Notes under the pieces: generated by a model | The model's input: only the letters and a program-made list of their open reading frames with translations | Databases searched by the model: none | What the model was told of the DNA's origin: nothing | Position numbers and translations under genes: made by a program | NCBI RefSeq assembly: GCF_000374045.1 | Contig: NZ_KB893325.1 | Span: 104-64,103, forward strand | Source of the DNA: Segetibacter koreensis DSM 18137 | GTDB lineage: Bacteria > Bacteroidota > Bacteroidia > Chitinophagales > Chitinophagaceae | Direction of reading: 5' to 3' | Length of the DNA: 64,000 nucleotides | Part shown: positions 1 to 64,000 of the stretch, in pieces | How positions within the stretch are numbered: the stretch's first letter is position 1 | Layout: every line of letters starts with the position of its first letter

Positions 1-378
1 CCGGGAAATATTACCGGTTCTTTTCCTATTGCTTCTGCTATAGTAAACACCCGAAGAATTATATTAGATAATTCAATGTTTTATTTGTCTAAAAGGGTTA
101 GTAAACATTTTAAAACTTTCACAATTCCTAATGCCTTCAGCCCTAATGGAGATAATATTAATGACAAATGGATTATTAAAGGACTTAAAGATTATGATAA
201 CTGCACGGTAGAAATATTTACCCGTTACGGCAGTAAAGTTTTTAGTTCGAAGGGGTACCAACAACCCTGGGACGGAACGTCTAATGGTTCGCCTATGCCT
301 GTCGCTACATATTATTACTTAATTGATTTAAAAAATGGAGAGAAACCGCTAAGCGGTCCGCTTACTCTTCTTAAATGA
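1..378 (+). CDS. T9SS type B sorting/gliding-motility C-terminal domain protein (3' end only)
   Basis: The reading frame is open from the first base, so this is the last 125 codons of a longer gene. The segment from FTIPNAFSPNGDN onward, followed by an IFTRYG strand and a PWDG turn, is the CHU_C (gliding motility-associated C-terminal, TIGR04131-type) domain. In Bacteroidota this domain targets large secreted adhesins or enzymes to the type IX secretion system. The frame ends in LTLLK and a TGA stop. The functional part of the protein lies outside the window, so its role cannot be told. The internal ATG at 76 is not a credible start because the frame is coding before it. Confidence 0.88.
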   Translation, partial: PGNITGSFPIASAIVNTRRIILDNSMFYLSKRVSKHFKTFTIPNAFSPNGDNINDKWIIKGLKDYDNCTVEIFTRYGSKVFSSKGYQQPWDGTSNGSPMPVATYYYLIDLKNGEKPLSGPLTLLK

Positions 379-817
379 CTTCTTACAAATGATTTTGAAA
401 CCATATTAGAAACTCTTTAAAGTAATAATCCTGCCTATTTTGATGGTAAGTAAAGAAACCAAATTAGCAACGAAAAACATTTATATTTAGCGGCGCCTTA
501 TTTGTTTCTCGTGACGCCCTTACCACTCCCCAGCAGCTAAATTAAAATTCACTGAATTGGGAGTATTGCCCATACATACGCCAACGTTTAAAATTTAAAG
601 AGGCAGATGACCTAGTGTAGTTTGTAAAAAGAAAAAAGCGCGAATGGCAATTTCTTAATAAAACTAAATGTTGTAACGTTGTTTCGGTTTTGGTAATTAA
701 GAGTACGGTTTTTAGGCTTTTGCCGAACTTATATGAGTGCCGTACTCTTTTTATAATTGCGTGCTTGAAAAATTTGTCTAGGTTGCAGAGGGAGTATCTT
801 AGTCTCCAAACTACTTT
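379..817. other. Intergenic region, no gene recognised
   Basis: About 440 bases between the T9SS-type tail and the small membrane protein gene. Short open frames on both strands (for example 542-859 minus and 690-884 plus) have low-complexity translations with no family resemblance, and they overlap the next gene. I see no tRNA, strong hairpin or clear TAnnTTTG element here. Confidence 0.5.
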
Positions 818-1192
818 ATGTGGTATCAGTTTCTCAATATCTTTTTCTTTGTATTTCATACCCTATTTACTTTATTTAATATAATAGGCTGGATTTTTAA
901 AAAAACACGTAAACTACATTTGATAACACTTTCTTTAACTGCTTTTTCTTGGTTCATACTTGGGGCCTGGTATGGCTGGGGATATTGTTTTTGTACCGAC
1001 TGGCACTGGCAAGTAAGGGAAAAACTAGGTTACTTCGATCATTCCAACTCATATATTCATTTTCTTATACTCAAACTAACACATGCAAACTTGCCCGTAA
1101 AACTTGTTGACAATACAACCTTATTTGTGTTCTTAACCAGCTTCGCAATGAGCATTTGGTATAATATAAAAGACCGGCAACAGGTAAAATAA
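818..1192 (+). CDS. DUF2784-like small membrane protein
   Basis: A 124-residue protein with about three hydrophobic segments (roughly residues 3-27, 36-56 and 100-117). The central stretch LTAFSWFILGAWYGWGYC, followed by CTDWHW, recalls the DUF2784 family of small inner-membrane proteins of unknown function. The Cys, Trp and His content in the central loop is characteristic of these proteins. The start at 818 gives a normal membrane N terminus (MWYQFLNIFFF). It is a single gene with no obvious operon partner. The family assignment is from memory of the motif, and the function is unknown. Confidence 0.7.
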   Translation: MWYQFLNIFFFVFHTLFTLFNIIGWIFKKTRKLHLITLSLTAFSWFILGAWYGWGYCFCTDWHWQVREKLGYFDHSNSYIHFLILKLTHANLPVKLVDNTTLFVFLTSFAMSIWYNIKDRQQVK

Positions 1193-1390
1193 AAAGGTTA
1201 TAAACCAACAGCCTGGTCATTTCGAAAGTTTAAAAGTTTCGCGATTTTTTAGGAAGCATATTTCAATAAAGGGACACTTAGAGGAATTTTTGCCTATAGA
1301 TTCAATTGTTTCGTGCTTAACTAACTGATCATTAAATAGGAATATTTGAATATTTTTTTTATTTTAGTTTTTAAACCTAAAAACTTACTT

Positions 1391-1771
1391 ATGGGACTAG
1401 TAAAAGAATTTAAAGAGTTTGCTTTGAAAGGCAATGTTGTTGAACTTGCAATTGCTGTTATCATCGGTGCTGCCTTCGGTGCAATAGTTTCATCGTTAGT
1501 AGAAGATGTAATTACTCCTTTGTTGCTGCAACCAGCATTAGATGCTGCAGGTGCTAAAGATCTTAATAAACTGACCTGGGGAGCGGTAAAATATGGCAAC
1601 TTACTTGCCGCCATTATTAAATTTATTATTATAGCTATTGTATTATTTATCGTACTAAAAGGAATTAATAGTTTGAAACGCAAGAAAGAAGCACCAATTG
1701 CGCCAGAAGCCCCCACCTTAACCTTGCAGGAGAAGCTACTGATGGAAATTAGAGATTCTGTAAAAAAATAA
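1391..1771 (+). CDS. mscL: Large-conductance mechanosensitive channel MscL
   Basis: A 126-residue MscL, the inner-membrane pore that opens under osmotic downshock. The N terminus [19 protein letters not shown] and the following [23 protein letters not shown] form the amphipathic helix and pore-lining TM1 of the family. TM2 lies near residues 75-100, followed by a charged C-terminal helix ([15 protein letters not shown]). Length is close to the usual 130-140. I chose the ATG at 1391 because it aligns with the canonical MGxxKEFKEF start. The in-frame ATG at 1346 would add 15 residues of Ile/Phe-rich leader (MNIFFILVF...) that no MscL has. Confidence 0.96.
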
Positions 1772-1925
1772 TTATCGGATTAAAATTAAAGAGAGTAGAA
1801 GAAATGTTTAATCTCTTTCATTCTATTGCTCCTGTTACCAATGATGACATAGTAAGACCTGGCAGGTGCAGTGCAATAGATGGCCCTTCTGTTTTCGCTT
1901 AAGCTAAACCTTTTAACTCTATTAT

Positions 1926-2867
1926 ATGAAAAAAGTATTAGGTGTTTATGCTTTATTATTTCTTGCTGCTTATTCAAATGCACAGGATACTACAGTTCAG
2001 GGATTAAAAAATGAGGCGTCGTCTAAAACTATTGTAAAAGATGTTAACGACACCGTTCCCAAAGTTTGGAAGACAGGAGGATTATATAATCTCAATTTTA
2101 ACCAGGCCGCTCTGAGCAACTGGGCAGCAGGAGGAGACAACTCTTCCTTGTCCCTGTCAACTTTTTTGAACCTGTATGCATTTTATAAAAAAAGAAAACA
2201 TTCATGGGATAATACGCTCAATTTGGCGTACGGAATTGTAAGCACTACAAGCCTCGGGCAAAGAAAGGCTGATGACCGTATTGATCTCATTTCAAAGTAT
2301 GGATATGATATTGGCAAACATTGGTACGTGAGTACCTTATTTAATTTTAGAAGCCAGTTTGCAAAAGGCTATGCTTATCCATCTTCCGGTTCCAAGGTAC
2401 TTACCTCTACCTTTATGGCGCCAGCCTATGTATTACTATCAGAAGGCCTCGATTATAAACCAAACGATAATTTTTCTGTGTTTTTATCTCCTGTAACGGC
2501 GAGATGGATAATTGTGCGTGATGATTCCCTGTCTTCAGCGGGCGCTTTTGGTGTAGATCCAGGCAAAAAATCCAAACTACAAGTCGGCGCCTTCGCTTCA
2601 GTTACTTATAAAGCTAAGGTAAGTGAAACTGCTACCTATAATACGCGGCTAGATTTATTTTCTAACTATCTGGATAAACCACAGAATTTAAACTTGTATT
2701 GGACAAATATTCTGGCTGTTAAGGTGACAAAATTTGTTAACATGAGCCTCTCTGTTGATATGATGTATGATGACAATATAAAAACAGTTAAAAGCGATGG
2801 ATCTACAGGAGGTGCCAAATTACAATTAAAAGAGTTATTAGGTATTGGCTTTGCCTATATATTTTGA
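1926..2867 (+). CDS. DUF3078 domain outer-membrane protein
   Basis: A 313-residue exported protein. Residues 1-19 form a signal peptide ending in NAQ. The segment VWKTGGLYNLNFNQAALSNW, followed by AAGGDNS, is the hallmark of DUF3078, a Bacteroidota-specific family predicted to fold as an outer-membrane beta-barrel. Alternating aromatic/polar strands run to the C terminus, which ends in the aromatic IGFAYIF as outer-membrane barrels do. The gene is monocistronic and convergent with the suf operon. The function of the family is not known to me. Confidence 0.85.
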   Translation: MKKVLGVYALLFLAAYSNAQDTTVQGLKNEASSKTIVKDVNDTVPKVWKTGGLYNLNFNQAALSNWAAGGDNSSLSLSTFLNLYAFYKKRKHSWDNTLNLAYGIVSTTSLGQRKADDRIDLISKYGYDIGKHWYVSTLFNFRSQFAKGYAYPSSGSKVLTSTFMAPAYVLLSEGLDYKPNDNFSVFLSPVTARWIIVRDDSLSSAGAFGVDPGKKSKLQVGAFASVTYKAKVSETATYNTRLDLFSNYLDKPQNLNLYWTNILAVKVTKFVNMSLSVDMMYDDNIKTVKSDGSTGGAKLQLKELLGIGFAYIF

Positions 2868-3100
2868 ATTTCTCGATTGTCGATAGGCTTTAAAGATCGG
2901 CTTTAAAAAGTCAATTTAAATGAGGATATGTTTAAAAGGGATAGATTTATGTTTATAATATTGTAGGTAAGTTTTATTGAAAAAGAAATATTGAATCTTA
3001 TTAACTAAGTGAAACCAATTTATGTAAAAAAAACACATGATTTAAGCTTTCTACCTCTTCTAATGGGGAGCTAAACCAAAATGAAGATTTTTTTGGAATA

Positions 3101-3406
3101 TTACATAAAGCCTAGCTCAAGCCTAGCTTCTTCGCTCATCATATCTTTTGTCCATGGAGGATCAAATGTGAGTGTTACATGAACTTCTTTTACTCCTTCG
3201 ATTGCTTCTGTCTTTTGTTGTACCTCTTGTATAATTTCTCCTGCAACGGGACATGCAGGGGCTGTTAAGGTCATAGTAATCCAAACCACCCCATTATCTA
3301 TTTTAAGCTCATACACCAATCCCAACTCCCAAATATTAACGGGTATTTCCGGATCGTGAACGGTCTGAAGAGCTTCTTCAATCTTATCTTTTATTGTTAC
3401 TTCCAT
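3101..3406 (-). CDS. sufT: SUF-associated MIP18/DUF59 protein (SufT-like)
   Basis: A 101-residue single-domain DUF59 (MIP18/PaaD-like) protein, last gene of the suf operon. Family motifs are the DPEIPVNIWELGLVY stretch near residues 18-32 and the PACPVAGEI Cys motif near residues 51-59. Such proteins assist maturation or delivery of Fe-S clusters made by SufBCD. It starts 5 bases after the sufE stop, so it is almost certainly co-transcribed. The long SufT form carries an N-terminal extension that is absent here, so the symbol denotes role and position rather than strict orthology. Confidence 0.85.
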   Translation of the reverse strand: MEVTIKDKIEEALQTVHDPEIPVNIWELGLVYELKIDNGVVWITMTLTAPACPVAGEIIQEVQQKTEAIEGVKEVHVTLTFDPPWTKDMMSEEARLELGFM

Positions 3407-3411
3407 AATCT

Positions 3412-3837
3412 TTACTGCAAAGCTTTAGCAAGATAAGCTATCGCGTAGATTTTCATTTGCTTAAGCATTGATAATAACCCATTGGAACGGGTAGATGAAA
3501 GATGACTTCGCAACCCAATGGCGTCAACAAAATAAATATCAGCGTCTGCTATTTCTTTTGGCGTATGACCTGATAATACCTGCACTACCATACTTACTAA
3601 GCCCTTTGTTATTAAGGCATCGCTATCGGCAGTAAAAAAAAGCTTCCCATCCTGGTAATCCGCATGTAACCAAACCCTAGACTGACAACCCTTAATCAGG
3701 TTATCATCGGTTTTATATTGTGCGTTTATCAATGGCAGATCTTTACCTAACTGAATAATGTACTCATACTTCTCCATCCAATCATTAAACAACTCAAAGT
3801 CTTCTATAATCTGATCCTGCTTCTCATTAATTGTCAT
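3412..3837 (-). CDS. sufE: Cysteine desulfuration protein SufE
   Basis: A 141-residue SufE. It accepts persulfide sulfur from SufS and passes it to the SufBCD scaffold. The acceptor cysteine is C51 in the motif LIKGCQSRVWL, and the segment around residues 85-110 (VVQVLSGHTPKEIADA) is typical of the family. Length matches E. coli SufE (138). It lies between sufS and the DUF59 gene with gaps of 13 and 5 bases. Confidence 0.95.
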   Translation of the reverse strand: MTINEKQDQIIEDFELFNDWMEKYEYIIQLGKDLPLINAQYKTDDNLIKGCQSRVWLHADYQDGKLFFTADSDALITKGLVSMVVQVLSGHTPKEIADADIYFVDAIGLRSHLSSTRSNGLLSMLKQMKIYAIAYLAKALQ

Positions 3838-3850
3838 AATCTCCCATTTA

Positions 3851-5104
3851 TCAACTAAGTAACGTTACAGCTTTTTTTACGCCTTTTACAAGCTTATCCA
3901 CTTCTTCTTCAGTGTTGTAAAAAGCAAAAGAAGCACGTACCGTACCAGGAATTTTAAATATGTCCATCAAAGGTTCTGTACAATGGTGACCGGTGCGAAC
4001 AGCGATAGCCTGTTTATCAAGAATCTCACCTACGTCAAAAGGGTGAGTATTTCCAACTAGGAAAGAAATAGAAGCAGCCCTTTCTTTAGCTTCACCGATT
4101 AACCTAAGTTCAGCTATACTTTTCAAACCATCAATTGCATAATGTATTAGCTGCTGCTCTCTTTCACGAATATAATCAAGTCCTGTTGCATTAATGTAAT
4201 CAATAGCTACACTAAGGCCTATGACTTCTGTTACATTTGGTGTTCCTGCTTCAAATTTAAAAGGAAGTACATTGTACGTACTCTTTTTAAAAGAAACCGT
4301 TTTGATCATTTCACCACCACCCTGGTAGGGCGGCATTTCGTTTAGCCACTTTTCTTTTCCATATAAAACACCAACTGCAGTCGGGCCATACATTTTATGT
4401 CCTGAAAAAGCTAAGAAATCTACGTCCAAATATTGCACATCGATTCCTATATGTTGTATTGCCTGGGCAGCATCAACTAATACCGGGATATTTTGAGCAT
4501 GAGCTTTATCAATAATTTCTTTTACGGGATTTACTGTTCCTAAAGTATTCGACACAAAGGTCACAGCAACAAGTTTCACCGTTTCATCCAGTAACTGTTC
4601 AAATTCGTCCATCAATAATTCCCCTTTTTGGTTGATAGGAATTACTTTTAATGTAGCACCTCTCTCTTCGCACATTAGTTGCCATGGAACAATATTAGAA
4701 TGATGTTCCATAGCAGATATGATGATGCTGTCGCCTGCCTTTACAAAGCGTTTTCCAAAAGAGCTTGCTACCAGGTTAATACTTTCTGTAGTGCCTTTTG
4801 TAAATATTACTTCATGTTCATGTTTCGCATTAATGTAAGCCTGCACATTTCTTCTCGCCACTTCAAACGCATCTGTAGCCTTCTGGCTTAGATAATGAAC
4901 ACCCCTGTGCACATTGCTGTTGTATTCTTTATAGTACTCATCCATTACCTTTAGAACAGACTTTGGCTTTTGGGTGGTAGCAGCGTTATCCAGGTATACA
5001 AGTGGTTGACCATAAACCAGTGTTTGCAGAATAGGGAAATCACTTCTTATTTTTTCAATATCAAGCTTCGCTGCCTTTGTTATAATATCATTATCGTTAA
5101 ACAT
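3851..5104 (-). CDS. sufS: Cysteine desulfurase SufS
   Basis: A 417-residue PLP-dependent group II cysteine desulfurase that releases sulfur from cysteine for Fe-S assembly. Visible features are the N-terminal LDNAATTQKP motif (residues 39-48), the PLP-binding lysine K237 in SGHKMYG, and the catalytic cysteine C375 in the RTGHHCTEPLM loop, which is the SufS rather than the IscS signature. It sits 3 bases downstream of sufD and directly before its partner sufE. Confidence 0.96.
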   Translation of the reverse strand: MFNDNDIITKAAKLDIEKIRSDFPILQTLVYGQPLVYLDNAATTQKPKSVLKVMDEYYKEYNSNVHRGVHYLSQKATDAFEVARRNVQAYINAKHEHEVIFTKGTTESINLVASSFGKRFVKAGDSIIISAMEHHSNIVPWQLMCEERGATLKVIPINQKGELLMDEFEQLLDETVKLVAVTFVSNTLGTVNPVKEIIDKAHAQNIPVLVDAAQAIQHIGIDVQYLDVDFLAFSGHKMYGPTAVGVLYGKEKWLNEMPPYQGGGEMIKTVSFKKSTYNVLPFKFEAGTPNVTEVIGLSVAIDYINATGLDYIREREQQLIHYAIDGLKSIAELRLIGEAKERAASISFLVGNTHPFDVGEILDKQAIAVRTGHHCTEPLMDIFKIPGTVRASFAFYNTEEEVDKLVKGVKKAVTLLS

Positions 5105-5107
5105 CTC

Positions 5108-6424
5108 TTAGTTTTTATTAACCGGAATATGTTGAGCAATAAGATGATTGACATGCTGCTCTAGTGCGGGTATTTTAATTTTTTCAGTTACGTCAAACGC
5201 AAAAGCGTTTACCAGCAAAGCTCTTGCAGCTTCTTCTCCAATACCTCTTGACCTTAGATAGAACATTGCATCTTTACTTAACTGTCCTACAGTTGCACCA
5301 TGACTACACTTCACATCATCTGCAAAAATTTCCAACTGTGGTTTTGTATTAATTGTTGCCTTGTTACTTAGCAGTAAATTATTATTTTGTTGAAATGCAT
5401 TTGTCTTTTGTGCATCCGGCTGCACAAAAACCTTTCCGTTAAATACACCTACTGCTTTATCCAGCAGTACTCCTTTGTAGATCTCATTGCTATTGCAATT
5501 AGGCCTTTTATGATTGATAAAAGAATGGTTATCGATCAATTGCTGGCCTTCACCTAAATACAAACCATACAAATGGGTTTCAGTCTGATCGTCATCTAAT
5601 GAGACATGCAAATTGTTCCTGATCAAGTCAGCTTTAGGCATAGAAAATGTGTAATTACTATAAACGCTATGGCGTTTCTGGCTTACATCTGTTTGATGAA
5701 CTAACCTTGTTCCAATTTGAGCTATTTGCATTACATAGTGATCAAAACAGGCATTTTCTTCCACCACTACCTCGGTTAAACTATTTACAAAAATTTTAGA
5801 AAGCGGATTTTCAGAAACAACGGTTTCAATCACACTTAAAGATGCATTTGAATGCACTACAATTAAATGCCGCGGTTGAATAAATAGGTTACCGGTAGCT
5901 GTAAAGGCATGCACAATATGCAACGGTTTATCTAAAATAGCTTTAGCATCTATCTCAAGAAAAAGCCCGTTAGAGAATAGCGCTGTATTTAAAGCTGCAA
6001 AGTGAAATGAATTTACGTCTGTATTCTTCCCAAAATATTTTACAAGATCAACATTCTCTTTCGCTTCCCTGATAGATTTTACCCTGATAAAATCAGGCAA
6101 TGTATCAATAGGGGTCTGTAACTGACCATTTAATAACACCAATCGGTAACTATCTAAAGATGGAATAGAGGCCTGGTTAATCAAAGCTGCAGAAATTTCC
6201 GCTTCTTTTGCAATACCGTTTATATGATATTGCTCCTGTAAAAACGGAGTAATACCGGTATACTTCCAGTCTTCATTTTTGCGGGTAGGGAAACCTAATC
6301 TCTTAAAACTTTCAAATCCGTTTCTTCTTGCTTCTTGTATGGTTTCATTCTCTCCGTGTATACTTGTGTTATTAAAACCATTTAACAAGTCCTCGTATAA
6401 TGGTATAGTAATTTGTTTCGTCAT
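5108..6424 (-). CDS. sufD: Fe-S cluster assembly protein SufD
   Basis: A 438-residue SufD, the SufB paralogue that completes the SufBC2D scaffold. The N-terminal part contains TRKNEDWKYTGITPF (residues ~47-61), and the C-terminal half is the beta-helix core with KCSHGATVGQLSKDAMFYLRS near residue 375. That Cys-Ser-His-Gly motif is the conserved SufB/SufD cluster-interface sequence. Its stop is 3 bases before the sufS start, and it begins 3 bases after sufC. Confidence 0.96.
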   Translation of the reverse strand: MTKQITIPLYEDLLNGFNNTSIHGENETIQEARRNGFESFKRLGFPTRKNEDWKYTGITPFLQEQYHINGIAKEAEISAALINQASIPSLDSYRLVLLNGQLQTPIDTLPDFIRVKSIREAKENVDLVKYFGKNTDVNSFHFAALNTALFSNGLFLEIDAKAILDKPLHIVHAFTATGNLFIQPRHLIVVHSNASLSVIETVVSENPLSKIFVNSLTEVVVEENACFDHYVMQIAQIGTRLVHQTDVSQKRHSVYSNYTFSMPKADLIRNNLHVSLDDDQTETHLYGLYLGEGQQLIDNHSFINHKRPNCNSNEIYKGVLLDKAVGVFNGKVFVQPDAQKTNAFQQNNNLLLSNKATINTKPQLEIFADDVKCSHGATVGQLSKDAMFYLRSRGIGEEAARALLVNAFAFDVTEKIKIPALEQHVNHLIAQHIPVNKN

Positions 6425-6427
6425 TAA

Positions 6428-7195
6428 TTATAATTGAACCGTTTGTTCCTGAAAAGTTTCCTTTAGCCAGTCATATCCTTTTTCTTCTAATTCTAATGCT
6501 AATTCTTTCGTACCTGATTTTATGATACGCCCATTGTATAGTACGTGTACAAAATCCGGTACAATATATTCAAGTAAGCGTTGGTAGTGTGTTATAAGAA
6601 TAAAAGCATTATCTTTTGAACGAAGTTTATTAACACCACTTGCCACGATACGTAGAGCATCTATATCCAAGCCAGAGTCAGTTTCATCAAGAATGGAAAG
6701 CTTTGGTTCTAACATGGCTAACTGAAAAATTTCGTTCCTTTTCTTTTCTCCACCTGAGAAACCTTCATTCAAAGATCTGTTTACCAATTTTGCATCAAAT
6801 TCTACCAGTTTTTGTTTTTCCTTGCTCAACCTTAAAAACTGTTTTGCATCCAACGCCGGTAATTTTTTGTAAGTACGAATTTCATTTAAAGCCGTTCTTA
6901 AAAAATTTATATTTGATACGCCTGGAATTTCTATTGGGTATTGAAACGCCATAAATAATCCTTCACGCGCACGGTCCTCAGGTGACATATCTAAAAGGTC
7001 TTTTCCGTCAAAATCAACTTCTCCTTCCAATACTTCATAATTTTCGCGGCCGGCCAGTACCGACGCTAAAGAGCTTTTGCCTGAACCATTCGGGCCCATG
7101 ATAGCATGCACTTCACCGGCGTTAACCACTAGATTAATGCCTTTTAGAATTTGTTTTTCTTCTACCCGCGCATGCAAATTTTTAATCTTCAACAT
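6428..7195 (-). CDS. sufC: Fe-S cluster assembly ATPase SufC
   Basis: A 255-residue ABC-type ATPase of the SufBCD complex. Walker A is GPNGSGKSS (residues ~34-42), the ABC signature is FSGGEKKRNE (~147-156), and Walker B is in the LSILDETDSGLD segment. The DETDSGLD D-loop is characteristic of SufC rather than of transport ATPases. Length matches the family (about 250). Confidence 0.97.
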   Translation of the reverse strand: MLKIKNLHARVEEKQILKGINLVVNAGEVHAIMGPNGSGKSSLASVLAGRENYEVLEGEVDFDGKDLLDMSPEDRAREGLFMAFQYPIEIPGVSNINFLRTALNEIRTYKKLPALDAKQFLRLSKEKQKLVEFDAKLVNRSLNEGFSGGEKKRNEIFQLAMLEPKLSILDETDSGLDIDALRIVASGVNKLRSKDNAFILITHYQRLLEYIVPDFVHVLYNGRIIKSGTKELALELEEKGYDWLKETFQEQTVQL

Positions 7196-7215
7196 TGTTC
7201 TTTATAATTTATTGT

Positions 7216-8661
7216 TTAACCTACACTTCCCTCTAGTGTAATGGATAATAATTTTTGGGCTTCTACCGCAAATTCCATTGGCAACTGGTTCAAGACCTCT
7301 TTCACATATCCATTCACAATTAATGCCACAGCTTTTTCGGTATTAATACCTCTCTGATTTAGATAAAAAATCTGGTCTTCCCCAATCTTTGAAGTAGTGG
7401 CTTCATGCTCCACCATTGCTGTGTTGTTCTTTGTTTCTATATAAGGAAAGGTGTTGGCACTACATTCACTTCCCAACAGCAAAGAATCACATTGTGTAAA
7501 ATTTCGTGCATTTTCAGCTTTAGGTCCTACTTGTACTAACCCGCGATAACTGTTGTTACTATGTCCCGCAGAAATACCTTTTGAAATAATGCGACTTTTT
7601 GTATTGCGGCCGATATGAAACATTTTGGTACCAGTATCAGCAATTTGCTTGTTTTTTGTAACGGCAATAGAGTAAAACTCACCTACCGAATTATCTCCCT
7701 GTAAAATAACTCCAGGATATTTCCAGGTAATAGCAGATCCGGTCTCTACCTGTGTCCAGGAAATTTTAGAATTAGCGCCCCGGCAAACACCCCTTTTTGT
7801 TACGAAATTGTAAATACCTCCGCGGCCTTCTTTATCACCGGGGTACCAGTTTTGTACGGTTGAATATTTAATTTCTGCACCTTCCAGTGCTATCAACTCA
7901 ACTACTGCGGCATGCAATTGATTTTCATCGCGCATTGGAGCAGTACAACCTTCAAGGTAACTTACATAGCTGCCCTCATCAGCAATTATTAGTGTTCGTT
8001 CAAACTGGCCAGTGTTTTCTGCATTGATACGAAAATAAGTTGACAACTCCATAGGGCAGCGAACTCCTTTTGGGATATAGACAAAGGAACCATCTGAAAA
8101 AACGGCGGTATTCAGAGATGCAAAAATGTTATCAGAATGAGGTACAACAGAACCTACGTATTTTCTTACAAGTTCCGGATGTTCCTGTACGGCTTCTCCA
8201 AATGAACAGAAAATTATTCCCAGTTCACTTAATTTTTCTTTATAAGTTGTCGCAACTGAAATACTATCAAAAACTGCATCAACTGCAACTCCTGACAACG
8301 CTTTTTGTTCATTTAGTGGAATTCCCAGCTTTTCAAATGTTGCCAGTAGTTCCGGATCTATTTCATCAAGACTATTAAATTTCTTTTTTGTCTTAGGAGC
8401 TGCGTAATAAGATATGCCTTGGAGATTAATGTGCGGTAATTTGAAGTTCTGCCATATAGGCATATCCTGTCTCAAAAAAGCCTCATAACCCTTCAAGCGC
8501 CAATTCAGCATCCACTCCGGTTCATTTTTTTTCTGAGAAATAAAACGAATAGTGTCTTCATTAAGACCGACAGGAGCCCTATCCATCTCAATATCCGTGA
8601 TAAAACCAAACTCGTATTCCTGCGACGTTATATCCTGAATTATCTGATCGTTTGTTTCCAT
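7216..8661 (-). CDS. sufB: Fe-S cluster assembly scaffold SufB
   Basis: A 481-residue SufB, the main cluster-building scaffold. Recognisable segments are [20 protein letters not shown] (~195-214), [20 protein letters not shown] (~233-252), and the C-terminal beta-helix with [19 protein letters not shown] and the [17 protein letters not shown] motif near residue 420. Length and order (after sufA, before sufC) are typical of Bacteroidota suf operons. Confidence 0.97.
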
Positions 8662-8691
8662 GTGCTCGTTTCTTTAACTGACATTAATAAT

Positions 8692-9018
8692 TTAAACCGA
8701 AAAACTTTCCCCACATCCACACGTTTTAGTTGCATTCGGGTTATTAAATACTAACCCTTTGCCATTTAGGCCTCCTGAATAGTCTAATTCTGTTCCGAAC
8801 AAATAAAGCAAGCTTTTAAAATCAACTACAACTTTAATTCCTTTATCCTCATAGACTTCATCTCCCTGCTTCAGCTCGGTATCAAATTTTAACTGGTACT
8901 CCAATCCTGAACATCCTCCGCCCTTTACTCCTACTCTCACAAAACTTTCGGAGCCTGCATTTTCTGCAGCCATTAATTCAGTAATGTATTCTTTTGCTCT
9001 TTCTGAAACTTTAATCAT
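8692..9018 (-). CDS. sufA: A-type Fe-S carrier SufA/IscA-like
   Basis: A 108-residue A-type carrier that transports nascent Fe-S clusters to apo-proteins. The three conserved cysteines are present: C36 in GGGCSGLEY and C100/C102 in the C-terminal TCGCGESF motif. It is the first gene of the suf operon, 30 bases upstream of sufB. It could equally be labelled ErpA/IscA by sequence alone; the symbol rests on its operon position. Confidence 0.93.
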   Translation of the reverse strand: MIKVSERAKEYITELMAAENAGSESFVRVGVKGGGCSGLEYQLKFDTELKQGDEVYEDKGIKVVVDFKSLLYLFGTELDYSGGLNGKGLVFNNPNATKTCGCGESFSV

Positions 9019-9799
9019 AACCTTTTATATTAATAATGTTTCTACTAGCTTTATTAATTTTTAATAAATTCAACTCACATGCCGGGGAGGTATAGACTTG
9101 CAGTTATTGCATACTGATGCATAACTTTCTTATCGATTTGAACAAATAGAAGATATGGAAATGATTGTAATTTTCTTTTCAGAGTTCAATTAGCTAAATT
9201 CCCTTCATTCAAAATTGCAGTTCTTCAACTGTCCATTAATACTTCCCCCAAATGCAAAGGTAATACTTGCTGGCCTTATTGACAGTTTCGATAAGCGGAG
9301 TATTGTGTTATAATTGTAAAAAAATTTAAATCCGGACATTTTTGCGCGTGAATTATGTGCTTTTATTATATTATTTTAAAAATACAAGTATTATATGCTT
9401 ACCTACTTTGGATTTATGCAACTATAATTTCAGCACCGATAAAACACAAATGCTAACAACTCAATCGATCAAGACAAGAAGATTATGCCTAGGTTTAACG
9501 GGAGTATTTGTATTTTAAGGCTGTAAACTGTTAAATAAAATAACATAATAAAATTATAGGTTGTAATAATTGTAGTATACTTTTTGTTATCTTCTAAAAT
9601 ATCTTCTGCTTAAACTCTCACAATGAGCAAATGCCACCCGTTCTTTCAACCATAAAATTACTTTAACTCATCGAATTGTGATTTTTGTTAAAGTTTTTTT
9701 ATTAAAAAAGAAGTTTCTCATACATACATATTTAAAATTAATGCTTAACGTTATCTTGCGATAGATACTAAAACCCCTAATAAAACAAATCTAATATTT
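9019..9799. other. Long divergent intergenic region between sufA and the receiver gene
   Basis: About 780 very A+T-rich bases with no credible open frame on either strand. It contains the candidate suf -7 element at 9255-9262 and, near 9753, a TATCTTGC that could be a weak -7 for the receiver gene at 9800. No tRNA, riboswitch-like fold or strong repeat is visible. Both flanking genes are transcribed away from it. Confidence 0.5.
9255..9262 (-). promoter_or_regulatory. Candidate -7 element for the suf operon
   Basis: Read on the minus strand the sequence is TACCTTTG, a perfect match to the Bacteroidota -7 consensus TAnnTTTG. No clear TTG is seen at the -33 spacing. If used, it would give sufA a 5' leader of roughly 230 bases. 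This is inference from one short motif. Confidence 0.35.
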
Positions 9800-10300
9800 A
9801 TGAATTCATCTTCAATCAATGCTTTAATTGCGGAGCATGAAAAAGAATTTGCGTTGATGCTAACAGAAGCACTTCAGGATATTTTACCGTCATGCAAATG
9901 TGTATTTATGCCAGATGGAATAGCTGCTTTAAGATATATAAAAAACAATGATAATCCTGACCTCGTATTTCTTAACCTTGATATGCCTTTAAAAAATGGA
10001 ATTAATTGTTTGAAGGATATTTATAATCTTAAACTACTTCCGGCTACTCCTGTTATCACTTACGCAAGTTCTGCAAATATTAAGGACATTAATGACGCTT
10101 ATGAATACGGCGCTGCATTTTATCTGGTAAAACCGACAACTTCAAAAGAATTAAATAAAATTATTAAAAGAGCAATTTCACTATTGGGCCAACCCAGGAG
10201 TGAAAGACTAACTAAATGCAATTTCGTACTAAAAGGCGTTGCTCCCTCAGAACCATTCGAGACAAATGATTCCTACACAAACTGGCCGATTTTAAATTAA
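9800..10300 (+). CDS. Stand-alone receiver-domain protein with degenerate phosphorylation site
   Basis: A 166-residue protein whose first ~125 residues fold as a CheY-like receiver: LIAEHEKEF (beta1), DLVFLNLDMPLKNG (beta3 loop), PVITYASSA (beta4) and AAFYLVKPTTSKEL with the conserved K111-P112. Compared with CheY, the acidic pair D12-D13 reads E12-H13 and the phosphoacceptor Asp is N59 (N-L-D-M-P, four residues before P63). The neighbouring D61 is not at the acceptor position. It therefore looks like a pseudo-receiver that may work without phosphorylation. The last ~35 residues match no output domain. No histidine kinase lies nearby. Confidence 0.82.
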   Translation: MNSSSINALIAEHEKEFALMLTEALQDILPSCKCVFMPDGIAALRYIKNNDNPDLVFLNLDMPLKNGINCLKDIYNLKLLPATPVITYASSANIKDINDAYEYGAAFYLVKPTTSKELNKIIKRAISLLGQPRSERLTKCNFVLKGVAPSEPFETNDSYTNWPILN

Positions 10301-10769
10301 ATAAGGGGGGGCAAATCCTGTCATGTGAAAACACCTTGTTCACCCTAAAAATTAATTTTTACTAAAGTACAAGTACTCTTTCCAATCATGTAAAGTAGTC
10401 TATAAAAAAATAAAAAAGATCGAATGCCAAACGTTGCTGTGATCGTTAGTAACAAGGTATAAGATCAGCGTACATCCTACAAAAAATATAACTACAAAAA
10501 TTCTTCCTTTTTAAACAGCTGGTTAATGCTTAACAAGAATTAGTAGATGCACCTTCATAAAATTAGCGCAAACGTTTGCAATGCGTTTTAATAATATTTA
10601 TTACTGAAAATATCCGTACTTCATAATCAAACAATGCGGGAATATCACTCACTTTTACTGATTGATTTTTTCATTCAGCTATTTGTTTTACCTGATTTGA
10701 ATAAATAGAAAGTTTGAGTGAATGTGTGAAATCAAATAATATATTATAAAGATTCAAAAAAATGTGTAA
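10301..10769. other. Upstream region of the GlcNAc cluster
   Basis: About 470 bases without a gene, upstream of the first gene of the nag cluster. It holds a GGGGGGG run just after the receiver gene, a perfect LacI-type palindrome at 10568-10579, and a near-copy of that palindrome (CCAAACGTTGC, one T short) at 10427-10437. No tRNA or terminator hairpin is convincing. Confidence 0.5.
10568..10579. promoter_or_regulatory. LacI/GalR-type operator candidate
   Basis: The 12-base sequence GCAAACGTTTGC is a perfect palindrome with the central CG and AAnCGnTT core typical of LacI-family operators. It lies 190 bases upstream of the first gene of the nag cluster. The regulator is unknown; the only LacI-family gene in the window is at 33652, beside inositol-related genes. 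Confidence 0.5.
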
Positions 10770-12080
10770 ATGCCTAACAAAAGAAGGGAATTTTTAAAAC
10801 TTGCAAGCCTTACAGGCATTAGTGTAGCTGGAGGCAACATCCTTAACGGGTATGCGTCACACAATAATCCGGAAAAAAATCAAAAGAATAATTTAATAAA
10901 CACCACTGCTGCCGTGAGTAACACCGATTATACGAATAACGACATTAGCATCATCGGTCTTTATGGATCATGGGCTAATTCACTGAATGAAACTAAGCTA
11001 CCCTCTTTTTCTTTTCGCAGAGAAGAATGGAAAAACCTGGAATCATGGAGAAATTCTGCAAAACAACGGCTTACTGAAAGGTTAGCCATTCCTGATATTG
11101 GGGGCCTTCCTAAAGTTACTGTGAAAAAGCAATATGCTTATGACGGTCTGCATATAGAAGAGGTGACCTGGCAGTTGCCCTACGGGAGAGCAACAGAAGC
11201 AATTCTGCTGAAACCACTAAACGCAAAAGGTAAGTTACCTGCAGTCCTGGCTTTTCATGATCATGGCGGAAACAAATATTTTGGCTGCAAAAAGATCACA
11301 AAAACGTCAGATGATCAACTTGCGCTGATGAAAGAACACCGGGAGGTTTATTATTCAGGTTTCGCATGGGCCAATGAAATTGCCAAACGGGGTTATGTTG
11401 TTTTGGTTCCTGATGCCTTTACATTTGGAAGCAGAAGAGTAATGCTTCAGGACGTGCCGGAACGTATACGCAATGGAAGAAAAGCCGAAAATACTGAAAC
11501 TCCTGAGAACATAAAAGCGTATAATGACTGGGCTGGTGAACACGAACATGTAATGGCGAAATCCTTGTTCTGTGCAGGAACAACATGGCCAGCGGTATTT
11601 TTTGCAGAGGATCGAAAAGCACTTGACATTTTATGTGCAAGGGAAGATGTTGATGCCAGCAAAGTGGGTTGCGGAGGCCTTTCCGGAGGAGGAATACGAA
11701 CCGTTTTTATGGCGGGATTGGACCCAAGGATTAAGTGCACCGTTGACGTAGGATTTATGACTACTTGGAAAGACTTTCTGCTTAATAAATCGTTCACTCA
11801 TACCTGGATGACTTATGTGCCTTTATTGCCCAACGAATTAGACTTTCCTGAAATATTGGGTTTACGTGCGCCTCTTCCAACCCTCGTTTTAAATAATAGC
11901 GAGGATCAGTTGTATACTCTACCTGAAATGAACAGGGCAGAAAACATATTGACTGAAGTATTTAAAAAAGCAGGAGCAGAAGGCAATTTCAAATGCTCCT
12001 ATTATCCGGGCCCGCACAAATTTGACTCCCAAATGCAGATCGAGGCTTTTAATTGGTTTGACCGATGGCTAAAAGCCTGA
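10770..12080 (+). CDS. Exported alpha/beta hydrolase (acetyl-esterase/dienelactone-hydrolase-like)
   Basis: A 436-residue alpha/beta hydrolase. The N terminus KRREFLKLASLTGISVAGG is a Tat-type signal (RRxFLK), so export to the periplasm is likely. The catalytic triad is probably S305 in GGLSGGG, D379 in NNSEDQ and H416 in GPHKFD. The oxyanion region AFHDHGGNK (residues 161-169) resembles the PF12715-type acetyl-xylan-esterase-like hydrolases. It precedes nagB by 173 bases, so it may deacetylate or de-esterify a glycan handled by the cluster, but no substrate can be read from sequence. The hairpin at 12176-12200 may separate it transcriptionally from nagB. Confidence 0.8.
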   Translation: MPNKRREFLKLASLTGISVAGGNILNGYASHNNPEKNQKNNLINTTAAVSNTDYTNNDISIIGLYGSWANSLNETKLPSFSFRREEWKNLESWRNSAKQRLTERLAIPDIGGLPKVTVKKQYAYDGLHIEEVTWQLPYGRATEAILLKPLNAKGKLPAVLAFHDHGGNKYFGCKKITKTSDDQLALMKEHREVYYSGFAWANEIAKRGYVVLVPDAFTFGSRRVMLQDVPERIRNGRKAENTETPENIKAYNDWAGEHEHVMAKSLFCAGTTWPAVFFAEDRKALDILCAREDVDASKVGCGGLSGGGIRTVFMAGLDPRIKCTVDVGFMTTWKDFLLNKSFTHTWMTYVPLLPNELDFPEILGLRAPLPTLVLNNSEDQLYTLPEMNRAENILTEVFKKAGAEGNFKCSYYPGPHKFDSQMQIEAFNWFDRWLKA

Positions 12081-12175
12081 GGAAACAAAAGAAATATTAT
12101 TTCCTATTTTCAAATATTCGTACCCGGTTCATTTGAATGTAATAAAGAAACTAATGAAACTTTCATCAGGGAAAT

Positions 12176-12200
12176 AAATTTGCAGTTTTCCTGCAATTTT
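12176..12200 (+). terminator. Weak hairpin after the hydrolase gene
   Basis: TTGCAG and CTGCAA form a 6-base-pair stem around a TTTTC loop, with flanking A and T bases extending it imperfectly, followed by TTTTAACG. It could be a weak terminator between the hydrolase gene and nagB. The T run is short. Confidence 0.3.
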
Positions 12201-12253
12201 AACGTCTTAGTGGCTGCCAGAAAATCTTTGAATAATTGAATTAAAATGTAAAA

Positions 12254-13003
12254 ATGAACGTTAGCATAAGTGAAAATGCACGAGAATTAGGTAAGGTTGC
12301 AGGGGCTGCTGCCTCAGCAATCATTTGGCAGGCAATAGAAGAAAACGGAAATGCCAACATTATATTAGCCACTGGTACCAGCCAATTTGAAACAATACAT
12401 CAACTTATATCTGAAGAAGGTATTGATTGGAGCAGAGTAGTCATGTTTCATCTTGATGAATATATCGGTTTACCCATCACTCATCCCGCAAGTTTCAGAA
12501 AATACCTGCAGGAAAGATTCATATCAAAAGTACCGGCATTAAACGCCGCATATTTAATCAATGGTGAAGCTGATCCAAAAGAAGAATGTGAACGTTTAGG
12601 ACGACTGATAAGTAGATCTACGATTGATGTTGCCCTTGTCGGCATTGGAGAAAACGGTCATCTTGCTTTTAATGATCCACCGGCAAATTTTGAAACAGAG
12701 CAGCCATATTTAATTGTAGAGTTAGATGAAGCGTGCAGAAAACAACAGTTAGGTGAAGGCTGGTTCACATCAATTGATGAAGTACCGCGGCAGGCAATAA
12801 GTATGTCGGTAAAACAAATTTTGAAATCAAAACATATTATATGTTCAGTGCCTGATAAAAGAAAAGCAATGGCTGTAAAAAATACAGTTGAGCAAGGAGT
12901 AAGCAATCTATATCCGGCAAGCATTCTGCAACAACATGCTGATTGCACTTTATATCTTGATAAAGGTTCTGCAGCTCAACTTTCGGCCAATACTGTATCA
13001 TGA
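12254..13003 (+). CDS. nagB: Glucosamine-6-phosphate deaminase NagB
   Basis: A 249-residue NagB/RpiA-fold enzyme that converts GlcN-6-phosphate to fructose-6-phosphate and ammonia. Motifs are the phosphate loop LATGTSQF (residues 38-45), HLDEY with proton-abstracting D68, and GIGENGHLAFNDPPA with H136. Relative to E. coli NagB, D141 is Asn (N134) and E148 is Asp (D141). The Asn also occurs in other bacterial NagB sequences. Company with nagP and nagA supports NagB over 6-phosphogluconolactonase, which shares the fold. The gap to nagP is 84 bases. Confidence 0.93.
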   Translation: MNVSISENARELGKVAGAAASAIIWQAIEENGNANIILATGTSQFETIHQLISEEGIDWSRVVMFHLDEYIGLPITHPASFRKYLQERFISKVPALNAAYLINGEADPKEECERLGRLISRSTIDVALVGIGENGHLAFNDPPANFETEQPYLIVELDEACRKQQLGEGWFTSIDEVPRQAISMSVKQILKSKHIICSVPDKRKAMAVKNTVEQGVSNLYPASILQQHADCTLYLDKGSAAQLSANTVS

Positions 13004-13087
13004 TTGATATCGTGGAATACTTACCATAAACAAGACCTCAAACAAGTACATGCACTGTCAGAAATTAGTAGTTATTAAATAAATACG

Positions 13088-14413
13088 ATGAGTAAAACGA
13101 TTGCAGCCACCATAGATATTAATTCCTTAACCAGGCGTGACTCCTTTATTTCTATTCTCATTATTGGCCTTCTGTTTTTTATTTTTGGTTTTGTTTCGTG
13201 GGTTAATTCTATTTTGATCCCCTATTTTAGAATCGCGTGCGAATTAACAAATTTCGAATCATACCTGGTAACCTTTGCCTTTTATATTTCATACTTCATA
13301 ATGTCTGTTCCTTCCTCCTATTTATTAAAAAAGGTAGGATTTAAAAAAGGGATGATGGCAGGCTTTTGGGTAATGGCCACAGGTGCCTTTATTTTTGTGC
13401 CCGCCGCTCTTACAAGAACTTATGAAGTGTTCCTGTTAGGTCTTTTTACTATTGGCGCCGGCCTTGCAGTTCTTCAAACCGCGGCCAACCCATATATAAC
13501 TGTTTTAGGTCCGAAGGAAAGCGCGGCAAGGCGCATCAGCATTATGGGCATTTGCAATAAAGGAGCTGGCATTCTTGCTCCCATTTTATTTGCTGCAGTT
13601 GTTTTAAAAGCCACTGATAATGATTTATTTCGCGAGCTGGGAACTATGAACGAAATGGCAAAAAATGCCGCATTAGACGAACTGATAAGAAGGGTGATAC
13701 TTCCTTATACGTGTGTTGGCGCTGTTTTATTTTTTTTAGGGTTAATGGTACGATACTCTCCCCTGCCTGAAATAAATACCGAAGAGGAAACTGCTGAAGT
13801 AGCTACAGCTAATCACGCAAAAAAAAACATCTTTCAATTTCCACACTTGATACTTGGCGCATTAGGTATTTTTCTGCATGTGGGTACCCAGGTAATTGCA
13901 ATTGACACGATCATTGGATATGCGAACTCTATGCAAATAGATTTAATGGAAGCGAAAGTTTTTCCTTCCTATACACTCTTTGCCACTATCTGTGGTTATA
14001 TACTCGGTATTACTTTTATCCCCAAATACATAACACAGGTAAATGCCTTAAGAGCGTGTACAGTACTAGGAACATTCCTTACAATACTTATCATTTATGC
14101 TCATGGCCAGGTAACTCTTTTTAACCATACTACAGATGTTTCAATTTGGTTTGTGGTATTACTGGGGTTAGCAAATTCGTTAGTTTGGGCAGGGTTGTGG
14201 CCGCTTGCTTTAGATGGCCTCGGAAGATTTACTAAACTTGGTGCTTCAATAATGATAATGGGCTTGTGCGGCAATGCTATTCTGCCTCTTTTTTACGGTT
14301 ATTTTGCAGATTTATATAATGTTCGATACGCTTATTGGGTATTATTTCCCTGTTACCTGTACCTGGCGTTTTATGCCTTTTACGGACATAAAATAAGAAA
14401 ATGGAGTTTTTAA
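13088..14413 (+). CDS. nagP: GlcNAc/sugar:H+ symporter, NagP/FucP-type MFS
   Basis: A 441-residue MFS permease of the fucose/galactose/glucose:H+ symporter (FHS) family with about 12 membrane segments. Family signatures include FIFGFVSWVNSILIPYF near the N terminus, the LLKKVGFKKG loop, and GAGLAVLQTAANPYITVLG with the AANPY motif at about residues 135-140. Its position between nagB and nagA makes free GlcNAc the most likely substrate, as shown for NagP of other bacteria. FHS transporters do not phosphorylate their sugar, so a separate cytoplasmic kinase is needed. Confidence 0.88.
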   Translation: MSKTIAATIDINSLTRRDSFISILIIGLLFFIFGFVSWVNSILIPYFRIACELTNFESYLVTFAFYISYFIMSVPSSYLLKKVGFKKGMMAGFWVMATGAFIFVPAALTRTYEVFLLGLFTIGAGLAVLQTAANPYITVLGPKESAARRISIMGICNKGAGILAPILFAAVVLKATDNDLFRELGTMNEMAKNAALDELIRRVILPYTCVGAVLFFLGLMVRYSPLPEINTEEETAEVATANHAKKNIFQFPHLILGALGIFLHVGTQVIAIDTIIGYANSMQIDLMEAKVFPSYTLFATICGYILGITFIPKYITQVNALRACTVLGTFLTILIIYAHGQVTLFNHTTDVSIWFVVLLGLANSLVWAGLWPLALDGLGRFTKLGASIMIMGLCGNAILPLFYGYFADLYNVRYAYWVLFPCYLYLAFYAFYGHKIRKWSF

Positions 14414-14467
14414 TTTAAAGGCTTTCTAAACAATTTAAAATAACAGCGGCTTGCGGTAAAATACCAG

Positions 14468-15676
14468 ATGAAAGAACAACAATTAAAAATATATAACGGA
14501 AATATTATTACGCCTTATAGAATTATTCCAAATGGAACAGTGATTGTTTCAGAAGGCGTTATTACAGCTATTGAGCAAGGGAATATAGAAGTAAAAAATG
14601 CTCTTGAAATAGATGCCAGGGGACAATATATAGCTCCAGGTTTTATTGATATACATGTGCATGGCGGAGGTGGTCATGATTTTATGGATGGAAATGAAAC
14701 TGCTTTCCTTAAAATTGCAGAAACCCATGCGCAATATGGAACTACGTCTATGTTGCCCACTACCCTTACAAGCACAAATGAACAATTATTGCAAACCCTG
14801 CAAATATATGAGAGTACAAACCAAAAGAATATAAATGGATCTCAATTTCTCGGCATGCATCTCGAAGGTCCTTATTTTGCTATGAGTCAGCGTGGAGCTC
14901 AGGATCCGCGTTATATCAGAAATCCTGACCCTGCTGAATATAATGACATACTTTCTCGTTCTTCATCCATAAAACGATGGAGTGCTGCACCGGAACTAAA
15001 AGGAGCTATTGAGTTTGGACGGTGTTTACAATCAAAAGGCATCTTAACTGCGCTGGCACATACAGATGCTATTTACGAGGAGGTAATAGTTGCATTTGAA
15101 AATGGTTATACGCTGGCTACCCATTTGTATTCGGCTATGTCTGGAGTGACTCGCAAGAATGCTTACCGATATGCCGGAGCAGTTGAGAGCGCATTTATAA
15201 TTGATGAAATGGATGTGGAAATTATAGCAGATGGTATCCATCTTCCTCCACCTTTGCTCAGACTTGTATATAAAATTAAAGGGGCAGACAAAACAGCATT
15301 GATTACTGATGCTATGCGTGCGGCAGGAATGCCCGAAGGAGAAAGTGTTTTAGGAAACATTCATAACGGCTTAAAGGTAATAGTAGAGGATGGCGTAGCA
15401 AAGTTGCCTGACAGAAGTTCTTTTGCAGGAAGTGTAGCAACAGCAGACCGTTTAGTAAGAAGCATGGTTTTTATGGCTGACGTACCTTTAATAGATGCAA
15501 TAAGAATGATAACAGCTACACCTGCCCGCATATTGAAAGTGTCTGATAAAAAGGGTGCATTGGTGGCAGGTAAAGATGCAGATATCGTGCTTTTTAATAA
15601 CAACATCGAAATAGAAATGACGATTATAAAAGGACGGATAGTTTACAACAGGCGAACATCTGGTATCTCAAAATAA
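14468..15676 (+). CDS. nagA: N-acetylglucosamine-6-phosphate deacetylase NagA
   Basis: A 402-residue amidohydrolase-fold enzyme that deacetylates GlcNAc-6-phosphate to GlcN-6-phosphate, the NagB substrate. Metal and active-site residues are visible: H63/H65 in DIHVHGGGGHDF, E133 in HLEGPYF, H198 in ALAHTDA, H219 in ATHLYSAM, and catalytic D281 in LITDAMRAAG. Length is typical of NagA (about 380-400). It is 54 bases downstream of nagP, consistent with an operon. Confidence 0.96.
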   Translation: MKEQQLKIYNGNIITPYRIIPNGTVIVSEGVITAIEQGNIEVKNALEIDARGQYIAPGFIDIHVHGGGGHDFMDGNETAFLKIAETHAQYGTTSMLPTTLTSTNEQLLQTLQIYESTNQKNINGSQFLGMHLEGPYFAMSQRGAQDPRYIRNPDPAEYNDILSRSSSIKRWSAAPELKGAIEFGRCLQSKGILTALAHTDAIYEEVIVAFENGYTLATHLYSAMSGVTRKNAYRYAGAVESAFIIDEMDVEIIADGIHLPPPLLRLVYKIKGADKTALITDAMRAAGMPEGESVLGNIHNGLKVIVEDGVAKLPDRSSFAGSVATADRLVRSMVFMADVPLIDAIRMITATPARILKVSDKKGALVAGKDADIVLFNNNIEIEMTIIKGRIVYNRRTSGISK

Positions 15677-15733
15677 TAATGACTCTATACTATTATCAAA
15701 ACTATTCACTGATTTATTACAAACAATCTTTTC

Positions 15734-17815
15734 ATGAAACCTTTACAGTGTCTTTGCCTTTTTCTCTTCAGCTTAATATCGTTGCACCTTTATGCTTTTG
15801 ATAAAGAAGATTTTGACAAGCATTTTAAGTTGATGCCCGAGCCACAAAAAATTGAATTAATAAAAGGAAAAGGAATTTCTGCTAATACACTTCGATCAGT
15901 TTTATTAAAGGGAACAACTGTAAAACCGGTTTTGTATGGAGTTTTACAATCTTTACCGCTAACTTCTACCGCAGGTGCAGGAGTACTTGAATTAAATATT
16001 ACAACATCTAAAAATTCTGCTGCGTCTCCTGAAAGCTATACAATTAAAATAAATGATAATCATGTTGTTATTAATGCTGTTGACCAGGCAGGTTTATTCT
16101 ACGGATGCCAGACTTTATTACAATTGCTGGAGGATGCAGATGCTCAACAAATAGAAATACCGGCATGCACAGTAACCGATTATCCTGATATTGCTTACCG
16201 TGCTATACACCTTGACTTAAAGCACCACCTTGATGCAGGACGGTACTATTATGACATGATCGACCGGTTGGCACAGGTAAAAGTAAATGCCATTATTGTT
16301 GAATTTGAAGATAAGCTGCGTTATCGCAAAGCTCCTTTAGTAGGAGCATCTCATGCTATTTCTGTCGATGAGTTCGCCGCAATTAGCCGTTATGCAAAAG
16401 AAAGAAACATTGAGATCAGTCCGTTGGTGCAGGGATTGGGACATGCTTCCTTTATTTTAAAACACGATAAGTATAAAAACCTGCGCGATACTGTTACATC
16501 TGACTGGTCATTTGATCCTATGAATCCACAAACGTACGATTTGCAATTTTCTCTATACGAAGATGCGATAGCGGCAACTCCTTATGGAAAATATTTACAT
16601 GTTGGCGGTGATGAAGTAGGCAACTTAGGCATGTCAGAATTATCAAAAAAGTCAGGATTAACTCCGATACAATTACAAATGCAATGGCTGAAAAAAGTTT
16701 GTGAATTTGCCACAGCCCATAACAGAATACCTATTTTCTGGGATGATATGGTTTTTAAACTTTCTGACCTTTATCAAACTACATGGGATCCAAAAGTTCC
16801 GGCAGAAGAGGTAAACAAAATATGGCAGGCAAATGCACACCGGCTAGAAGAAAACATTGGACTCTTCCCAAAGGAATGTGTGTATATGCGTTGGAATTAC
16901 GACAGCCCTGATATACCTGGCAATCATAAAGCGATAGATTGGTATAAGTCTCATCATTTAAAAGCTATGGCTGCTACTGCTGCTCAAACCATGTGGCCAA
17001 TGCTTCCACGTGAAAAATCTAATTTTCAACCTATTAAGGATTTTTGTAGAATAACTGCTGAAAAGAAGATGGATGGAATTTTATGCACGGCATGGGATGA
17101 TTGCTCTCCTCATTTTGAAACTTATTGGCGTGGTTTATATGATTTTGGTTTTTTCAGTTGGAATCATACAGATGCTACAGCAGATAACGTTCACTCTATG
17201 TTCCGTCAAAGGTTCTATGCACCTGCCCTGGCTACTGCATCTTTTGAGTTTCAGGATTCCTTAGAGAAGGCTTTGGTATTTTGGGAGTCAGCGCTGATTG
17301 ATAAAGGCGACAGGAGTAACTATCCAAGAAAAATTCACTTAATAGAATTGCCTGATCAGAAGAATAATAATGCATGGAGTGAAAAATATAAGACAAAAAT
17401 TCAAAAGGCTAAGGAAGAGGTTCTCAGGTACCAGGAAATTAAAAACAAACTAGCCAAAGCGACTCAACTTGCCCGCCACAATGAATATACTTTAGCAGTT
17501 ATGAACCAGATAAATGAATTGCAGATATATCCTGCAAAGCTGCTGGTGTTATTAGAAAAGTATGATAATGCATCGGCCGCTGGTAAATCTGCTGCAAAAG
17601 ATGGTATAAAAAGTTATGTAAACAACTTCAGTACAATAAGAAACAATTACGAACAAATATTTTCAAAGACACGTATAATTGCAAATCCGGCTGATTATAT
17701 TCTTGACCAAAATCATCATGATCACCTGGCAAATGGCACAAATAATTCTGATTGGATGTATGTGTATGAATTAGCAATGAATTCAAAAATTAATGATTGG
17801 TTTACAAGTAATTAA
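15734..17815 (+). CDS. Exported beta-N-acetylhexosaminidase, GH20
   Basis: A 693-residue GH20 enzyme that releases terminal GlcNAc or GalNAc from chitin oligomers or glycans. Residues 1-21 form a signal peptide (LHLYAFD). An N-terminal beta-hexosaminidase domain spans ~30-150. The TIM barrel contains LHVGGDEVG with the catalytic pair D293-E294. Downstream TMWPMLP and FFSWNH segments line the pocket. The C-terminal ~150 residues are helical and lack the ExLW-type end of many GH20 proteins. It is 57 bases after nagA and supplies GlcNAc to the NagP permease. Confidence 0.93.
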   Translation: MKPLQCLCLFLFSLISLHLYAFDKEDFDKHFKLMPEPQKIELIKGKGISANTLRSVLLKGTTVKPVLYGVLQSLPLTSTAGAGVLELNITTSKNSAASPESYTIKINDNHVVINAVDQAGLFYGCQTLLQLLEDADAQQIEIPACTVTDYPDIAYRAIHLDLKHHLDAGRYYYDMIDRLAQVKVNAIIVEFEDKLRYRKAPLVGASHAISVDEFAAISRYAKERNIEISPLVQGLGHASFILKHDKYKNLRDTVTSDWSFDPMNPQTYDLQFSLYEDAIAATPYGKYLHVGGDEVGNLGMSELSKKSGLTPIQLQMQWLKKVCEFATAHNRIPIFWDDMVFKLSDLYQTTWDPKVPAEEVNKIWQANAHRLEENIGLFPKECVYMRWNYDSPDIPGNHKAIDWYKSHHLKAMAATAAQTMWPMLPREKSNFQPIKDFCRITAEKKMDGILCTAWDDCSPHFETYWRGLYDFGFFSWNHTDATADNVHSMFRQRFYAPALATASFEFQDSLEKALVFWESALIDKGDRSNYPRKIHLIELPDQKNNNAWSEKYKTKIQKAKEEVLRYQEIKNKLAKATQLARHNEYTLAVMNQINELQIYPAKLLVLLEKYDNASAAGKSAAKDGIKSYVNNFSTIRNNYEQIFSKTRIIANPADYILDQNHHDHLANGTNNSDWMYVYELAMNSKINDWFTSN

Positions 17816-17861
17816 AGTAAGTTTTCAACTTTAAGGATAAACTATAGTGGGTTTTGCCAAT

Positions 17862-19808
17862 ATGAAAAAAGCATCTTTTACATTTGTAGATCGTATGTTC
17901 ATTAAGCCCAAAACTTTATTTGTATCAGTTGTATTATTACAACTAATGCTTTCGGCTTGTACCATTTCTAACAGAAGCACTATAAACTACGCAGGCAAAA
18001 ACTGGAATGATTATGCAGGAGATAACACTAAAAGCCGGTATTCAACTCTTAGCCAGGTTAACAAGCAAAATGTCAGTCAGTTAAAGGTGGCATGGACATA
18101 TCGCTCAGGTGATTATTCAGATGATTTAAAAACAACAATTGAATGTAATCCTGTTGCAGTGAATGGAGTTGTATATGCATCTACTCCAACATTAAAACTG
18201 GTAGCTCTACAAGCTGCAACAGGCAAAGAAATATGGCGTTTTGACCCTTTACCCCCGGAAGTTTTACAAAAATTGCGTACGGAAGAAAAAATAGACATTA
18301 CTCCCGGAACAGGCTATTGGGTAAATCGTGGAGTGAAGTATTGGGAAAGCGGCAAAAACAAACGAATTTATTACAGCGCAGGGATTTATTTATTTGCTTT
18401 AAATGCGCAAACGGGCAAGCCAATTTCGAACTTTGGAAATAATGGTAAAATTGATTTGCGACAAGGACTTAATCGGGATATAAAGGGTATGCATTATAAC
18501 TCTACGACACCAGGAGTTGTCTACAAAAATAATCTAATTATGGGTTCAACTGTAGGAGAAGGACCTGAACCTGCAGCACCGGGATTTGTTCGGGCTTTTG
18601 ATATTGAGACAGGAAAATTAAATTGGGTATTTCATACGATCCCGCAATCGGGCGAATTTGGAAATGATACATGGGGAAACGATTCGTGGAAAAAGGCAGG
18701 AGGAGTGAATGCATGGTCAGGTATAAGCCTTGATGAAAAACGTGGAATAGCCTTTATAGCTACGGGCTCTCCTACTTGGGACTTTTATGGTCAGGATCGG
18801 CCCGGAAATAATTTATTTGGAAATTGCGTAGTAGCTCTCGACGCCAATACAGGTAAACGAATGTGGCACTTTCAGACTGTTCATCATGATATTTGGGATA
18901 AAGATGTTCCCTGTCCTCCCAATTTAGTAACTGTAAAACATAATGGAAAAAAAATAGATGCGGTGGCGCAGGTAAGCAAAACGGGCTATGTTTATCTTTT
19001 CAACCGGGAAACAGGTAAACCCTTGTTTGAAATAGAAGAGAAAGCCGTACCTGCTTCTAATATTCCTGGAGAGCATACTTCTGCCACCCAACCCGTTCCC
19101 ATTAAACCTAAAGCCTTTGCACGCACCGGTTTAACTGTAAATGACATGACTAACTTGAATCCTGAAGCTCATACATTTGCTATAGATGTATTCAAAAAAA
19201 GTAAGAGCGGCCCTCAATTTACTCCAATCAGCAATGTGCCTACTTTAATTATGCCCGGCCTTTTAGGTGGCGCAAATTGGAGCGGAGCATCTTTTGATCC
19301 TGAGACAAATCTTTTGTATGTTAATTCAAATGATTTACCAAGTTATATAGGATTAATCCATAATGAATCAGGAAAACCTTATCCTTATAAAAATACCGGA
19401 TACAATCGCTTTTGGGATCCTCAGGGATACCCCGCCATTACACCTCCCTGGGGTTCATTAACTGCTATAAATCTGAATACGGGAGATTTTGCCTGGCAGG
19501 TTACCCTAGGTGAATTTGATGAACTTACCAAAAAAGGTATTCCCCCAACAGGATCACCAAACCTGGGAGGCAGCATAGTTACTGCAGGTGGTCTGGTATT
19601 TATTGCTTCGACAAAAGACGAAAAATTTCGGGCGTTTGATAAGCAAACGGGAAAAATATTGTGGGAAACAAAGCTTCCTGCAGGAGGTTATTCGTCACCA
19701 AGCACTTACCTGGTTGATGGTAAGCAATATATAATAATTGCTGCAGGCGGTGGCGGAAAAATGGCAACTAAATCCGGCGATTATTATATAGCATTTGCCT
19801 TACCATAA
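17862..19808 (+). CDS. PQQ-dependent dehydrogenase lipoprotein (glucose dehydrogenase-like)
   Basis: About 648 residues. A hydrophobic leader ends in the lipobox LMLSAC, so the mature protein should be a periplasmic or outer-membrane-anchored lipoprotein. The rest is an eight-bladed PQQ propeller: WNDYAGDNTKSRYSTLSQVN at the start, repeated TGK(E/R)-W blade endings (GKEIWRF, GKRMWHF, GKILWET), and GGANWSGASFDPETNLLYVN. No CxxCH heme motif and no membrane domain are present, unlike quinoprotein alcohol dehydrogenases or membrane Gcd. It probably oxidises a sugar, with PQQ acquired or made elsewhere. Starts at GTG 17847 and ATG 17895 are also possible; ATG 17862 gives a normal basic N terminus. 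Confidence 0.87.
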   Translation: MKKASFTFVDRMFIKPKTLFVSVVLLQLMLSACTISNRSTINYAGKNWNDYAGDNTKSRYSTLSQVNKQNVSQLKVAWTYRSGDYSDDLKTTIECNPVAVNGVVYASTPTLKLVALQAATGKEIWRFDPLPPEVLQKLRTEEKIDITPGTGYWVNRGVKYWESGKNKRIYYSAGIYLFALNAQTGKPISNFGNNGKIDLRQGLNRDIKGMHYNSTTPGVVYKNNLIMGSTVGEGPEPAAPGFVRAFDIETGKLNWVFHTIPQSGEFGNDTWGNDSWKKAGGVNAWSGISLDEKRGIAFIATGSPTWDFYGQDRPGNNLFGNCVVALDANTGKRMWHFQTVHHDIWDKDVPCPPNLVTVKHNGKKIDAVAQVSKTGYVYLFNRETGKPLFEIEEKAVPASNIPGEHTSATQPVPIKPKAFARTGLTVNDMTNLNPEAHTFAIDVFKKSKSGPQFTPISNVPTLIMPGLLGGANWSGASFDPETNLLYVNSNDLPSYIGLIHNESGKPYPYKNTGYNRFWDPQGYPAITPPWGSLTAINLNTGDFAWQVTLGEFDELTKKGIPPTGSPNLGGSIVTAGGLVFIASTKDEKFRAFDKQTGKILWETKLPAGGYSSPSTYLVDGKQYIIIAAGGGGKMATKSGDYYIAFALP

Positions 19809-19929
19809 GTGAAGGTGAAGATTATTTTAAAGGGTTGGAAAAGAAACCAGTTGTTTAAATAGGAATAGTTCAAAACCGATTAAGAATGATAATGAATAGC
19901 AAATTACTTTTTAACATTAACTACCTTAC

Positions 19930-21003
19930 ATGTTAGCTTCAATATTAGAAATTTATGGATTTAAACCGGAAGAATGGATTACTGAGCCTTTTGGTACAGG
20001 CCTGATAAACCATACGTGGTTATTAAAAAAAAATGACGAACAATATATTCTTCAACGAATAAATAACAACGTATTCAAAGACCCTTATGCAATTTCTAAC
20101 AATATTCGTTTGGTTGGAGATTACCTGCAAGAACATTTTCCTGACTACTTTTTCGTTACCCCCATCCACTCTATAGATGGCCGTGAAATAGTACAAAACG
20201 ATGATGGCTATTTTAGAATACTTCCATTTGTAAAAAACTCAGTTACTTATACTACTGTTGAAAGTCCCGAACTTGCTTTTACAGCAGCGCGGCAATTCGG
20301 AAAATTTACGCATCTTCTTGCAGAATTTGATGAGAAGTTATTGAAAGAAACAATACCTAACTTTCATAACCTCAGTTTGCGCTATAGGCAATTTGAAGAA
20401 TCGTTACAGCAAGGAAATAAAGAACGCCTTTCTATAGCTGCAAATATAAGTAAGCAGTTAGAAAAATACAGGTACATTGTTGATGAATTTGAGCAAATAA
20501 AAAAGAGTCCACAATTCAGAAAACGAGTGATGCACTGCGACACGAAAATCAGTAATGTACTTTTTGATAAAAAAAATTGCGGATTATGTATAATTGATCT
20601 TGATACAGTAATGCCTGGTTTCTTCATAAGTGATGTAGGAGATATGATGCGTACGTATTTATGCCCAGTGAGTGAAGAAGAAAAAGACTTTTCAAAAATT
20701 GAGGTAAGAGATGATTATTTCGTAGCTATTGTAGAAGGTTATTTGGCTGAGATGAAGTCAGACCTTACAGAAGAAGAACAGAAAGGTTTTATATATTCCG
20801 GGAAATTTATGATCTATATGCAATGCATTCGTTTTCTGTCTGATTACTTTAATAATGACGTGTACTACGGCGCAAAATATGAAGGACAAAATTTTAACCG
20901 TGCAATAAATCAGTTAAATCTTTTGCAGCGATTGGAGGAAAAAGAAGAATCCCTTTTACAAAGAACAAAACAACATAAATACATTTTTATGTCCAAAAAG
21001 TAA
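19930..21003 (+). CDS. APH-fold sugar kinase, NahK-like (putative GlcNAc/hexosamine kinase)
   Basis: A 357-residue aminoglycoside-phosphotransferase-fold kinase. The Brenner motif HCDTKISN supplies catalytic D204 and N209, and DLDTVMPG provides metal-binding D223. The N-terminal section LINHTWLL plus YILQRINNNVFKDPYAISNN (residues 39-58) resembles NahK-type N-acetylhexosamine kinases rather than antibiotic kinases. It is the last gene of the GlcNAc cluster, where a kinase is required because NagP imports free sugar. Inference: it phosphorylates GlcNAc at O6 to feed NagA, or at O1 as NahK does. The sequence cannot decide which. Confidence 0.82.
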   Translation: MLASILEIYGFKPEEWITEPFGTGLINHTWLLKKNDEQYILQRINNNVFKDPYAISNNIRLVGDYLQEHFPDYFFVTPIHSIDGREIVQNDDGYFRILPFVKNSVTYTTVESPELAFTAARQFGKFTHLLAEFDEKLLKETIPNFHNLSLRYRQFEESLQQGNKERLSIAANISKQLEKYRYIVDEFEQIKKSPQFRKRVMHCDTKISNVLFDKKNCGLCIIDLDTVMPGFFISDVGDMMRTYLCPVSEEEKDFSKIEVRDDYFVAIVEGYLAEMKSDLTEEEQKGFIYSGKFMIYMQCIRFLSDYFNNDVYYGAKYEGQNFNRAINQLNLLQRLEEKEESLLQRTKQHKYIFMSKK

Positions 21004-21056
21004 ATATGATGGAAACAAGCTCTGCAGGAGAGCCACTGTCAGCAATACGAAAGAAA

Positions 21057-21089
21057 AAAAGTTTAATGAAAAGGCCTCAGTAAACTTTT
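21057..21089. terminator. Hairpin between convergent kinase and hemD genes
   Basis: AAAAGTTTA and TAAACTTTT form a perfect 9-base-pair inverted repeat around a 15-base loop. It lies in the space between two convergent genes, with an A tract on one side and a T tract on the other, as expected for a bidirectional terminator. Confidence 0.5.
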
Positions 21090-21197
21090 ATCAAATGAGT
21101 TTCCAGAAAATTTTGCAAGGTGCTTTTAGCTCCTTTCCCGTATCTTTCAAAAGACCTTATTCTTCTCGTTGAAATTTATTCTTTAGGCTTGTGCTTG

Positions 21198-22028
21198 TTA
21201 AATACTGTTCTTTTCCTTTTTATTTACAGAAGTTATAAACTGCTCTAAAGCAGCAACCATACTGGGAGTTTGAGGTGCGGGAGCTTTTATATCTAACACG
21301 AGGCCGGCATCTTCCACTGCCTTAGAAGTGTTATTTCCAAAAGCGCCTATTACTGTTTCTAATTGCTGAAATGAAGGAATATTGTCAAAGAGGCTTTTTA
21401 CACCTGTGGGAGTAAAGAAACAAATAACATCATACTGTGCTTCCATCACAGGAGCAATTTCATTGCTAATAGTGCGGTACATAAATGCAAGAGCAAACTC
21501 GCACTTATTGTTTTTCAGCCAGTTTACAATTTCATTGTCCTGCTGGTTTTCACTGCAAACGTATAAAAACTTTTCATTATCCTTATGCTTATTAATAACA
21601 TCAAACATGCTCTTATTTGTACCATCCGCTCCATAAAAAACTTTTCGCTTTCTGTACAAAATAAATTTTTGAAGATATAAGGCCACTGCCTCAGTTATGC
21701 AGAAATATTTTGTTTCCTGGCTAATAGTAACTTTCATTTCTTCACTAACACGGAAAAAATGGTCAATAGCATTTCGGCTAGTAAAAATGACTGCAGAAAA
21801 ACTGCAAATGTCAATTTTTTGCTTGCGAAATTCTTTTGCAGGTATGCCTTCAAGTCTTATAAAAGGATGAAAAACAAAGTCGATGTTATATTTCTTCGCT
21901 AATTCAAAATATGGCGATTTTTCGTTTTCCGGTTTAGGTTGGGTTATGAGAACTCTCTTCACAGCCTTACTGCTTATTCCGTTTATTGCCCCGTTTTTTA
22001 CCATGCGTTGCTTCAATATTTTATTCAA
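21198..22028 (-). CDS. hemD: Uroporphyrinogen-III synthase HemD
   Basis: A 276-residue HemD-fold protein that cyclises hydroxymethylbilane to uroporphyrinogen III. The family has low conservation, but the typical pieces are visible: RVLITQPKPE at the start of the first lobe, AVIFTSRNAIDHFF (~79-92), the YGADGTN turn, and CFFTPTGVKSLFDN (~200-213) followed by GAFGNNTSKAVEDAG. It starts 2 bases after the DUF4271 gene, an adjacency common in Bacteroidota. The ATG at 22004 is an alternative start that trims a non-conserved leader. Confidence 0.87.
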   Translation of the reverse strand: MNKILKQRMVKNGAINGISSKAVKRVLITQPKPENEKSPYFELAKKYNIDFVFHPFIRLEGIPAKEFRKQKIDICSFSAVIFTSRNAIDHFFRVSEEMKVTISQETKYFCITEAVALYLQKFILYRKRKVFYGADGTNKSMFDVINKHKDNEKFLYVCSENQQDNEIVNWLKNNKCEFALAFMYRTISNEIAPVMEAQYDVICFFTPTGVKSLFDNIPSFQQLETVIGAFGNNTSKAVEDAGLVLDIKAPAPQTPSMVAALEQFITSVNKKEKNSI

Positions 22029-22030
22029 AA

Positions 22031-23077
22031 TTAGTGACTATTATCTAAAAAAATTATTAACGTCTTGTATATGAGTAAAAGGGGGATAATTTCGAAAGCA
22101 CAAATATAGAAGAAAAAATGCAACATACTCACTTTAACCTCGCGACGTATAGGAGCATAAGAAACAAGATACCTGTATATAAACAACAGAAAAATAATCA
22201 ATAGCGAAGTTGTGATAGAAATGTTAATTATAGCTGGCTGCGCAAATGCCAGCAATAGGATGAACGGAATTAGGGCGACGCCAAGAATTTTATTGATTAG
22301 GTAGACTGCAAAAATGTATGCTTCAGTAGCTTCTTTTACATTAAAAACCCAGCCGGCAAAGCTTAGTAAGATATATTTTCCAATGTATAGTGCTAGTAAA
22401 GCTGCATTTGTATATAACAACAGCCACCAAAAACCAATATTGGTAAGGTGAGAATACTGAAGAAGAAATGTAGTATATGTTGCCGCCGAAAAAATAAAGA
22501 ACAAATTGAGTAAAAGAGATGGAAAATTATTTTGCAACAATTGCTCCCGGGTTTGCTTTTGGCGAAAAGATGGCTGAAAGAAAAGTTTAAAAATATTCTT
22601 AAAATACCGGTTAAAGACAAGCCGTATAAAGGCTAAAAAAAGCAGTAATCCGCAAAGAAGATAAAAAACTTCATCTTTATAATGCCTTTGTTTTACATTT
22701 ATTACGAGGTATATCGGTTTAGCTTTAGTTATATATGGGTTATCCAGCAACCTTCGGTAAATAGAATCAAATGGCCTTTTTATTGATACCACCGGAATGG
22801 AAATCTTAGCAGTATCAACAGGTCGCCTGCCAGTATCAGAAAAGACAGGCACCGAAGAATCAACTCTGGGCACGCTGTCAACTACACCAGATGTATCTGA
22901 AACAGCATATCTATTAACAGAATCTGTAACAGCGCGCCTTTTTACTTTTTTGGCAGTAACAGATCGTGATGCACGCGACAGCGTATCTGTAGATGCATTA
23001 CCTGTGTCTGTTTGGGCAAAGGCACAAAAAGATACAAAGCAAAAATAAAATATGAAAAGGATTTTTTTCAACAGCAT
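22031..23077 (-). CDS. DUF4271 integral membrane protein
   Basis: A 348-residue protein with a signal peptide (residues 1-21, ending AFAQ), then ~90 residues of Ser/Thr/Asp/Val-rich low complexity with repeated Asp-Ser/Thr-containing units. The C-terminal two-thirds (from ~130) has about six or seven membrane segments. The membrane part matches DUF4271, a Bacteroidota family with no known function, usually encoded beside hemD. Its stop is 2 bases upstream of the hemD start, so the two are translationally close. Confidence 0.85.
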   Translation of the reverse strand: MLLKKILFIFYFCFVSFCAFAQTDTGNASTDTLSRASRSVTAKKVKRRAVTDSVNRYAVSDTSGVVDSVPRVDSSVPVFSDTGRRPVDTAKISIPVVSIKRPFDSIYRRLLDNPYITKAKPIYLVINVKQRHYKDEVFYLLCGLLLFLAFIRLVFNRYFKNIFKLFFQPSFRQKQTREQLLQNNFPSLLLNLFFIFSAATYTTFLLQYSHLTNIGFWWLLLYTNAALLALYIGKYILLSFAGWVFNVKEATEAYIFAVYLINKILGVALIPFILLLAFAQPAIINISITTSLLIIFLLFIYRYLVSYAPIRREVKVSMLHFFFYICAFEIIPLLLIYKTLIIFLDNSH

Positions 23078-23150
23078 TATTAATGGGCAAAAATATCTTA
23101 GCGAGATGAGAGGGAAAAAAATAATTACTTCCGCACAATTTTTCTATTAC

Positions 23151-24944
23151 TTAAAAAATACTGACATAGCCGATGTGAATTTTAGATTGCTTTATATCGA
23201 AACTGAGATCATTTCGTTTTCCTACAGCATAACTGACATTAAAAATGCCTCCTTTCGTTTCAAACGACAGCCCTACCCCGGCTCCTAAATATGTATTTGA
23301 TTGTTTTATAATTGGATTACTGGTCCAGCCTGCATCACTAAATATAAAAAAATTCGAGTTTAAACCAACCAGGTAACGATATTCTACAGTACCAACAACA
23401 TACTTATTTGCGTAAATACTTTCTTCATCAAAACCTCTCAGTAACCTATAGCCTCCTATCTGGAACAATTCATTTCTAAAATAACTTGGACTTTCATACC
23501 AACCCGCATTTATTCCCGTCTTTACAATTGTTTGCTTCCCCATCTTAAAATAATGCGCGGCTTTTGCTCTCACCCTTAACTGGTAAGCCTTTAACTTAAT
23601 CGAATCATACAATGTACTATAATCAAAGAAAGAATCTTTAATCTGGGTAATAGCTGTATTTTTTCTTATTGTTTTATTTCCTGCTAGCGCAGAAATGTTC
23701 AATTCATTTCCCTTGCGCGGATTAAACCTGTAATCTGTATTTGCAACATCGTAGTCAACTCCAAAATTTACTGAACTTACATCTCCGACATCGGGTAATC
23801 TTCTCGAAGCTTTAATATTTAGTGTATCTACCTGGAGCGCATTTGTTCGTTGAGTTTGTAAAAAAACCTTTCCCGCCTTGTTGGGTGATAACATGTAGAG
23901 CAATCCTAACTGGCTATTTATATTTAAGAATGAAGAGTCTTTTTTATACAGATCAAATAAAAAATCGATACCAAAGGATGAATTAAACATGTAAGGCTGG
24001 GTAAATTGCAGGTTAAGGCGGGGCGATTTGGGTTGTATCTGCTGCCACATTAGCCCCATATGCTCACCTCCTCCAAATGCATTTTGCAACTGCAAATTTG
24101 CATCAACGGTTAATAACAATTTTCCACCTAATTGCTGGTTAGATGGCAGAAAACCTGCGAGCACATTTACCTGGTTGCTTTTCTTAGGCGCTAAGTAAAG
24201 GTTAACAAGACTGCCGGTATTTAGCATAGTTACGTCCCAGGGCTGTACCTGCTCCAGGTAAGGCAATTCCAGTAATCGCTGATTAATTTTTTCAAGTTTT
24301 TTTTTATTGTAAGGTGAGCCCCTCTCTATATTAAGATAATGATGAATAAAGTTTCTGGAAATTTTAGCAGGTCCATACAACCTAATACTATCTATACGGT
24401 AAGGAAAACCTCGGTCAATATTAAGAGTTGCATCTATTTCACTTCCTGTGATGGAAACACTATCGAGACTTATTTTGGCAAAAGGAAAGCCATTGGCTTC
24501 AAAATAATCGAGGAGTCTATCTGTAGTTTTCCTGTAATCTTCGAAATTAAATTTTTCTTTTTTTCCTATCTTCAACTCCCCCCCTGCCTGCTGAAGGTAA
24601 TTCTTATCCTGCTCGTGAATATGAAGATTAAGTAAATCATATTTTTCACCTAAAAAAAGATAAATAACAGTTTGATTTTCAACCTCAATTGAACTGTCAA
24701 TTGAAGAAGAGATGTACCCTTTTTGCTGTAAAACAAACGGAAGCTTATTTACATAATCACTACAATCTAAAGCACTGCTAAATGAAGATTTTAAAACGAG
24801 ATTATGTGCAACAAATAAGCTGTCTTTATCAATACAATGAATAATAAGGCGATAATTATTCTGACAATAAACCCTGCTAAAAAAGGTGCAAGACATTAAC
24901 ATGCTTAACGCTGCTATCAATATATATCTGGTTAATTTTGCCAT
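23151..24944 (-). CDS. Omp85/BamA-TamA-type outer-membrane protein with POTRA domain
   Basis: About 597 residues from the ATG at 24944. Residues 1-28 form a signal peptide (AALSMLMSCTFFSRVYCQ). POTRA-like periplasmic domains lie at ~30-250 (for example FPYRIDSIRLYGPAKISRNF and LLELPYLEQVQPWDV). The C-terminal 16-stranded barrel contains GGYRLLRGFDEES, the counterpart of the VRGF motif in the Omp85 insertion loop. The last residues end in an aromatic (YVSIF). An upstream in-frame ATG at 25043 is rejected because it would overlap the divergent hemW start and hide the signal peptide. Cargo is unknown: membrane-protein insertion or two-partner secretion. Confidence 0.86.
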   Translation of the reverse strand: MAKLTRYILIAALSMLMSCTFFSRVYCQNNYRLIIHCIDKDSLFVAHNLVLKSSFSSALDCSDYVNKLPFVLQQKGYISSSIDSSIEVENQTVIYLFLGEKYDLLNLHIHEQDKNYLQQAGGELKIGKKEKFNFEDYRKTTDRLLDYFEANGFPFAKISLDSVSITGSEIDATLNIDRGFPYRIDSIRLYGPAKISRNFIHHYLNIERGSPYNKKKLEKINQRLLELPYLEQVQPWDVTMLNTGSLVNLYLAPKKSNQVNVLAGFLPSNQQLGGKLLLTVDANLQLQNAFGGGEHMGLMWQQIQPKSPRLNLQFTQPYMFNSSFGIDFLFDLYKKDSSFLNINSQLGLLYMLSPNKAGKVFLQTQRTNALQVDTLNIKASRRLPDVGDVSSVNFGVDYDVANTDYRFNPRKGNELNISALAGNKTIRKNTAITQIKDSFFDYSTLYDSIKLKAYQLRVRAKAAHYFKMGKQTIVKTGINAGWYESPSYFRNELFQIGGYRLLRGFDEESIYANKYVVGTVEYRYLVGLNSNFFIFSDAGWTSNPIIKQSNTYLGAGVGLSFETKGGIFNVSYAVGKRNDLSFDIKQSKIHIGYVSIF

Positions 24945-24980
24945 CTTTATTAAAACAACATTACAAAAGTTTCGGCTTAT

Positions 24981-26105
24981 ATGGCAGGTGTTTATATTCA
25001 TATCCCTTTTTGCAGAAAAGCCTGCCACTATTGTAACTTTCATTTTTCCACTACTATACAGTTGCGGGAAGGTTTTGTAAATGCCCTACTACAGGAAATT
25101 GAATTACAAAAAACGTATCTGTCAGAACCGGTAACTACGATTTATTTTGGTGGTGGTACGCCATCTATTTTTCCTTCGGCAGATATTGAAAATATTATTT
25201 TCACCCTGAAAAAAAGTTTTATAATTGAAAATACTGCTGAAATTACTTTAGAAGCTAACCCGGATGATATCACCTCAGAGAAACTGGCCGAATGGAAAGA
25301 AATTGGCATAAACCGGCTAAGCATTGGAATACAATCCTTTTTTGAGAAGGACCTTTTGTGGATGAACAGGGCGCATACTGCTCAACAGGCTTTTGACTGC
25401 ATTGCACTTGCAAAAAAAGCTGGTTTTAATAATCTGACTATCGATTTAATTTATGGCACTCCAACTTTATCTGATGAAGCATGGGAGAAAAATGTGAAGA
25501 CTGCTATTGATCTTCAGGTTCCTCACCTTTCATGTTATGCACTTACCGTTGAGCCTAAAACTGCTCTTGAAAAGCTGATAAAACAAAAAACGCTTGCTGA
25601 TATAGATACAGAAAAACAGGCAAGGCATTTTGAGTTGTTGATGCATTGGATGCAAGAAGCCGGTTACGAGCATTATGAGATTTCAAATTTTGCAAAACCT
25701 GGCTTTAGAAGTAAACATAACAGCAGCTATTGGCAGGGAAAACCATACTTAGGATTAGGACCATCAGCACATTCTTTCAACGGGTTAAGCCGCCAATGGA
25801 ACGTTGCCAATAATGCTTTATACATTCAAAGTATCAAAAAAGGACTTGTACCTTTTGAGGCAGAAGTATTGACAAGGGAACAGCAGTTGAACGAATATAT
25901 AATGACAAGCCTGCGCACTACAGAAGGTATTTCACTGGAAAAAGTAAAACTAAATTTTGGGAAAGATAAATACGAATATCTCATTAATACTGCCCGGCCT
26001 CATCTTAATCACCATCATCTTACAATAGAAAATGATTATCTTAAAACAACAACTAAGGGTAAATTATTAGCGGATGGCATTGCCGCGGATTTGTTTGTAT
26101 TATAA
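24981..26105 (+). CDS. hemW: Radical SAM heme chaperone HemW
   Basis: A 374-residue radical SAM protein. The cluster motif is C11-x3-C15-x2-C18 in PFCRKACHYCNFHF, followed by YFGGGTPSIF (~54-63) and LEANPDDIT (~94-102), the HemW/HemN signature. The H-x-N-S motif KHNSSYWQGKPYLGLGPSA is also typical of HemW. HemW binds heme and inserts it into respiratory enzymes; it is not a coproporphyrinogen oxidase despite old annotations. It is divergent from the Omp85 gene, with 36 bases between starts. Confidence 0.93.
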   Translation: MAGVYIHIPFCRKACHYCNFHFSTTIQLREGFVNALLQEIELQKTYLSEPVTTIYFGGGTPSIFPSADIENIIFTLKKSFIIENTAEITLEANPDDITSEKLAEWKEIGINRLSIGIQSFFEKDLLWMNRAHTAQQAFDCIALAKKAGFNNLTIDLIYGTPTLSDEAWEKNVKTAIDLQVPHLSCYALTVEPKTALEKLIKQKTLADIDTEKQARHFELLMHWMQEAGYEHYEISNFAKPGFRSKHNSSYWQGKPYLGLGPSAHSFNGLSRQWNVANNALYIQSIKKGLVPFEAEVLTREQQLNEYIMTSLRTTEGISLEKVKLNFGKDKYEYLINTARPHLNHHHLTIENDYLKTTTKGKLLADGIAADLFVL

Positions 26106-26260
26106 GATTTTTCGGGGGGCCAAGTTGACAGGCAAAGATTATTCTGACGAAAACAATCAATTAATTTAAAACAAGTTATTAGATACAGAAAAAGAAAGTA
26201 AAACGTTTTTCATTATCCACAATCTTTCTTACTTCTAAATAAGATTTTACCTTTAACCTT

Positions 26261-26542
26261 ATGGCTGAAATTTCAATTGGTGACGCTATAAAAGCTTTTT
26301 TAAAAAAAAGTCGTTTAAAAACAGGCATACAAGCTTTACAGATCGAGCAGGTCTGGGAAACCATTATGGGAAAGACAATAGCAAAATATACTGACAGGAT
26401 ACAAATAATAAATCATACCCTTTTTATACATACCAACGTTGGCCCGTTAAAGCAGGAACTGATGTACCAGAAAGAAAAAATAATTGAAAGAGTAAATGAA
26501 GCTTTAGGTGAAAAGGTTATTAGAGAAGTGGTTATTCAATAA
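26261..26542 (+). CDS. DUF721/DciA-like protein
   Basis: A 93-residue DUF721 protein. The pattern SIGDAIKAFLKKSRLKTGI, then VWETIMG, then LFIHTNVGPLKQELMYQKEKI is the family fold (a KH-like domain). DciA, the best-studied member, loads replicative helicase DnaB. This short version lacks the long tail of proteobacterial DciA, so the replication role is plausible but inferred. It is convergent with the CBS gene. Confidence 0.85.
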   Translation: MAEISIGDAIKAFLKKSRLKTGIQALQIEQVWETIMGKTIAKYTDRIQIINHTLFIHTNVGPLKQELMYQKEKIIERVNEALGEKVIREVVIQ

Positions 26543-26561
26543 CTAATCCTAATTGTTATTT

Positions 26562-26972
26562 TTAATAAACATCATGACGTTCTGCACTTTTTTGCAAGGT
26601 TTCTCTCATCAAATCATGAATGGTGATTACACCTTTAAAATCAAAATGATCGATTACAGGTAAATAACGCGTTTGATAAGAATTCATCGTGAGCCTGCAA
26701 TCTTCCTCAGAGGTGCTACTGGTGACGCTGGGCAGGTTTGTAGTCATAATTTCCTCTACCGTTGTTGAAGCAGATGCTTTGCCCATTAAAATTACTTTTT
26801 GCGCATAATCTCTTTCTGAAACTAACCCAGCATATTCTCCGTTTTTTTGAACTACCAGGTAACTTAGATTTCTTGTTTTGATTAAAGATAATGCATCAAT
26901 AACTAAAGTGTCAGCTTCTACGAAGTTGAAAACAGGTCCCTTTTTTTGTAATATTTCAGCTACTGTACTCAT
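26562..26972 (-). CDS. CBS-pair domain protein
   Basis: A 136-residue protein made only of two CBS domains (~residues 8-65 and 72-130). Typical strands are LSYLVVQKNGEYAGLVSERDYA and TRYLPVIDHFDFKGVITIHDLM. Such stand-alone pairs bind adenosine nucleotides and act as regulatory subunits. No partner enzyme is encoded next to it. Confidence 0.92.
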   Translation of the reverse strand: MSTVAEILQKKGPVFNFVEADTLVIDALSLIKTRNLSYLVVQKNGEYAGLVSERDYAQKVILMGKASASTTVEEIMTTNLPSVTSSTSEEDCRLTMNSYQTRYLPVIDHFDFKGVITIHDLMRETLQKSAERHDVY

Positions 26973-27046
26973 TTGATTTTTATTAGATATTGTAAAGTTT
27001 ATCCCTTTTACGTAATAAAAAACTGACCTTTATCATGAAAAATAAT

Positions 27047-28093
27047 TCATTTGGTCCTGATTCTCGGGTCTACGATACCGTATAGAATATCTGCTAACAT
27101 ATTTATTACAATAAAAAAAGTAGCCGTTATCAAAACGCTCCCCATTACCACCGGGAAGTCTAATTTTTCAAGCGCATCTACGGTTATTTTTCCGATTCCC
27201 TTCCAGCCGAAAATATACTCTACAAAGAATGCTCCTGCAAGCAACTCTGCAAACCATCCTGTAATAGCTGTAATTACAGGGTTTAATGCATTACGTAAAG
27301 CATGTTTAAATATCACCACCTTCTTGCTCAACCCTTTCGCATAAGCAGTTCGTATATAATCCTGGTCAAGCACGTCAAGCATGGCGCTGCGGGTAAGTTG
27401 GGTAATAATAGCCATGGGCCTGATACCTAATGTTATGGCCGGAAGAATTAGGTTTTGCAACTGCAGTTGCCTGCCCTCGAATGGATCAATGTTGTAAAGG
27501 CTTCCAGTCATGTTAAGACCTGTATAATGACTTAAGACAAAACCAAAAACATAAGCTATAACGATGCCTATAAAAAAAGACGGTGCAGATATGCCCAAAA
27601 CGCTGGCAAAAACAGATGAAGTATCCCACCAGGTATTTTGCCTGACTGCGGCGAGTACACCTAACAATACTCCTGCAACTGTAGCAATAAGCATCGCTGA
27701 GAAGGCAAGTATCATTGTTCCCGGCAGAGCGTCAGTCAATACATCTAATACATCTCTTTTACTTTGATACGACCGCCTGAGATATGGAACTTTTAAAACA
27801 AATTTTGTATCGCGGCCTATAAACAACCCATGCAACTTTTTATTTTCAATATCCTTTTTTTTGTAAACAGATACAGGAGAAACGTCATTAAGATAAAAAA
27901 TAAATTGCTTCCATTTTGGCTGGTCCAGGTACAGTTCTTTTCTTATATTGCTAATGGTTGCGCTGTCTCCCGTCTGGCCCAACACCAATCTTGCCGGGTC
28001 GCCAAAACCCTGGAATAAAAAGAAAACAATTATTTCAACTCCTAGCAAAACCATCATTCCATATATTAACCTTCTTACAACATATGTGAGCAT
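27047..28093 (-). CDS. ABC transporter permease, OppB/DppB type
   Basis: A 348-residue inner-membrane permease of a peptide/nickel-type ABC importer. The N terminus MLTYVVRRLIYGMMVLLGVEII is characteristic, as is the permease core with LLGVLAAVRQNTWWD, the EAA-like loop DYIRTAYAKGLSKKVVIFKHALRNAL, and the end PVVMGSVLI...LYGIVDPRIR. A periplasmic insertion of ~60 residues sits after TM1. No second permease, binding protein or ATPase lies beside it in the window, so the other subunits must be elsewhere. Confidence 0.93.
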   Translation of the reverse strand: MLTYVVRRLIYGMMVLLGVEIIVFFLFQGFGDPARLVLGQTGDSATISNIRKELYLDQPKWKQFIFYLNDVSPVSVYKKKDIENKKLHGLFIGRDTKFVLKVPYLRRSYQSKRDVLDVLTDALPGTMILAFSAMLIATVAGVLLGVLAAVRQNTWWDTSSVFASVLGISAPSFFIGIVIAYVFGFVLSHYTGLNMTGSLYNIDPFEGRQLQLQNLILPAITLGIRPMAIITQLTRSAMLDVLDQDYIRTAYAKGLSKKVVIFKHALRNALNPVITAITGWFAELLAGAFFVEYIFGWKGIGKITVDALEKLDFPVVMGSVLITATFFIVINMLADILYGIVDPRIRTK

Positions 28094-28126
28094 GAACTAA
28101 TTGGTTTTGAAGGTTTATACAAACAA

Positions 28127-29248
28127 TTACTGTTTTATATTGCTTAGTTGCCTAATTACTTCTTCATAGTCGCTGTTTGCATATTTTCCTATTATATTTG
28201 CCTGTTTCATTATAAAGTAGGTCGGATTTACACGTCCTGCAGTTTTTATAACGGTAGCATCACACTTTAAATAATGAATATTTTCAGTTGCAGGTAATTG
28301 TTTTTCAGCGGCTTCAGTGGTGGCAGTTACAATAAAAAAAGGAATTTTCTTTGTAACACAAACAGTCGAAACGTCAACTGCATTTTTATTCCAGTCAGTT
28401 TCGGCTTCATTCGCGTCTTTGCTTAACAACATCACATAGTAACCTTGCTGATTGAGAATAGCCATCGTGGTATCTTCCCCGCTTTCTCCGTATAGTATAA
28501 AGTCACTTATAGCGGCGGTGGCAGTGCCAGGTCTTACTAACTCCTGCACCCGATCTACAAATTGGTAAGTGCTGTCGTTGAAATCATCAGGGAAATTATC
28601 GCTTCCAAATTCTACCTCTTTGCCAGCTGTTTTGTATCTGAACTTTATAGCAAAACTATCGGCAACCGCCCCGTCGGGTATTTTCATTTTATCGATAATA
28701 TTATTACCTTTTTTGTACGCAAGGCAATCTATCACTGGTAAATGTTTTAATACGTACCATTGAGAAACGATACAAAACAAAACTGCGGATGTCATAAACG
28801 CAGAACCCGCAAACCTGTTAAGGAAAGGCGAGACTGTGTTTTGTTTAATAAATATTACAACAATTAAAATTAATAGCACAAGATCCTTGATAAAAGATTC
28901 CTTTGGTGTAAGAGGTATGCAATCCCCGAAACAACCGCATGTTTTTATTTTGCCCGAAAACAATGCGTACCCGGTAAGAAAAGTAAAGAATATTATCAGC
29001 AGTAGTAGAAGTCTGCTAAAAATTCTGATTTGCCAGCCTACTAAAACTGCTACACCCGCAACAATCTCAAAAGTATTCATTACTACTGCTAAAACCAATG
29101 TATAACTGTCTAATGATTGCAATCCCCACACCTCAAAAAATTCCTGCATCTTGTAGCTAAGGCCCATTGGGTCATTCGCCTTGATAAGACCCGAAAAAAT
29201 GAATAAAACGCCAACAATAATTCGTATTATATAAAGTGGAATTTTCAT
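28127..29248 (-). CDS. BT_3928-type DoxX/MauE membrane protein with C-terminal thioredoxin-like domain
   Basis: A 373-residue protein. The first ~150 residues form a four-helix DoxX/MauE-like membrane domain (IVGVLFIFSGLIKANDP), with the Cys cluster TCGCFGDC near residues 103-110. The C-terminal ~170 residues look thioredoxin-like (FFIVTATTEAAEKQLP, VNPTYFIMKQANIIGKYA) but show no CxxC. This architecture corresponds to the BT_3928 family, thought to act in envelope redox or a quinone-linked process. The exact role is unknown. Confidence 0.82.
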   Translation of the reverse strand: MKIPLYIIRIIVGVLFIFSGLIKANDPMGLSYKMQEFFEVWGLQSLDSYTLVLAVVMNTFEIVAGVAVLVGWQIRIFSRLLLLLIIFFTFLTGYALFSGKIKTCGCFGDCIPLTPKESFIKDLVLLILIVVIFIKQNTVSPFLNRFAGSAFMTSAVLFCIVSQWYVLKHLPVIDCLAYKKGNNIIDKMKIPDGAVADSFAIKFRYKTAGKEVEFGSDNFPDDFNDSTYQFVDRVQELVRPGTATAAISDFILYGESGEDTTMAILNQQGYYVMLLSKDANEAETDWNKNAVDVSTVCVTKKIPFFIVTATTEAAEKQLPATENIHYLKCDATVIKTAGRVNPTYFIMKQANIIGKYANSDYEEVIRQLSNIKQ

Positions 29249-29452
29249 AGGATTACTTTTTCCCTTGCCTCTTTTATAAGTTAAAATCTAATAATTAATT
29301 ATTTGAGTGAAATTAAACATTAAGTCAGTTATTTGGAAAATTGGTTGAAAACAGATAAAAAATTGAAGTAAGTATTAACATGAATTTTAAACACATTCTT
29401 TCAACATTTACTTAATAATAATATCCTCCCCTACCCCTAATAACTACATACT

Positions 29453-29460
29453 TAACTTTG
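29453..29460 (+). promoter_or_regulatory. Candidate -7 promoter element for folP
   Basis: TAACTTTG is a perfect match to the Bacteroidota -7 consensus TAnnTTTG and lies 23 bases before the folP ATG. A clear -33 TTG at normal spacing is not visible. Confidence 0.45.
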
Positions 29461-29483
29461 TCAAAAATAAAGGAAAGGCGCCA

Positions 29484-30308
29484 ATGTTTACCCTCAACTG
29501 TAAAGGCAGACTGTTAGTTATTGATAGACCTGTTATAATGGGAATTATAAATGTAACACCTGATTCTTTTTATAGTGGCAGCAGAAAACAAATTTTAGAT
29601 GATGTATTACGGCAGGCTGAAAAAATGATAAGCGAAGGGGTTGCTATTATTGACATCGGCGGTCAAAGCACAAGACCGGGAAGTAAAGACATTAGCATCG
29701 ACGAAGAGTTATCAAGGGTAATTCCGGCTATTGATGCAATTAGCCAACGTTTCCCCGGAACCTTTATTTCAATTGACACTTATCATTCTAAAGTAGCTGA
29801 TGAAGCAGTAAATGCGGGCGCATTATTGGTTAACGATATAAGTTGCGGAACACTCGATGAACAAATGATTCCCGTTGTTGCATCTTTAGGTGTACCCTAT
29901 ATTGCTATGCACATGAAAGGGACACCTGCAACAATGCAGCAATTTGCTAAGTATGAAAATGTAACGCTGGAAGTTCTTGACTTTTTTATTAAAAAAACAG
30001 AAGAATGCCGCAAAGCAGGAATTAATGATGTAATTGTTGATGTCGGGTTTGGTTTTGCAAAAACTATAGCTCACAATTTTACTTTATTAAAAAATCTTTC
30101 GGTTTTTAAAATTCTTCAAAAACCTTTATTGGCCGGCCTTTCAAGAAAAGCTACAGTGTACAAAACGCTTGGAATTACCCCGGAGGAAGCTTTGAACGGA
30201 ACTACAGTACTAAATACAGTTGCATTACAAAACGGAGCTAATATACTAAGGGTACATGATGTAAAGGAAGCTTTGGAAGTTGTTAAGTTATTTGGGGAAC
30301 TCGTATAA
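29484..30308 (+). CDS. folP: Dihydropteroate synthase FolP
   Basis: A 274-residue enzyme that joins p-aminobenzoate to the pterin diphosphate in folate synthesis, and the sulfonamide target. Family motifs are MGIINVTPDSFYSGSR (residues 19-34), DIGGQSTRPGS (57-67), VNDISCG, and GLSRKATVYK (~218-227) with the conserved S-R-K. Length matches bacterial FolP. The gene is single, convergent with the downstream symporter gene. Confidence 0.96.
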   Translation: MFTLNCKGRLLVIDRPVIMGIINVTPDSFYSGSRKQILDDVLRQAEKMISEGVAIIDIGGQSTRPGSKDISIDEELSRVIPAIDAISQRFPGTFISIDTYHSKVADEAVNAGALLVNDISCGTLDEQMIPVVASLGVPYIAMHMKGTPATMQQFAKYENVTLEVLDFFIKKTEECRKAGINDVIVDVGFGFAKTIAHNFTLLKNLSVFKILQKPLLAGLSRKATVYKTLGITPEEALNGTTVLNTVALQNGANILRVHDVKEALEVVKLFGELV

Positions 30309-30547
30309 ATTATACTCCAGGATATATTAACCAAATTTAGTTTTTTTTGAACCTGTTAAGATTTGAGGCTTAATGAAGGCAGTTTGCTTTTGCCATAAAT
30401 ACTTGTAATTGCATAGTTTTTATTTTCCCCGTTTATCCACCAGGTGTGTCGATGCCTCTATTGGCATGCTTTGGTTATAAAAAACATTTCTTCGTTTTGC
30501 AGTTACCCCCAATTGTTTTTATTTATACAGGTTCTTATAAAAGTTCA

Positions 30548-32233
30548 CTACCAAAACCTTATATACAAGGCCGATAGTATGAGCAGAATAGAAGCTATCA
30601 GTGCAATGGATGAAGGTCGTATACTAAACATTTCAGAATTTAGTGAAAGAGCTTTTGCATTTATCTTCGGTCCGGCAAGGCTGATCCCTACCATGACTAC
30701 TACCGTTATTACAAAAGACCATCCCATACAAATTAAAAAAGGAATTTCATAACTACCTGTACCAGTTGGGAAGGCTGTATATAATAATGTTTCTGTGCCC
30801 AAGACATTGACCGCTAACTGTCCGAAAAAAATGGACGAAACAAAACCGGTAATAATACCTGCCAGCGCTGCAGCGCCTGTTGTTCGCTTCCAAAACATGC
30901 CTAAAATAAAACAGGCAAATACACCGGGGCTTATGTATCCCGTATATTTTTGAATAAAAGTGTAACCTCCACTGCCGCTAATACCTAAAACGTCGTTCCA
31001 GGTAAAAGCTATAGCAATTATCATTGCTGTTACAATGGCAAGCCTTCCCATCCATACCATTTTTGTTTCAGTAGCATTTTGGTTAAAATATTTTTTATAA
31101 ATATCAAGGGTAAAAATGGTGGAAATACTGTTCGATTTTCCTGCCAGGGAAGCTACAATAGCAGCCGTAAGCGCAGCTATGGATAAGCCTCGGAGACCAT
31201 TGGGCAGAAAAGTAAGTATTGCAGAATAAGCGCCGTCTTTACCATTGACCAACTGAGGCAAATGATTATTTTTATACAACACGTAAGCAACAATGCCCGG
31301 CAGCATTACAATAACGGGCATTAAAAGCTTTAAAAAACCTGCGAAAAAAATACCTGTGCGGGCAGTGTGCAAGTCGGCACCCAATGCACGCTGCGTGATA
31401 TATTGGTTACATCCAAAATAATTGAGATTATTGATCCAAATACCCGCATAATACATAGATATCCCCGGTAAAATCAAATATTTATTTAGCTGCTCCTGCG
31501 GCGCGTTGACGCCCGGCTTTTTAAATATCATATGAAAGTGATCAGGAGCTTCTCTCAATAAAACTTTAAAACCTGCAATTGCATCTGTTCCCAGCCCAAA
31601 CTTTTCGCTGGTCATCGTTAGTGCCATATAAGTTGTGGCCAATCCACCAAACACCAGCACTGTTACTTGTATAACATCTGTATACCCGATCACCTTCATT
31701 CCTCCCAAAGTAATGATTAATGCAAAAATTGCCAGTCCGATCATAACAATGTGAAGGTACTGGCCACCTAATAATCCATTGATCGCTAAAGCTCCTAAAT
31801 ATAAAATGGAAGTGAGATTTACAAATACATATAGAAACAACCAGAATATCGACATGATTAAAGCGACTGTCTCGTTGTACCTGGTTTTTAGAAATTGAGG
31901 CATCGTGTATATCTTATTTTTAAGATACACAGGAATAAACCAAACAGCTACAATGATTAGTGCAACAGCACCCAACCATTCGTAAACTGCAACTGCTATC
32001 CCGGCAAAAAATCCGTCACCGCTCATGCCTATAAATTGTTCGGCAGAAATGTTCGAAGCAATAATAGAAGCACCAATTGCCCACCAGGTTAACGAACCTT
32101 CAGCAAGAAAAAAATCTTTGGTGTCGGTTGCTTTTTTCTTTTTCCTATTATATATCCACACGCCATAGCTGGCGACAAATAAAAAATATATAATGCAGAC
32201 AACGTAGTCAATAAAAGCAAGTTGATTAGTCAT
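30548..32233 (-). CDS. Sodium/solute symporter (SSS family), putative inositol or sugar uptake
   Basis: A 561-residue SSS-family transporter with about 14 membrane segments. The N-terminal loop TKDFFLAEGSLTWWAIGASIIASNISAEQF is the SGLT signature, including the residues that form the sodium site. Other family segments are KTRYNETVALIMS and SNSISTIFTLDIYKKYF. Its neighbour upstream on the same strand is myo-inositol oxygenase, so myo-inositol is a reasonable guess for substrate, but glucose-like sugars are also possible. The gap between the genes is 295 bases, so they may have separate promoters. Confidence 0.9.
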   Translation of the reverse strand: MTNQLAFIDYVVCIIYFLFVASYGVWIYNRKKKKATDTKDFFLAEGSLTWWAIGASIIASNISAEQFIGMSGDGFFAGIAVAVYEWLGAVALIIVAVWFIPVYLKNKIYTMPQFLKTRYNETVALIMSIFWLFLYVFVNLTSILYLGALAINGLLGGQYLHIVMIGLAIFALIITLGGMKVIGYTDVIQVTVLVFGGLATTYMALTMTSEKFGLGTDAIAGFKVLLREAPDHFHMIFKKPGVNAPQEQLNKYLILPGISMYYAGIWINNLNYFGCNQYITQRALGADLHTARTGIFFAGFLKLLMPVIVMLPGIVAYVLYKNNHLPQLVNGKDGAYSAILTFLPNGLRGLSIAALTAAIVASLAGKSNSISTIFTLDIYKKYFNQNATETKMVWMGRLAIVTAMIIAIAFTWNDVLGISGSGGYTFIQKYTGYISPGVFACFILGMFWKRTTGAAALAGIITGFVSSIFFGQLAVNVLGTETLLYTAFPTGTGSYEIPFLICMGWSFVITVVVMVGISLAGPKINAKALSLNSEMFSIRPSSIALIASILLILSALYIRFW

Positions 32234-32528
32234 ATAAAATCGTTAATAAGATAGGTCTTTCGACAAATGCTTTGTAAAATAAAGCATTAGAAGGAATATT
32301 ATAACATCAACAGCTTTTAAAAGGGATGAAAAGAAGAAAAAGTTCGATTTATTTAATTTTATCAAAGATTGAAAAATCTATCTACAGGAAGAGGTTGCTA
32401 ACAACATTTAACAGATAAAAAAAATCAGGCAGCTAAAAAGACATTAGTATTAATAATGCTTCTTACTGCCTGTCAGGGGGATTCGTAGCTAGAATTATTA
32501 TTAAAGTATCAACTTCATTTTTTTGGTT

Positions 32529-33410
32529 TTAAAACTTTAGAGTTGCCGGCAAATATTTACTTACCAGTTGCTGATAGTAAGGCTTCAACTCGTTCCAGTC
32601 CGGTGGAACAGGACTTTTTGAATATAAATCATAAGGGTTGAAAAGATTAACCCATTTAAACATTTCGCGGTCGTGATCATCCATCAAATGATCATACGCA
32701 TGCTCTCTGTGCTGTGCGTAAAAAGAGTGATACCGCAGCATATACAAAGCCGGTTCTGGCAGGTAATCTTTCATCATGTGATAAATATATTCATCGTGGC
32801 CCCACGATATCTGTACATTTTTCAAACCACAGTTAGGTGAATAGATACCATATTTTGTATTGTATTTTGGATTATAATAATCAGGATTATTCTCAAAGAA
32901 TTCACTATAGACTATTTTATCTGAAAAGGCACAACCAACAGGAAATGTATCACCAACAACTGCCCACTGCGGTTCGCCAAACAGGCACAATACTTTACCC
33001 ATATCGTGAAATAATCCGGCAAGGACCATCCAGTCGGGATGTCCATCGGCACGTATTGCTTCAGCGGTCTGCAACAAATGCTGAAACTGATCGAGGTCTG
33101 TATCCGGGTCAGAGTCATCTACAAGCGTGTTTAAAAAATCAAAAGCGCTCCACACCGGCATTTCTTTCTTATCAAACTTTAAATAATCGTTTCTCTTTTC
33201 TGTTACAAACTCAAAGGTCTGGTAACGATGATTTAACCTGTAAAACTCCCGTACGCTATCGCGTGCAGGTTTATCGTAATTTCTAAATTCTTCTGTAGCT
33301 TTACCTTCAGTAATGTTTTCAGGGTCAGGGTAGCGATCAAGCAAATCATCTTCCCAGACATTTAAAGAAGATAATGGATTGATTTCAGCTTCACTGATAT
33401 TTTTTTTCAT
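32529..33410 (-). CDS. myo-Inositol oxygenase
   Basis: A 293-residue non-heme di-iron oxygenase that cleaves myo-inositol to D-glucuronate. It aligns closely with animal MIOX over the whole HD-like core. All six predicted iron ligands are present: H111 (QHLLQTAE), H135-D136 (GLFHDMGK), H205 (SWGHDEY), H228 (RYHSFY) and D261 (NPYDLYSK). The block [19 protein letters not shown] (142-160) is nearly identical to the eukaryotic enzyme. No signal peptide, so it is cytoplasmic. It neighbours an SSS symporter downstream and a divergent LacI regulator 241 bases upstream. Confidence 0.95.
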
Positions 33411-33614
33411 GGCATTAACTTTTTTGGAAAGATTTTTTAATTTGGATTTTTAAATCAGGATATAACTCAAAATAGATTTGAAGGGGTTAATTTTAATTGG
33501 ATTTTAGATTTGTATAGAAACCAGATTTTAAGGGAAACAGCAAACTAAATGCTAAATAGTAAATTTCTGTTTTTTCTTACACCGTACATAATTTTTTCGT
33601 GGGTTTATTTACTT

Positions 33615-33622
33615 AACCGATT
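33615..33622. promoter_or_regulatory. Possible LacI-family half-palindrome near the lacI-type start
   Basis: AACCGATT fits the AAnCGnTT core of LacI-family operators and lies 29 bases before the regulator ATG, in the divergent region shared with the inositol oxygenase gene. The flanks are not symmetric, so this is a weak call. Confidence 0.25.
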
Positions 33623-33651
33623 TCGTAACAATCATTGCTTTGCTTTTATAA

Positions 33652-34668
33652 ATGGAAAACGTAAATCTAAAGACTATAGCAGATAAGCTTCATCTCTCTA
33701 CTGCAACTGTTTCAAAAGCTTTAAGAGACAGCCATGAAATAAGCAATGAAACAAAACAACGGGTATTACACCTTGCCTCTGTACTAAATTATGTTCCTAA
33801 CCCCTATGCAAGCAGTTTAAGAAAAAGAGTAAGTAAAACGATAGCGATTGTAATACCTGAAGTAGACGATAGCTTTTTTGCAGAAGCTATTAATGGCATC
33901 GAAGCAATTGTGCAAGGCAAAGGGTATCATGTATTAATATATCTTACTCACGAAAGCTTTGAAAAGGAAAAAGCCATTTTTATGGATTTTCAAAGCGGAA
34001 GAGTGGATGGTGTTTTACTGTCTGTAAGTGCTGAAACAGTTAGCACCCACCACATCTCGAACCTCCAAAGCCATCAAATTCCAATAGTTGTCTTCGATAG
34101 AATATGTGATGAAATAAGTACAGCAAAGGTTTGCACCGATGATTATAATGCCGGCTATACGGCTACGAAACATCTTATTGATAATGGATATCGCAAAATA
34201 GCTTATTTATCCATTTCTAAAACCCTATCAATCTCTGGTAAAAGAATGAAAGGATATAGCCAGGCATTGACCGATAATAATATTCCAGTTAAAGAAGCCT
34301 ATATTGTTGAGTGCACCTTAAATGACGAGTATAACAATGCAGTAATTCGAAATCTGCTGCAAAGCAAAAGCAGGCCCGATGCTATTATAGCAAGTGTTGA
34401 AAGATTAACGACTAACATATATTTGGTTTGCCAACATTTGCAATTAAAAATTCCGAAAGATATAGCAGTAATAAGTTTTTCAAATTTAAAAACTGCGGCA
34501 ATTTTAAATCCATCACTTACCACAATTACACAACCTGCCTACGAAATGGGCAAGACCGCTGCCTCATTGCTCTTTAAATCTATTGAGAAAAAGAGCTTTC
34601 CACTAGATACAGTAGTTCAGTTGTTTCCATCTGTTCTTATCCCAAGGGATTCAACTATAAAAAAATAA
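33652..34668 (+). CDS. LacI-family transcriptional regulator
   Basis: A 338-residue regulator. Residues ~5-52 form the LacI helix-turn-helix and hinge (TIADKLHLSTATVSKALRDS). The rest is a periplasmic-binding-protein-like sensor domain (KTIAIVIPEVDDSFFAEAIN, VPIVVFDR-type strand IPIVVFDRI, and AVISFSNLKTAAILNPSLTTI). It is divergent from the inositol oxygenase gene, so local control of oxygenase and symporter is the simplest model. The effector is unknown. Confidence 0.93.
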   Translation: MENVNLKTIADKLHLSTATVSKALRDSHEISNETKQRVLHLASVLNYVPNPYASSLRKRVSKTIAIVIPEVDDSFFAEAINGIEAIVQGKGYHVLIYLTHESFEKEKAIFMDFQSGRVDGVLLSVSAETVSTHHISNLQSHQIPIVVFDRICDEISTAKVCTDDYNAGYTATKHLIDNGYRKIAYLSISKTLSISGKRMKGYSQALTDNNIPVKEAYIVECTLNDEYNNAVIRNLLQSKSRPDAIIASVERLTTNIYLVCQHLQLKIPKDIAVISFSNLKTAAILNPSLTTITQPAYEMGKTAASLLFKSIEKKSFPLDTVVQLFPSVLIPRDSTIKK

Positions 34669-34914
34669 TTTTCACCTCATTTATACCAACGTGGTTCTAA
34701 AAAAGAATTCGCTCCTCGCACCTTATTTTCAATAATTTTTATTTCCCTTTTCTGCATCTGTCAATTTTCTTCTGTCATCCTCTTCTACAATTCATCCTGC
34801 GAAAATCACCGCTCATTCAAAAGTCAATTCCTTTATCATTTATTTCTGAACAGTTTTGTGAGGCTAATTTTTCTTCTGCTTATAAAAAGCTATACAAATT
34901 AAACTGACTACAAA

Positions 34915-35847
34915 ATGAAAAAAATACTAAAGTGGACCGGATTTATCATTCTTTCACTTATTGCAGGTGTAACAATTATTGCTGCATCACGTCAAAATGT
35001 AAAATATACTGCACCTTACCCAGCTATTAAAGCCAGTACTGATGAGGCTGTAATAGCGAGAGGAAAACATCTTGTTTTTAGTATTGCGCATTGTGCAGAT
35101 TGTCATAGTACAGCCAATGCAGATTCTTTAATTCAATCAGGGTTGGATGTTCCCTTAAGCGGCGGAAGATTATTTGCTTTACCTATCGCAAATATTTATA
35201 CTAAAAACATAACACCTGATAAAGAAACCGGAATTGGCAAATATACTGATGCGGAAATAGCAAGGGCTTTACGCTATGGAGTGCATCCTGATGGTACTGT
35301 CATGTATGATTTTATGCCATTTCACAATGTCTGTGATGAAGACATGACGGCAGTTATTTCTTACCTGCGCACCCAAAAGCCAGTGCGAAATAAAGTGCCG
35401 CCACATTCCTTAAACGTAGCAGGAAAAATGATTAAGGCATTTATGATAAGTCCCGTTGGACCCTCTGAATCAATACCGCAAAAAGTACGCCCTGATACTA
35501 CTGCTTTGTACGGCCGTTATCTTGTAAACAGCTTAGGTAATTGTAGTGGTTGTCATAGTAAGCACGATATGAAAGGTGCTATAGTTGGCGAAGCATTTGC
35601 AGGAGGCTCTCCAATGAAAAAGGCAGAAAATCTTCCTGCGTATACACCCCCTAACCTTACAACAGACTCAAGTAGCAGGATTTTTGAATGGACAAGAGAT
35701 ATGTTTATCAAACGCTTCAGAATGGGTAATATCAAAAACAGCGAAATGCCCTGGAATTCATTTAAAAGAATGACTGACGATGAGTTAACCGCGATATACA
35801 AGTATCTGAAAACGCTAAAAGCCGCAAAAACAGCAACTGCAGCTTAA
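34915..35847 (+). CDS. Di-heme c-type cytochrome
   Basis: A 310-residue exported cytochrome c with an N-terminal hydrophobic anchor or signal (residues 7-24). Two heme sites are visible: C60-A-D-C63-H64 and C210-S-G-C213-H214. Each lies in a cytochrome c domain with the downstream NITPD and TPPNLTTD segments typical of the cytochromes paired with membrane dehydrogenases. It has no adjacent dehydrogenase on its strand. Periplasmic electron transfer is the safe statement; the partner is unknown. Confidence 0.9.
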   Translation: MKKILKWTGFIILSLIAGVTIIAASRQNVKYTAPYPAIKASTDEAVIARGKHLVFSIAHCADCHSTANADSLIQSGLDVPLSGGRLFALPIANIYTKNITPDKETGIGKYTDAEIARALRYGVHPDGTVMYDFMPFHNVCDEDMTAVISYLRTQKPVRNKVPPHSLNVAGKMIKAFMISPVGPSESIPQKVRPDTTALYGRYLVNSLGNCSGCHSKHDMKGAIVGEAFAGGSPMKKAENLPAYTPPNLTTDSSSRIFEWTRDMFIKRFRMGNIKNSEMPWNSFKRMTDDELTAIYKYLKTLKAAKTATAA

Positions 35848-35922
35848 AGAAACATTTAAAAAAGGCCGGTTTCACTATTAGAAATGATGAACGCAATTAA
35901 TAAAAAAAGTAGGTAATTCGTT

Positions 35923-36348
35923 TTATTTCAACAATTGCTTGAATCTCTTTAAATCATCCATTTCAGAAGAAGATAGTACCTCGTTGTTATCGTATTTCGA
36001 TTTAAGAAACAACACTCTTTTGTGCTGCGGATATTTTGCTAAAATTTCCTCTATTATTTGGCCGGTACTTTCTTCTTTTTGAAATAATGGTTTGGGCTGA
36101 GGCAGCGGATCTTTATCCCTCGTCTGCATTTTGTTTATGATAGCTTCTAACGTAGCAAGTTTGCCCGGCGCTATATCCTTTATTTTTGAAGCTTTGCTAT
36201 GCAGTCCCTGCAATTGTTTTTTACTTAGGCTACCCCGTTCTCCATATTGCTTATATAAGCTTATTATAAATGAAGAAACAGGGTAAGCTACAATGCATTC
36301 TTCCAACACTTCATTAACAATATCTACCTCTGGTTTTTTCTTGAGCAT
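35923..36348 (-). CDS. Hypothetical protein with internal duplication
   Basis: A 141-residue soluble protein that I do not recognise. Residues ~9-54 and ~94-140 look like two copies of one helical unit: both have an EE-(hydrophobic)-x-YP start, a hydrophobic helix ending in an L-x-x-x-Y turn, then LS followed by a charged helix with L spacing. The middle ~40 residues are Pro/Gln/Lys-rich linker. No signal or membrane segment. It follows the TIM-barrel gene on the same strand after a strong hairpin, so it is probably a separate unit. Confidence 0.7.
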   Translation of the reverse strand: MLKKKPEVDIVNEVLEECIVAYPVSSFIISLYKQYGERGSLSKKQLQGLHSKASKIKDIAPGKLATLEAIINKMQTRDKDPLPQPKPLFQKEESTGQIIEEILAKYPQHKRVLFLKSKYDNNEVLSSSEMDDLKRFKQLLK

Positions 36349-36365
36349 TTTTTATTTATAACAAA

Positions 36366-36400
36366 AGCGCTTCCTTTTTTTAGTAAAAATTGGAAGCGCT
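36366..36400 (-). terminator. Hairpin terminator after the TIM-barrel gene
   Basis: AGCGCTTCC and GGAAGCGCT form a perfect 9-base-pair stem, extended by T/A pairing in the inner part. Read on the minus strand the hairpin is followed by TTTGTT. It sits 31 bases after the stop of the TIM-barrel gene and just upstream of the hypothetical gene. Confidence 0.65.
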
Positions 36401-36431
36401 AAATAAGGCAACACCTCTAATTTTTTACTTT

Positions 36432-37328
36432 TCACGCAACATCACAAATCTGTACACCTTGCTTTAGGGAAGCAATCTTGTCTTCTCTTTTTGGTATAAA
36501 TTCCTGTGCAACAAAACCTTTGTACCCGGTTTCATAAATAGCCTTGACGATGGCAGGGTAATTTAATTCCTGCGTTTCGTCAATTTCATTTCGTCCGGGA
36601 ACACCTCCTGTATGGTAATGCGAAATGTATTTATTATATTTCTTAATTGTTGCAATAACGTCTCCTTCCATTATCTGCATGTGATAAATATCATATAAAA
36701 GTTTAAACCGGTCTGAGCCAATACTTTCTACCAGTGCTGCTCCCCACGGTGTATGATCACACTGATAATCTTTGTGATTAACCTTACTGTTCAACAGCTC
36801 CATTACCATTGTCACTTTATATTTTTCTGCGACCGGCATCAGTTTTTTTAAACCTATTGCACAATTTTTTATACCCTGTTCATCATCAAGACCGTTTCTG
36901 TTGCCTGAAAAGCAGATGATTTGATTAAAGCCTGCTGCTGCAGCCTGTGGAATAACTTCTTCATAACTTTTTATAAGTGCATCATGATATTGCGGATCGT
37001 TAAATCCTTTTGTAATGCCCATGCCTGCTCCCCACGGCAATGCAGATGTAAGGCCATATTTTTTTAGTGTAGGCCATTCTGCAGGCCCGACCAGTTCAAT
37101 GGAAGAGAGGCCGATATTTTTAGCTGCTTTACAAAGGTCGTCGAGGGGAATACTTTCATAACACCAACGACAAACCGAGTGATTTACTACTCCTTTGAGT
37201 TTGTCATCCACGGCATTTTCTGCTGCCGAAATTCTATTTACCAGGCTACTGCTTACGATTGCTGTTGCAGTGGCAGCCGCCATTTTTTTTAATGCGCTTC
37301 TTCTTGAAGAGTTTTTATGATGATGCAT
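36432..37328 (-). CDS. Tat-exported TIM-barrel protein (hydroxypyruvate isomerase/xylose isomerase-like)
   Basis: A 298-residue protein. The N terminus SSRRSALKKMAAATATAIVS is a Tat-type signal (RRSALKK), so it should work outside the cytoplasm. The mature part is an AP-endonuclease-2-type TIM barrel (sugar phosphate isomerase/epimerase superfamily): SVCRWCYESIPLDDLC, GLSSIELVGPAEWP, MELLNSK, LYDIYHMQIMEGD, ISHYHTGGVPGRNEID and VAQEF. The acidic metal-ligand positions (E146-like, D in LYDIYH, E in AQEF) look intact. It follows the large cytochrome protein by 44 bases, forming an apparent two-gene operon. Substrate unknown. Confidence 0.85.
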   Translation of the reverse strand: MHHHKNSSRRSALKKMAAATATAIVSSSLVNRISAAENAVDDKLKGVVNHSVCRWCYESIPLDDLCKAAKNIGLSSIELVGPAEWPTLKKYGLTSALPWGAGMGITKGFNDPQYHDALIKSYEEVIPQAAAAGFNQIICFSGNRNGLDDEQGIKNCAIGLKKLMPVAEKYKVTMVMELLNSKVNHKDYQCDHTPWGAALVESIGSDRFKLLYDIYHMQIMEGDVIATIKKYNKYISHYHTGGVPGRNEIDETQELNYPAIVKAIYETGYKGFVAQEFIPKREDKIASLKQGVQICDVA

Positions 37329-37372
37329 TGCAGATAATTTTTTATATGAGAATTAATTTTTTACAAAAACAA

Positions 37373-40300
37373 TTAGCTTTTCTTTTTTAAAGCAGATAAG
37401 TATTCAATTAGGTCAACAACTTCCTGCTGTTTCATTCCACTTACCAATCCGGTTGGCATTAGTGAATGCTCATACGGCTTTTGAGAAACAATATCACTTT
37501 TTTTAATTTTCGATACTGAGCCACCCATCATTTTTACTGATAGATCTTCTTTTGATTGGCTCGTTATATATCCTAGTACCTGGTTGCCATCTTTTGTTTT
37601 AAATACGTATCCTTCATAGCCAAAAGCTATACCTGCATCAGGATGCAAAACAGCTTCGTACAAGCCTTCCCTTGCATACTTAGCGCCTATTTCTGAAAGA
37701 TTAGGCCCAAAATCAATTCCGTTGTTATTTACTTGGTGGCATGATGAGCAAACATTCGTAAACATCTTCTTACCATTATCACTATTTCCATTCAGCTTTA
37801 TTAAAGTTGCTACAGGTTGAAATGAAGTATTTCCTGCTCCCTGGTTAAAGAAAGCCTTGGCCTGCGATTGTATGTCAGACCTCCAGGCTTTTAATAATAC
37901 TTTTTGTGCTGTACTCTTCAGCTCAACCGGCAGTTTCTTTGACGATACCAGGGTCATAAGTTTTTCCTGGCCGGTATAACCATTACCAAACATCTGAGTA
38001 GCTTTTTGTCTTACTTTAAGATTGATGCTCTTATCCATCAAAACAGACTGCAGCATATCTTTTACTTTCGGATCTTCAGAACCACCTAATGCACCTACAA
38101 GAGTCATTGCAGTCGCAGTGTCTTTATGAACAGCCGATTTTACCAGGCTGCCCCCATTATTAGCTATTAATATTTTTGCGGCCATTTCCCTTAATTCATC
38201 ATTTTTATTCTTCACGGCCATAGTGAGTAATTCAGGGTTCTTATTTTTTATCTTATATCTTGCCAAAAGATCGAGGAATTGACCGGTACCTTTTGAAGCC
38301 TCAAGACTTCTATCGATAGCATTTTTTATATCATTGGTCATTGCCAAATTTGTAGTATCAAGCTGCAACAGGGCATATGTGGTAATTATTTTCTGACTTG
38401 GATGATTTCCATTTAATAAAGAGAGAAGAATGTCCTGTTTTGATGGATCAGTGTGAAAATCAAAGGCGCGAAAGAATTTTAGATTTTTTTCAGGATCTAT
38501 ATTGCTGTCTTGTATAATACTTGCCAGTAAAGGTAATGCTGCCTTTGCCCTTGACCGCCATACAATGTCTCTTCCTGCCGCAGTATTCCAGTTGTCACCT
38601 GCTTTTGACTTCCAAGCTGCGAAATAACTGTCCCATTGTTTGTCCGCACTTATACCCAATGCCTCCAGGTACCAGCGGTCTTTTCCATCATACTGTTGCG
38701 CCAGCTCTGCCCATAGTCCCGGGGCTTCGGATGAAGTATTATGACGTAGAGCAATCAATGCCTCCCGGCGTATTTGTGGTGACGGGTCTTTGACAACCTC
38801 TTTTACAAGTGGAATAAGATCTAACTTAAGTTCACGTGCTGCCTTAAATGCTGCTACGCGTAAATCTTCATTTTTATCATGTAAAGCTTTATTTACATAA
38901 TCATTGCCTTTACCCGGCAGCTTTGTTAATAACCAGAAGGCCCTTGCACGAAAACGAGGATTATCTGAACTATTAAAAATGTTCACCAAATCGTTTTCAA
39001 CACTAGTTCCCTGCTCGTGCAATTTTTTCCATGCCAGGTACCGTGTGGCAAGATTAGGGTTTTCAAGTGCCTTTATAGCATCAAGGGTAGTATTGATAGA
39101 AAAAGATGGAACTTCATAATTTGAAACATCTGGCGCCACTCTGAAAACACGTCCGCGATTGAGATCTCCCACCTGGTGACCACCAACTCCCGGATCGTAC
39201 CAGTCGGCAATAAATAATGACCCATCAGGGGCTATGCAGACATCTGAAGGACGAAACCATTCATCGTCGATGGATTCCACAATGTTAACGATCTGCGCTG
39301 TATACCCTGCACCATTCTTTTTTACGGGATAAGAACGAACAATATTATGTCCCGGCTCGCTATGAATCATTTGGTTCTGGAATACAGCGGGAAGCATGTT
39401 GCCTTCATATATCAACATTCCTGTTGGTGAACCAGAACCTGTTTGTAATAGATTTGGCACAACACCCGGGTCATTTAAATGCCAGTGTTGTATAGGTATG
39501 GAATCTTCCATATTTACTCTTCTTGCTCTCCATCCTGCACCAGTCATTTCATCAGTATAGCCATAATTACCATATTCTAAAATGTAATTGATACGTACGC
39601 CCCTGTTGCCATCGTCGTCATTATCTGATTGCCAGAGATTACCAAACGCATCTACAGCCACTTCATAATTATTACGGAAATTATTTGCAAGTACCTCGAA
39701 ATTACTACCATCCATATCGCAACGGAAGACCATACCCTGGCGGTAAGGCTTACCGCTACTATTTACAGAATTTCCTTCTACATCTCTCACTATATTTCCA
39801 TTTTTGTCAAGGATGCTGTCTCCTGCATTACCAAAATTAAAATACAGTTTACCATCGGGGCCAAAAGTAAAAGCATGAATAGCATGATCGTGCTGCTCCC
39901 CTCCTATTCCCTGAAATAGAATTTCTTTTTTATCGGCCTTATCATCGCCGTCTGAATCAGTAAGCATAAATACATATGGACTGCATGATACTATCACTTT
40001 ATTTCCCAGCACTGAAATTCCTAGAGCGGCATTTATAGAAGTGTCCTGGTAAAAAACTTTGCTTGTATCAGCTTTGCCATCTCCATTTGTATCTTCAAGA
40101 ATTAGGATGCGGTCACCTTCCGCTTTACGCGGATGATCAGGATGAAGATTTATTCTGTAATTATAAGCTTCAGTTATCCAAACCCTGCCTTTTTGATCTA
40201 TATCCATATTGGTAGGATTGGTCATCATAGGCTCACTTGCAAATAAAGCTACTTTGAGACCATCAGCTACCTTTAAAGCACTGACCGCATTTTCTGGCAG

Positions 40301-40441
40301 CCGTTTTTGTTCTTCTGTTAATTTGCTTCTGTCAATACCAATTTTCTTTAATGTGGAAGGTCCGACCCAGGCAAGAAAAATCACTACAGTTGAGAGATAG
40401 AAATAGTAATAATTTCTGCGACAAGCTTTTTTCAAATGCAT
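37373..40441 (-). CDS. PVC-type heme-binding protein: propeller, HEAT repeats and cytochrome c
   Basis: A 1022-residue exported protein with an N-terminal membrane anchor or signal (residues ~10-28). Residues ~60-440 form a sugar-dehydrogenase-like beta-propeller (NPTNMDIDQKGRVWITEAYNY, ILEDTNGDGKADTSKVF, FGPDGKLYFNFGNAGD). Residues ~460-870 are HEAT-like helical repeats. A cytochrome c domain follows with C898-S-S-C901-H902 and a C-terminal CxxCH/TIGR02603-type module. This architecture matches the planctomycete-type putative membrane-bound dehydrogenases. Which compound it oxidises is unknown. Confidence 0.88.
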   Translation of the reverse strand: MHLKKACRRNYYYFYLSTVVIFLAWVGPSTLKKIGIDRSKLTEEQKRLPENAVSALKVADGLKVALFASEPMMTNPTNMDIDQKGRVWITEAYNYRINLHPDHPRKAEGDRILILEDTNGDGKADTSKVFYQDTSINAALGISVLGNKVIVSCSPYVFMLTDSDGDDKADKKEILFQGIGGEQHDHAIHAFTFGPDGKLYFNFGNAGDSILDKNGNIVRDVEGNSVNSSGKPYRQGMVFRCDMDGSNFEVLANNFRNNYEVAVDAFGNLWQSDNDDDGNRGVRINYILEYGNYGYTDEMTGAGWRARRVNMEDSIPIQHWHLNDPGVVPNLLQTGSGSPTGMLIYEGNMLPAVFQNQMIHSEPGHNIVRSYPVKKNGAGYTAQIVNIVESIDDEWFRPSDVCIAPDGSLFIADWYDPGVGGHQVGDLNRGRVFRVAPDVSNYEVPSFSINTTLDAIKALENPNLATRYLAWKKLHEQGTSVENDLVNIFNSSDNPRFRARAFWLLTKLPGKGNDYVNKALHDKNEDLRVAAFKAARELKLDLIPLVKEVVKDPSPQIRREALIALRHNTSSEAPGLWAELAQQYDGKDRWYLEALGISADKQWDSYFAAWKSKAGDNWNTAAGRDIVWRSRAKAALPLLASIIQDSNIDPEKNLKFFRAFDFHTDPSKQDILLSLLNGNHPSQKIITTYALLQLDTTNLAMTNDIKNAIDRSLEASKGTGQFLDLLARYKIKNKNPELLTMAVKNKNDELREMAAKILIANNGGSLVKSAVHKDTATAMTLVGALGGSEDPKVKDMLQSVLMDKSINLKVRQKATQMFGNGYTGQEKLMTLVSSKKLPVELKSTAQKVLLKAWRSDIQSQAKAFFNQGAGNTSFQPVATLIKLNGNSDNGKKMFTNVCSSCHQVNNNGIDFGPNLSEIGAKYAREGLYEAVLHPDAGIAFGYEGYVFKTKDGNQVLGYITSQSKEDLSVKMMGGSVSKIKKSDIVSQKPYEHSLMPTGLVSGMKQQEVVDLIEYLSALKKKS

Positions 40442-40865
40442 CGTTTTCGTTAATTTTTAAATAATAGGGACGCAATATACAAATTTGTGTAATAACTTAT
40501 TTTTAAAATAAAATCAGGAAATATGAGGTTGAATAGCTAAAAACTTTATACAAAAGGCCATAATCAAAACAACCTTTATCCATATTGTTGTTTTTTGTTA
40601 TTTCCTTTCTCTTTTTATTCTTATAATTAATTTTTTATTAGCGAGATTTTCCTATATGTACACATCGTAATATTGCAACCCGTTTATACAGCCTAAGTGC
40701 ATGTTGAGTGACCGAAGTAGCGATTAAGTAACTACTTAAAGGTTCACGCAGAGGTACCAAAACAAATTCTGGAAACACGCCATGATGTGTCTATAAAAAC
40801 GGATACCGGTTATAATAAAAAAAATTAAAAAGCTTTCGGGGAAGCGGGTTGTAATTGTATTGCAA
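40442..40865. other. Divergent intergenic region
   Basis: About 420 bases between the divergent cytochrome protein and MFS genes. It holds ACAAATTTGT (10-base palindrome) near 40480, close to the cytochrome-gene start, and an ACCGGT core palindrome near 40806 close to the MFS gene. I see no RNA gene or open frame of note. Confidence 0.45.
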
Positions 40866-42017
40866 ATGGAAATAAATCAAGTATCGCTTCGCGAAAGAAG
40901 AATTCGAATTAGTTTATTTTTCTTTTTTTACGGCTTCATCTTCGCTACCTGGGCATCACGTATTCCCAATATTCAACAACGCCTCCAATTATCGGAAACA
41001 GCCTTAGGAGCAGTTCTTTTGGCTATGCCCGTCGGCTCGTTCTTAACGGTACCGTTTTCAGGATATTTTGTAGCCAAAACCGGAAGCCGAAAAGTAGTCA
41101 TTATTGCCTCTATTATTTACAGTTGCCTTTTAATAGCAATCGGCTTCTCACAATCTGTATGGCAGCTCGCGCTATGTCTTTTTCTTTTTGGTTCTTCCGG
41201 CAATATGTTGAACATCGGCATCAATACGCAGGCGATTGATCTGGAAGTTTTATATAAGAAAATTATCATTTCTTCCTTTCATGGTGTGTGGAGTTTCGCC
41301 GGATTGTTTGCTGCAACAATCGGCACTTTTCTTATAGCTAAAGCTTTTCCGGTAAAATGGCATTTTTTATTGATCTCTTCGATTTCACTTCTCAGCTTTA
41401 TTATTTGCTCACCTTATTTGCTTGACGATAACAATGTAAGAAGCAATGAAAAAAGACCCTTTTTTGTAAAACCTGATAAGGCATTTTTGAGTCTTGGAAT
41501 AATCGCATTTTGTTCTATGATGTGCCAGGGAGCAATGTTTGACTGGAGCGGTGTGTACTTTAAAAAGGTAGTAACAACTGATCCTGCATACATTGGTGTC
41601 GGCTACACCGCATTTATGATTTCGATGACAGCAACACGTTTCATTACAGACTGGGTCACACATAGAACCGGTTTTAAAAAAATTATCATAGCGTGCGGCA
41701 TTTTTACTACTGCCGGATTGTTGCTGGCAGTATACTTTCCTCATCTTTATCCTGCTGCCATCGGAATGCTCTTTACAGGCATTGGTGTTTCACCTGTAGT
41801 TCCTTTGGTTTTTAGTGCAGCAGGAAAATCAAAAACGTTGCCGCCAGCCATTGCCATAGCAGCTGTATCAACCATAGGCTTCATAGGTCTTTTAATCGGT
41901 CCACCAATGATCGGTTTTATAGCTGGCGTAACAAGCCTTAAAATTTCATTTCTTATACTTTCCTTTCTTGGAATAGTTATTATTGGTATCGGTATTTGTA
42001 TGAAGAAACAGTATTAA
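40866..42017 (+). CDS. MFS transporter
   Basis: About 383 residues, 11-12 membrane segments, with the MFS loop GSFLTVPFSGYFVAKTGSRK after TM2. The sequence WASRIPNIQQRLQLSETALG near the N terminus is typical of the YbjJ-like branch of the MFS. I chose the ATG at 40866; an upstream TTG at 40860 would add only two residues. It is divergent from the large cytochrome gene. The substrate cannot be read. Confidence 0.88.
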   Translation: MEINQVSLRERRIRISLFFFFYGFIFATWASRIPNIQQRLQLSETALGAVLLAMPVGSFLTVPFSGYFVAKTGSRKVVIIASIIYSCLLIAIGFSQSVWQLALCLFLFGSSGNMLNIGINTQAIDLEVLYKKIIISSFHGVWSFAGLFAATIGTFLIAKAFPVKWHFLLISSISLLSFIICSPYLLDDNNVRSNEKRPFFVKPDKAFLSLGIIAFCSMMCQGAMFDWSGVYFKKVVTTDPAYIGVGYTAFMISMTATRFITDWVTHRTGFKKIIIACGIFTTAGLLLAVYFPHLYPAAIGMLFTGIGVSPVVPLVFSAAGKSKTLPPAIAIAAVSTIGFIGLLIGPPMIGFIAGVTSLKISFLILSFLGIVIIGIGICMKKQY

Positions 42018-42364
42018 GCCAAGTAATACTTTTTGTAATAGCCTTGTTGCAATAATAATATAAGTGCAGTGTCATCTGGCATTATAGCTAATACAAGCGT
42101 TTCATGCAGCAACAATATTAGCAGTTCTAAACAATATTGTTATTTAATGCTGAAAGATCTTGATTTTATCGCGAAGGACATAATACTCCGATTGGTTATT
42201 CAGAAGGTTTTGAATGCAAATTTTATTAGCAGTAACTGCAACAATAGTAACTCATTTATGTGATGCATTAATGAAATTTCTCTTTAAAATATTTTTCAAA
42301 TTAACATATTTATGCAATTGCAAACGCCTCGTATAATTTACAAATTTGTATAAAAATTGTGTAT
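42018..42364. other. Intergenic region with inverted repeats
   Basis: About 345 bases. AACAATATT and AATATTGTT (42111-42141) form a perfect 9-base-pair inverted repeat with a 13-base loop, possibly the terminator of the MFS gene. A 12-base palindrome TACAAATTTGTA lies at 42339-42350, just before the lipoprotein start. No gene seen. Confidence 0.45.
42339..42350. promoter_or_regulatory. Palindrome upstream of lipoprotein gene
   Basis: TACAAATTTGTA is a perfect 12-base palindrome 14 bases before the ATG at 42365. The same core (ACAAATTTGT) occurs near 40480 before the divergent cytochrome gene. The AATTTG part could also act as a degenerate -7 element. Confidence 0.3.
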
Positions 42365-43240
42365 ATGAAATCAGCGACAATCAAAACTATAATGGGCTGT
42401 TTGTTTGCTTCATGCATTTTAATGGCTTGTAAAAAGGGAGTAGATGGAACACCACAAAATTCCGGAGATAATACAGGGAATGCAAAGGCCAACGTTGTAT
42501 CCGGTAACATTTATGACGCCGCGGGAAACAAATTTAAAATCTCCGGATCGAAAGTTATTGTTCACATTTGGGGGCCGGGTGGAATTGGTAATGATGACCA
42601 AGCTTATAACATAAACATGGATGAAAACAGTCATTATGAATCTAAAGTAGCTAATGGTGTTTATGCTTATCATGTAAGGGCCTATATGCCTCTTAATGGC
42701 CGGAAAGTTTGCATTGACCTCGCTCCTACTGATGGCAAAGGCGGCAACATTACTTTCGCTTCTGCACCAGGTATCAATCGAGATTTTAAATTGGTACTAT
42801 TCGGGCTTGGAAAAGATGGAGACCCGGGAGATGCAAACGCGTATTATGGAGGTCATATATGGGTCGGCGATGGTGCCGGTTCTTTTACTTCAGACGGTTA
42901 TTGGACAAATCTTAAAGTTAAGTATCCCGGTGCGAAGGTCACATTTATATTAACACCCCAGGGACCTTGTCTCGATGGTAGCCCCGCTCCTGCGAAAGAA
43001 ATAGATTGCAGTGTTGAAGACTTGTATTCAGGCAAGTATCTTGTAAACTTTCCATTAGCATTGTATAGGGTTAGTGCTATATTGAAAACGCCAGATGGCG
43101 AACAAAAAGCATTGAAAGTCACATCTGTTGAAGAAGCTACCGGCCCGCATTATGAATTTATAGATGAAACTTTTCCTCCTGATCCTGATGATGCAGATGG
43201 ACATCCTATAATACCACAAATAGCGGTGTGGGAAGATTGA
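42365..43240 (+). CDS. Hypothetical lipoprotein
   Basis: A 291-residue protein with a lipoprotein signal: basic N terminus, hydrophobic stretch and lipobox ILMAC (Cys ~22 from the ATG at 42365), then KKG. The mature part begins with a carboxypeptidase-regulatory-like or transthyretin-like strand set (VSGNIYDAAGNKFKISGSKV) and is beta-rich and acidic, ending in a DPDDADG stretch. I do not recognise a specific family. A GTG at 42359 is an alternative start. Likely outer-membrane or periplasmic; role unknown. Confidence 0.75.
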   Translation: MKSATIKTIMGCLFASCILMACKKGVDGTPQNSGDNTGNAKANVVSGNIYDAAGNKFKISGSKVIVHIWGPGGIGNDDQAYNINMDENSHYESKVANGVYAYHVRAYMPLNGRKVCIDLAPTDGKGGNITFASAPGINRDFKLVLFGLGKDGDPGDANAYYGGHIWVGDGAGSFTSDGYWTNLKVKYPGAKVTFILTPQGPCLDGSPAPAKEIDCSVEDLYSGKYLVNFPLALYRVSAILKTPDGEQKALKVTSVEEATGPHYEFIDETFPPDPDDADGHPIIPQIAVWED

Positions 43241-43589
43241 CAGGAAGTTGTGCTTTCATTTTTTTATACGAATACTTCTATCACTATTTTTTAAACTATC
43301 ATTTTTGTAATTAGAAAATCCTCTATTGCCTTTTGTTGCTGTTTTTTATCAATTATCCGAACAACAAAAGGCAATAGAATAAATGGAAAACCTGGCATTT
43401 AAAGAATTTGTTATCGTTACTTATATAATATCAAAGCAGGCACTTTAGTGCGGCCAAAAATCAATGTTATTTATCAAATCAGGATATTTATTCCTTTAAC
43501 AAAAGCTTATCTCACAGCTAAGCTCTTTGGGCATCATTTTGCTTTTGCATCGAACAGAACGACAACAAAAATCCGTTCGTCTAAAGCAT
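43241..43589. other. Intergenic region with long inverted repeat
   Basis: About 350 bases. Apart from the 17-base-pair inverted repeat listed separately, there is nothing recognisable. The overlapping frames at 43448-43705 are shadows with no family match. Confidence 0.45.
43322..43378 (+). repeat. Perfect 17-bp inverted repeat (terminator-like)
   Basis: The left arm TCTATTGCCTTTTGTTG (43322-43338) is exactly complementary to CAACAAAAGGCAATAGA (43362-43378), with a 23-base loop. It is 82 bases after the lipoprotein stop, so a factor-independent terminator or a processed 3' stem-loop is likely. There is no T tract after it. Confidence 0.6.
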
Positions 43590-44255
43590 ATGAAAAAGCA
43601 ACTATTACTATTCGTTTCTATCGCTATTTCATCACTGGCCATATCACAGGTAACACCTACTTTTGGTTTACGTGCAGGTCTTTCATCATCAGGTATGCGA
43701 GGTGATGCGGTTAATAGTCTTAAAAGTACTCTTGACTTAGCAAATGGCAACATAACTACTGTGAATCACACAGGTTTCTTCGCCGGCACCTATGCAACTA
43801 TACCTGTTGGTCCCGTATTTTCAGTTGAGCCTGCACTGTATTATTCGCAAAAAGGCTATGAATTAAAAGGCGCTTTTAGTATAAAAGGACTTAACTTTCT
43901 TGGCGCTAACGCTAAAGCAAAACTGAATTCCCAATACATTGATATACCTGTTTTGCTCAAAGCCAATATTAATGGCTTCCAGGTATTTGCAGGTCCGCAA
44001 TTGTCATACCTTGTACAGGCAGATTTAAAAACAACAGCAGGCGCCCTTGGTATAAATATATTAAACAGAAAACTAGATGTATCATCACAATTTAACCGTT
44101 GGGACGCAGGTGTTACAGGTGGTATTGGATATAGTTTTACAAATGGTATAAATGTAATGGCCGCTTACGATTATGGGTTATCTAAGGTAGACGCAAACAG
44201 CAACGTTAACTCTTACAACCGGTCAATAAAAGTAGGTATAGGCTTTAAGTTTTAA
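43590..44255 (+). CDS. Porin-family outer-membrane beta-barrel protein
   Basis: A 221-residue outer-membrane barrel (PF13568-type). Residues 1-19 form a signal peptide (LLLFVSIAISSLAISQ). Barrel strands include FGLRAGLSSSGM, FFAGTYATIPVGPVFSVEPAL, YIDIPVLLKANI and the C-terminal SIKVGIGFKF. The ATG at 43590 is chosen because it begins the signal peptide; a frame-open ATG at 43527 would add 21 unlike residues. General pore or structural role; no specific function. Confidence 0.87.
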   Translation: MKKQLLLFVSIAISSLAISQVTPTFGLRAGLSSSGMRGDAVNSLKSTLDLANGNITTVNHTGFFAGTYATIPVGPVFSVEPALYYSQKGYELKGAFSIKGLNFLGANAKAKLNSQYIDIPVLLKANINGFQVFAGPQLSYLVQADLKTTAGALGINILNRKLDVSSQFNRWDAGVTGGIGYSFTNGINVMAAYDYGLSKVDANSNVNSYNRSIKVGIGFKF

Positions 44256-44272
44256 TAATGTAAAAAAAGAGC

Positions 44273-44298
44273 AGTCTCCGGTCGCAAGACCGGAGACT
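44273..44298 (+). terminator. Hairpin terminator after the porin gene
   Basis: AGTCTCCGGTC and GACCGGAGACT form a perfect 11-base-pair stem closed by a GCAA tetraloop, 18 bases after the porin stop. A tracts precede it; the downstream T content is moderate. Confidence 0.7.
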
Positions 44299-44366
44299 AT
44301 TTATATTATAATCATACCCGAACTTTCCATAAATTTAAATATTGTCTTACTTTAATTAAATAACAT

Positions 44367-44840
44367 ATGGGAGTTGAAATTGAAAGAAAATATTTAGTTA
44401 ATAAGAATAACTGGGATAAACTTATTAAAGACGACAGACACTTTATAAAGCAAGGCTATATTATCAATAGCCCCGGTAAAACCATTAGAGTAAGGCTCAC
44501 TGATAACAAAGGGTACATTACTATAAAAGGAGTTTCAACAGGTGCATCAAGACCGGAGTTTGAATATGAAATTCCTGAAGATGACGCCAAACAACTGCTT
44601 GATAACTTTTGCACATCTGCTATCAGTAAAATAAGAAACAACATAATTTATAACGGTAAGTTTTGGCAAGTAGATGAATTTTTAGAAGATAATGAAGGAT
44701 TAATCATCGCCGAAATTGAACTTGCCGATATTGATGAAGCATTTGATTTACCAGTTTGGATTACAAAAGAAGTTACCGGTGAAGAAAAATATTATAACTC
44801 CTACTTGTCGGTCCATCCATTTAAAGAATGGAGAAAATAA
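44367..44840 (+). CDS. CYTH domain protein (inorganic triphosphatase-like)
   Basis: A 157-residue CYTH (CyaB/ThTPase) domain protein. The N-terminal GVEIERKYLV contains the metal-binding E-x-E-x-K motif (residues 4-8). Internal strands include TIRVRLTDNKGYITIKG and FEYEIPEDDAKQLL, and the C terminus has EIELADIDEAF. Such tunnel-fold enzymes hydrolyse inorganic or organic triphosphates. It lies 122 bases before the CHAD gene, its usual partner domain. Confidence 0.92.
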   Translation: MGVEIERKYLVNKNNWDKLIKDDRHFIKQGYIINSPGKTIRVRLTDNKGYITIKGVSTGASRPEFEYEIPEDDAKQLLDNFCTSAISKIRNNIIYNGKFWQVDEFLEDNEGLIIAEIELADIDEAFDLPVWITKEVTGEEKYYNSYLSVHPFKEWRK

Positions 44841-44962
44841 AAGGAACATTTTTATAAATTACCAATCTATCACAACTTTAAATTAGTTAATGAGCTTTTA
44901 TTATTATATTCATTGCACAAAGTCTTTTAGTACGAAAAGGATAAGCTGTTGATTTATTAAGT

Positions 44963-45718
44963 ATGGCAAAAACAAAAAAAATACAAAAATTTCTCAATCT
45001 GCAATGGGATGAAATGAGGAATAACTTAGATAATCTCTGCATATCGTGGAACGGTGAAAAGCTGCACAATCTTAGGTTGAATGCTAAGAAAACAAAGGCG
45101 GTTGTTAGCTTACTAAAAAACTGTTCGTCCAAGAAAAGAAAGTTTTCAATAAAAAAACTTAAAGAATTATTTGATCATGCAGGTGAGATAAGAACGGCAC
45201 AATTAAACGTAGAAGCTTTACATGAAAATAATATACAAAATGAAAATCTTGAAAAAGAACAAAACGTAATTATTGAAAGAGAGTCAGATGAATTGTGCAA
45301 AAGAAAAAAGACTTATAGCAGGAATATTAAAAAATTGAAAAAAAGTATTTCATTGCGTTCAGTTAAAATCAAGAACAGAAGAATTAAATCATACTACCAG
45401 GAAAGCCTTGAACAATTGAAGGGAAATTTTTTACCACCAATAAAAGAAGATCTTTGGCATGAGAGCAGGAAAATAATTAAAAGACTTCTGTTTGCGTTGA
45501 CCGCACTACCAAAAAACCTGCAGCAAGAAATAAATTTTGATAAAAAATACTTTGATGAACTGCAGGATAAAATAGGAAAATGGCACGATACAATTATTGC
45601 TCTTAATATGCTTCCTGCTAATGATCCAGGTTATCAGTTGCTGGACAATAAAAAACAAATGCAACTGGAAGAACTCGTTACTTTAACGAATTCCATTAAT
45701 GAAAAAGCTGTTTCTTAA
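44963..45718 (+). CDS. CHAD domain protein
   Basis: A 251-residue, strongly basic all-helical protein with the CHAD signature in the form W-x-x-E-x-L-HNLRLNAKKTKAVVSLL (residues ~29-50): conserved His followed by basic residues on one helix face. CHAD domains bind polyphosphate and often accompany CYTH enzymes. Here the two domains are separate genes rather than a fusion. The stop overlaps the convergent GNAT stop by three bases. Confidence 0.85.
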   Translation: MAKTKKIQKFLNLQWDEMRNNLDNLCISWNGEKLHNLRLNAKKTKAVVSLLKNCSSKKRKFSIKKLKELFDHAGEIRTAQLNVEALHENNIQNENLEKEQNVIIERESDELCKRKKTYSRNIKKLKKSISLRSVKIKNRRIKSYYQESLEQLKGNFLPPIKEDLWHESRKIIKRLLFALTALPKNLQQEINFDKKYFDELQDKIGKWHDTIIALNMLPANDPGYQLLDNKKQMQLEELVTLTNSINEKAVS

Positions 45719-46236
45719 TTATTCATCGAAATATCCTTTTGAAGAATCATAAACTCCAGCGGGAGTTTGGGCTTACCAAATTTCTCATCTTTTGGAAAAG
45801 GTTGTCTTAAACCTGTTTCATAATATCCATGTCTTTTGTACCAGTTAATCAGTTCATGCCTGCTCGTAATGACTGTCATTACAATACTCTTGCAACCCTC
45901 TTTTATAGCCTTTTCTTCAGCAGCCTTTAGCAAAAGTTTGCCTATTCCTTTTGCCTGCACATTAGGCGCCACTGTAAGCATACCTAAATAAAGATGTTCC
46001 CGCTCCTTTTTCAAATATACACATCCAATTATCTCCTGATTCTCATTTGTGCATGTAAGCATAACCGAATCCGTTTCGTTTAAATAAGTGGTGAGTGTAG
46101 GTTGATCAATACGAATACCATCAAATAAGTCTGCTTCTGTTGTCCATCCTTTTCGGGAAGTATCGCCACGGTAAGCGCTGTTAACGAGGGCACATATTTG
46201 CGATATATCTTTATTTGAGGCTTTAGAAATGTTCAT
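45715..46236 (-). CDS. GNAT-family N-acetyltransferase
   Basis: About 173 residues of a GNAT acetyltransferase. The acetyl-CoA loop is in LTVAPNVQAKGIGKLLLKAAEEKA (Q/R-x-x-G-x-G/A as QAKGIGK). The last part has the FMILQKDI strand. The ATG at 46236 starts the domain directly (MNISKASNKDI); the ATG at 46260 would add eight residues. Substrate unknown. It is convergent with the CHAD gene, sharing stop-codon bases. Confidence 0.88.
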   Translation of the reverse strand: MNISKASNKDISQICALVNSAYRGDTSRKGWTTEADLFDGIRIDQPTLTTYLNETDSVMLTCTNENQEIIGCVYLKKEREHLYLGMLTVAPNVQAKGIGKLLLKAAEEKAIKEGCKSIVMTVITSRHELINWYKRHGYYETGLRQPFPKDEKFGKPKLPLEFMILQKDISMNN

Positions 46237-46438
46237 AATGATTAAGCGAAACGTATGCAAAGAAAGGGCAAAATCAAATCTATCTTTTTATTCAGTTTTT
46301 GCAACATTTAATTTCAATTATTAAGTGTCTGAAACGGCTTACTAAAAAATAATTGAAATCAGCTCGGAAGTATTTAAAATGATTATAAGAAAGAATGTGC
46401 CGACTTTATAAACCTTTATAAAAATTATAAATAAATAC

Positions 46439-46458
46439 ATATTCTAGGGATAGAATAT
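46439..46458. promoter_or_regulatory. 8-4-8 inverted repeat, possible operator
   Basis: ATATTCTA and TAGAATAT are perfectly complementary across a GGGA spacer. It lies ~60 bases upstream of the -7-like element of the glycosylasparaginase gene. A site for a dimeric regulator is possible; no candidate regulator is known. Confidence 0.35.
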
Positions 46459-46516
46459 TACTTTTCAACATTTATAATAAATCAAATTATTCCTGTTCTG
46501 ATTTTTAAAATTCCCG

Positions 46517-46524
46517 CATCTTTG
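46517..46524 (+). promoter_or_regulatory. Candidate -7 element upstream of glycosylasparaginase
   Basis: CATCTTTG matches TAnnTTTG at all but the first base, in an A/T-rich setting 53 bases before the ATG. No clear -33 element. Confidence 0.3.
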
Positions 46525-46577
46525 TAGGGCACTTACTATCAACATAAGAAATTATTTTACTGATAAGAAAATCATTT

Positions 46578-47594
46578 ATGCTCAATCGCCGTAGATTTTT
46601 ACAATCGTCTTTTCTTGGATCATCATCATTGTTAGTTAATAAATACAAATTTGGCGAATTAAGTTCTCAAGGGCCAATTGTTTTATCAACGTGGTCACCA
46701 AACGTAAAAGCAAATGCGGCCGCATGGACTGTATTGGAAAAAAACGGCAGAGCGCTGGATGCTGTGGAAAAAGGTGTGCGGGTGACAGAGGCAGATCCAT
46801 CGGACCAAAGCGTTGGATATGGCGGCTTACCAGACCGGGATGGTAAAGTAACACTAGATGCATGTGTAATGGATGAAAATGGCAATTGCGGTGCTGTGTT
46901 TGCTCTCGAAAATATAATGCATCCTGTTTCTGTTGCGCGATTGGTAATGGAGAAGACACCGCATGTCCAGTTAACAGGTGAAGGAGCTTTACGATTTGCA
47001 CTTTCACAGGGATTTAAAAAAGAAAATTTGTTGACGACGGAAAGCGAAAAAGCTTGGAGAGAATGGTTGAAGACCTCTCACTACGACCCAATGATCACTG
47101 TTGATAATATAGAAGAAGAAATCAACAAACAAAAGCCAAAAGAAGTAAAAGGGCAAATTAATAATCATGATACGATAGGGATGCTTGCAATTGATGCGGC
47201 AGGAAACCTTAGCGGTGCATGCAGCACAAGTGGAATGGCGTACAAAATGAGTGGACGAGTTGGAGACTCTCCCATCATCGGGGCCGGCTTATTTGTAGAT
47301 AATGAGGTCGGAGCAGCTACGTCTACAGGAGTTGGTGAGGAAGTGATAAAAATTTGTGGGTCGCATACAGTTGTCGAACTTATGCGACAAGGCCTTTCAC
47401 CTGAAGAAGCATGCAAAAAAGCTGTTGAACGCATTGTAAAAAGAAACGGTATAAATGCTAAAACTATACAGGTAGGGTTTATTGCGCTAAACAAAAAGGG
47501 AGAATATGGCGGTTACTCAATAATGAAAAAATTTGATTATGGTGTGAGAAGTTTTCAGGGAGAAAAAGTATATAATGCTAAAAGCATTTATTAA
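46578..47594 (+). CDS. Exported N4-(beta-N-acetylglucosaminyl)-L-asparaginase
   Basis: A 338-residue Ntn hydrolase that cleaves the GlcNAc-Asn bond of N-linked glycopeptides. Autocleavage should occur in NNHDTIGM, before the nucleophile T199. The beta chain contains CSTSGMAYKMSGRVGDSPIIG and GAATSTGVGEE, the glycosylasparaginase motifs. The N terminus LNRRRFLQSSFLGSS is a Tat-like signal (RRxFLQ), so export is likely. Length is as usual (about 320-350). It has no operon partner, but it could act with the GH20 enzyme far upstream in breakdown of glycoproteins. Confidence 0.92.
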   Translation: MLNRRRFLQSSFLGSSSLLVNKYKFGELSSQGPIVLSTWSPNVKANAAAWTVLEKNGRALDAVEKGVRVTEADPSDQSVGYGGLPDRDGKVTLDACVMDENGNCGAVFALENIMHPVSVARLVMEKTPHVQLTGEGALRFALSQGFKKENLLTTESEKAWREWLKTSHYDPMITVDNIEEEINKQKPKEVKGQINNHDTIGMLAIDAAGNLSGACSTSGMAYKMSGRVGDSPIIGAGLFVDNEVGAATSTGVGEEVIKICGSHTVVELMRQGLSPEEACKKAVERIVKRNGINAKTIQVGFIALNKKGEYGGYSIMKKFDYGVRSFQGEKVYNAKSIY

Positions 47595-47620
47595 ATAATC
47601 ATTGAAATATTATATAAGCA

Positions 47621-50600
47621 TTATTGAACTATCAATTTAATCAACTCAACTTTTAATTCAGAAGTTATTTTAAGAAAATAGGCCCCTGGTTTCAGAGCTA
47701 GGTCTGCCAGGTTGATGTCGATATTTGTTCCGCCTGCCGCTAATTTGTAGGTGCCTATTTGAGATATTTTACCAACCGCATCAACAATCTGCATTGTCTG
47801 GTTTCCTGAATAGTTGGCAGGAAAATAAATATTAAATCTTTTATGAACTGGATTTGGAAAAACCTTCGGACTTCTATAATTACCAGTAAAAGCCAGTTTT
47901 GTATTATCAGTTGTGATAACTTCTGAAGGGTCGTCACAGGATGGCCTGGAATGAGAATTTTGAATAGGTGCAGAACTAATTAATGCTTTGGCAGAAGCTA
48001 TTGTTACTGTGTCAATAGTTAAAAGCAATTGAGGCTTGTTCAGTGCATTTTCTCTACTATTAAATCTTACTTTTTTATCTCCAAGAGTTGCATCTTGTAG
48101 CGACAGGCTTACAATTTTATCTCCGGCCAAGTGATCTCTTACAAACTGGGTGACATCTATTTCGTAATATTTTTTTTCATAGTTGCAAGCCACAGAGCCT
48201 AGAGCAGTTCCCGTAACGGAAGGAGCATTATTCCATGTAATGCCATTTTCCGTCCAACGCTGTTCTACTGCAAAGGCTGAAATGTTCACCATCCCAAAGC
48301 TTTCAATGTTGTTACCATACAATTGCAGAATAGCACGATAAACATGTTTTATAGTATCGGGAAGTTTAAATGAAAGGTAAGCTGACCGGTTAAATCGAAT
48401 AGCAGTAGAACCTTTTATAATTAAAGAATCTGCATTACCATAATTTTTAGCTGCAGAATCTCCTGCACGTGTATAAGCATCTTCGATCGGTAGTAATGTT
48501 TTTTTAACTGCCGCTATTATTACCTTTCTTGGCTTTAGCAACATAATCCTGCCATCTCCTCCAATTTCAGAAACGTATATATTTCCGGTGGTTGTATCTT
48601 CAGTCATATCTAAAGGATCATTAAAACCCGAAAAGCCTTCTATTGAATAACCTTCTGTGGCGCTAACAATATCATTATTCGGGCCACCCGGCGTAAGGGT
48701 TATAATGTCATCATGCTGGCTATAACGTACTACCAGCAATTTTCCTTTCAACGCTCCGTTAAAACTATTACTCTTATATTCTATCACGCCATCAGGAGAT
48801 GCATTTGTTTGAAAGTCATAAGAATATCCACGATAATTTGCATCGTGTGCTGTCCCTAAGGGATAATCTCTTACCTGTGCGGGATCTATGGGATCCGTAG
48901 GATTGCCTCCATTCATTACATACTCTCCCCTTAAAGGATTGGGATGACCGTAATATCCTCCATTTACAACTCTGAATAAAAAGTCCTTTTGCGTTTGCTG
49001 AACATTTGTCAATGCAGGAACCGAAGGACCATTATAAACAGAACCGTCAGGTCGAAGAATACCATTTACAGAAGCAGGCGTATTGCCTCCAGCAGCAGAG
49101 CCATTGGTTGGTACGTAAAGACTGCCGTTACTATGCCAAACGAGATCATAAGCATTCCGAGTACCGGAAGCATAAATGGTCAAAGGGGCATTTGGGTCGT
49201 AAGGATTGTAAGTGCCTCCTGTTTCAGCAGTACGCACATCAAGTGGAGTATGGCCGAGTTTGGAAACATCTAACCGAAGAACAGCAGCGGAAAGCAGGCG
49301 CTCATCCCTATATCCCCAGGTCTTGTCCCTGTACCCCATAGCGGATGTACTACCCTGAGTAAAATACAAAGCCAGGTCAGGACCAAAAGCGATGCTGTTG
49401 GAAAGATGATCTTTTTTCGACCTTGGCAGATTAATTAATATGTCCTCAACCGTCTCAAGGTTAGGACCGCTAAGTCTTGATAACTTTCCATCCATATCGG
49501 GTCCGTTTATAAATACGTAGCTGTTATGGGTAACCCAGGCTACAAGGTTAGTCGCGGTGGAGGAAGGGTCAAAAGCAAAACCAATAGCAAGCCTTTGCAT
49601 GCGGCTGCCGTAGGCGTCCTGCAAAGAGAACAATAGTTCTGGTGCTGTAAGTGTACCATCAGGGTTTATAATAAATCTTTTAATTACTCCGTCAATTGTT
49701 AAGGCATATAATTTTCCGTCAGGGCCAATAGTAAGACTTGTGTGTTGACCTGAAGCATTAGGCAGCTCGTTTCTGTCAAATTTAACGGCAGTTAGATCAC
49801 CTCCCGAACTTGCCCCAGTTGTAAAGGTGCTCGAATAAGGAATGAATGAAGAGTCTGATAAATCCTTTACCCCTGCGCTTATAGTGAATCTATATGTTGT
49901 GCTTACTTTTAGTGGATTAGCGGGCACTAAAGTTATTGCATCTCCCCCACCCGTACCATTAACATTTGATGGTACTACAGCTCCAGTCCCTTCTTCGGTC
50001 AGGTAAACAGTACTTGTTGTAATGGTAGCATTATTTATTCCACCGTTTGGCAGTTTTAAAATACTTGTTGATATAGAAGTATTTTCGCTGACATTTACAG
50101 AACTGTTATCAGGATTTACCGCCACAACTGAAGGCCTTTTGATCCTGGAAGGTCTTACAATAATCCAATTTATTTTTGTATTGCTGCCTCCTATTGCATC
50201 AACCGTTAAAAACCCATCAGAAACCGATACAATAACAGTTGCAGACTTAAACTTGGTGGTTGAGTTTGGAATAAAACTGTTAATGGCGTTTATACCTTCA
50301 ACATTTATTGAATGTCTGCTATTGGTACTTATGTCATCCCCGACAGAAACAGTTACTTCATAATTTCCGTTGACGACCCTTGCTTGCCATATACCTTCAA
50401 TACGGGTTCCTTTAAATACATAGGAAGATAAATCCTCGCCTTGCATATGTATGAAAGTTGATAACAAAGTATCTTGAGGAGAAATCCTTTTACGGGTATT
50501 TTTAGTAAGGTCGAGAGTTGTTTTATCCAATCTTTTTATCCACCCATAAGCCATTCCATTGCCTTGATACGCAGAACTGCGTAAGCCAAATGGTTGGCCG

Positions 50601-51099
50601 AAATCACTAAGCCAACCGTCAGGAGGTATTGTAGCAGAATCTTGAAAATTAACTTTAAAATTTGCCAATCTACCTGTTGTGGTTATTATTACATTTAATT
50701 GAATATTAAGAACTGCACTATCATACTCCGATGCAGAAGCAGTTACAACAGCATAATAAGTACCAACCGCAAGGCTTGCGGCATCAAAATTAAAAGAGAT
50801 TTCAGATCCTGTAACATAGTCAATACCATTAAGCATTTTACCATTTACTGTAAGCCATATTGGTATATTACCAGAGCCATCAACAGCATTTAATTTTGCA
50901 CTGACTGGATTTTTGTCAGTGGTTACAATGTACTCAGACAGACTCTGAGAACCTCCTTGTTGTACTTCTGCCGTCTCTGAAGATTGGTTAATAATATAGA
51001 CTGCGTGGCTGACTGAGCTAAAGCCGGGGAGCTCATGTTTTCAAAAACAAATACAACGAAACAACCTTTTAAGATAAATGAAAGTATAAATCTCTTCAT
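47621..51099 (-). CDS. Large T9SS-secreted multidomain protein (frameshifted near its 5' end)
   Basis: The body reads without stop from 51040 to 47621 (about 1140 codons). From N to C it shows a BACON/Ig-like segment with TVNGKMLNGIDY, a malectin-like domain, a Big_5/Ig-like domain (PDNSSVNVSENTSIS), a sorbosone/glucose-dehydrogenase-like propeller (LTIGPDGKLYALTIDGVIKRF and FAFDPS), a DNRLRE/CBM96-type domain (SLIIKGSTAIRFNRSAYLSF, WNNAP) and a T9SS sorting tail (FPNPVHKRFNIYF). A matching signal peptide (MKRFILSFILKGCF..., ALAQSA) starts at 51099 but lies in another frame. The in-frame ATG at 50836 falls inside a domain and is not a real start. Confidence 0.85.
50923..51040 (-). other. Frameshift zone of the large secreted protein
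   Basis: The signal-peptide frame (58 codons from 51099) ends at a TAA at 50923. The body frame is open only from 51040 downwards and has no ATG, GTG or TTG before 50836. The join is best placed around 50970-51000 and needs a net loss of one base. No classical slippery heptamer is apparent, so a mutation or sequence error is likelier than programmed slippage. Confidence 0.8.
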
Positions 51100-51589
51100 A
51101 TACTTTTCTTTTCCTATTAATTTAATAAATGGAGGATAAAGCAGAAAGTAAAAACGATGCTGTTATTAATAGGCTTGCACAAAAATCACGGGGGATGGAA
51201 CTATTTAAAATAGTAGTATAAATATAAACTATAGATTTTGCAAATGCAATAGGCATTATTTTTTCAAAAAAAGTTTTTAAATCAGTTGTAATTTTTTTTA
51301 AAATAAAACAGCAAAATTAGGGTGTGCTATGCTTAAGAAGATGAGCATTTAATGCCTTTAAATTACAATTGAGCTTTTTTGTTTTTCGGTTCCTCAACCA
51401 AGTACCTTCGTTTTAGAAGAAAAGCCCATAATTTTTTATTTGATTTGATTTGATTTGTTTCGCTTGGTTGGTATTTACTAATACCAGACAGGCGGCTTTT
51501 TTTAATAAACTTCCTTCAATTATAAAACGAATAGAAGCGTTTTTATTTTAATAATGGAGGTCGTAACAATTGTGCAGTAAAAATTCTTT
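51100..51589. other. Intergenic region with short tandem repeat
   Basis: About 490 A+T-rich bases between the large secreted protein gene and amt. It includes about three and a half tandem TTTGA units near 51438-51457 and a 7-base-pair hairpin TGGTATT/AATACCA near 51470. A weak AAAACG/CGTTTT hairpin near 51523-51546 could end amt. No gene seen. Confidence 0.45.
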
Positions 51590-52903
51590 TTATAAACTCT
51601 CTCCATGCTGACTTAAATCTAATCCCTGAAGTTCTTCACCTTCAGTTACTCTTAAAGGTGTTATTAAATCTGTCACTTTAAGCAAAATAAAAGAAGCGCC
51701 GAAGCAAAACGCCGACACGGCAATCATTGCGATTAATTGAATGAAGAAAAGTTTTTTTTCACCAAAAAGAAGTCCGTTATCTACTACAGCACTATTTATA
51801 TTTCTGTTCGCAAAGACACCTGTTAATAACATTCCCACAATTCCGCCAACACCGTGGCAAGGAAAGACATCCAACGTATCATCCACGGAAGTACGTGTAC
51901 GCCATTCAACCATCATATTACTTATAATACTTGCGACAATACCTATGGCCAAAGCATGTGGAATACTGACAAAACCTGCCGCAGGAGTAATAGCGACGAG
52001 ACCTACAACAGCTCCTATACAACTTCCCATTGCTGAGGGAAGGCGACCACGCATAGCATCAAATATAATCCACGCAAAAGCTGCTGCTGCAGAACATGTC
52101 ATGGTTGTTGCCAAGGCAGTTGCTGCAATATTATTTGCACCAAAAGCCGAACCAGCATTAAACCCAAACCAGCCGAACCACAGCAACCCTGTTCCTAATA
52201 TCACATAGGTTATACGTGCTGGTTTATGTGTCATACTATTTCTCGATTTTAAATAAATAGCAGAAGCAAGGGCAGCCCAGCCAGCGCTCATGTGCACCAC
52301 TGTTCCCCCCGCAAAATCCAGCACACCAAACCTCGCTAAAATACCGTCAGGATGCCAGGTAGCATGCGCAATTGGGCAATAAATAAATAAACTAAATAAA
52401 ACAATGAAAACAATATAAGATTTGAATCGAATTCGTTCTGCAAAAGCTCCCGTTATTAATGCAGGAGCTATAATAGCAAACTTTAATTGATAAAAAGCAA
52501 ACAGTACAAAAGGTATAGTAGGAGCCATTTTCCAGGGTGCTCCCTCAATAACTCCATGCATTAAAAAATAAGTTTTGGGGTTGCCAAAAATGCCTATAAC
52601 TGAGTCGCCAAAAACAAGACTAAAACCTACTAAAACCCATAATACCGTTATTACAACCATGCATATAAAACTTTGCAGCATTGTAGAAATAACATTTTTC
52701 TTGTTAACCATTCCACCATAAAAAAAAGCGAGGCCGGGTGTCATTACCAGTACTAAGGCTGAGGATGTTAGCATCCATGCAGTATCGGCACCATTTATTT
52801 GACTGATGCTTTTCACTTGTGCAACATTACCTGAAAAGGCTACAATTAAAACAACAAGAAGAAACATGACAATAACCGGGAACACAATCGAACGGGAAAC
52901 CAT
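51590..52903 (-). CDS. amt: Ammonium transporter Amt
   Basis: A 437-residue Amt/Mep channel with an N-terminal hydrophobic leader (residues 7-25) and about 11 membrane segments. Family motifs are FFYGGMVNKKNVISTM (~60-75), GAFAERIRF (152-160), and the twin pore histidines H204 (GGTVVHMSAGWAAL) and H350 (CHGVGGIVGM). The C-terminal tail LRVTEGEELQGLDLSQHGE is the usual cytoplasmic regulatory tail. No glnK/PII gene is adjacent in the window. Confidence 0.95.
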   Translation of the reverse strand: MVSRSIVFPVIVMFLLVVLIVAFSGNVAQVKSISQINGADTAWMLTSSALVLVMTPGLAFFYGGMVNKKNVISTMLQSFICMVVITVLWVLVGFSLVFGDSVIGIFGNPKTYFLMHGVIEGAPWKMAPTIPFVLFAFYQLKFAIIAPALITGAFAERIRFKSYIVFIVLFSLFIYCPIAHATWHPDGILARFGVLDFAGGTVVHMSAGWAALASAIYLKSRNSMTHKPARITYVILGTGLLWFGWFGFNAGSAFGANNIAATALATTMTCSAAAAFAWIIFDAMRGRLPSAMGSCIGAVVGLVAITPAAGFVSIPHALAIGIVASIISNMMVEWRTRTSVDDTLDVFPCHGVGGIVGMLLTGVFANRNINSAVVDNGLLFGEKKLFFIQLIAMIAVSAFCFGASFILLKVTDLITPLRVTEGEELQGLDLSQHGESL

Positions 52904-53218
52904 AATTAAAAACAGTTTTAATACATTTATAAAGGATTGCTGTAAATAAAAGACTTTAAATAATACTGAAGCAAATAAATTTTAAGAAATACCAGATCTC
53001 ATTAACGAAGAGCTGACCAATCGCAAGAAATTAAATTACATTTTGGAACAGGTTTTAAACGGAAGGATCTCTTTTACTTTTACCTAGGAAGGCATAATAT
53101 GTATGAATTGTAAAAATAAAAACTGAAGTTAAAAGAAAAGCGTTTTCAAGGTTTTGCTCGTCTTAAAACCCTACTTTGCCGCGGTAACCGAATTTATTAA
53201 ATGGCATAAGCGAAACAA
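52904..53218. other. Divergent intergenic region
   Basis: About 315 bases between amt and the small peptide gene. Nothing recognisable beyond A/T-rich promoter-like sequence. Confidence 0.4.
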
Positions 53219-53419
53219 ATGAAAACAATAGTAATTATCTTATTTGCTGTAACAATAGCGAAAGTCAAAGCTCAGGATAACAAAAGAATATATTGGAAAT
53301 TTGCAGACAGTATGTGGATGAAACAACTTCAAGGTGACACGACTGCAAAGAACAGGTATATCGACAGCATGGCTAAGTATAGCAGACTAGATGCTGTAGC
53401 AGGTAAAAGACTAAAATGA
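53219..53419 (+). CDS. Small exported hypothetical peptide
   Basis: A 66-residue protein with a signal peptide (MKTIVIILFAVTIAKVKAQ) leaving a mature peptide of about 47 residues, rich in Asp, Lys, Met and aromatics. A strong terminator follows 45 bases after the stop, which supports a real, separately transcribed gene. Family unknown; conservation could not be tested. Confidence 0.6.
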   Translation: MKTIVIILFAVTIAKVKAQDNKRIYWKFADSMWMKQLQGDTTAKNRYIDSMAKYSRLDAVAGKRLK

Positions 53420-53846
53420 TTTTATAAATGTTTATAAAAAATAGTTTTACAATTTTTATATTTAAAAAACCGCCGGACTAAATGCCCGGCGTTTTTTGTT
53501 TTACTAACTTCGCCAAGCTTTTTCCATTTAATGCGCCTGTGGTCAAACTAATAATAAGCGTATTGTAATATTTCTCGTGCTTTAATTTTTTTCAATACCG
53601 CATTGCATTAAGCCCACAACTATAGTAATCAAAACAAATTATCATTACTTTTTCTGCAACGGTATTTTTAAAACTTTTACTGTTGGCAAGAATATTGAAT
53701 TTAAAAACATTTAAAAAGCAGTAAAATGTAGATTACCAGTGAATTATAATTTGTTATTAATAAAAAAAATAGAAATTAGAGGCTAAAATATCTAAACCAA
53801 TAACTTAAAAAACCTCGTTGGGAAAATTACTCAACAATTGATCTAA
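53420..53846. other. Upstream region of the trehalose operon
   Basis: About 430 bases. The first part is the terminator at 53464-53497. The rest is A/T-rich, with an imperfect TATAATTTG-type -7 near 53750. No gene or structured RNA is recognised. Confidence 0.45.
53464..53497 (+). terminator. Rho-independent terminator after the small peptide gene
   Basis: An A6 tract, GCCGG/CCGGC stem (with one bulged C) and T6 tract enclose a 9-base loop, the standard intrinsic terminator layout, readable in both directions. Confidence 0.75.
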
Positions 53847-55994
53847 ATGTATAACCAGATGAATATTACCGTTTATCCCGGACACCCTTATCCGCTAGGC
53901 GCTACTTGGGATGGTAACGGAGTAAATTTTGCGCTGTATGCAGATAATGCAACAGGTATTGAACTATGTCTTTTTGATTCTAATGAAAGCGGTGAAGAAA
54001 CGGCAAAAATAGAATTGACAGAGCGAACTCACCAGATCTGGCATGTTTACGTTCCTGATCTGAAGCCAGGCCAGCTATATGGGTACAGGGTACATGGTCC
54101 TTACGACCCCCAAAATGGTCACCGCTTTAATCCTTTTAAACTATTGATTGATCCGTACGCGAAAGCTATTGCCGGAACGATTGAGTGGCACGACTCTCTT
54201 TTTGGTTATATTTTAGGAGCAAATGATGCAGACTTAACATTTAACAGAATAAACAGTGCCCAATTTGTTCCTAAATGCGTTGTTATTGATCCTAACTTCG
54301 ACTGGGAGGGAGATAAACCACCGAAGACTTCTTATCATAAATCTATTATTTACGAAACACATATTAAAGGGTTTACCCAAACACATCCCGAGATACCAGA
54401 TGAAATAAAAGGAACATATGCCGCGTTAGCTCACCCTGTTACGATTAAGTATCTCACTGATCTCGGCATCACGGCCTTAGAGCTAATGCCTGTTCATCAT
54501 TTCATTCGTGACCGGCATCTTGCAGAAAGAAATCTCGCTAACTATTGGGGCTATAATTCCATTGGCTTTTTTGCCCCGGACATCAGGTACTCTAAAGGAG
54601 GAGGACATGGAGAACAGGTATCCGAGTTTAAAACTATGGTTAAAGAATTACATAAAGCGGGTATTGAAGTAATACTCGATGTTGTATATAACCATACTGG
54701 TGAAGGAAATCATTTGGGACCTACTATTTGTTTTCGCGGTATCGATAATGCATCCTATTACAGGCTTACAGACGACCGTCGTTATTGTATGGATTACACC
54801 GGAACGGGTAATACCTTAAATGCGATGATGCCCAATGTGCTCCGGCTAATTATGGATAGCCTACGGTATTGGATTTTGGAGATGCATGTCGACGGATTTC
54901 GATTTGATCTTGCCTCTACCCTTGCGCGTGAACTACACGCAGTAGACAGACTAGGATCTTTCTTCGATATCATTCACCAGGATCCGGTTATCTCACAGGT
55001 AAAACTTATAGCCGAACCGTGGGATATTGGAGAAGGCGGTTACCAGGTAGGGAAATTTCCGCCGGGTTGGGCTGAGTGGAATGGTAAATACAGGGATTGT
55101 CTTCGAGATTACTGGCGTGGTGCAGAGAGTATGTTGGGAGAATTTGCGCAACGCTTTACCGGAAGTCCTGATTTATACCAGAATGACTATCGCAAACCTA
55201 CTGCAAGTATCAATTTTATTACCGCCCACGATGGCTTTACACTGCACGATCTGGTATCGTATAACGAAAAGCACAATATGGAGAATGGAGAGAATAATAA
55301 TGATGGAGAAAGCCATAACCGTTCGTGGAATTGCGGTGTAGAAGGACCAACCGATGATCCCGATATTATAGCACTTAGAAACCAACAAAAAAGAAACTTT
55401 CTGACCACACTGTTTTTGTCTCAGGGCGTACCGATGATAGTAGCGGGAGATGAATTGGGCAGAACACAAATGGGAAACAATAATGCTTATTGCCAGGACA
55501 ATGAAATATCGTGGTTGGATTGGGAAAATGCAGATGAGGATTTGTTAGCTTTTACTCAAAAATTAATTCATTTCCGTAAAAATCATCCTGTTTTTCGTCG
55601 GCGTGGCTGGTTCCAGGGAGAACCTGTTTTTCATTCCGGGTTGGAAGACATTGCATGGTTTTTACCAAAAGGCACAGAAATGACAGAAGAAAACTGGAGA
55701 CATGATTTTGCAAAATCCCTCGGCGTTTTCTTAAATGGTTATGGCATAAGATCAAAAGGTCCGAAAGGTGAACATATAATTGATGATAGCTTTTATGTTA
55801 TTTTCAACGCTTATCATGATGAACTGGAGTATATACTTCCTGAAAAAAAATATGGTAAACAGTGGACTAAAATTTTAGATACTTATGAGAATACGGTAAA
55901 TAAAATTGAGGGTAGATATTCTGCTAAGGATCCAATTATAGTACAGGGTCGCTCCATTGTTCTGTTAAAACAACAAGATCCTTTATTATTATGA
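53847..55994 (+). CDS. glgX: Glycogen debranching enzyme GlgX/TreX
   Basis: A 715-residue GH13_11 debranching enzyme that hydrolyses alpha-1,6 branches of glycogen. An N-terminal CBM48 lies at ~8-100, then the catalytic barrel. Expected residues are visible: nucleophile D354 in GFRFDLAS, acid/base E390 in AEPWD and D462 in TAHDGFTL. The motif LDVVYNHTGEG (~278-288) is also typical. It opens the operon and provides linear chains for TreY; the next gene overlaps its stop by four bases (ATGA). Confidence 0.95.
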   Translation: MYNQMNITVYPGHPYPLGATWDGNGVNFALYADNATGIELCLFDSNESGEETAKIELTERTHQIWHVYVPDLKPGQLYGYRVHGPYDPQNGHRFNPFKLLIDPYAKAIAGTIEWHDSLFGYILGANDADLTFNRINSAQFVPKCVVIDPNFDWEGDKPPKTSYHKSIIYETHIKGFTQTHPEIPDEIKGTYAALAHPVTIKYLTDLGITALELMPVHHFIRDRHLAERNLANYWGYNSIGFFAPDIRYSKGGGHGEQVSEFKTMVKELHKAGIEVILDVVYNHTGEGNHLGPTICFRGIDNASYYRLTDDRRYCMDYTGTGNTLNAMMPNVLRLIMDSLRYWILEMHVDGFRFDLASTLARELHAVDRLGSFFDIIHQDPVISQVKLIAEPWDIGEGGYQVGKFPPGWAEWNGKYRDCLRDYWRGAESMLGEFAQRFTGSPDLYQNDYRKPTASINFITAHDGFTLHDLVSYNEKHNMENGENNNDGESHNRSWNCGVEGPTDDPDIIALRNQQKRNFLTTLFLSQGVPMIVAGDELGRTQMGNNNAYCQDNEISWLDWENADEDLLAFTQKLIHFRKNHPVFRRRGWFQGEPVFHSGLEDIAWFLPKGTEMTEENWRHDFAKSLGVFLNGYGIRSKGPKGEHIIDDSFYVIFNAYHDELEYILPEKKYGKQWTKILDTYENTVNKIEGRYSAKDPIIVQGRSIVLLKQQDPLLL

Positions 55995-57832
55995 ATCAAA
56001 TAGATGTTAAGAAACGATCGATAGGAATTAATTTTAATAAAGACGGCCTTGCGGAAGTTTCTATATGGGCACCTCTCGCAGAGAATGTTGCTATTGCTGT
56101 TAACAAGAAAAATACAATTAAGCTTGTTAAAGATGAGTTGGGCTACTGGACAACACTTACAGATGAGATACAAGCTGGAGATTTATATAAAATTCAATTA
56201 GATGAAAAAGAATATCCTGATCCTGCTTCTCTAAGTCAGCCCAATGGTGTACATGATGTTTCAAAAGCCATAAACCTTCGTACTCTTACAGTCAATGATA
56301 CTGGTTGGAATAATCTTCCTCTTGAAGAGTATGTGATTTATGAACTTCATACTGGCACTTTTACTCCTGAAGGTACTTTTTCAGGTATAGAAAAAAAACT
56401 CGATTACCTGAAAGATCTGGGAGTAAATGCTATTGAGATTATGCCTGTCTCACAATTCCCCGGCAGTCGCAATTGGGGATACGACGGTGTTTTCCCATTC
56501 GCGGTTCAGGATTCTTATGGAGGTGCGGAAGGTCTCTCGCATCTTGTCCAGGCTTGTCATGAAAAAGGACTTGCTGTAATACTTGATGTCGTATACAACC
56601 ACCTTGGTCCTGAAGGAAATTATCTGAGTGCTTTTGGCACTTATTTCACCGATAAATACAACACTCCATGGGGTAAGGCTATCAATTTTGATGACACATG
56701 GTGCGATGGAGTAAGACAATATTTTATTCAAAATACATTAATGTGGTTTCGCGATTTTCATATTGATGCGCTTCGTATGGATGCAGTTCATGCCATTAAA
56801 GATTTTAGTCCTGTACATATTTTGAGGGAGATAAAGCAGCAGGTAAACAGACTGATGGAAGAAACAGGCCGTACACACTACCTTATAGTAGAGTTAGATC
56901 TAAATGATAATCGTTTTATAAATCCACTCGAACAACAGGGTTTCGGAATGGATGCTCAGTGGATAGATGAATTTCATCATGCGTTACGGGTAACGGCAGG
57001 AGAAAAGAGGAACGGATATTATTCAGACTTTAATGGTTTGAGTCACCTGGCAAAAGCTTATAAAGATGCTTATGTTTTTGATGGCCAATTTTCGCCTCAC
57101 CGGAAAAAATTTTTTGGTGTAAAAGCAGATAATAATCCTGGAAAACAATTTATTGTTTTTTCTCAAAATCATGATCATGTAGGTAACCGAATGCTCGGTG
57201 AACGAACCAGCAAACTAGTTAGTTTAGAAATGCAGAAGTTAATGGCAGGTGCAGTATTGGTGAGCCCTTATTTGCCCATGCTGTTTATGGGAGAAGAATA
57301 CGGCGAACCACATCCATTCCTGTACTTTGTAAGCCACACTGATACCGACCTTGCAGAAGCAGTAAGAAAAGGACGTAAAGCTGAATTTGCTGCTTTTCAT
57401 GCAGAGGGTGAAGCACCCGATCCTGTTGCTGAAAGCACGTTTGAAAAGTCAAAGCTGCAGTGGCAACTTGTTAAACAGGAACCTCATGAAACAACGCTGA
57501 AGTTTTATAAAACTCTTATTGCACTTCGGAAGCAACAACTGGCGTTAAGTGATCTAAACCGAGATCATCTGGATGTAGAGATTGATGAGTCGAAGCAAAC
57601 CCTCCTCTTGCATAGGTGGCATGGAAGCGAACATATTTATTGTATAATGAATTTTTCAAAAGAGAAACAAAATCTATCGCTGCCAAAATATAAAAAAGAG
57701 TGGCAAAAGCTTTTAGACTCTGCAGATCCTATATGGAATGGCCCGGCTGCTTCCCCCGATATTATTCCTGGCGAATCAACTGTTATGATTCAACCGGAAT
57801 CTTTTCTAATTTATAAAAATTTTAATGATTAA
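55991..57832 (+). CDS. treZ: Malto-oligosyltrehalose trehalohydrolase TreZ
   Basis: A 613-residue GH13 enzyme that releases trehalose from maltooligosyl-trehalose. It begins with a CBM48-type domain (VSIWAPLAENVAI). Catalytic residues are D264 (ALRMDAVHAI), E301 (LIVELDLND) and D395 (SQNHDHVGNR). The segment RNWGYDGVFPFAVQDSYGG (160-178) is the TreZ hallmark. It overlaps glgX by four bases and treY by eight, indicating translational coupling. Confidence 0.95.
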   Translation: MNQIDVKKRSIGINFNKDGLAEVSIWAPLAENVAIAVNKKNTIKLVKDELGYWTTLTDEIQAGDLYKIQLDEKEYPDPASLSQPNGVHDVSKAINLRTLTVNDTGWNNLPLEEYVIYELHTGTFTPEGTFSGIEKKLDYLKDLGVNAIEIMPVSQFPGSRNWGYDGVFPFAVQDSYGGAEGLSHLVQACHEKGLAVILDVVYNHLGPEGNYLSAFGTYFTDKYNTPWGKAINFDDTWCDGVRQYFIQNTLMWFRDFHIDALRMDAVHAIKDFSPVHILREIKQQVNRLMEETGRTHYLIVELDLNDNRFINPLEQQGFGMDAQWIDEFHHALRVTAGEKRNGYYSDFNGLSHLAKAYKDAYVFDGQFSPHRKKFFGVKADNNPGKQFIVFSQNHDHVGNRMLGERTSKLVSLEMQKLMAGAVLVSPYLPMLFMGEEYGEPHPFLYFVSHTDTDLAEAVRKGRKAEFAAFHAEGEAPDPVAESTFEKSKLQWQLVKQEPHETTLKFYKTLIALRKQQLALSDLNRDHLDVEIDESKQTLLLHRWHGSEHIYCIMNFSKEKQNLSLPKYKKEWQKLLDSADPIWNGPAASPDIIPGESTVMIQPESFLIYKNFND

Positions 57833-60545
57833 CCCAATCTCTACATATCGACTCCAATTTCATAACAACTTTACATTTACAGATTTTGAAAAGATTATTC
57901 CATATCTTATAAAGCTCGGGGTTGCAACTATTTACGCCTCTCCTATTTTTGAGGCGACACCCGGAAGTCTACACGGGTACGACGGAGTAAATCCGCATAA
58001 AATAAATCCGGAAATTGGTACAGAAGAACAGCTTACATCTATTAGCGAAAGACTTAAAGAGCATGGAATAAATTGGCTACAGGATATTGTACCTAATCAT
58101 ATGGCCTTTGATCCTACCAATCCATGGTTAAAAGACGTGCTTGAAAAAGGCCAGCGATCTCTATATGCCTCTTTTTTTGATGTTCCATGGACAGGAAAGA
58201 TATATCACGGCAAAATAATGATTCCGTTTTTAGGCAGTCCTTTAGACGAGGTCATAAAAAATGGAGAGCTTACAATAGATTTTGACGAGCCAGGGTTTGT
58301 GCTTAAATATTATGAAAGCGTCTGGCCTATTCGTCTTCGTTCTTATTTTTCCATTCTTCAGGCTGGAGAGGGAGAACCGGTGCAAGCCATTCAACAATTA
58401 ATTGACCAGATAAAGGAAATACAAAAGGTAGAAGAACCGACAGCTTACACAGAACCGCTGCATGAATTTCAGCTTCAGCTTGCAGCCCTGGCAAAAAATG
58501 AGCAAACAAAAGATTACATAGAAAGTTGCTTACAACAGGTGAACCGCGATAAAGAACTGCTTAAGAAGATAGCAGATGAGCAGGTGTACCAGTTGTGTGA
58601 ATGGCAGAAAACTGATTACCAGATAAACTTTCGCCGCTTCTTTACTGTTAACGGTCTCATTTGCCTGAATATGCAAAATGCAGATGTCTTTCAACATTAC
58701 CATCAGTATATTAAATACCTCCTGGATCAGGGTATATTTCAAGGCTTGCGAATCGACCATATAGATGGCTTGTATGACCCGACGGGTTACCTGCAACAGT
58801 TAAGAGAGCTGGCAGGCGAAGAAACATATATAGTTGTAGAAAAGATACTTGAACCGGGTGAAGATTTACCGGATTACTGGCCCATCGAAGGTAATACGGG
58901 TTATGACTTCCTTTCAATGGTTAACAATGTTTTTCCCCAAAGAACCAGTGAAGAACAGTTTACAAAATTCTATACAGAGCTTGTTAATGATGACCAGTCA
59001 GCACACCAACAGTTGCACGATAAGAAATCATACATTTTGCATGAAAACATGTCGGGAGAATTAAATAACCTTCATGACCTTTTTATTGAAATGAACCTCG
59101 TCGAAAAAGATGAATTGGACAAGGTAGACATGGAATTATTAAAAGAAGCCATTGCAGAATTTTTAATCAGGTGTCCGGTTTATCGCTATTACGGAAACAG
59201 GTTACCCCTGACGGAAAAAGAGAGTGATGAAGTACTGAATATATTGATTGGCATACGCAATAGCGGGGCAGAATTGGCTCCGGCTATAGAACTATTAAAG
59301 GAAGCTCTTCTTATAAAACCAAAAGAAGAAACTCTTGATTATAATAGCCGCGCTTTGAGATTTTACCAGCGTTGCATGCAATTTACGGGTCCGCTTATGG
59401 CTAAAGGAGTTGAAGATACTTTAATGTACACTTACAACAGGTTTATAGGCCATAATGAGGTTGGCGATTCACCTGAAGCCTTTGGCACAAGTCCACAAGA
59501 ATTTCATCAGCAGATGATTGACCGCCAACAAAAATGGCCTCTTTCTATCAATGGAACTTCTACACATGATACCAAGCGAGGGGAAGACGTTCGCACCCGA
59601 TTAAATGTACTGACAGACTTGCCCGAAGAATGGTTCGAATCTGTAAAAGAATGGCAAAAGCTTAATAATAACGTTAAACAAAATAATGCCCCTGATGCTA
59701 ATGATGAATATTTAATTTATCAGACTTTGATAGGAGCATTTCCTATGCCGGGCCAGGAAGATGACGATTTTAAAACACGCATCCAGGAATATCTCCAAAA
59801 AGCACTTCGCGAAGCAAAAACACATTCGAACTGGACAACACCGAATGAAGAATATGAAAATGCTGCCAAAGAATTTGCTGTTCGTTTATTAGATTCTGAT
59901 CAACCTTTTTGGTCAAATTTTGAAAAATTACATAAAAAAGTTGCTGATTTTGGCATTATAAATTCTTTAGCTCAAGTGATGCTAAAGTTTACCTGCCCAG
60001 GTATTCCCGATGTGTACCAGGGAACAGAACTGTGGGACTTTAGCCTTGTCGATCCGGATAATCGCAGACCTGTTAACTATGGTGAGCGGCAGCGATTGAT
60101 GGAGGAACTGGAAGCGCAGGCAGACGAGCAACACGAGAACCTGATGTATCACTTATGGGAAAACAGGTACAACGGAAAAATTAAGCTTTGGCTCGTACAT
60201 AAGTTATTAAAAGAGCGGAAACAAAATGCTCAGCTGTTTAGTAAAGGAGATTATGTTCCACTTGTTGTAGAAGGCGAATTAAAAGAAAATGTTTTGGCAT
60301 TTGCAAGAAAATATCAGCAAACCTGGTATGTAATTGCTGTACCACTTCATCTTGCATCTGTAAGTACTCAGCAGGGAAAAGAAGCATTCTCTATCAACTG
60401 GTATAATACCAGACTTATTTTACCTGCAGAAGCGCCTTCAGCTTATGAGCATTTATTTAGCAAAACAAAAGGAAATCACGAAAAAGGAATTGCTGTAAAA
60501 GAAATCTTTAAAAGTCTGCCGCTGGCAGTTCTCAAATTACAATAA
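57825..60545 (+). CDS. treY: Malto-oligosyltrehalose synthase TreY
   Basis: A 906-residue GH13_26 intramolecular transglycosylase that turns the reducing end of maltodextrin into a trehalosyl unit. The start ISTYRLQFHNNFTFTDFEKI is characteristic, as are the catalytic D311 (GLRIDHIDGLYDP) and E339 (VVEKILEPGEDLP) and the late THDTKRGEDVR block. Length is in the family range. It is coupled to treZ by an eight-base overlap and to malQ by a three-base gap. Confidence 0.95.
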   Translation: MINPISTYRLQFHNNFTFTDFEKIIPYLIKLGVATIYASPIFEATPGSLHGYDGVNPHKINPEIGTEEQLTSISERLKEHGINWLQDIVPNHMAFDPTNPWLKDVLEKGQRSLYASFFDVPWTGKIYHGKIMIPFLGSPLDEVIKNGELTIDFDEPGFVLKYYESVWPIRLRSYFSILQAGEGEPVQAIQQLIDQIKEIQKVEEPTAYTEPLHEFQLQLAALAKNEQTKDYIESCLQQVNRDKELLKKIADEQVYQLCEWQKTDYQINFRRFFTVNGLICLNMQNADVFQHYHQYIKYLLDQGIFQGLRIDHIDGLYDPTGYLQQLRELAGEETYIVVEKILEPGEDLPDYWPIEGNTGYDFLSMVNNVFPQRTSEEQFTKFYTELVNDDQSAHQQLHDKKSYILHENMSGELNNLHDLFIEMNLVEKDELDKVDMELLKEAIAEFLIRCPVYRYYGNRLPLTEKESDEVLNILIGIRNSGAELAPAIELLKEALLIKPKEETLDYNSRALRFYQRCMQFTGPLMAKGVEDTLMYTYNRFIGHNEVGDSPEAFGTSPQEFHQQMIDRQQKWPLSINGTSTHDTKRGEDVRTRLNVLTDLPEEWFESVKEWQKLNNNVKQNNAPDANDEYLIYQTLIGAFPMPGQEDDDFKTRIQEYLQKALREAKTHSNWTTPNEEYENAAKEFAVRLLDSDQPFWSNFEKLHKKVADFGIINSLAQVMLKFTCPGIPDVYQGTELWDFSLVDPDNRRPVNYGERQRLMEELEAQADEQHENLMYHLWENRYNGKIKLWLVHKLLKERKQNAQLFSKGDYVPLVVEGELKENVLAFARKYQQTWYVIAVPLHLASVSTQQGKEAFSINWYNTRLILPAEAPSAYEHLFSKTKGNHEKGIAVKEIFKSLPLAVLKLQ

Positions 60546-60548
60546 ACT

Positions 60549-62057
60549 ATGACGGAAAACAAACGTGCCGCCGGTATTTTACTGCACATTTCTTCACTGC
60601 CTTCAGCTTTTGGTATTGGCGACATGGGACCTGAAGCAATACTATTTGCAGATTTTTTAAATCGTAGCAAACAAAAATACTGGCAGCTATTACCACTAAA
60701 CCCTACCGAGCAGGGACAAGGCCATTCACCCTACAGCTCTATCTCAAGCCGGGCAGGAAACATTTTGCTTATTAGCCCCAAGGTATTAGCAAAAGATGGT
60801 TTGCTGGATACGAAAGAGCTTGAGCAGTATTACCTTCCGCAGGAGGGGAAAACACTGTTTAATGAAGTAGAACGTATAAAAGCTGAAATTTTTGAAAAAG
60901 CATGGCAAAATTATCAGCAGGGCAAGGGACATCAATTTAAAAAGGACTTTGAAAAGTTCTGCGAAAAAGAAGCTCACTGGCTAGATGACTTCGCTTTATA
61001 TATGGTTTTAAAGCAGGAAAATGGAGGCAAACCCTGGTTTGAATGGCCCGAGGAGTTTAAACTACGGGATAAAAAAGCATTACACACATTAGTATCTGAA
61101 AATAAGGAAGCCATTAAAAAAATAAAATGGCTACAATTCATTTTTTCGAAACAATGGAAGGATTTAAAAGCTTATTGTAATAATAAAGGCATTCATTTTT
61201 TTGGAGACTTGCCTTTTTACATCAGTTATGATTCAGTAGATGTATGGTCAAATAGACATCTCTTTAGTCTGGATGAAGAAGGAAACATGATTGGAATGGC
61301 CGGCGTTCCTCCTGATGCATTTAGCGACGATGGGCAGTTATGGGGCATGCCGGTATTTCGATGGGATGTACTTAAAAAGCACCACTACGACTGGTGGATA
61401 GGACGTTTTAAAAAGAATATAGAGCTTTTTGACTTATTGCGTCTTGATCATTTTCGCGCATTTGCCGATTATTGGGAAGTTCCTGCAAATGAAAAAACAG
61501 CAAAAAATGGTAAGTGGAAACCAGGCCCTGGGGCAGACTTTTTTCGTGCAGTAAAAAAAGCGTTAGGAGATTTACCATTTATAGCAGAGGACCTCGGCGA
61601 AATAAATGATGCTGTTTACGAACTTCGGGACGAATTTGATTTTCCGGGAATGAAGGTTTTGATGTTCGCCTTTGGTGATGATATGCCTAAATCGCCTCAC
61701 ATACCTCATAATTATTCTGAAAACTTTATTGCCTACACAGGCACACATGATAACAATACAATGCGCGGATGGTACCGCCAGGAGGGTAACAAGTATCACC
61801 ACCAAATTGAGCAGTATGTTGGAAAGCAATTAACAGAAGATGACATTCATATAGAAATGGCTCGTCTTGCATATGCATCTGTTGCCAACATTGCCATATT
61901 ACCCATACAAGATGTGCTAGGAATAGATGAACTGGGACGTATTAACACGCCGGCATCAGGTGAAAACAATTGGGAATGGCGACTTATTCCCCACCAGGTG
62001 ACTATCGATGCAGAGAATCGGCTTAGAGAATGGACAATAATGTATAACAGAGATTAA
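60549..62057 (+). CDS. malQ: 4-alpha-glucanotransferase MalQ
   Basis: A 502-residue GH77 amylomaltase that rearranges maltodextrins. Catalytic residues are D300 (LLRLDHFRAF), E347 (FIAEDLGEI) and D401 (TGTHDNNT). The N terminus GILLHISSLPSAFGIGDMG is the standard GH77 opening. In this operon it would recycle short maltodextrins left by TreY/TreZ into longer substrates. Confidence 0.95.
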   Translation: MTENKRAAGILLHISSLPSAFGIGDMGPEAILFADFLNRSKQKYWQLLPLNPTEQGQGHSPYSSISSRAGNILLISPKVLAKDGLLDTKELEQYYLPQEGKTLFNEVERIKAEIFEKAWQNYQQGKGHQFKKDFEKFCEKEAHWLDDFALYMVLKQENGGKPWFEWPEEFKLRDKKALHTLVSENKEAIKKIKWLQFIFSKQWKDLKAYCNNKGIHFFGDLPFYISYDSVDVWSNRHLFSLDEEGNMIGMAGVPPDAFSDDGQLWGMPVFRWDVLKKHHYDWWIGRFKKNIELFDLLRLDHFRAFADYWEVPANEKTAKNGKWKPGPGADFFRAVKKALGDLPFIAEDLGEINDAVYELRDEFDFPGMKVLMFAFGDDMPKSPHIPHNYSENFIAYTGTHDNNTMRGWYRQEGNKYHHQIEQYVGKQLTEDDIHIEMARLAYASVANIAILPIQDVLGIDELGRINTPASGENNWEWRLIPHQVTIDAENRLREWTIMYNRD

Positions 62058-62137
62058 GGTATTAGATGGACTAACAGATGACCGTTGACAAAACAGTTGA
62101 ATAACGAAAGTTAAATGGCAGGAGATGATCATAGATG

Positions 62138-62175
62138 AAAGCCAATAATCAATATTAATATGGGTTATTGGCTTT
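62138..62175 (+). terminator. Hairpin terminator of the trehalose operon
   Basis: AAAGCCAATAA and TTATTGGCTTT form a perfect 11-base-pair stem 80 bases after the malQ stop, followed by TCTTATC. Confidence 0.6.
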
Positions 62176-62221
62176 TCTTATCAACCAACTTTTTAAAGCA
62201 TTAATGCGAATTTTGACTTTT

Positions 62222-62229
62222 TATTTTTG
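62222..62229 (+). promoter_or_regulatory. Candidate -7 element for the SDR gene
   Basis: TATTTTTG matches TAnnTTTG perfectly and lies 17 bases before the SDR start, consistent with a very short leader. The -33 TTG is not evident. Confidence 0.35.
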
Positions 62230-62246
62230 AGCTTAAAATATTCTAA

Positions 62247-62981
62247 ATGCAAACTACAGGAAATACAATACTTATTACCGGAGGTACATCAGGAATTGGA
62301 TTAGCCTTCGCGAAAGAATTTTTGAAGTTAGGCAATAAAGTGATTATCTGCGGACGCAGAAAAAATAGGTTAGAAGAAATACAACACCAACAAAAAGAAA
62401 TTGTTACGCGCGTTTGTGACGTAGCAAAAACAAAGGACCGTGAAGAACTTGCCGCATGGGTCGTTACTAACTTTCCCGATGTGAATGTTCTGATCAATAA
62501 TGCAGGCGTTCAATTATTAACGGACCTTACAAAACCCGTAGACCTTACGAGGGTAAACAATGAAGTCGAAACAAACCTTACTGCACCAATACATCTTTCT
62601 TCATTGTTTGCTCAACATCTTTCTACAAAAAAAGAAGCTGCAATTATTAATATTTCGTCAGGGTTGGCTTTTGTACCCTTGTCTTTTATGCCTGTTTATT
62701 GTGCTACAAAAGCGGCTATTCATTCAATAACATTATCACTGCGCCATCAATTAAAAAATACTTCAATAAAAGTATTTGAGATAGCGCCACCGGCGGTGGA
62801 TACAGAATTGGGAAGCGACAGACGCGAGGATAAAACACTATCTCATGGAGGTCTGCCTGTAGATAAATTTATGGAAGAAGCAATGGAGGCAATTAAAAAC
62901 GACATACTGGAAGCGCCAATTGCCGGCGCAAAAAATTCACGTGAAAAAAGAGAAGTATTATTTGATATTATGAACCCATGA
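62247..62981 (+). CDS. SDR-family oxidoreductase (DltE-like)
   Basis: A 244-residue short-chain dehydrogenase. The NAD(P) glycine motif TGGTSGIG is at residues 11-18, NNAG at 84-87, and the catalytic S138, Y151 and K155 are in ISSG and YCATK. The overall pattern resembles the DltE-like SDR group. Cofactor and substrate are not determined; CGRRKNR after beta-2 hints at NADP. Single gene after the trehalose operon terminator. Confidence 0.9.
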   Translation: MQTTGNTILITGGTSGIGLAFAKEFLKLGNKVIICGRRKNRLEEIQHQQKEIVTRVCDVAKTKDREELAAWVVTNFPDVNVLINNAGVQLLTDLTKPVDLTRVNNEVETNLTAPIHLSSLFAQHLSTKKEAAIINISSGLAFVPLSFMPVYCATKAAIHSITLSLRHQLKNTSIKVFEIAPPAVDTELGSDRREDKTLSHGGLPVDKFMEEAMEAIKNDILEAPIAGAKNSREKREVLFDIMNP

Positions 62982-63122
62982 AACAAAAGCATCAGGAATC
63001 AATTAATATGTATTAAAATAGTGGTTTATTACCCTATAAGATTTTTTATTCCCATTTATGCTTGTCTGCACTTTAAAAAGTAATTTCAATAATTCATCCG
63101 TTTCTTGTTTCAAAATTGTCAA

Positions 63123-64000
63123 ATGAAAAAAAAAATTATTAAGTATTTATTTATTCTTCTCATAGCTACTCCTTCAGCCGGTTATTGTTTTCAAAATAAT
63201 GACACCACTCCAAGCAGCATCATTGCAAAAGGAGCATCGCCGAAACTCATTTCAAACAGGTTTAAGTTTACAGAAGGGCCAGCAGTTGATAAGTACGGAA
63301 ATGTATTTTTTACAGATCAGCCAAATGATCAAATATGGAAGTATAGTACGGATGGAAAACTTTCTCTCTTTTTTGAAAAAATGGGCAGATCTAATGGATT
63401 GTATTTTGATAAAAAAGGCAATTTAATTTCTTGCGCTGATGAAAAAAACGAATTGTGGTCTATCACTCCCACTGGTAAAACCACCGTTTTACTAAGCGAT
63501 TATAAAGGGCAATTATTTAACGGGCCAAATGACTTGTGGATACATCCCAATGGAGGAATATATTTCACTGACCCTTTATACAAACGCGATTACTGGACGA
63601 GACAGGGCCCGCGTATAAAAAAAGAAATGGTATATTTTCTTCCTGCAAATAAAAAAGAAGCTATTGTAGTTGATTCCAGTCTTCAAAAGCCAAACGGAAT
63701 TATCGGAACACCCGATGGCACACTTCTGTACGTTGCAGATATACAAGGCAACAAGACTTACAAATTCGCAATTAATCCTGATGGGTCATTACAAGAGCCG
63801 CAGCTATTTATCGAACAGGGCTCCGACGGTATGACAATCGACAACAAAGGCAACATTTATCTGACCGGAAAGGGAGTAACCGTATATAATGCCGAAGGTA
63901 AACAGGTTGAACATATAGATATACCTGCGCCATGGACAGCCAATGTTTGTTTTGGAGGAAAGAATAGAGATAAACTATTTATTACAGCATCGGAATCTGT
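63123..64000 (+). CDS. Exported SMP-30/gluconolactonase-like protein (3' truncated by window)
   Basis: The first 292 codons of a secreted six-bladed propeller. Residues 1-~23 form a signal peptide (KKKIIKYLFILLIATPSAGYC). Blade motifs FTEGPAVDKYGNVFFTD, RSNGLYFDKKGNLIS, FNGPNDLWIHPNGGIYFTDP, KPNGIIGTPDGTLLYVADI and GSDGMTIDNKGNIY are the SMP-30/LRE-family repeats, with the usual metal-ligand E, N and D positions. The gene runs off the right edge. Gluconolactonase or another lactonase/esterase is possible. Confidence 0.88.
   Translation, partial: MKKKIIKYLFILLIATPSAGYCFQNNDTTPSSIIAKGASPKLISNRFKFTEGPAVDKYGNVFFTDQPNDQIWKYSTDGKLSLFFEKMGRSNGLYFDKKGNLISCADEKNELWSITPTGKTTVLLSDYKGQLFNGPNDLWIHPNGGIYFTDPLYKRDYWTRQGPRIKKEMVYFLPANKKEAIVVDSSLQKPNGIIGTPDGTLLYVADIQGNKTYKFAINPDGSLQEPQLFIEQGSDGMTIDNKGNIYLTGKGVTVYNAEGKQVEHIDIPAPWTANVCFGGKNRDKLFITASES

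Follow-up and report, generated by a model that had tools for sequence, protein, structure and literature searches.

A one-base frame break between the signal peptide and the body of a T9SS-cargo paralogue in Segetibacter koreensis, most likely an ordinary recent frameshift or a one-base sequence error

T9SS type A cargo proteins bearing CBM96/DNRLRE and GSDH-like domains are recognized by a C-terminal sorting domain (Por_Secre_tail; PF18962/TIGR04183). In the 64,000-nucleotide stretch of Segetibacter koreensis DSM 18137 DNA analysed here (hereafter designated the window), a minus-strand gene shares this sorting domain, with scores above the curated cut-offs (37.6 bits versus 27 for PF18962 and 35.7 versus 23 for TIGR04183) that place it among the cargo genes, but differs from them in that its Sec signal peptide and its body lie in separate frames of the deposited sequence. 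It is alike to C1a and C1b, two T9SS-cargo paralogues of the same genome, both along the body and in the signal peptide. Programmed −1 frameshift genes, such as dnaX and those of IS transposases, contain overlapping frames in the −1 direction; the window gene shares overlapping −1 frames with these, but differs from them in lacking a slippery heptamer and a frame switch in its homologues, and no notable RNA structure is seen in its downstream fold. It also resembles the singleton frameshifted genes, or hypothetical pseudogenes, of GeneTack (PMC3711429): the window gene likewise shows a one-base break relative to intact homologues, has neither a repeat nor a slippery motif, and is not conserved as a broken gene in the homologues found. 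That class, too, does not distinguish errors from true indels (PMC3711429). A literature search combining the T9SS C-terminal domain, frameshift mutation, and paralog gave no match.

Reading of the three minus-strand frames placed the start of the signal peptide MKRFILSFILKGCFVVFVFENMSSPALAQ at ATG 51099 and the stop of its frame, TAA, at 50925–50923, with SATQSILL as the residues that follow MKRFILSFILKGCFVVFVFENMSSPALAQ and the last ones before the register is lost. The body frame, immediately preceded by a TGA at 51043 and stopping at 47621 (Table 1), is offset from the signal-peptide frame by one base, in the −1 direction, and the two frames overlap by 118 nt (50923–51040). An earlier reading made from the sequence alone (the sequence-only reading), whose coordinates coincide exactly with this overlap, had described a signal peptide and a body in different frames, with more than 1100 intact codons downstream; both points are borne out, the body frame containing 1,139 codons without a stop. 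Its statement that there is no alternative start holds only in part, since ATG 50836 is present in the body frame, although this codon is internal and yields a product of 1,071 residues without a signal peptide. As a route to secretion, this internal start was accordingly rejected, as was, for the same lack of a signal peptide, the CTG at 50941 located behind an AAGGAGG motif. A promoter search with the Bacteroidota consensus was uninformative, giving no match for the window gene, C1a, or C1b.

Table 1 Coordinates of the frames, domains, and neighbours of the window gene, and of the frame breaks in four other T9SS-cargo genes of the same genome
Feature	Coordinates	Strand	Basis or remark
Signal-peptide ORF, 58 aa plus stop	50923..51099	-	Three-frame reading; N-terminus comparison
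Stretch holding the one-base loss versus three homologues	50985..50997	-	DNA alignment
Body open frame, 1,139 codons plus stop, −1 versus the signal-peptide frame	47621..51040	-	Frame reading
First conventional start (ATG) in the body frame	50834..50836	-	Frame reading
Bacterial Ig-like domain, PF13205 Big_5, E 2.3e-12	49817..50140	-	Profile match
Glucose/sorbosone dehydrogenase-like stretch, PF07995, 22.4 bits, under the curated cut-off of 25	49091..49468	-	Profile match
CBM96/DNRLRE domain, PF24517 E 2.1e-46, NF033679 E 5.4e-26	48017..48502	-	Profile match
T9SS type A C-terminal sorting domain, PF18962 E 2.8e-9, TIGR04183 E 6.4e-9	47627..47863	-	Profile match
Beta-aspartyl-peptidase-like gene, PF01112, converging with the frameshifted gene	46578-47594	+	Profile match
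Ammonium transporter gene (amt), TIGR00836	51590-52903	-	Profile match
Frame break, C15 cargo gene	L173:3290-3335 (G000:C15)		Junction in repetitive sequence
Two frame breaks, C17 cargo gene	L174:2437-2563 and 3012-3039 (G000:C17)		Authors' reading
Frame break, C32 cargo gene	L175:2949-2988 (G000:C32)		Junction in repetitive sequence
Frame break, C36 cargo gene	L176 4438-4447 (G000:C36)	-	Reverse strand

Five genes of the genome are related along the body, namely, the window gene, C1a and C1b, which stand in tandem on contig C1, and one gene each on C24 and C6. In both C1a and C1b, the signal peptide leads into the body in a single frame. The signal-peptide ORF was compared with the starts of 79 other T9SS-cargo open frames in this genome, a set that includes a few starts cut by breaks or contig ends and that contains C1b, C1a, and C6 as paralogues of this body; the highest scores were those of C1b (L075, 75), C1a (L084, 68), and C6 (L096, 56), and the next-best score after these three was 45. 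Moreover, the DNA similarity to C1a and C1b continues across the junction, with a sole single-base gap that occurs in the window gene only and that the aligner puts between 50992 and 50991, its placement being uncertain within about 50997–50985. G233, a homologue found in a different genus of the family, has the same length as C1a and C1b at the junction, so that the frame break of the window gene is seen against three intact homologues; the upstream similarity of G233 is short, and its homologous part sits inside a longer protein with no signal peptide directly before it. Because the best N-terminal matches are the very paralogues of the body, the C1 copies are read in one frame, and the alignment differs by one base, the signal peptide and the body are the halves of one ancestral gene with a single-base loss, and neither chance neighbours nor a fusion.

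The domain order varies among these relatives. The G233 homologue lies within a 2,603-codon open frame (L037:4365-12173), where the CBM96-like stretch comes ahead of the Ig-like and dehydrogenase-like parts, that is, the modules are rearranged. The C24 paralogue (L035:3491-5653 of G000:C24, minus strand) stops after the dehydrogenase-like part, and no CBM96 or T9SS sorting-domain match was found downstream of it in the 9-kb stretch searched. Beyond the own genome, the N-terminal 466 residues of the body gave a single match at E ≤ 0.001 among nine other genomes of the genus, a weak one in G009 (E 4.7e-5, residues 289–397) that does not reach the junction. The larger genome sets, both samples from larger groups and both including the own genome, gave matches at 1e-20 in the own genome and G233 only (294 family genomes) and matches in 12 of 396 order genomes; among the order-genome matches listed, those starting no more than five residues behind the junction are again confined to the own genome and G233. 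A scan of named genomes yielded 16 loci, the best of which is 44% identical over residues 65–825, short of the junction. In G008, the neighbouring amt gene is present with 88% identity, but a different gene follows it, so that this genome offers no orthologous locus for comparison.

The junction was then inspected for features by which a split gene might be read as a whole. Phase variation, in which a reversible indel or recombination would toggle the secretion of the protein, would suit a secreted protein that has paralogues; against it, no homopolymer longer than 5 occurs between 51150 and 50880 and none longer than 2 in the junction itself (50997–50985), and no tandem unit of 2–6 bases is present in more than two consecutive copies between 51060 and 50915, so that the repeats which characterize slipped-strand phase variation, whether homopolymeric or tandem, are absent from the site. 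A DNA search of the genome with the junction stretch returned only the stretch itself, and with no second copy, there is no apparent sign at this site of a collapsed repeat in the assembly or of gene conversion by a closely similar donor. Programmed −1 ribosomal frameshifting, or transcriptional slippage, would join the signal peptide to the body during expression. The required shift is indeed −1, and the overlap leaves room for it and includes the AAGGAGG motif (50958–50952). However, the overlap contains no X XXY YYZ slippery heptamer, the two best near-slippery sites, each with three of the four conditions, are both situated upstream of the homology-defined junction, and there is no long run in the overlap on which the polymerase might slip. 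The downstream RNA gave a 91-nt pseudoknot-free fold of −17.5 kcal/mol, with a z value of −0.93 relative to 200 mononucleotide shuffles. Furthermore, none of the three aligned homologues (C1a, C1b, and G233) shows a frame switch or requires a shift, and a near-slippery site is absent from the examined overlap in two of four other broken cargo genes described below. With no repeat or heptamer, no unusual fold in the 91 nt downstream, and no second copy by DNA search, both repeat-driven phase variation and programmed slippage are unsupported; we regard the former as very unlikely and the latter as still more improbable.

Of the four origins offered by the sequence-only reading, a recent pseudogene and a sequence error are thus retained, while phase variation (no repeat) and programmed slippage (no heptamer, no notable structure in the downstream fold, and no switch in any of the three homologues) lack support. 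Its argument from an intact downstream frame to a recent event also holds, with a rough figure attached: when 2.7% of random substitutions create a stop and indel-to-substitution ratios of 0.05–0.1 are assumed, the probability that a neutrally decaying body is still open is down to 5% once divergence reaches 0.8–1.3%. Because the body is open throughout, the deletion, if real, must be recent, with a neutral divergence of up to about 1%. Pairwise dN/dS values of the window gene against C1a and C1b are 0.097 and 0.103, respectively; with dS at 2.3, near saturation, these values are rough, and a ratio of about 0.1 informs solely on the distant past. Where a column is invariant among the other five members, the window gene deviates at 14 of 333 (4.2%), compared by the same test with 7 of 326 (2.1%) in C1a and 4 of 323 (1.2%) in C1b, which as sisters shield each other in this count, and with 23 of 342, 43 of 362, and 46 of 365 (6.7 to 12.6%) in C6, C24, and G233, respectively. 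The excess of the window gene over C1a and C1b counts against a recent deletion, subject to that mutual shielding.

A base-level sequencing or assembly error would mean that the organism has an intact gene and that the draft is one base short. Several observations are consistent with this: the draft is in 73 contigs and shows isolated Ns dispersed through some T9SS genes, one of these genes at a contig end; the body is without any stop; and unclustered frame breaks with BLASTp support are expected, in the GeneTack description, to be mostly sequencing errors rather than genuine indels (PMC3711429). Conversely, the junction has no homopolymer and, by DNA search, no second copy, and the 64-kb window contains no N.

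Other T9SS-cargo genes of the same genome served as a control. PF18962 gave 88 matches, of which the 81 above the cut-off were examined at their 5′ ends and the 7 below it were dropped; in 5 of the 81, the window gene included, the sorting-domain frame is severed from the upstream coding frame. Among the first 80, a hydrophobicity rule of our own making for an in-frame signal peptide was passed by 68 and failed by 12. The failures consist of four genes with an in-frame signal peptide by eye (L103, L106, L117, and L133), two that run off the contig end (L091 and L135), one masked by N (L108), and five with a frame switch (L098, L104, L113, which is the window gene, L118, and L146); in the 81st match, too, the signal peptide is in frame by eye. 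Among the 68 passes, two look false but were not counted as broken: L093 lies at a contig end, and L141 is a fragment of 102 codons that contains an N and has no upstream coding frame. The assembly has weak spots at L093:151-572 (start of G000:C13), where a T9SS-cargo gene contains scattered single Ns and is identical in places to the end of contig C15, and at L108:624-1108 (G000:C8), where a 485-base run of N falls within a T9SS-cargo gene.

The four other broken cargo genes are on contigs C15, C17, C32, and C36, and all six breaks in the five genes are in the −1 direction, as would result from a deletion-prone error process. No motif common to the junctions was seen, and the frames behind the breaks of the other four genes extend over 140 to 911 codons; for these reasons, the other breaks do not look programmed. 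The junction stretches of the C15 and C32 genes have 46 and 30 genome matches, respectively (query counted), and repeat collapse may lie behind the breaks in these two genes.

Ordinary genes were sampled in 464 kb, comprising 20 stretches chosen regardless of content together with the window, of which 379 kb was called coding. The frame-switch detector output 3 of 52 adjacent pairs, all of them ordinary neighbouring genes according to our reading of the translations, and no frame break was judged real in the 379 kb of sampled coding sequence. The detector flagged 40 of 60 simulated one-base deletions (20 missed) and 2 of 60 unmodified genes, the former figure being probably optimistic because the test genes overlap the training genes; the break of the window gene is itself invisible to the detector, as the signal-peptide part is too short. 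If breaks were evenly distributed, the chance of all five broken genes falling in cargo would be about 0.02, as calculated by hand from 214 kb of cargo and an effective sample of 253 kb (379 kb × 40/60), a rough contrast in that the cargo control and the ordinary-gene sample relied on different methods. Since no ordinary gene of the sample was judged to be broken, base errors seem uncommon in such genes, which favours a true deletion; on the other side, the detector misses and the training overlap imply that the sample may understate errors in ordinary genes, and the repetitive setting of two broken cargo genes, the scattered Ns, and the GeneTack expectation speak for an error. On this balance, we hold an error in the draft to be a substantial possibility, to be rated somewhat below even.

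Our preferred reading, held at a little better than even confidence, is that the loss of a single base recently inactivated this copy among several paralogues, leaving a young pseudogene or loss-of-function allele. The gene is one of five relatives for secreted carbohydrate-binding/dehydrogenase-like proteins. The alignment shows that the loss of one base directly behind the signal-peptide region has thrown the exported body out of frame with its signal peptide. In the deposited sequence, translation from ATG 51099 yields a 58-residue peptide ending at 50925, and the body, if made from an internal start, would lack a signal peptide and presumably could not reach the T9SS. The loss would be recent, with the remaining 1,125 codons open and conservation inside the range of the other copies, and may be tolerated because paralogues remain; redundancy, tolerance, and loss of function are all what we infer for this gene from its sequence and those of its relatives. 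A more far-reaching proposal, which we consider scarcely credible at present, is that the five −1-broken cargo genes are non-random and that the lineage keeps a restorable reservoir of silenced secreted-protein genes, thereby varying its secretome, with the source being either mutation biased towards deletions or slippage at a low level of an undescribed kind.

Collectively, the window gene is most likely an ordinary, recently frameshifted T9SS-secreted paralogue or the product of a one-base sequence error, and probably involves no new kind of gene control. By itself, it has little significance: in a paralogue of a secreted protein, one base was lost or was missed in sequencing. For annotation, it is a caution, as a gene caller choosing the first ATG would place the start at 50836 and lose the signal peptide. 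The occurrence of 5 broken genes among 81 cargo matches, against none in the ordinary sample, may help to gauge either the turnover of the secretome or the extent of assembly error among repetitive secreted proteins.
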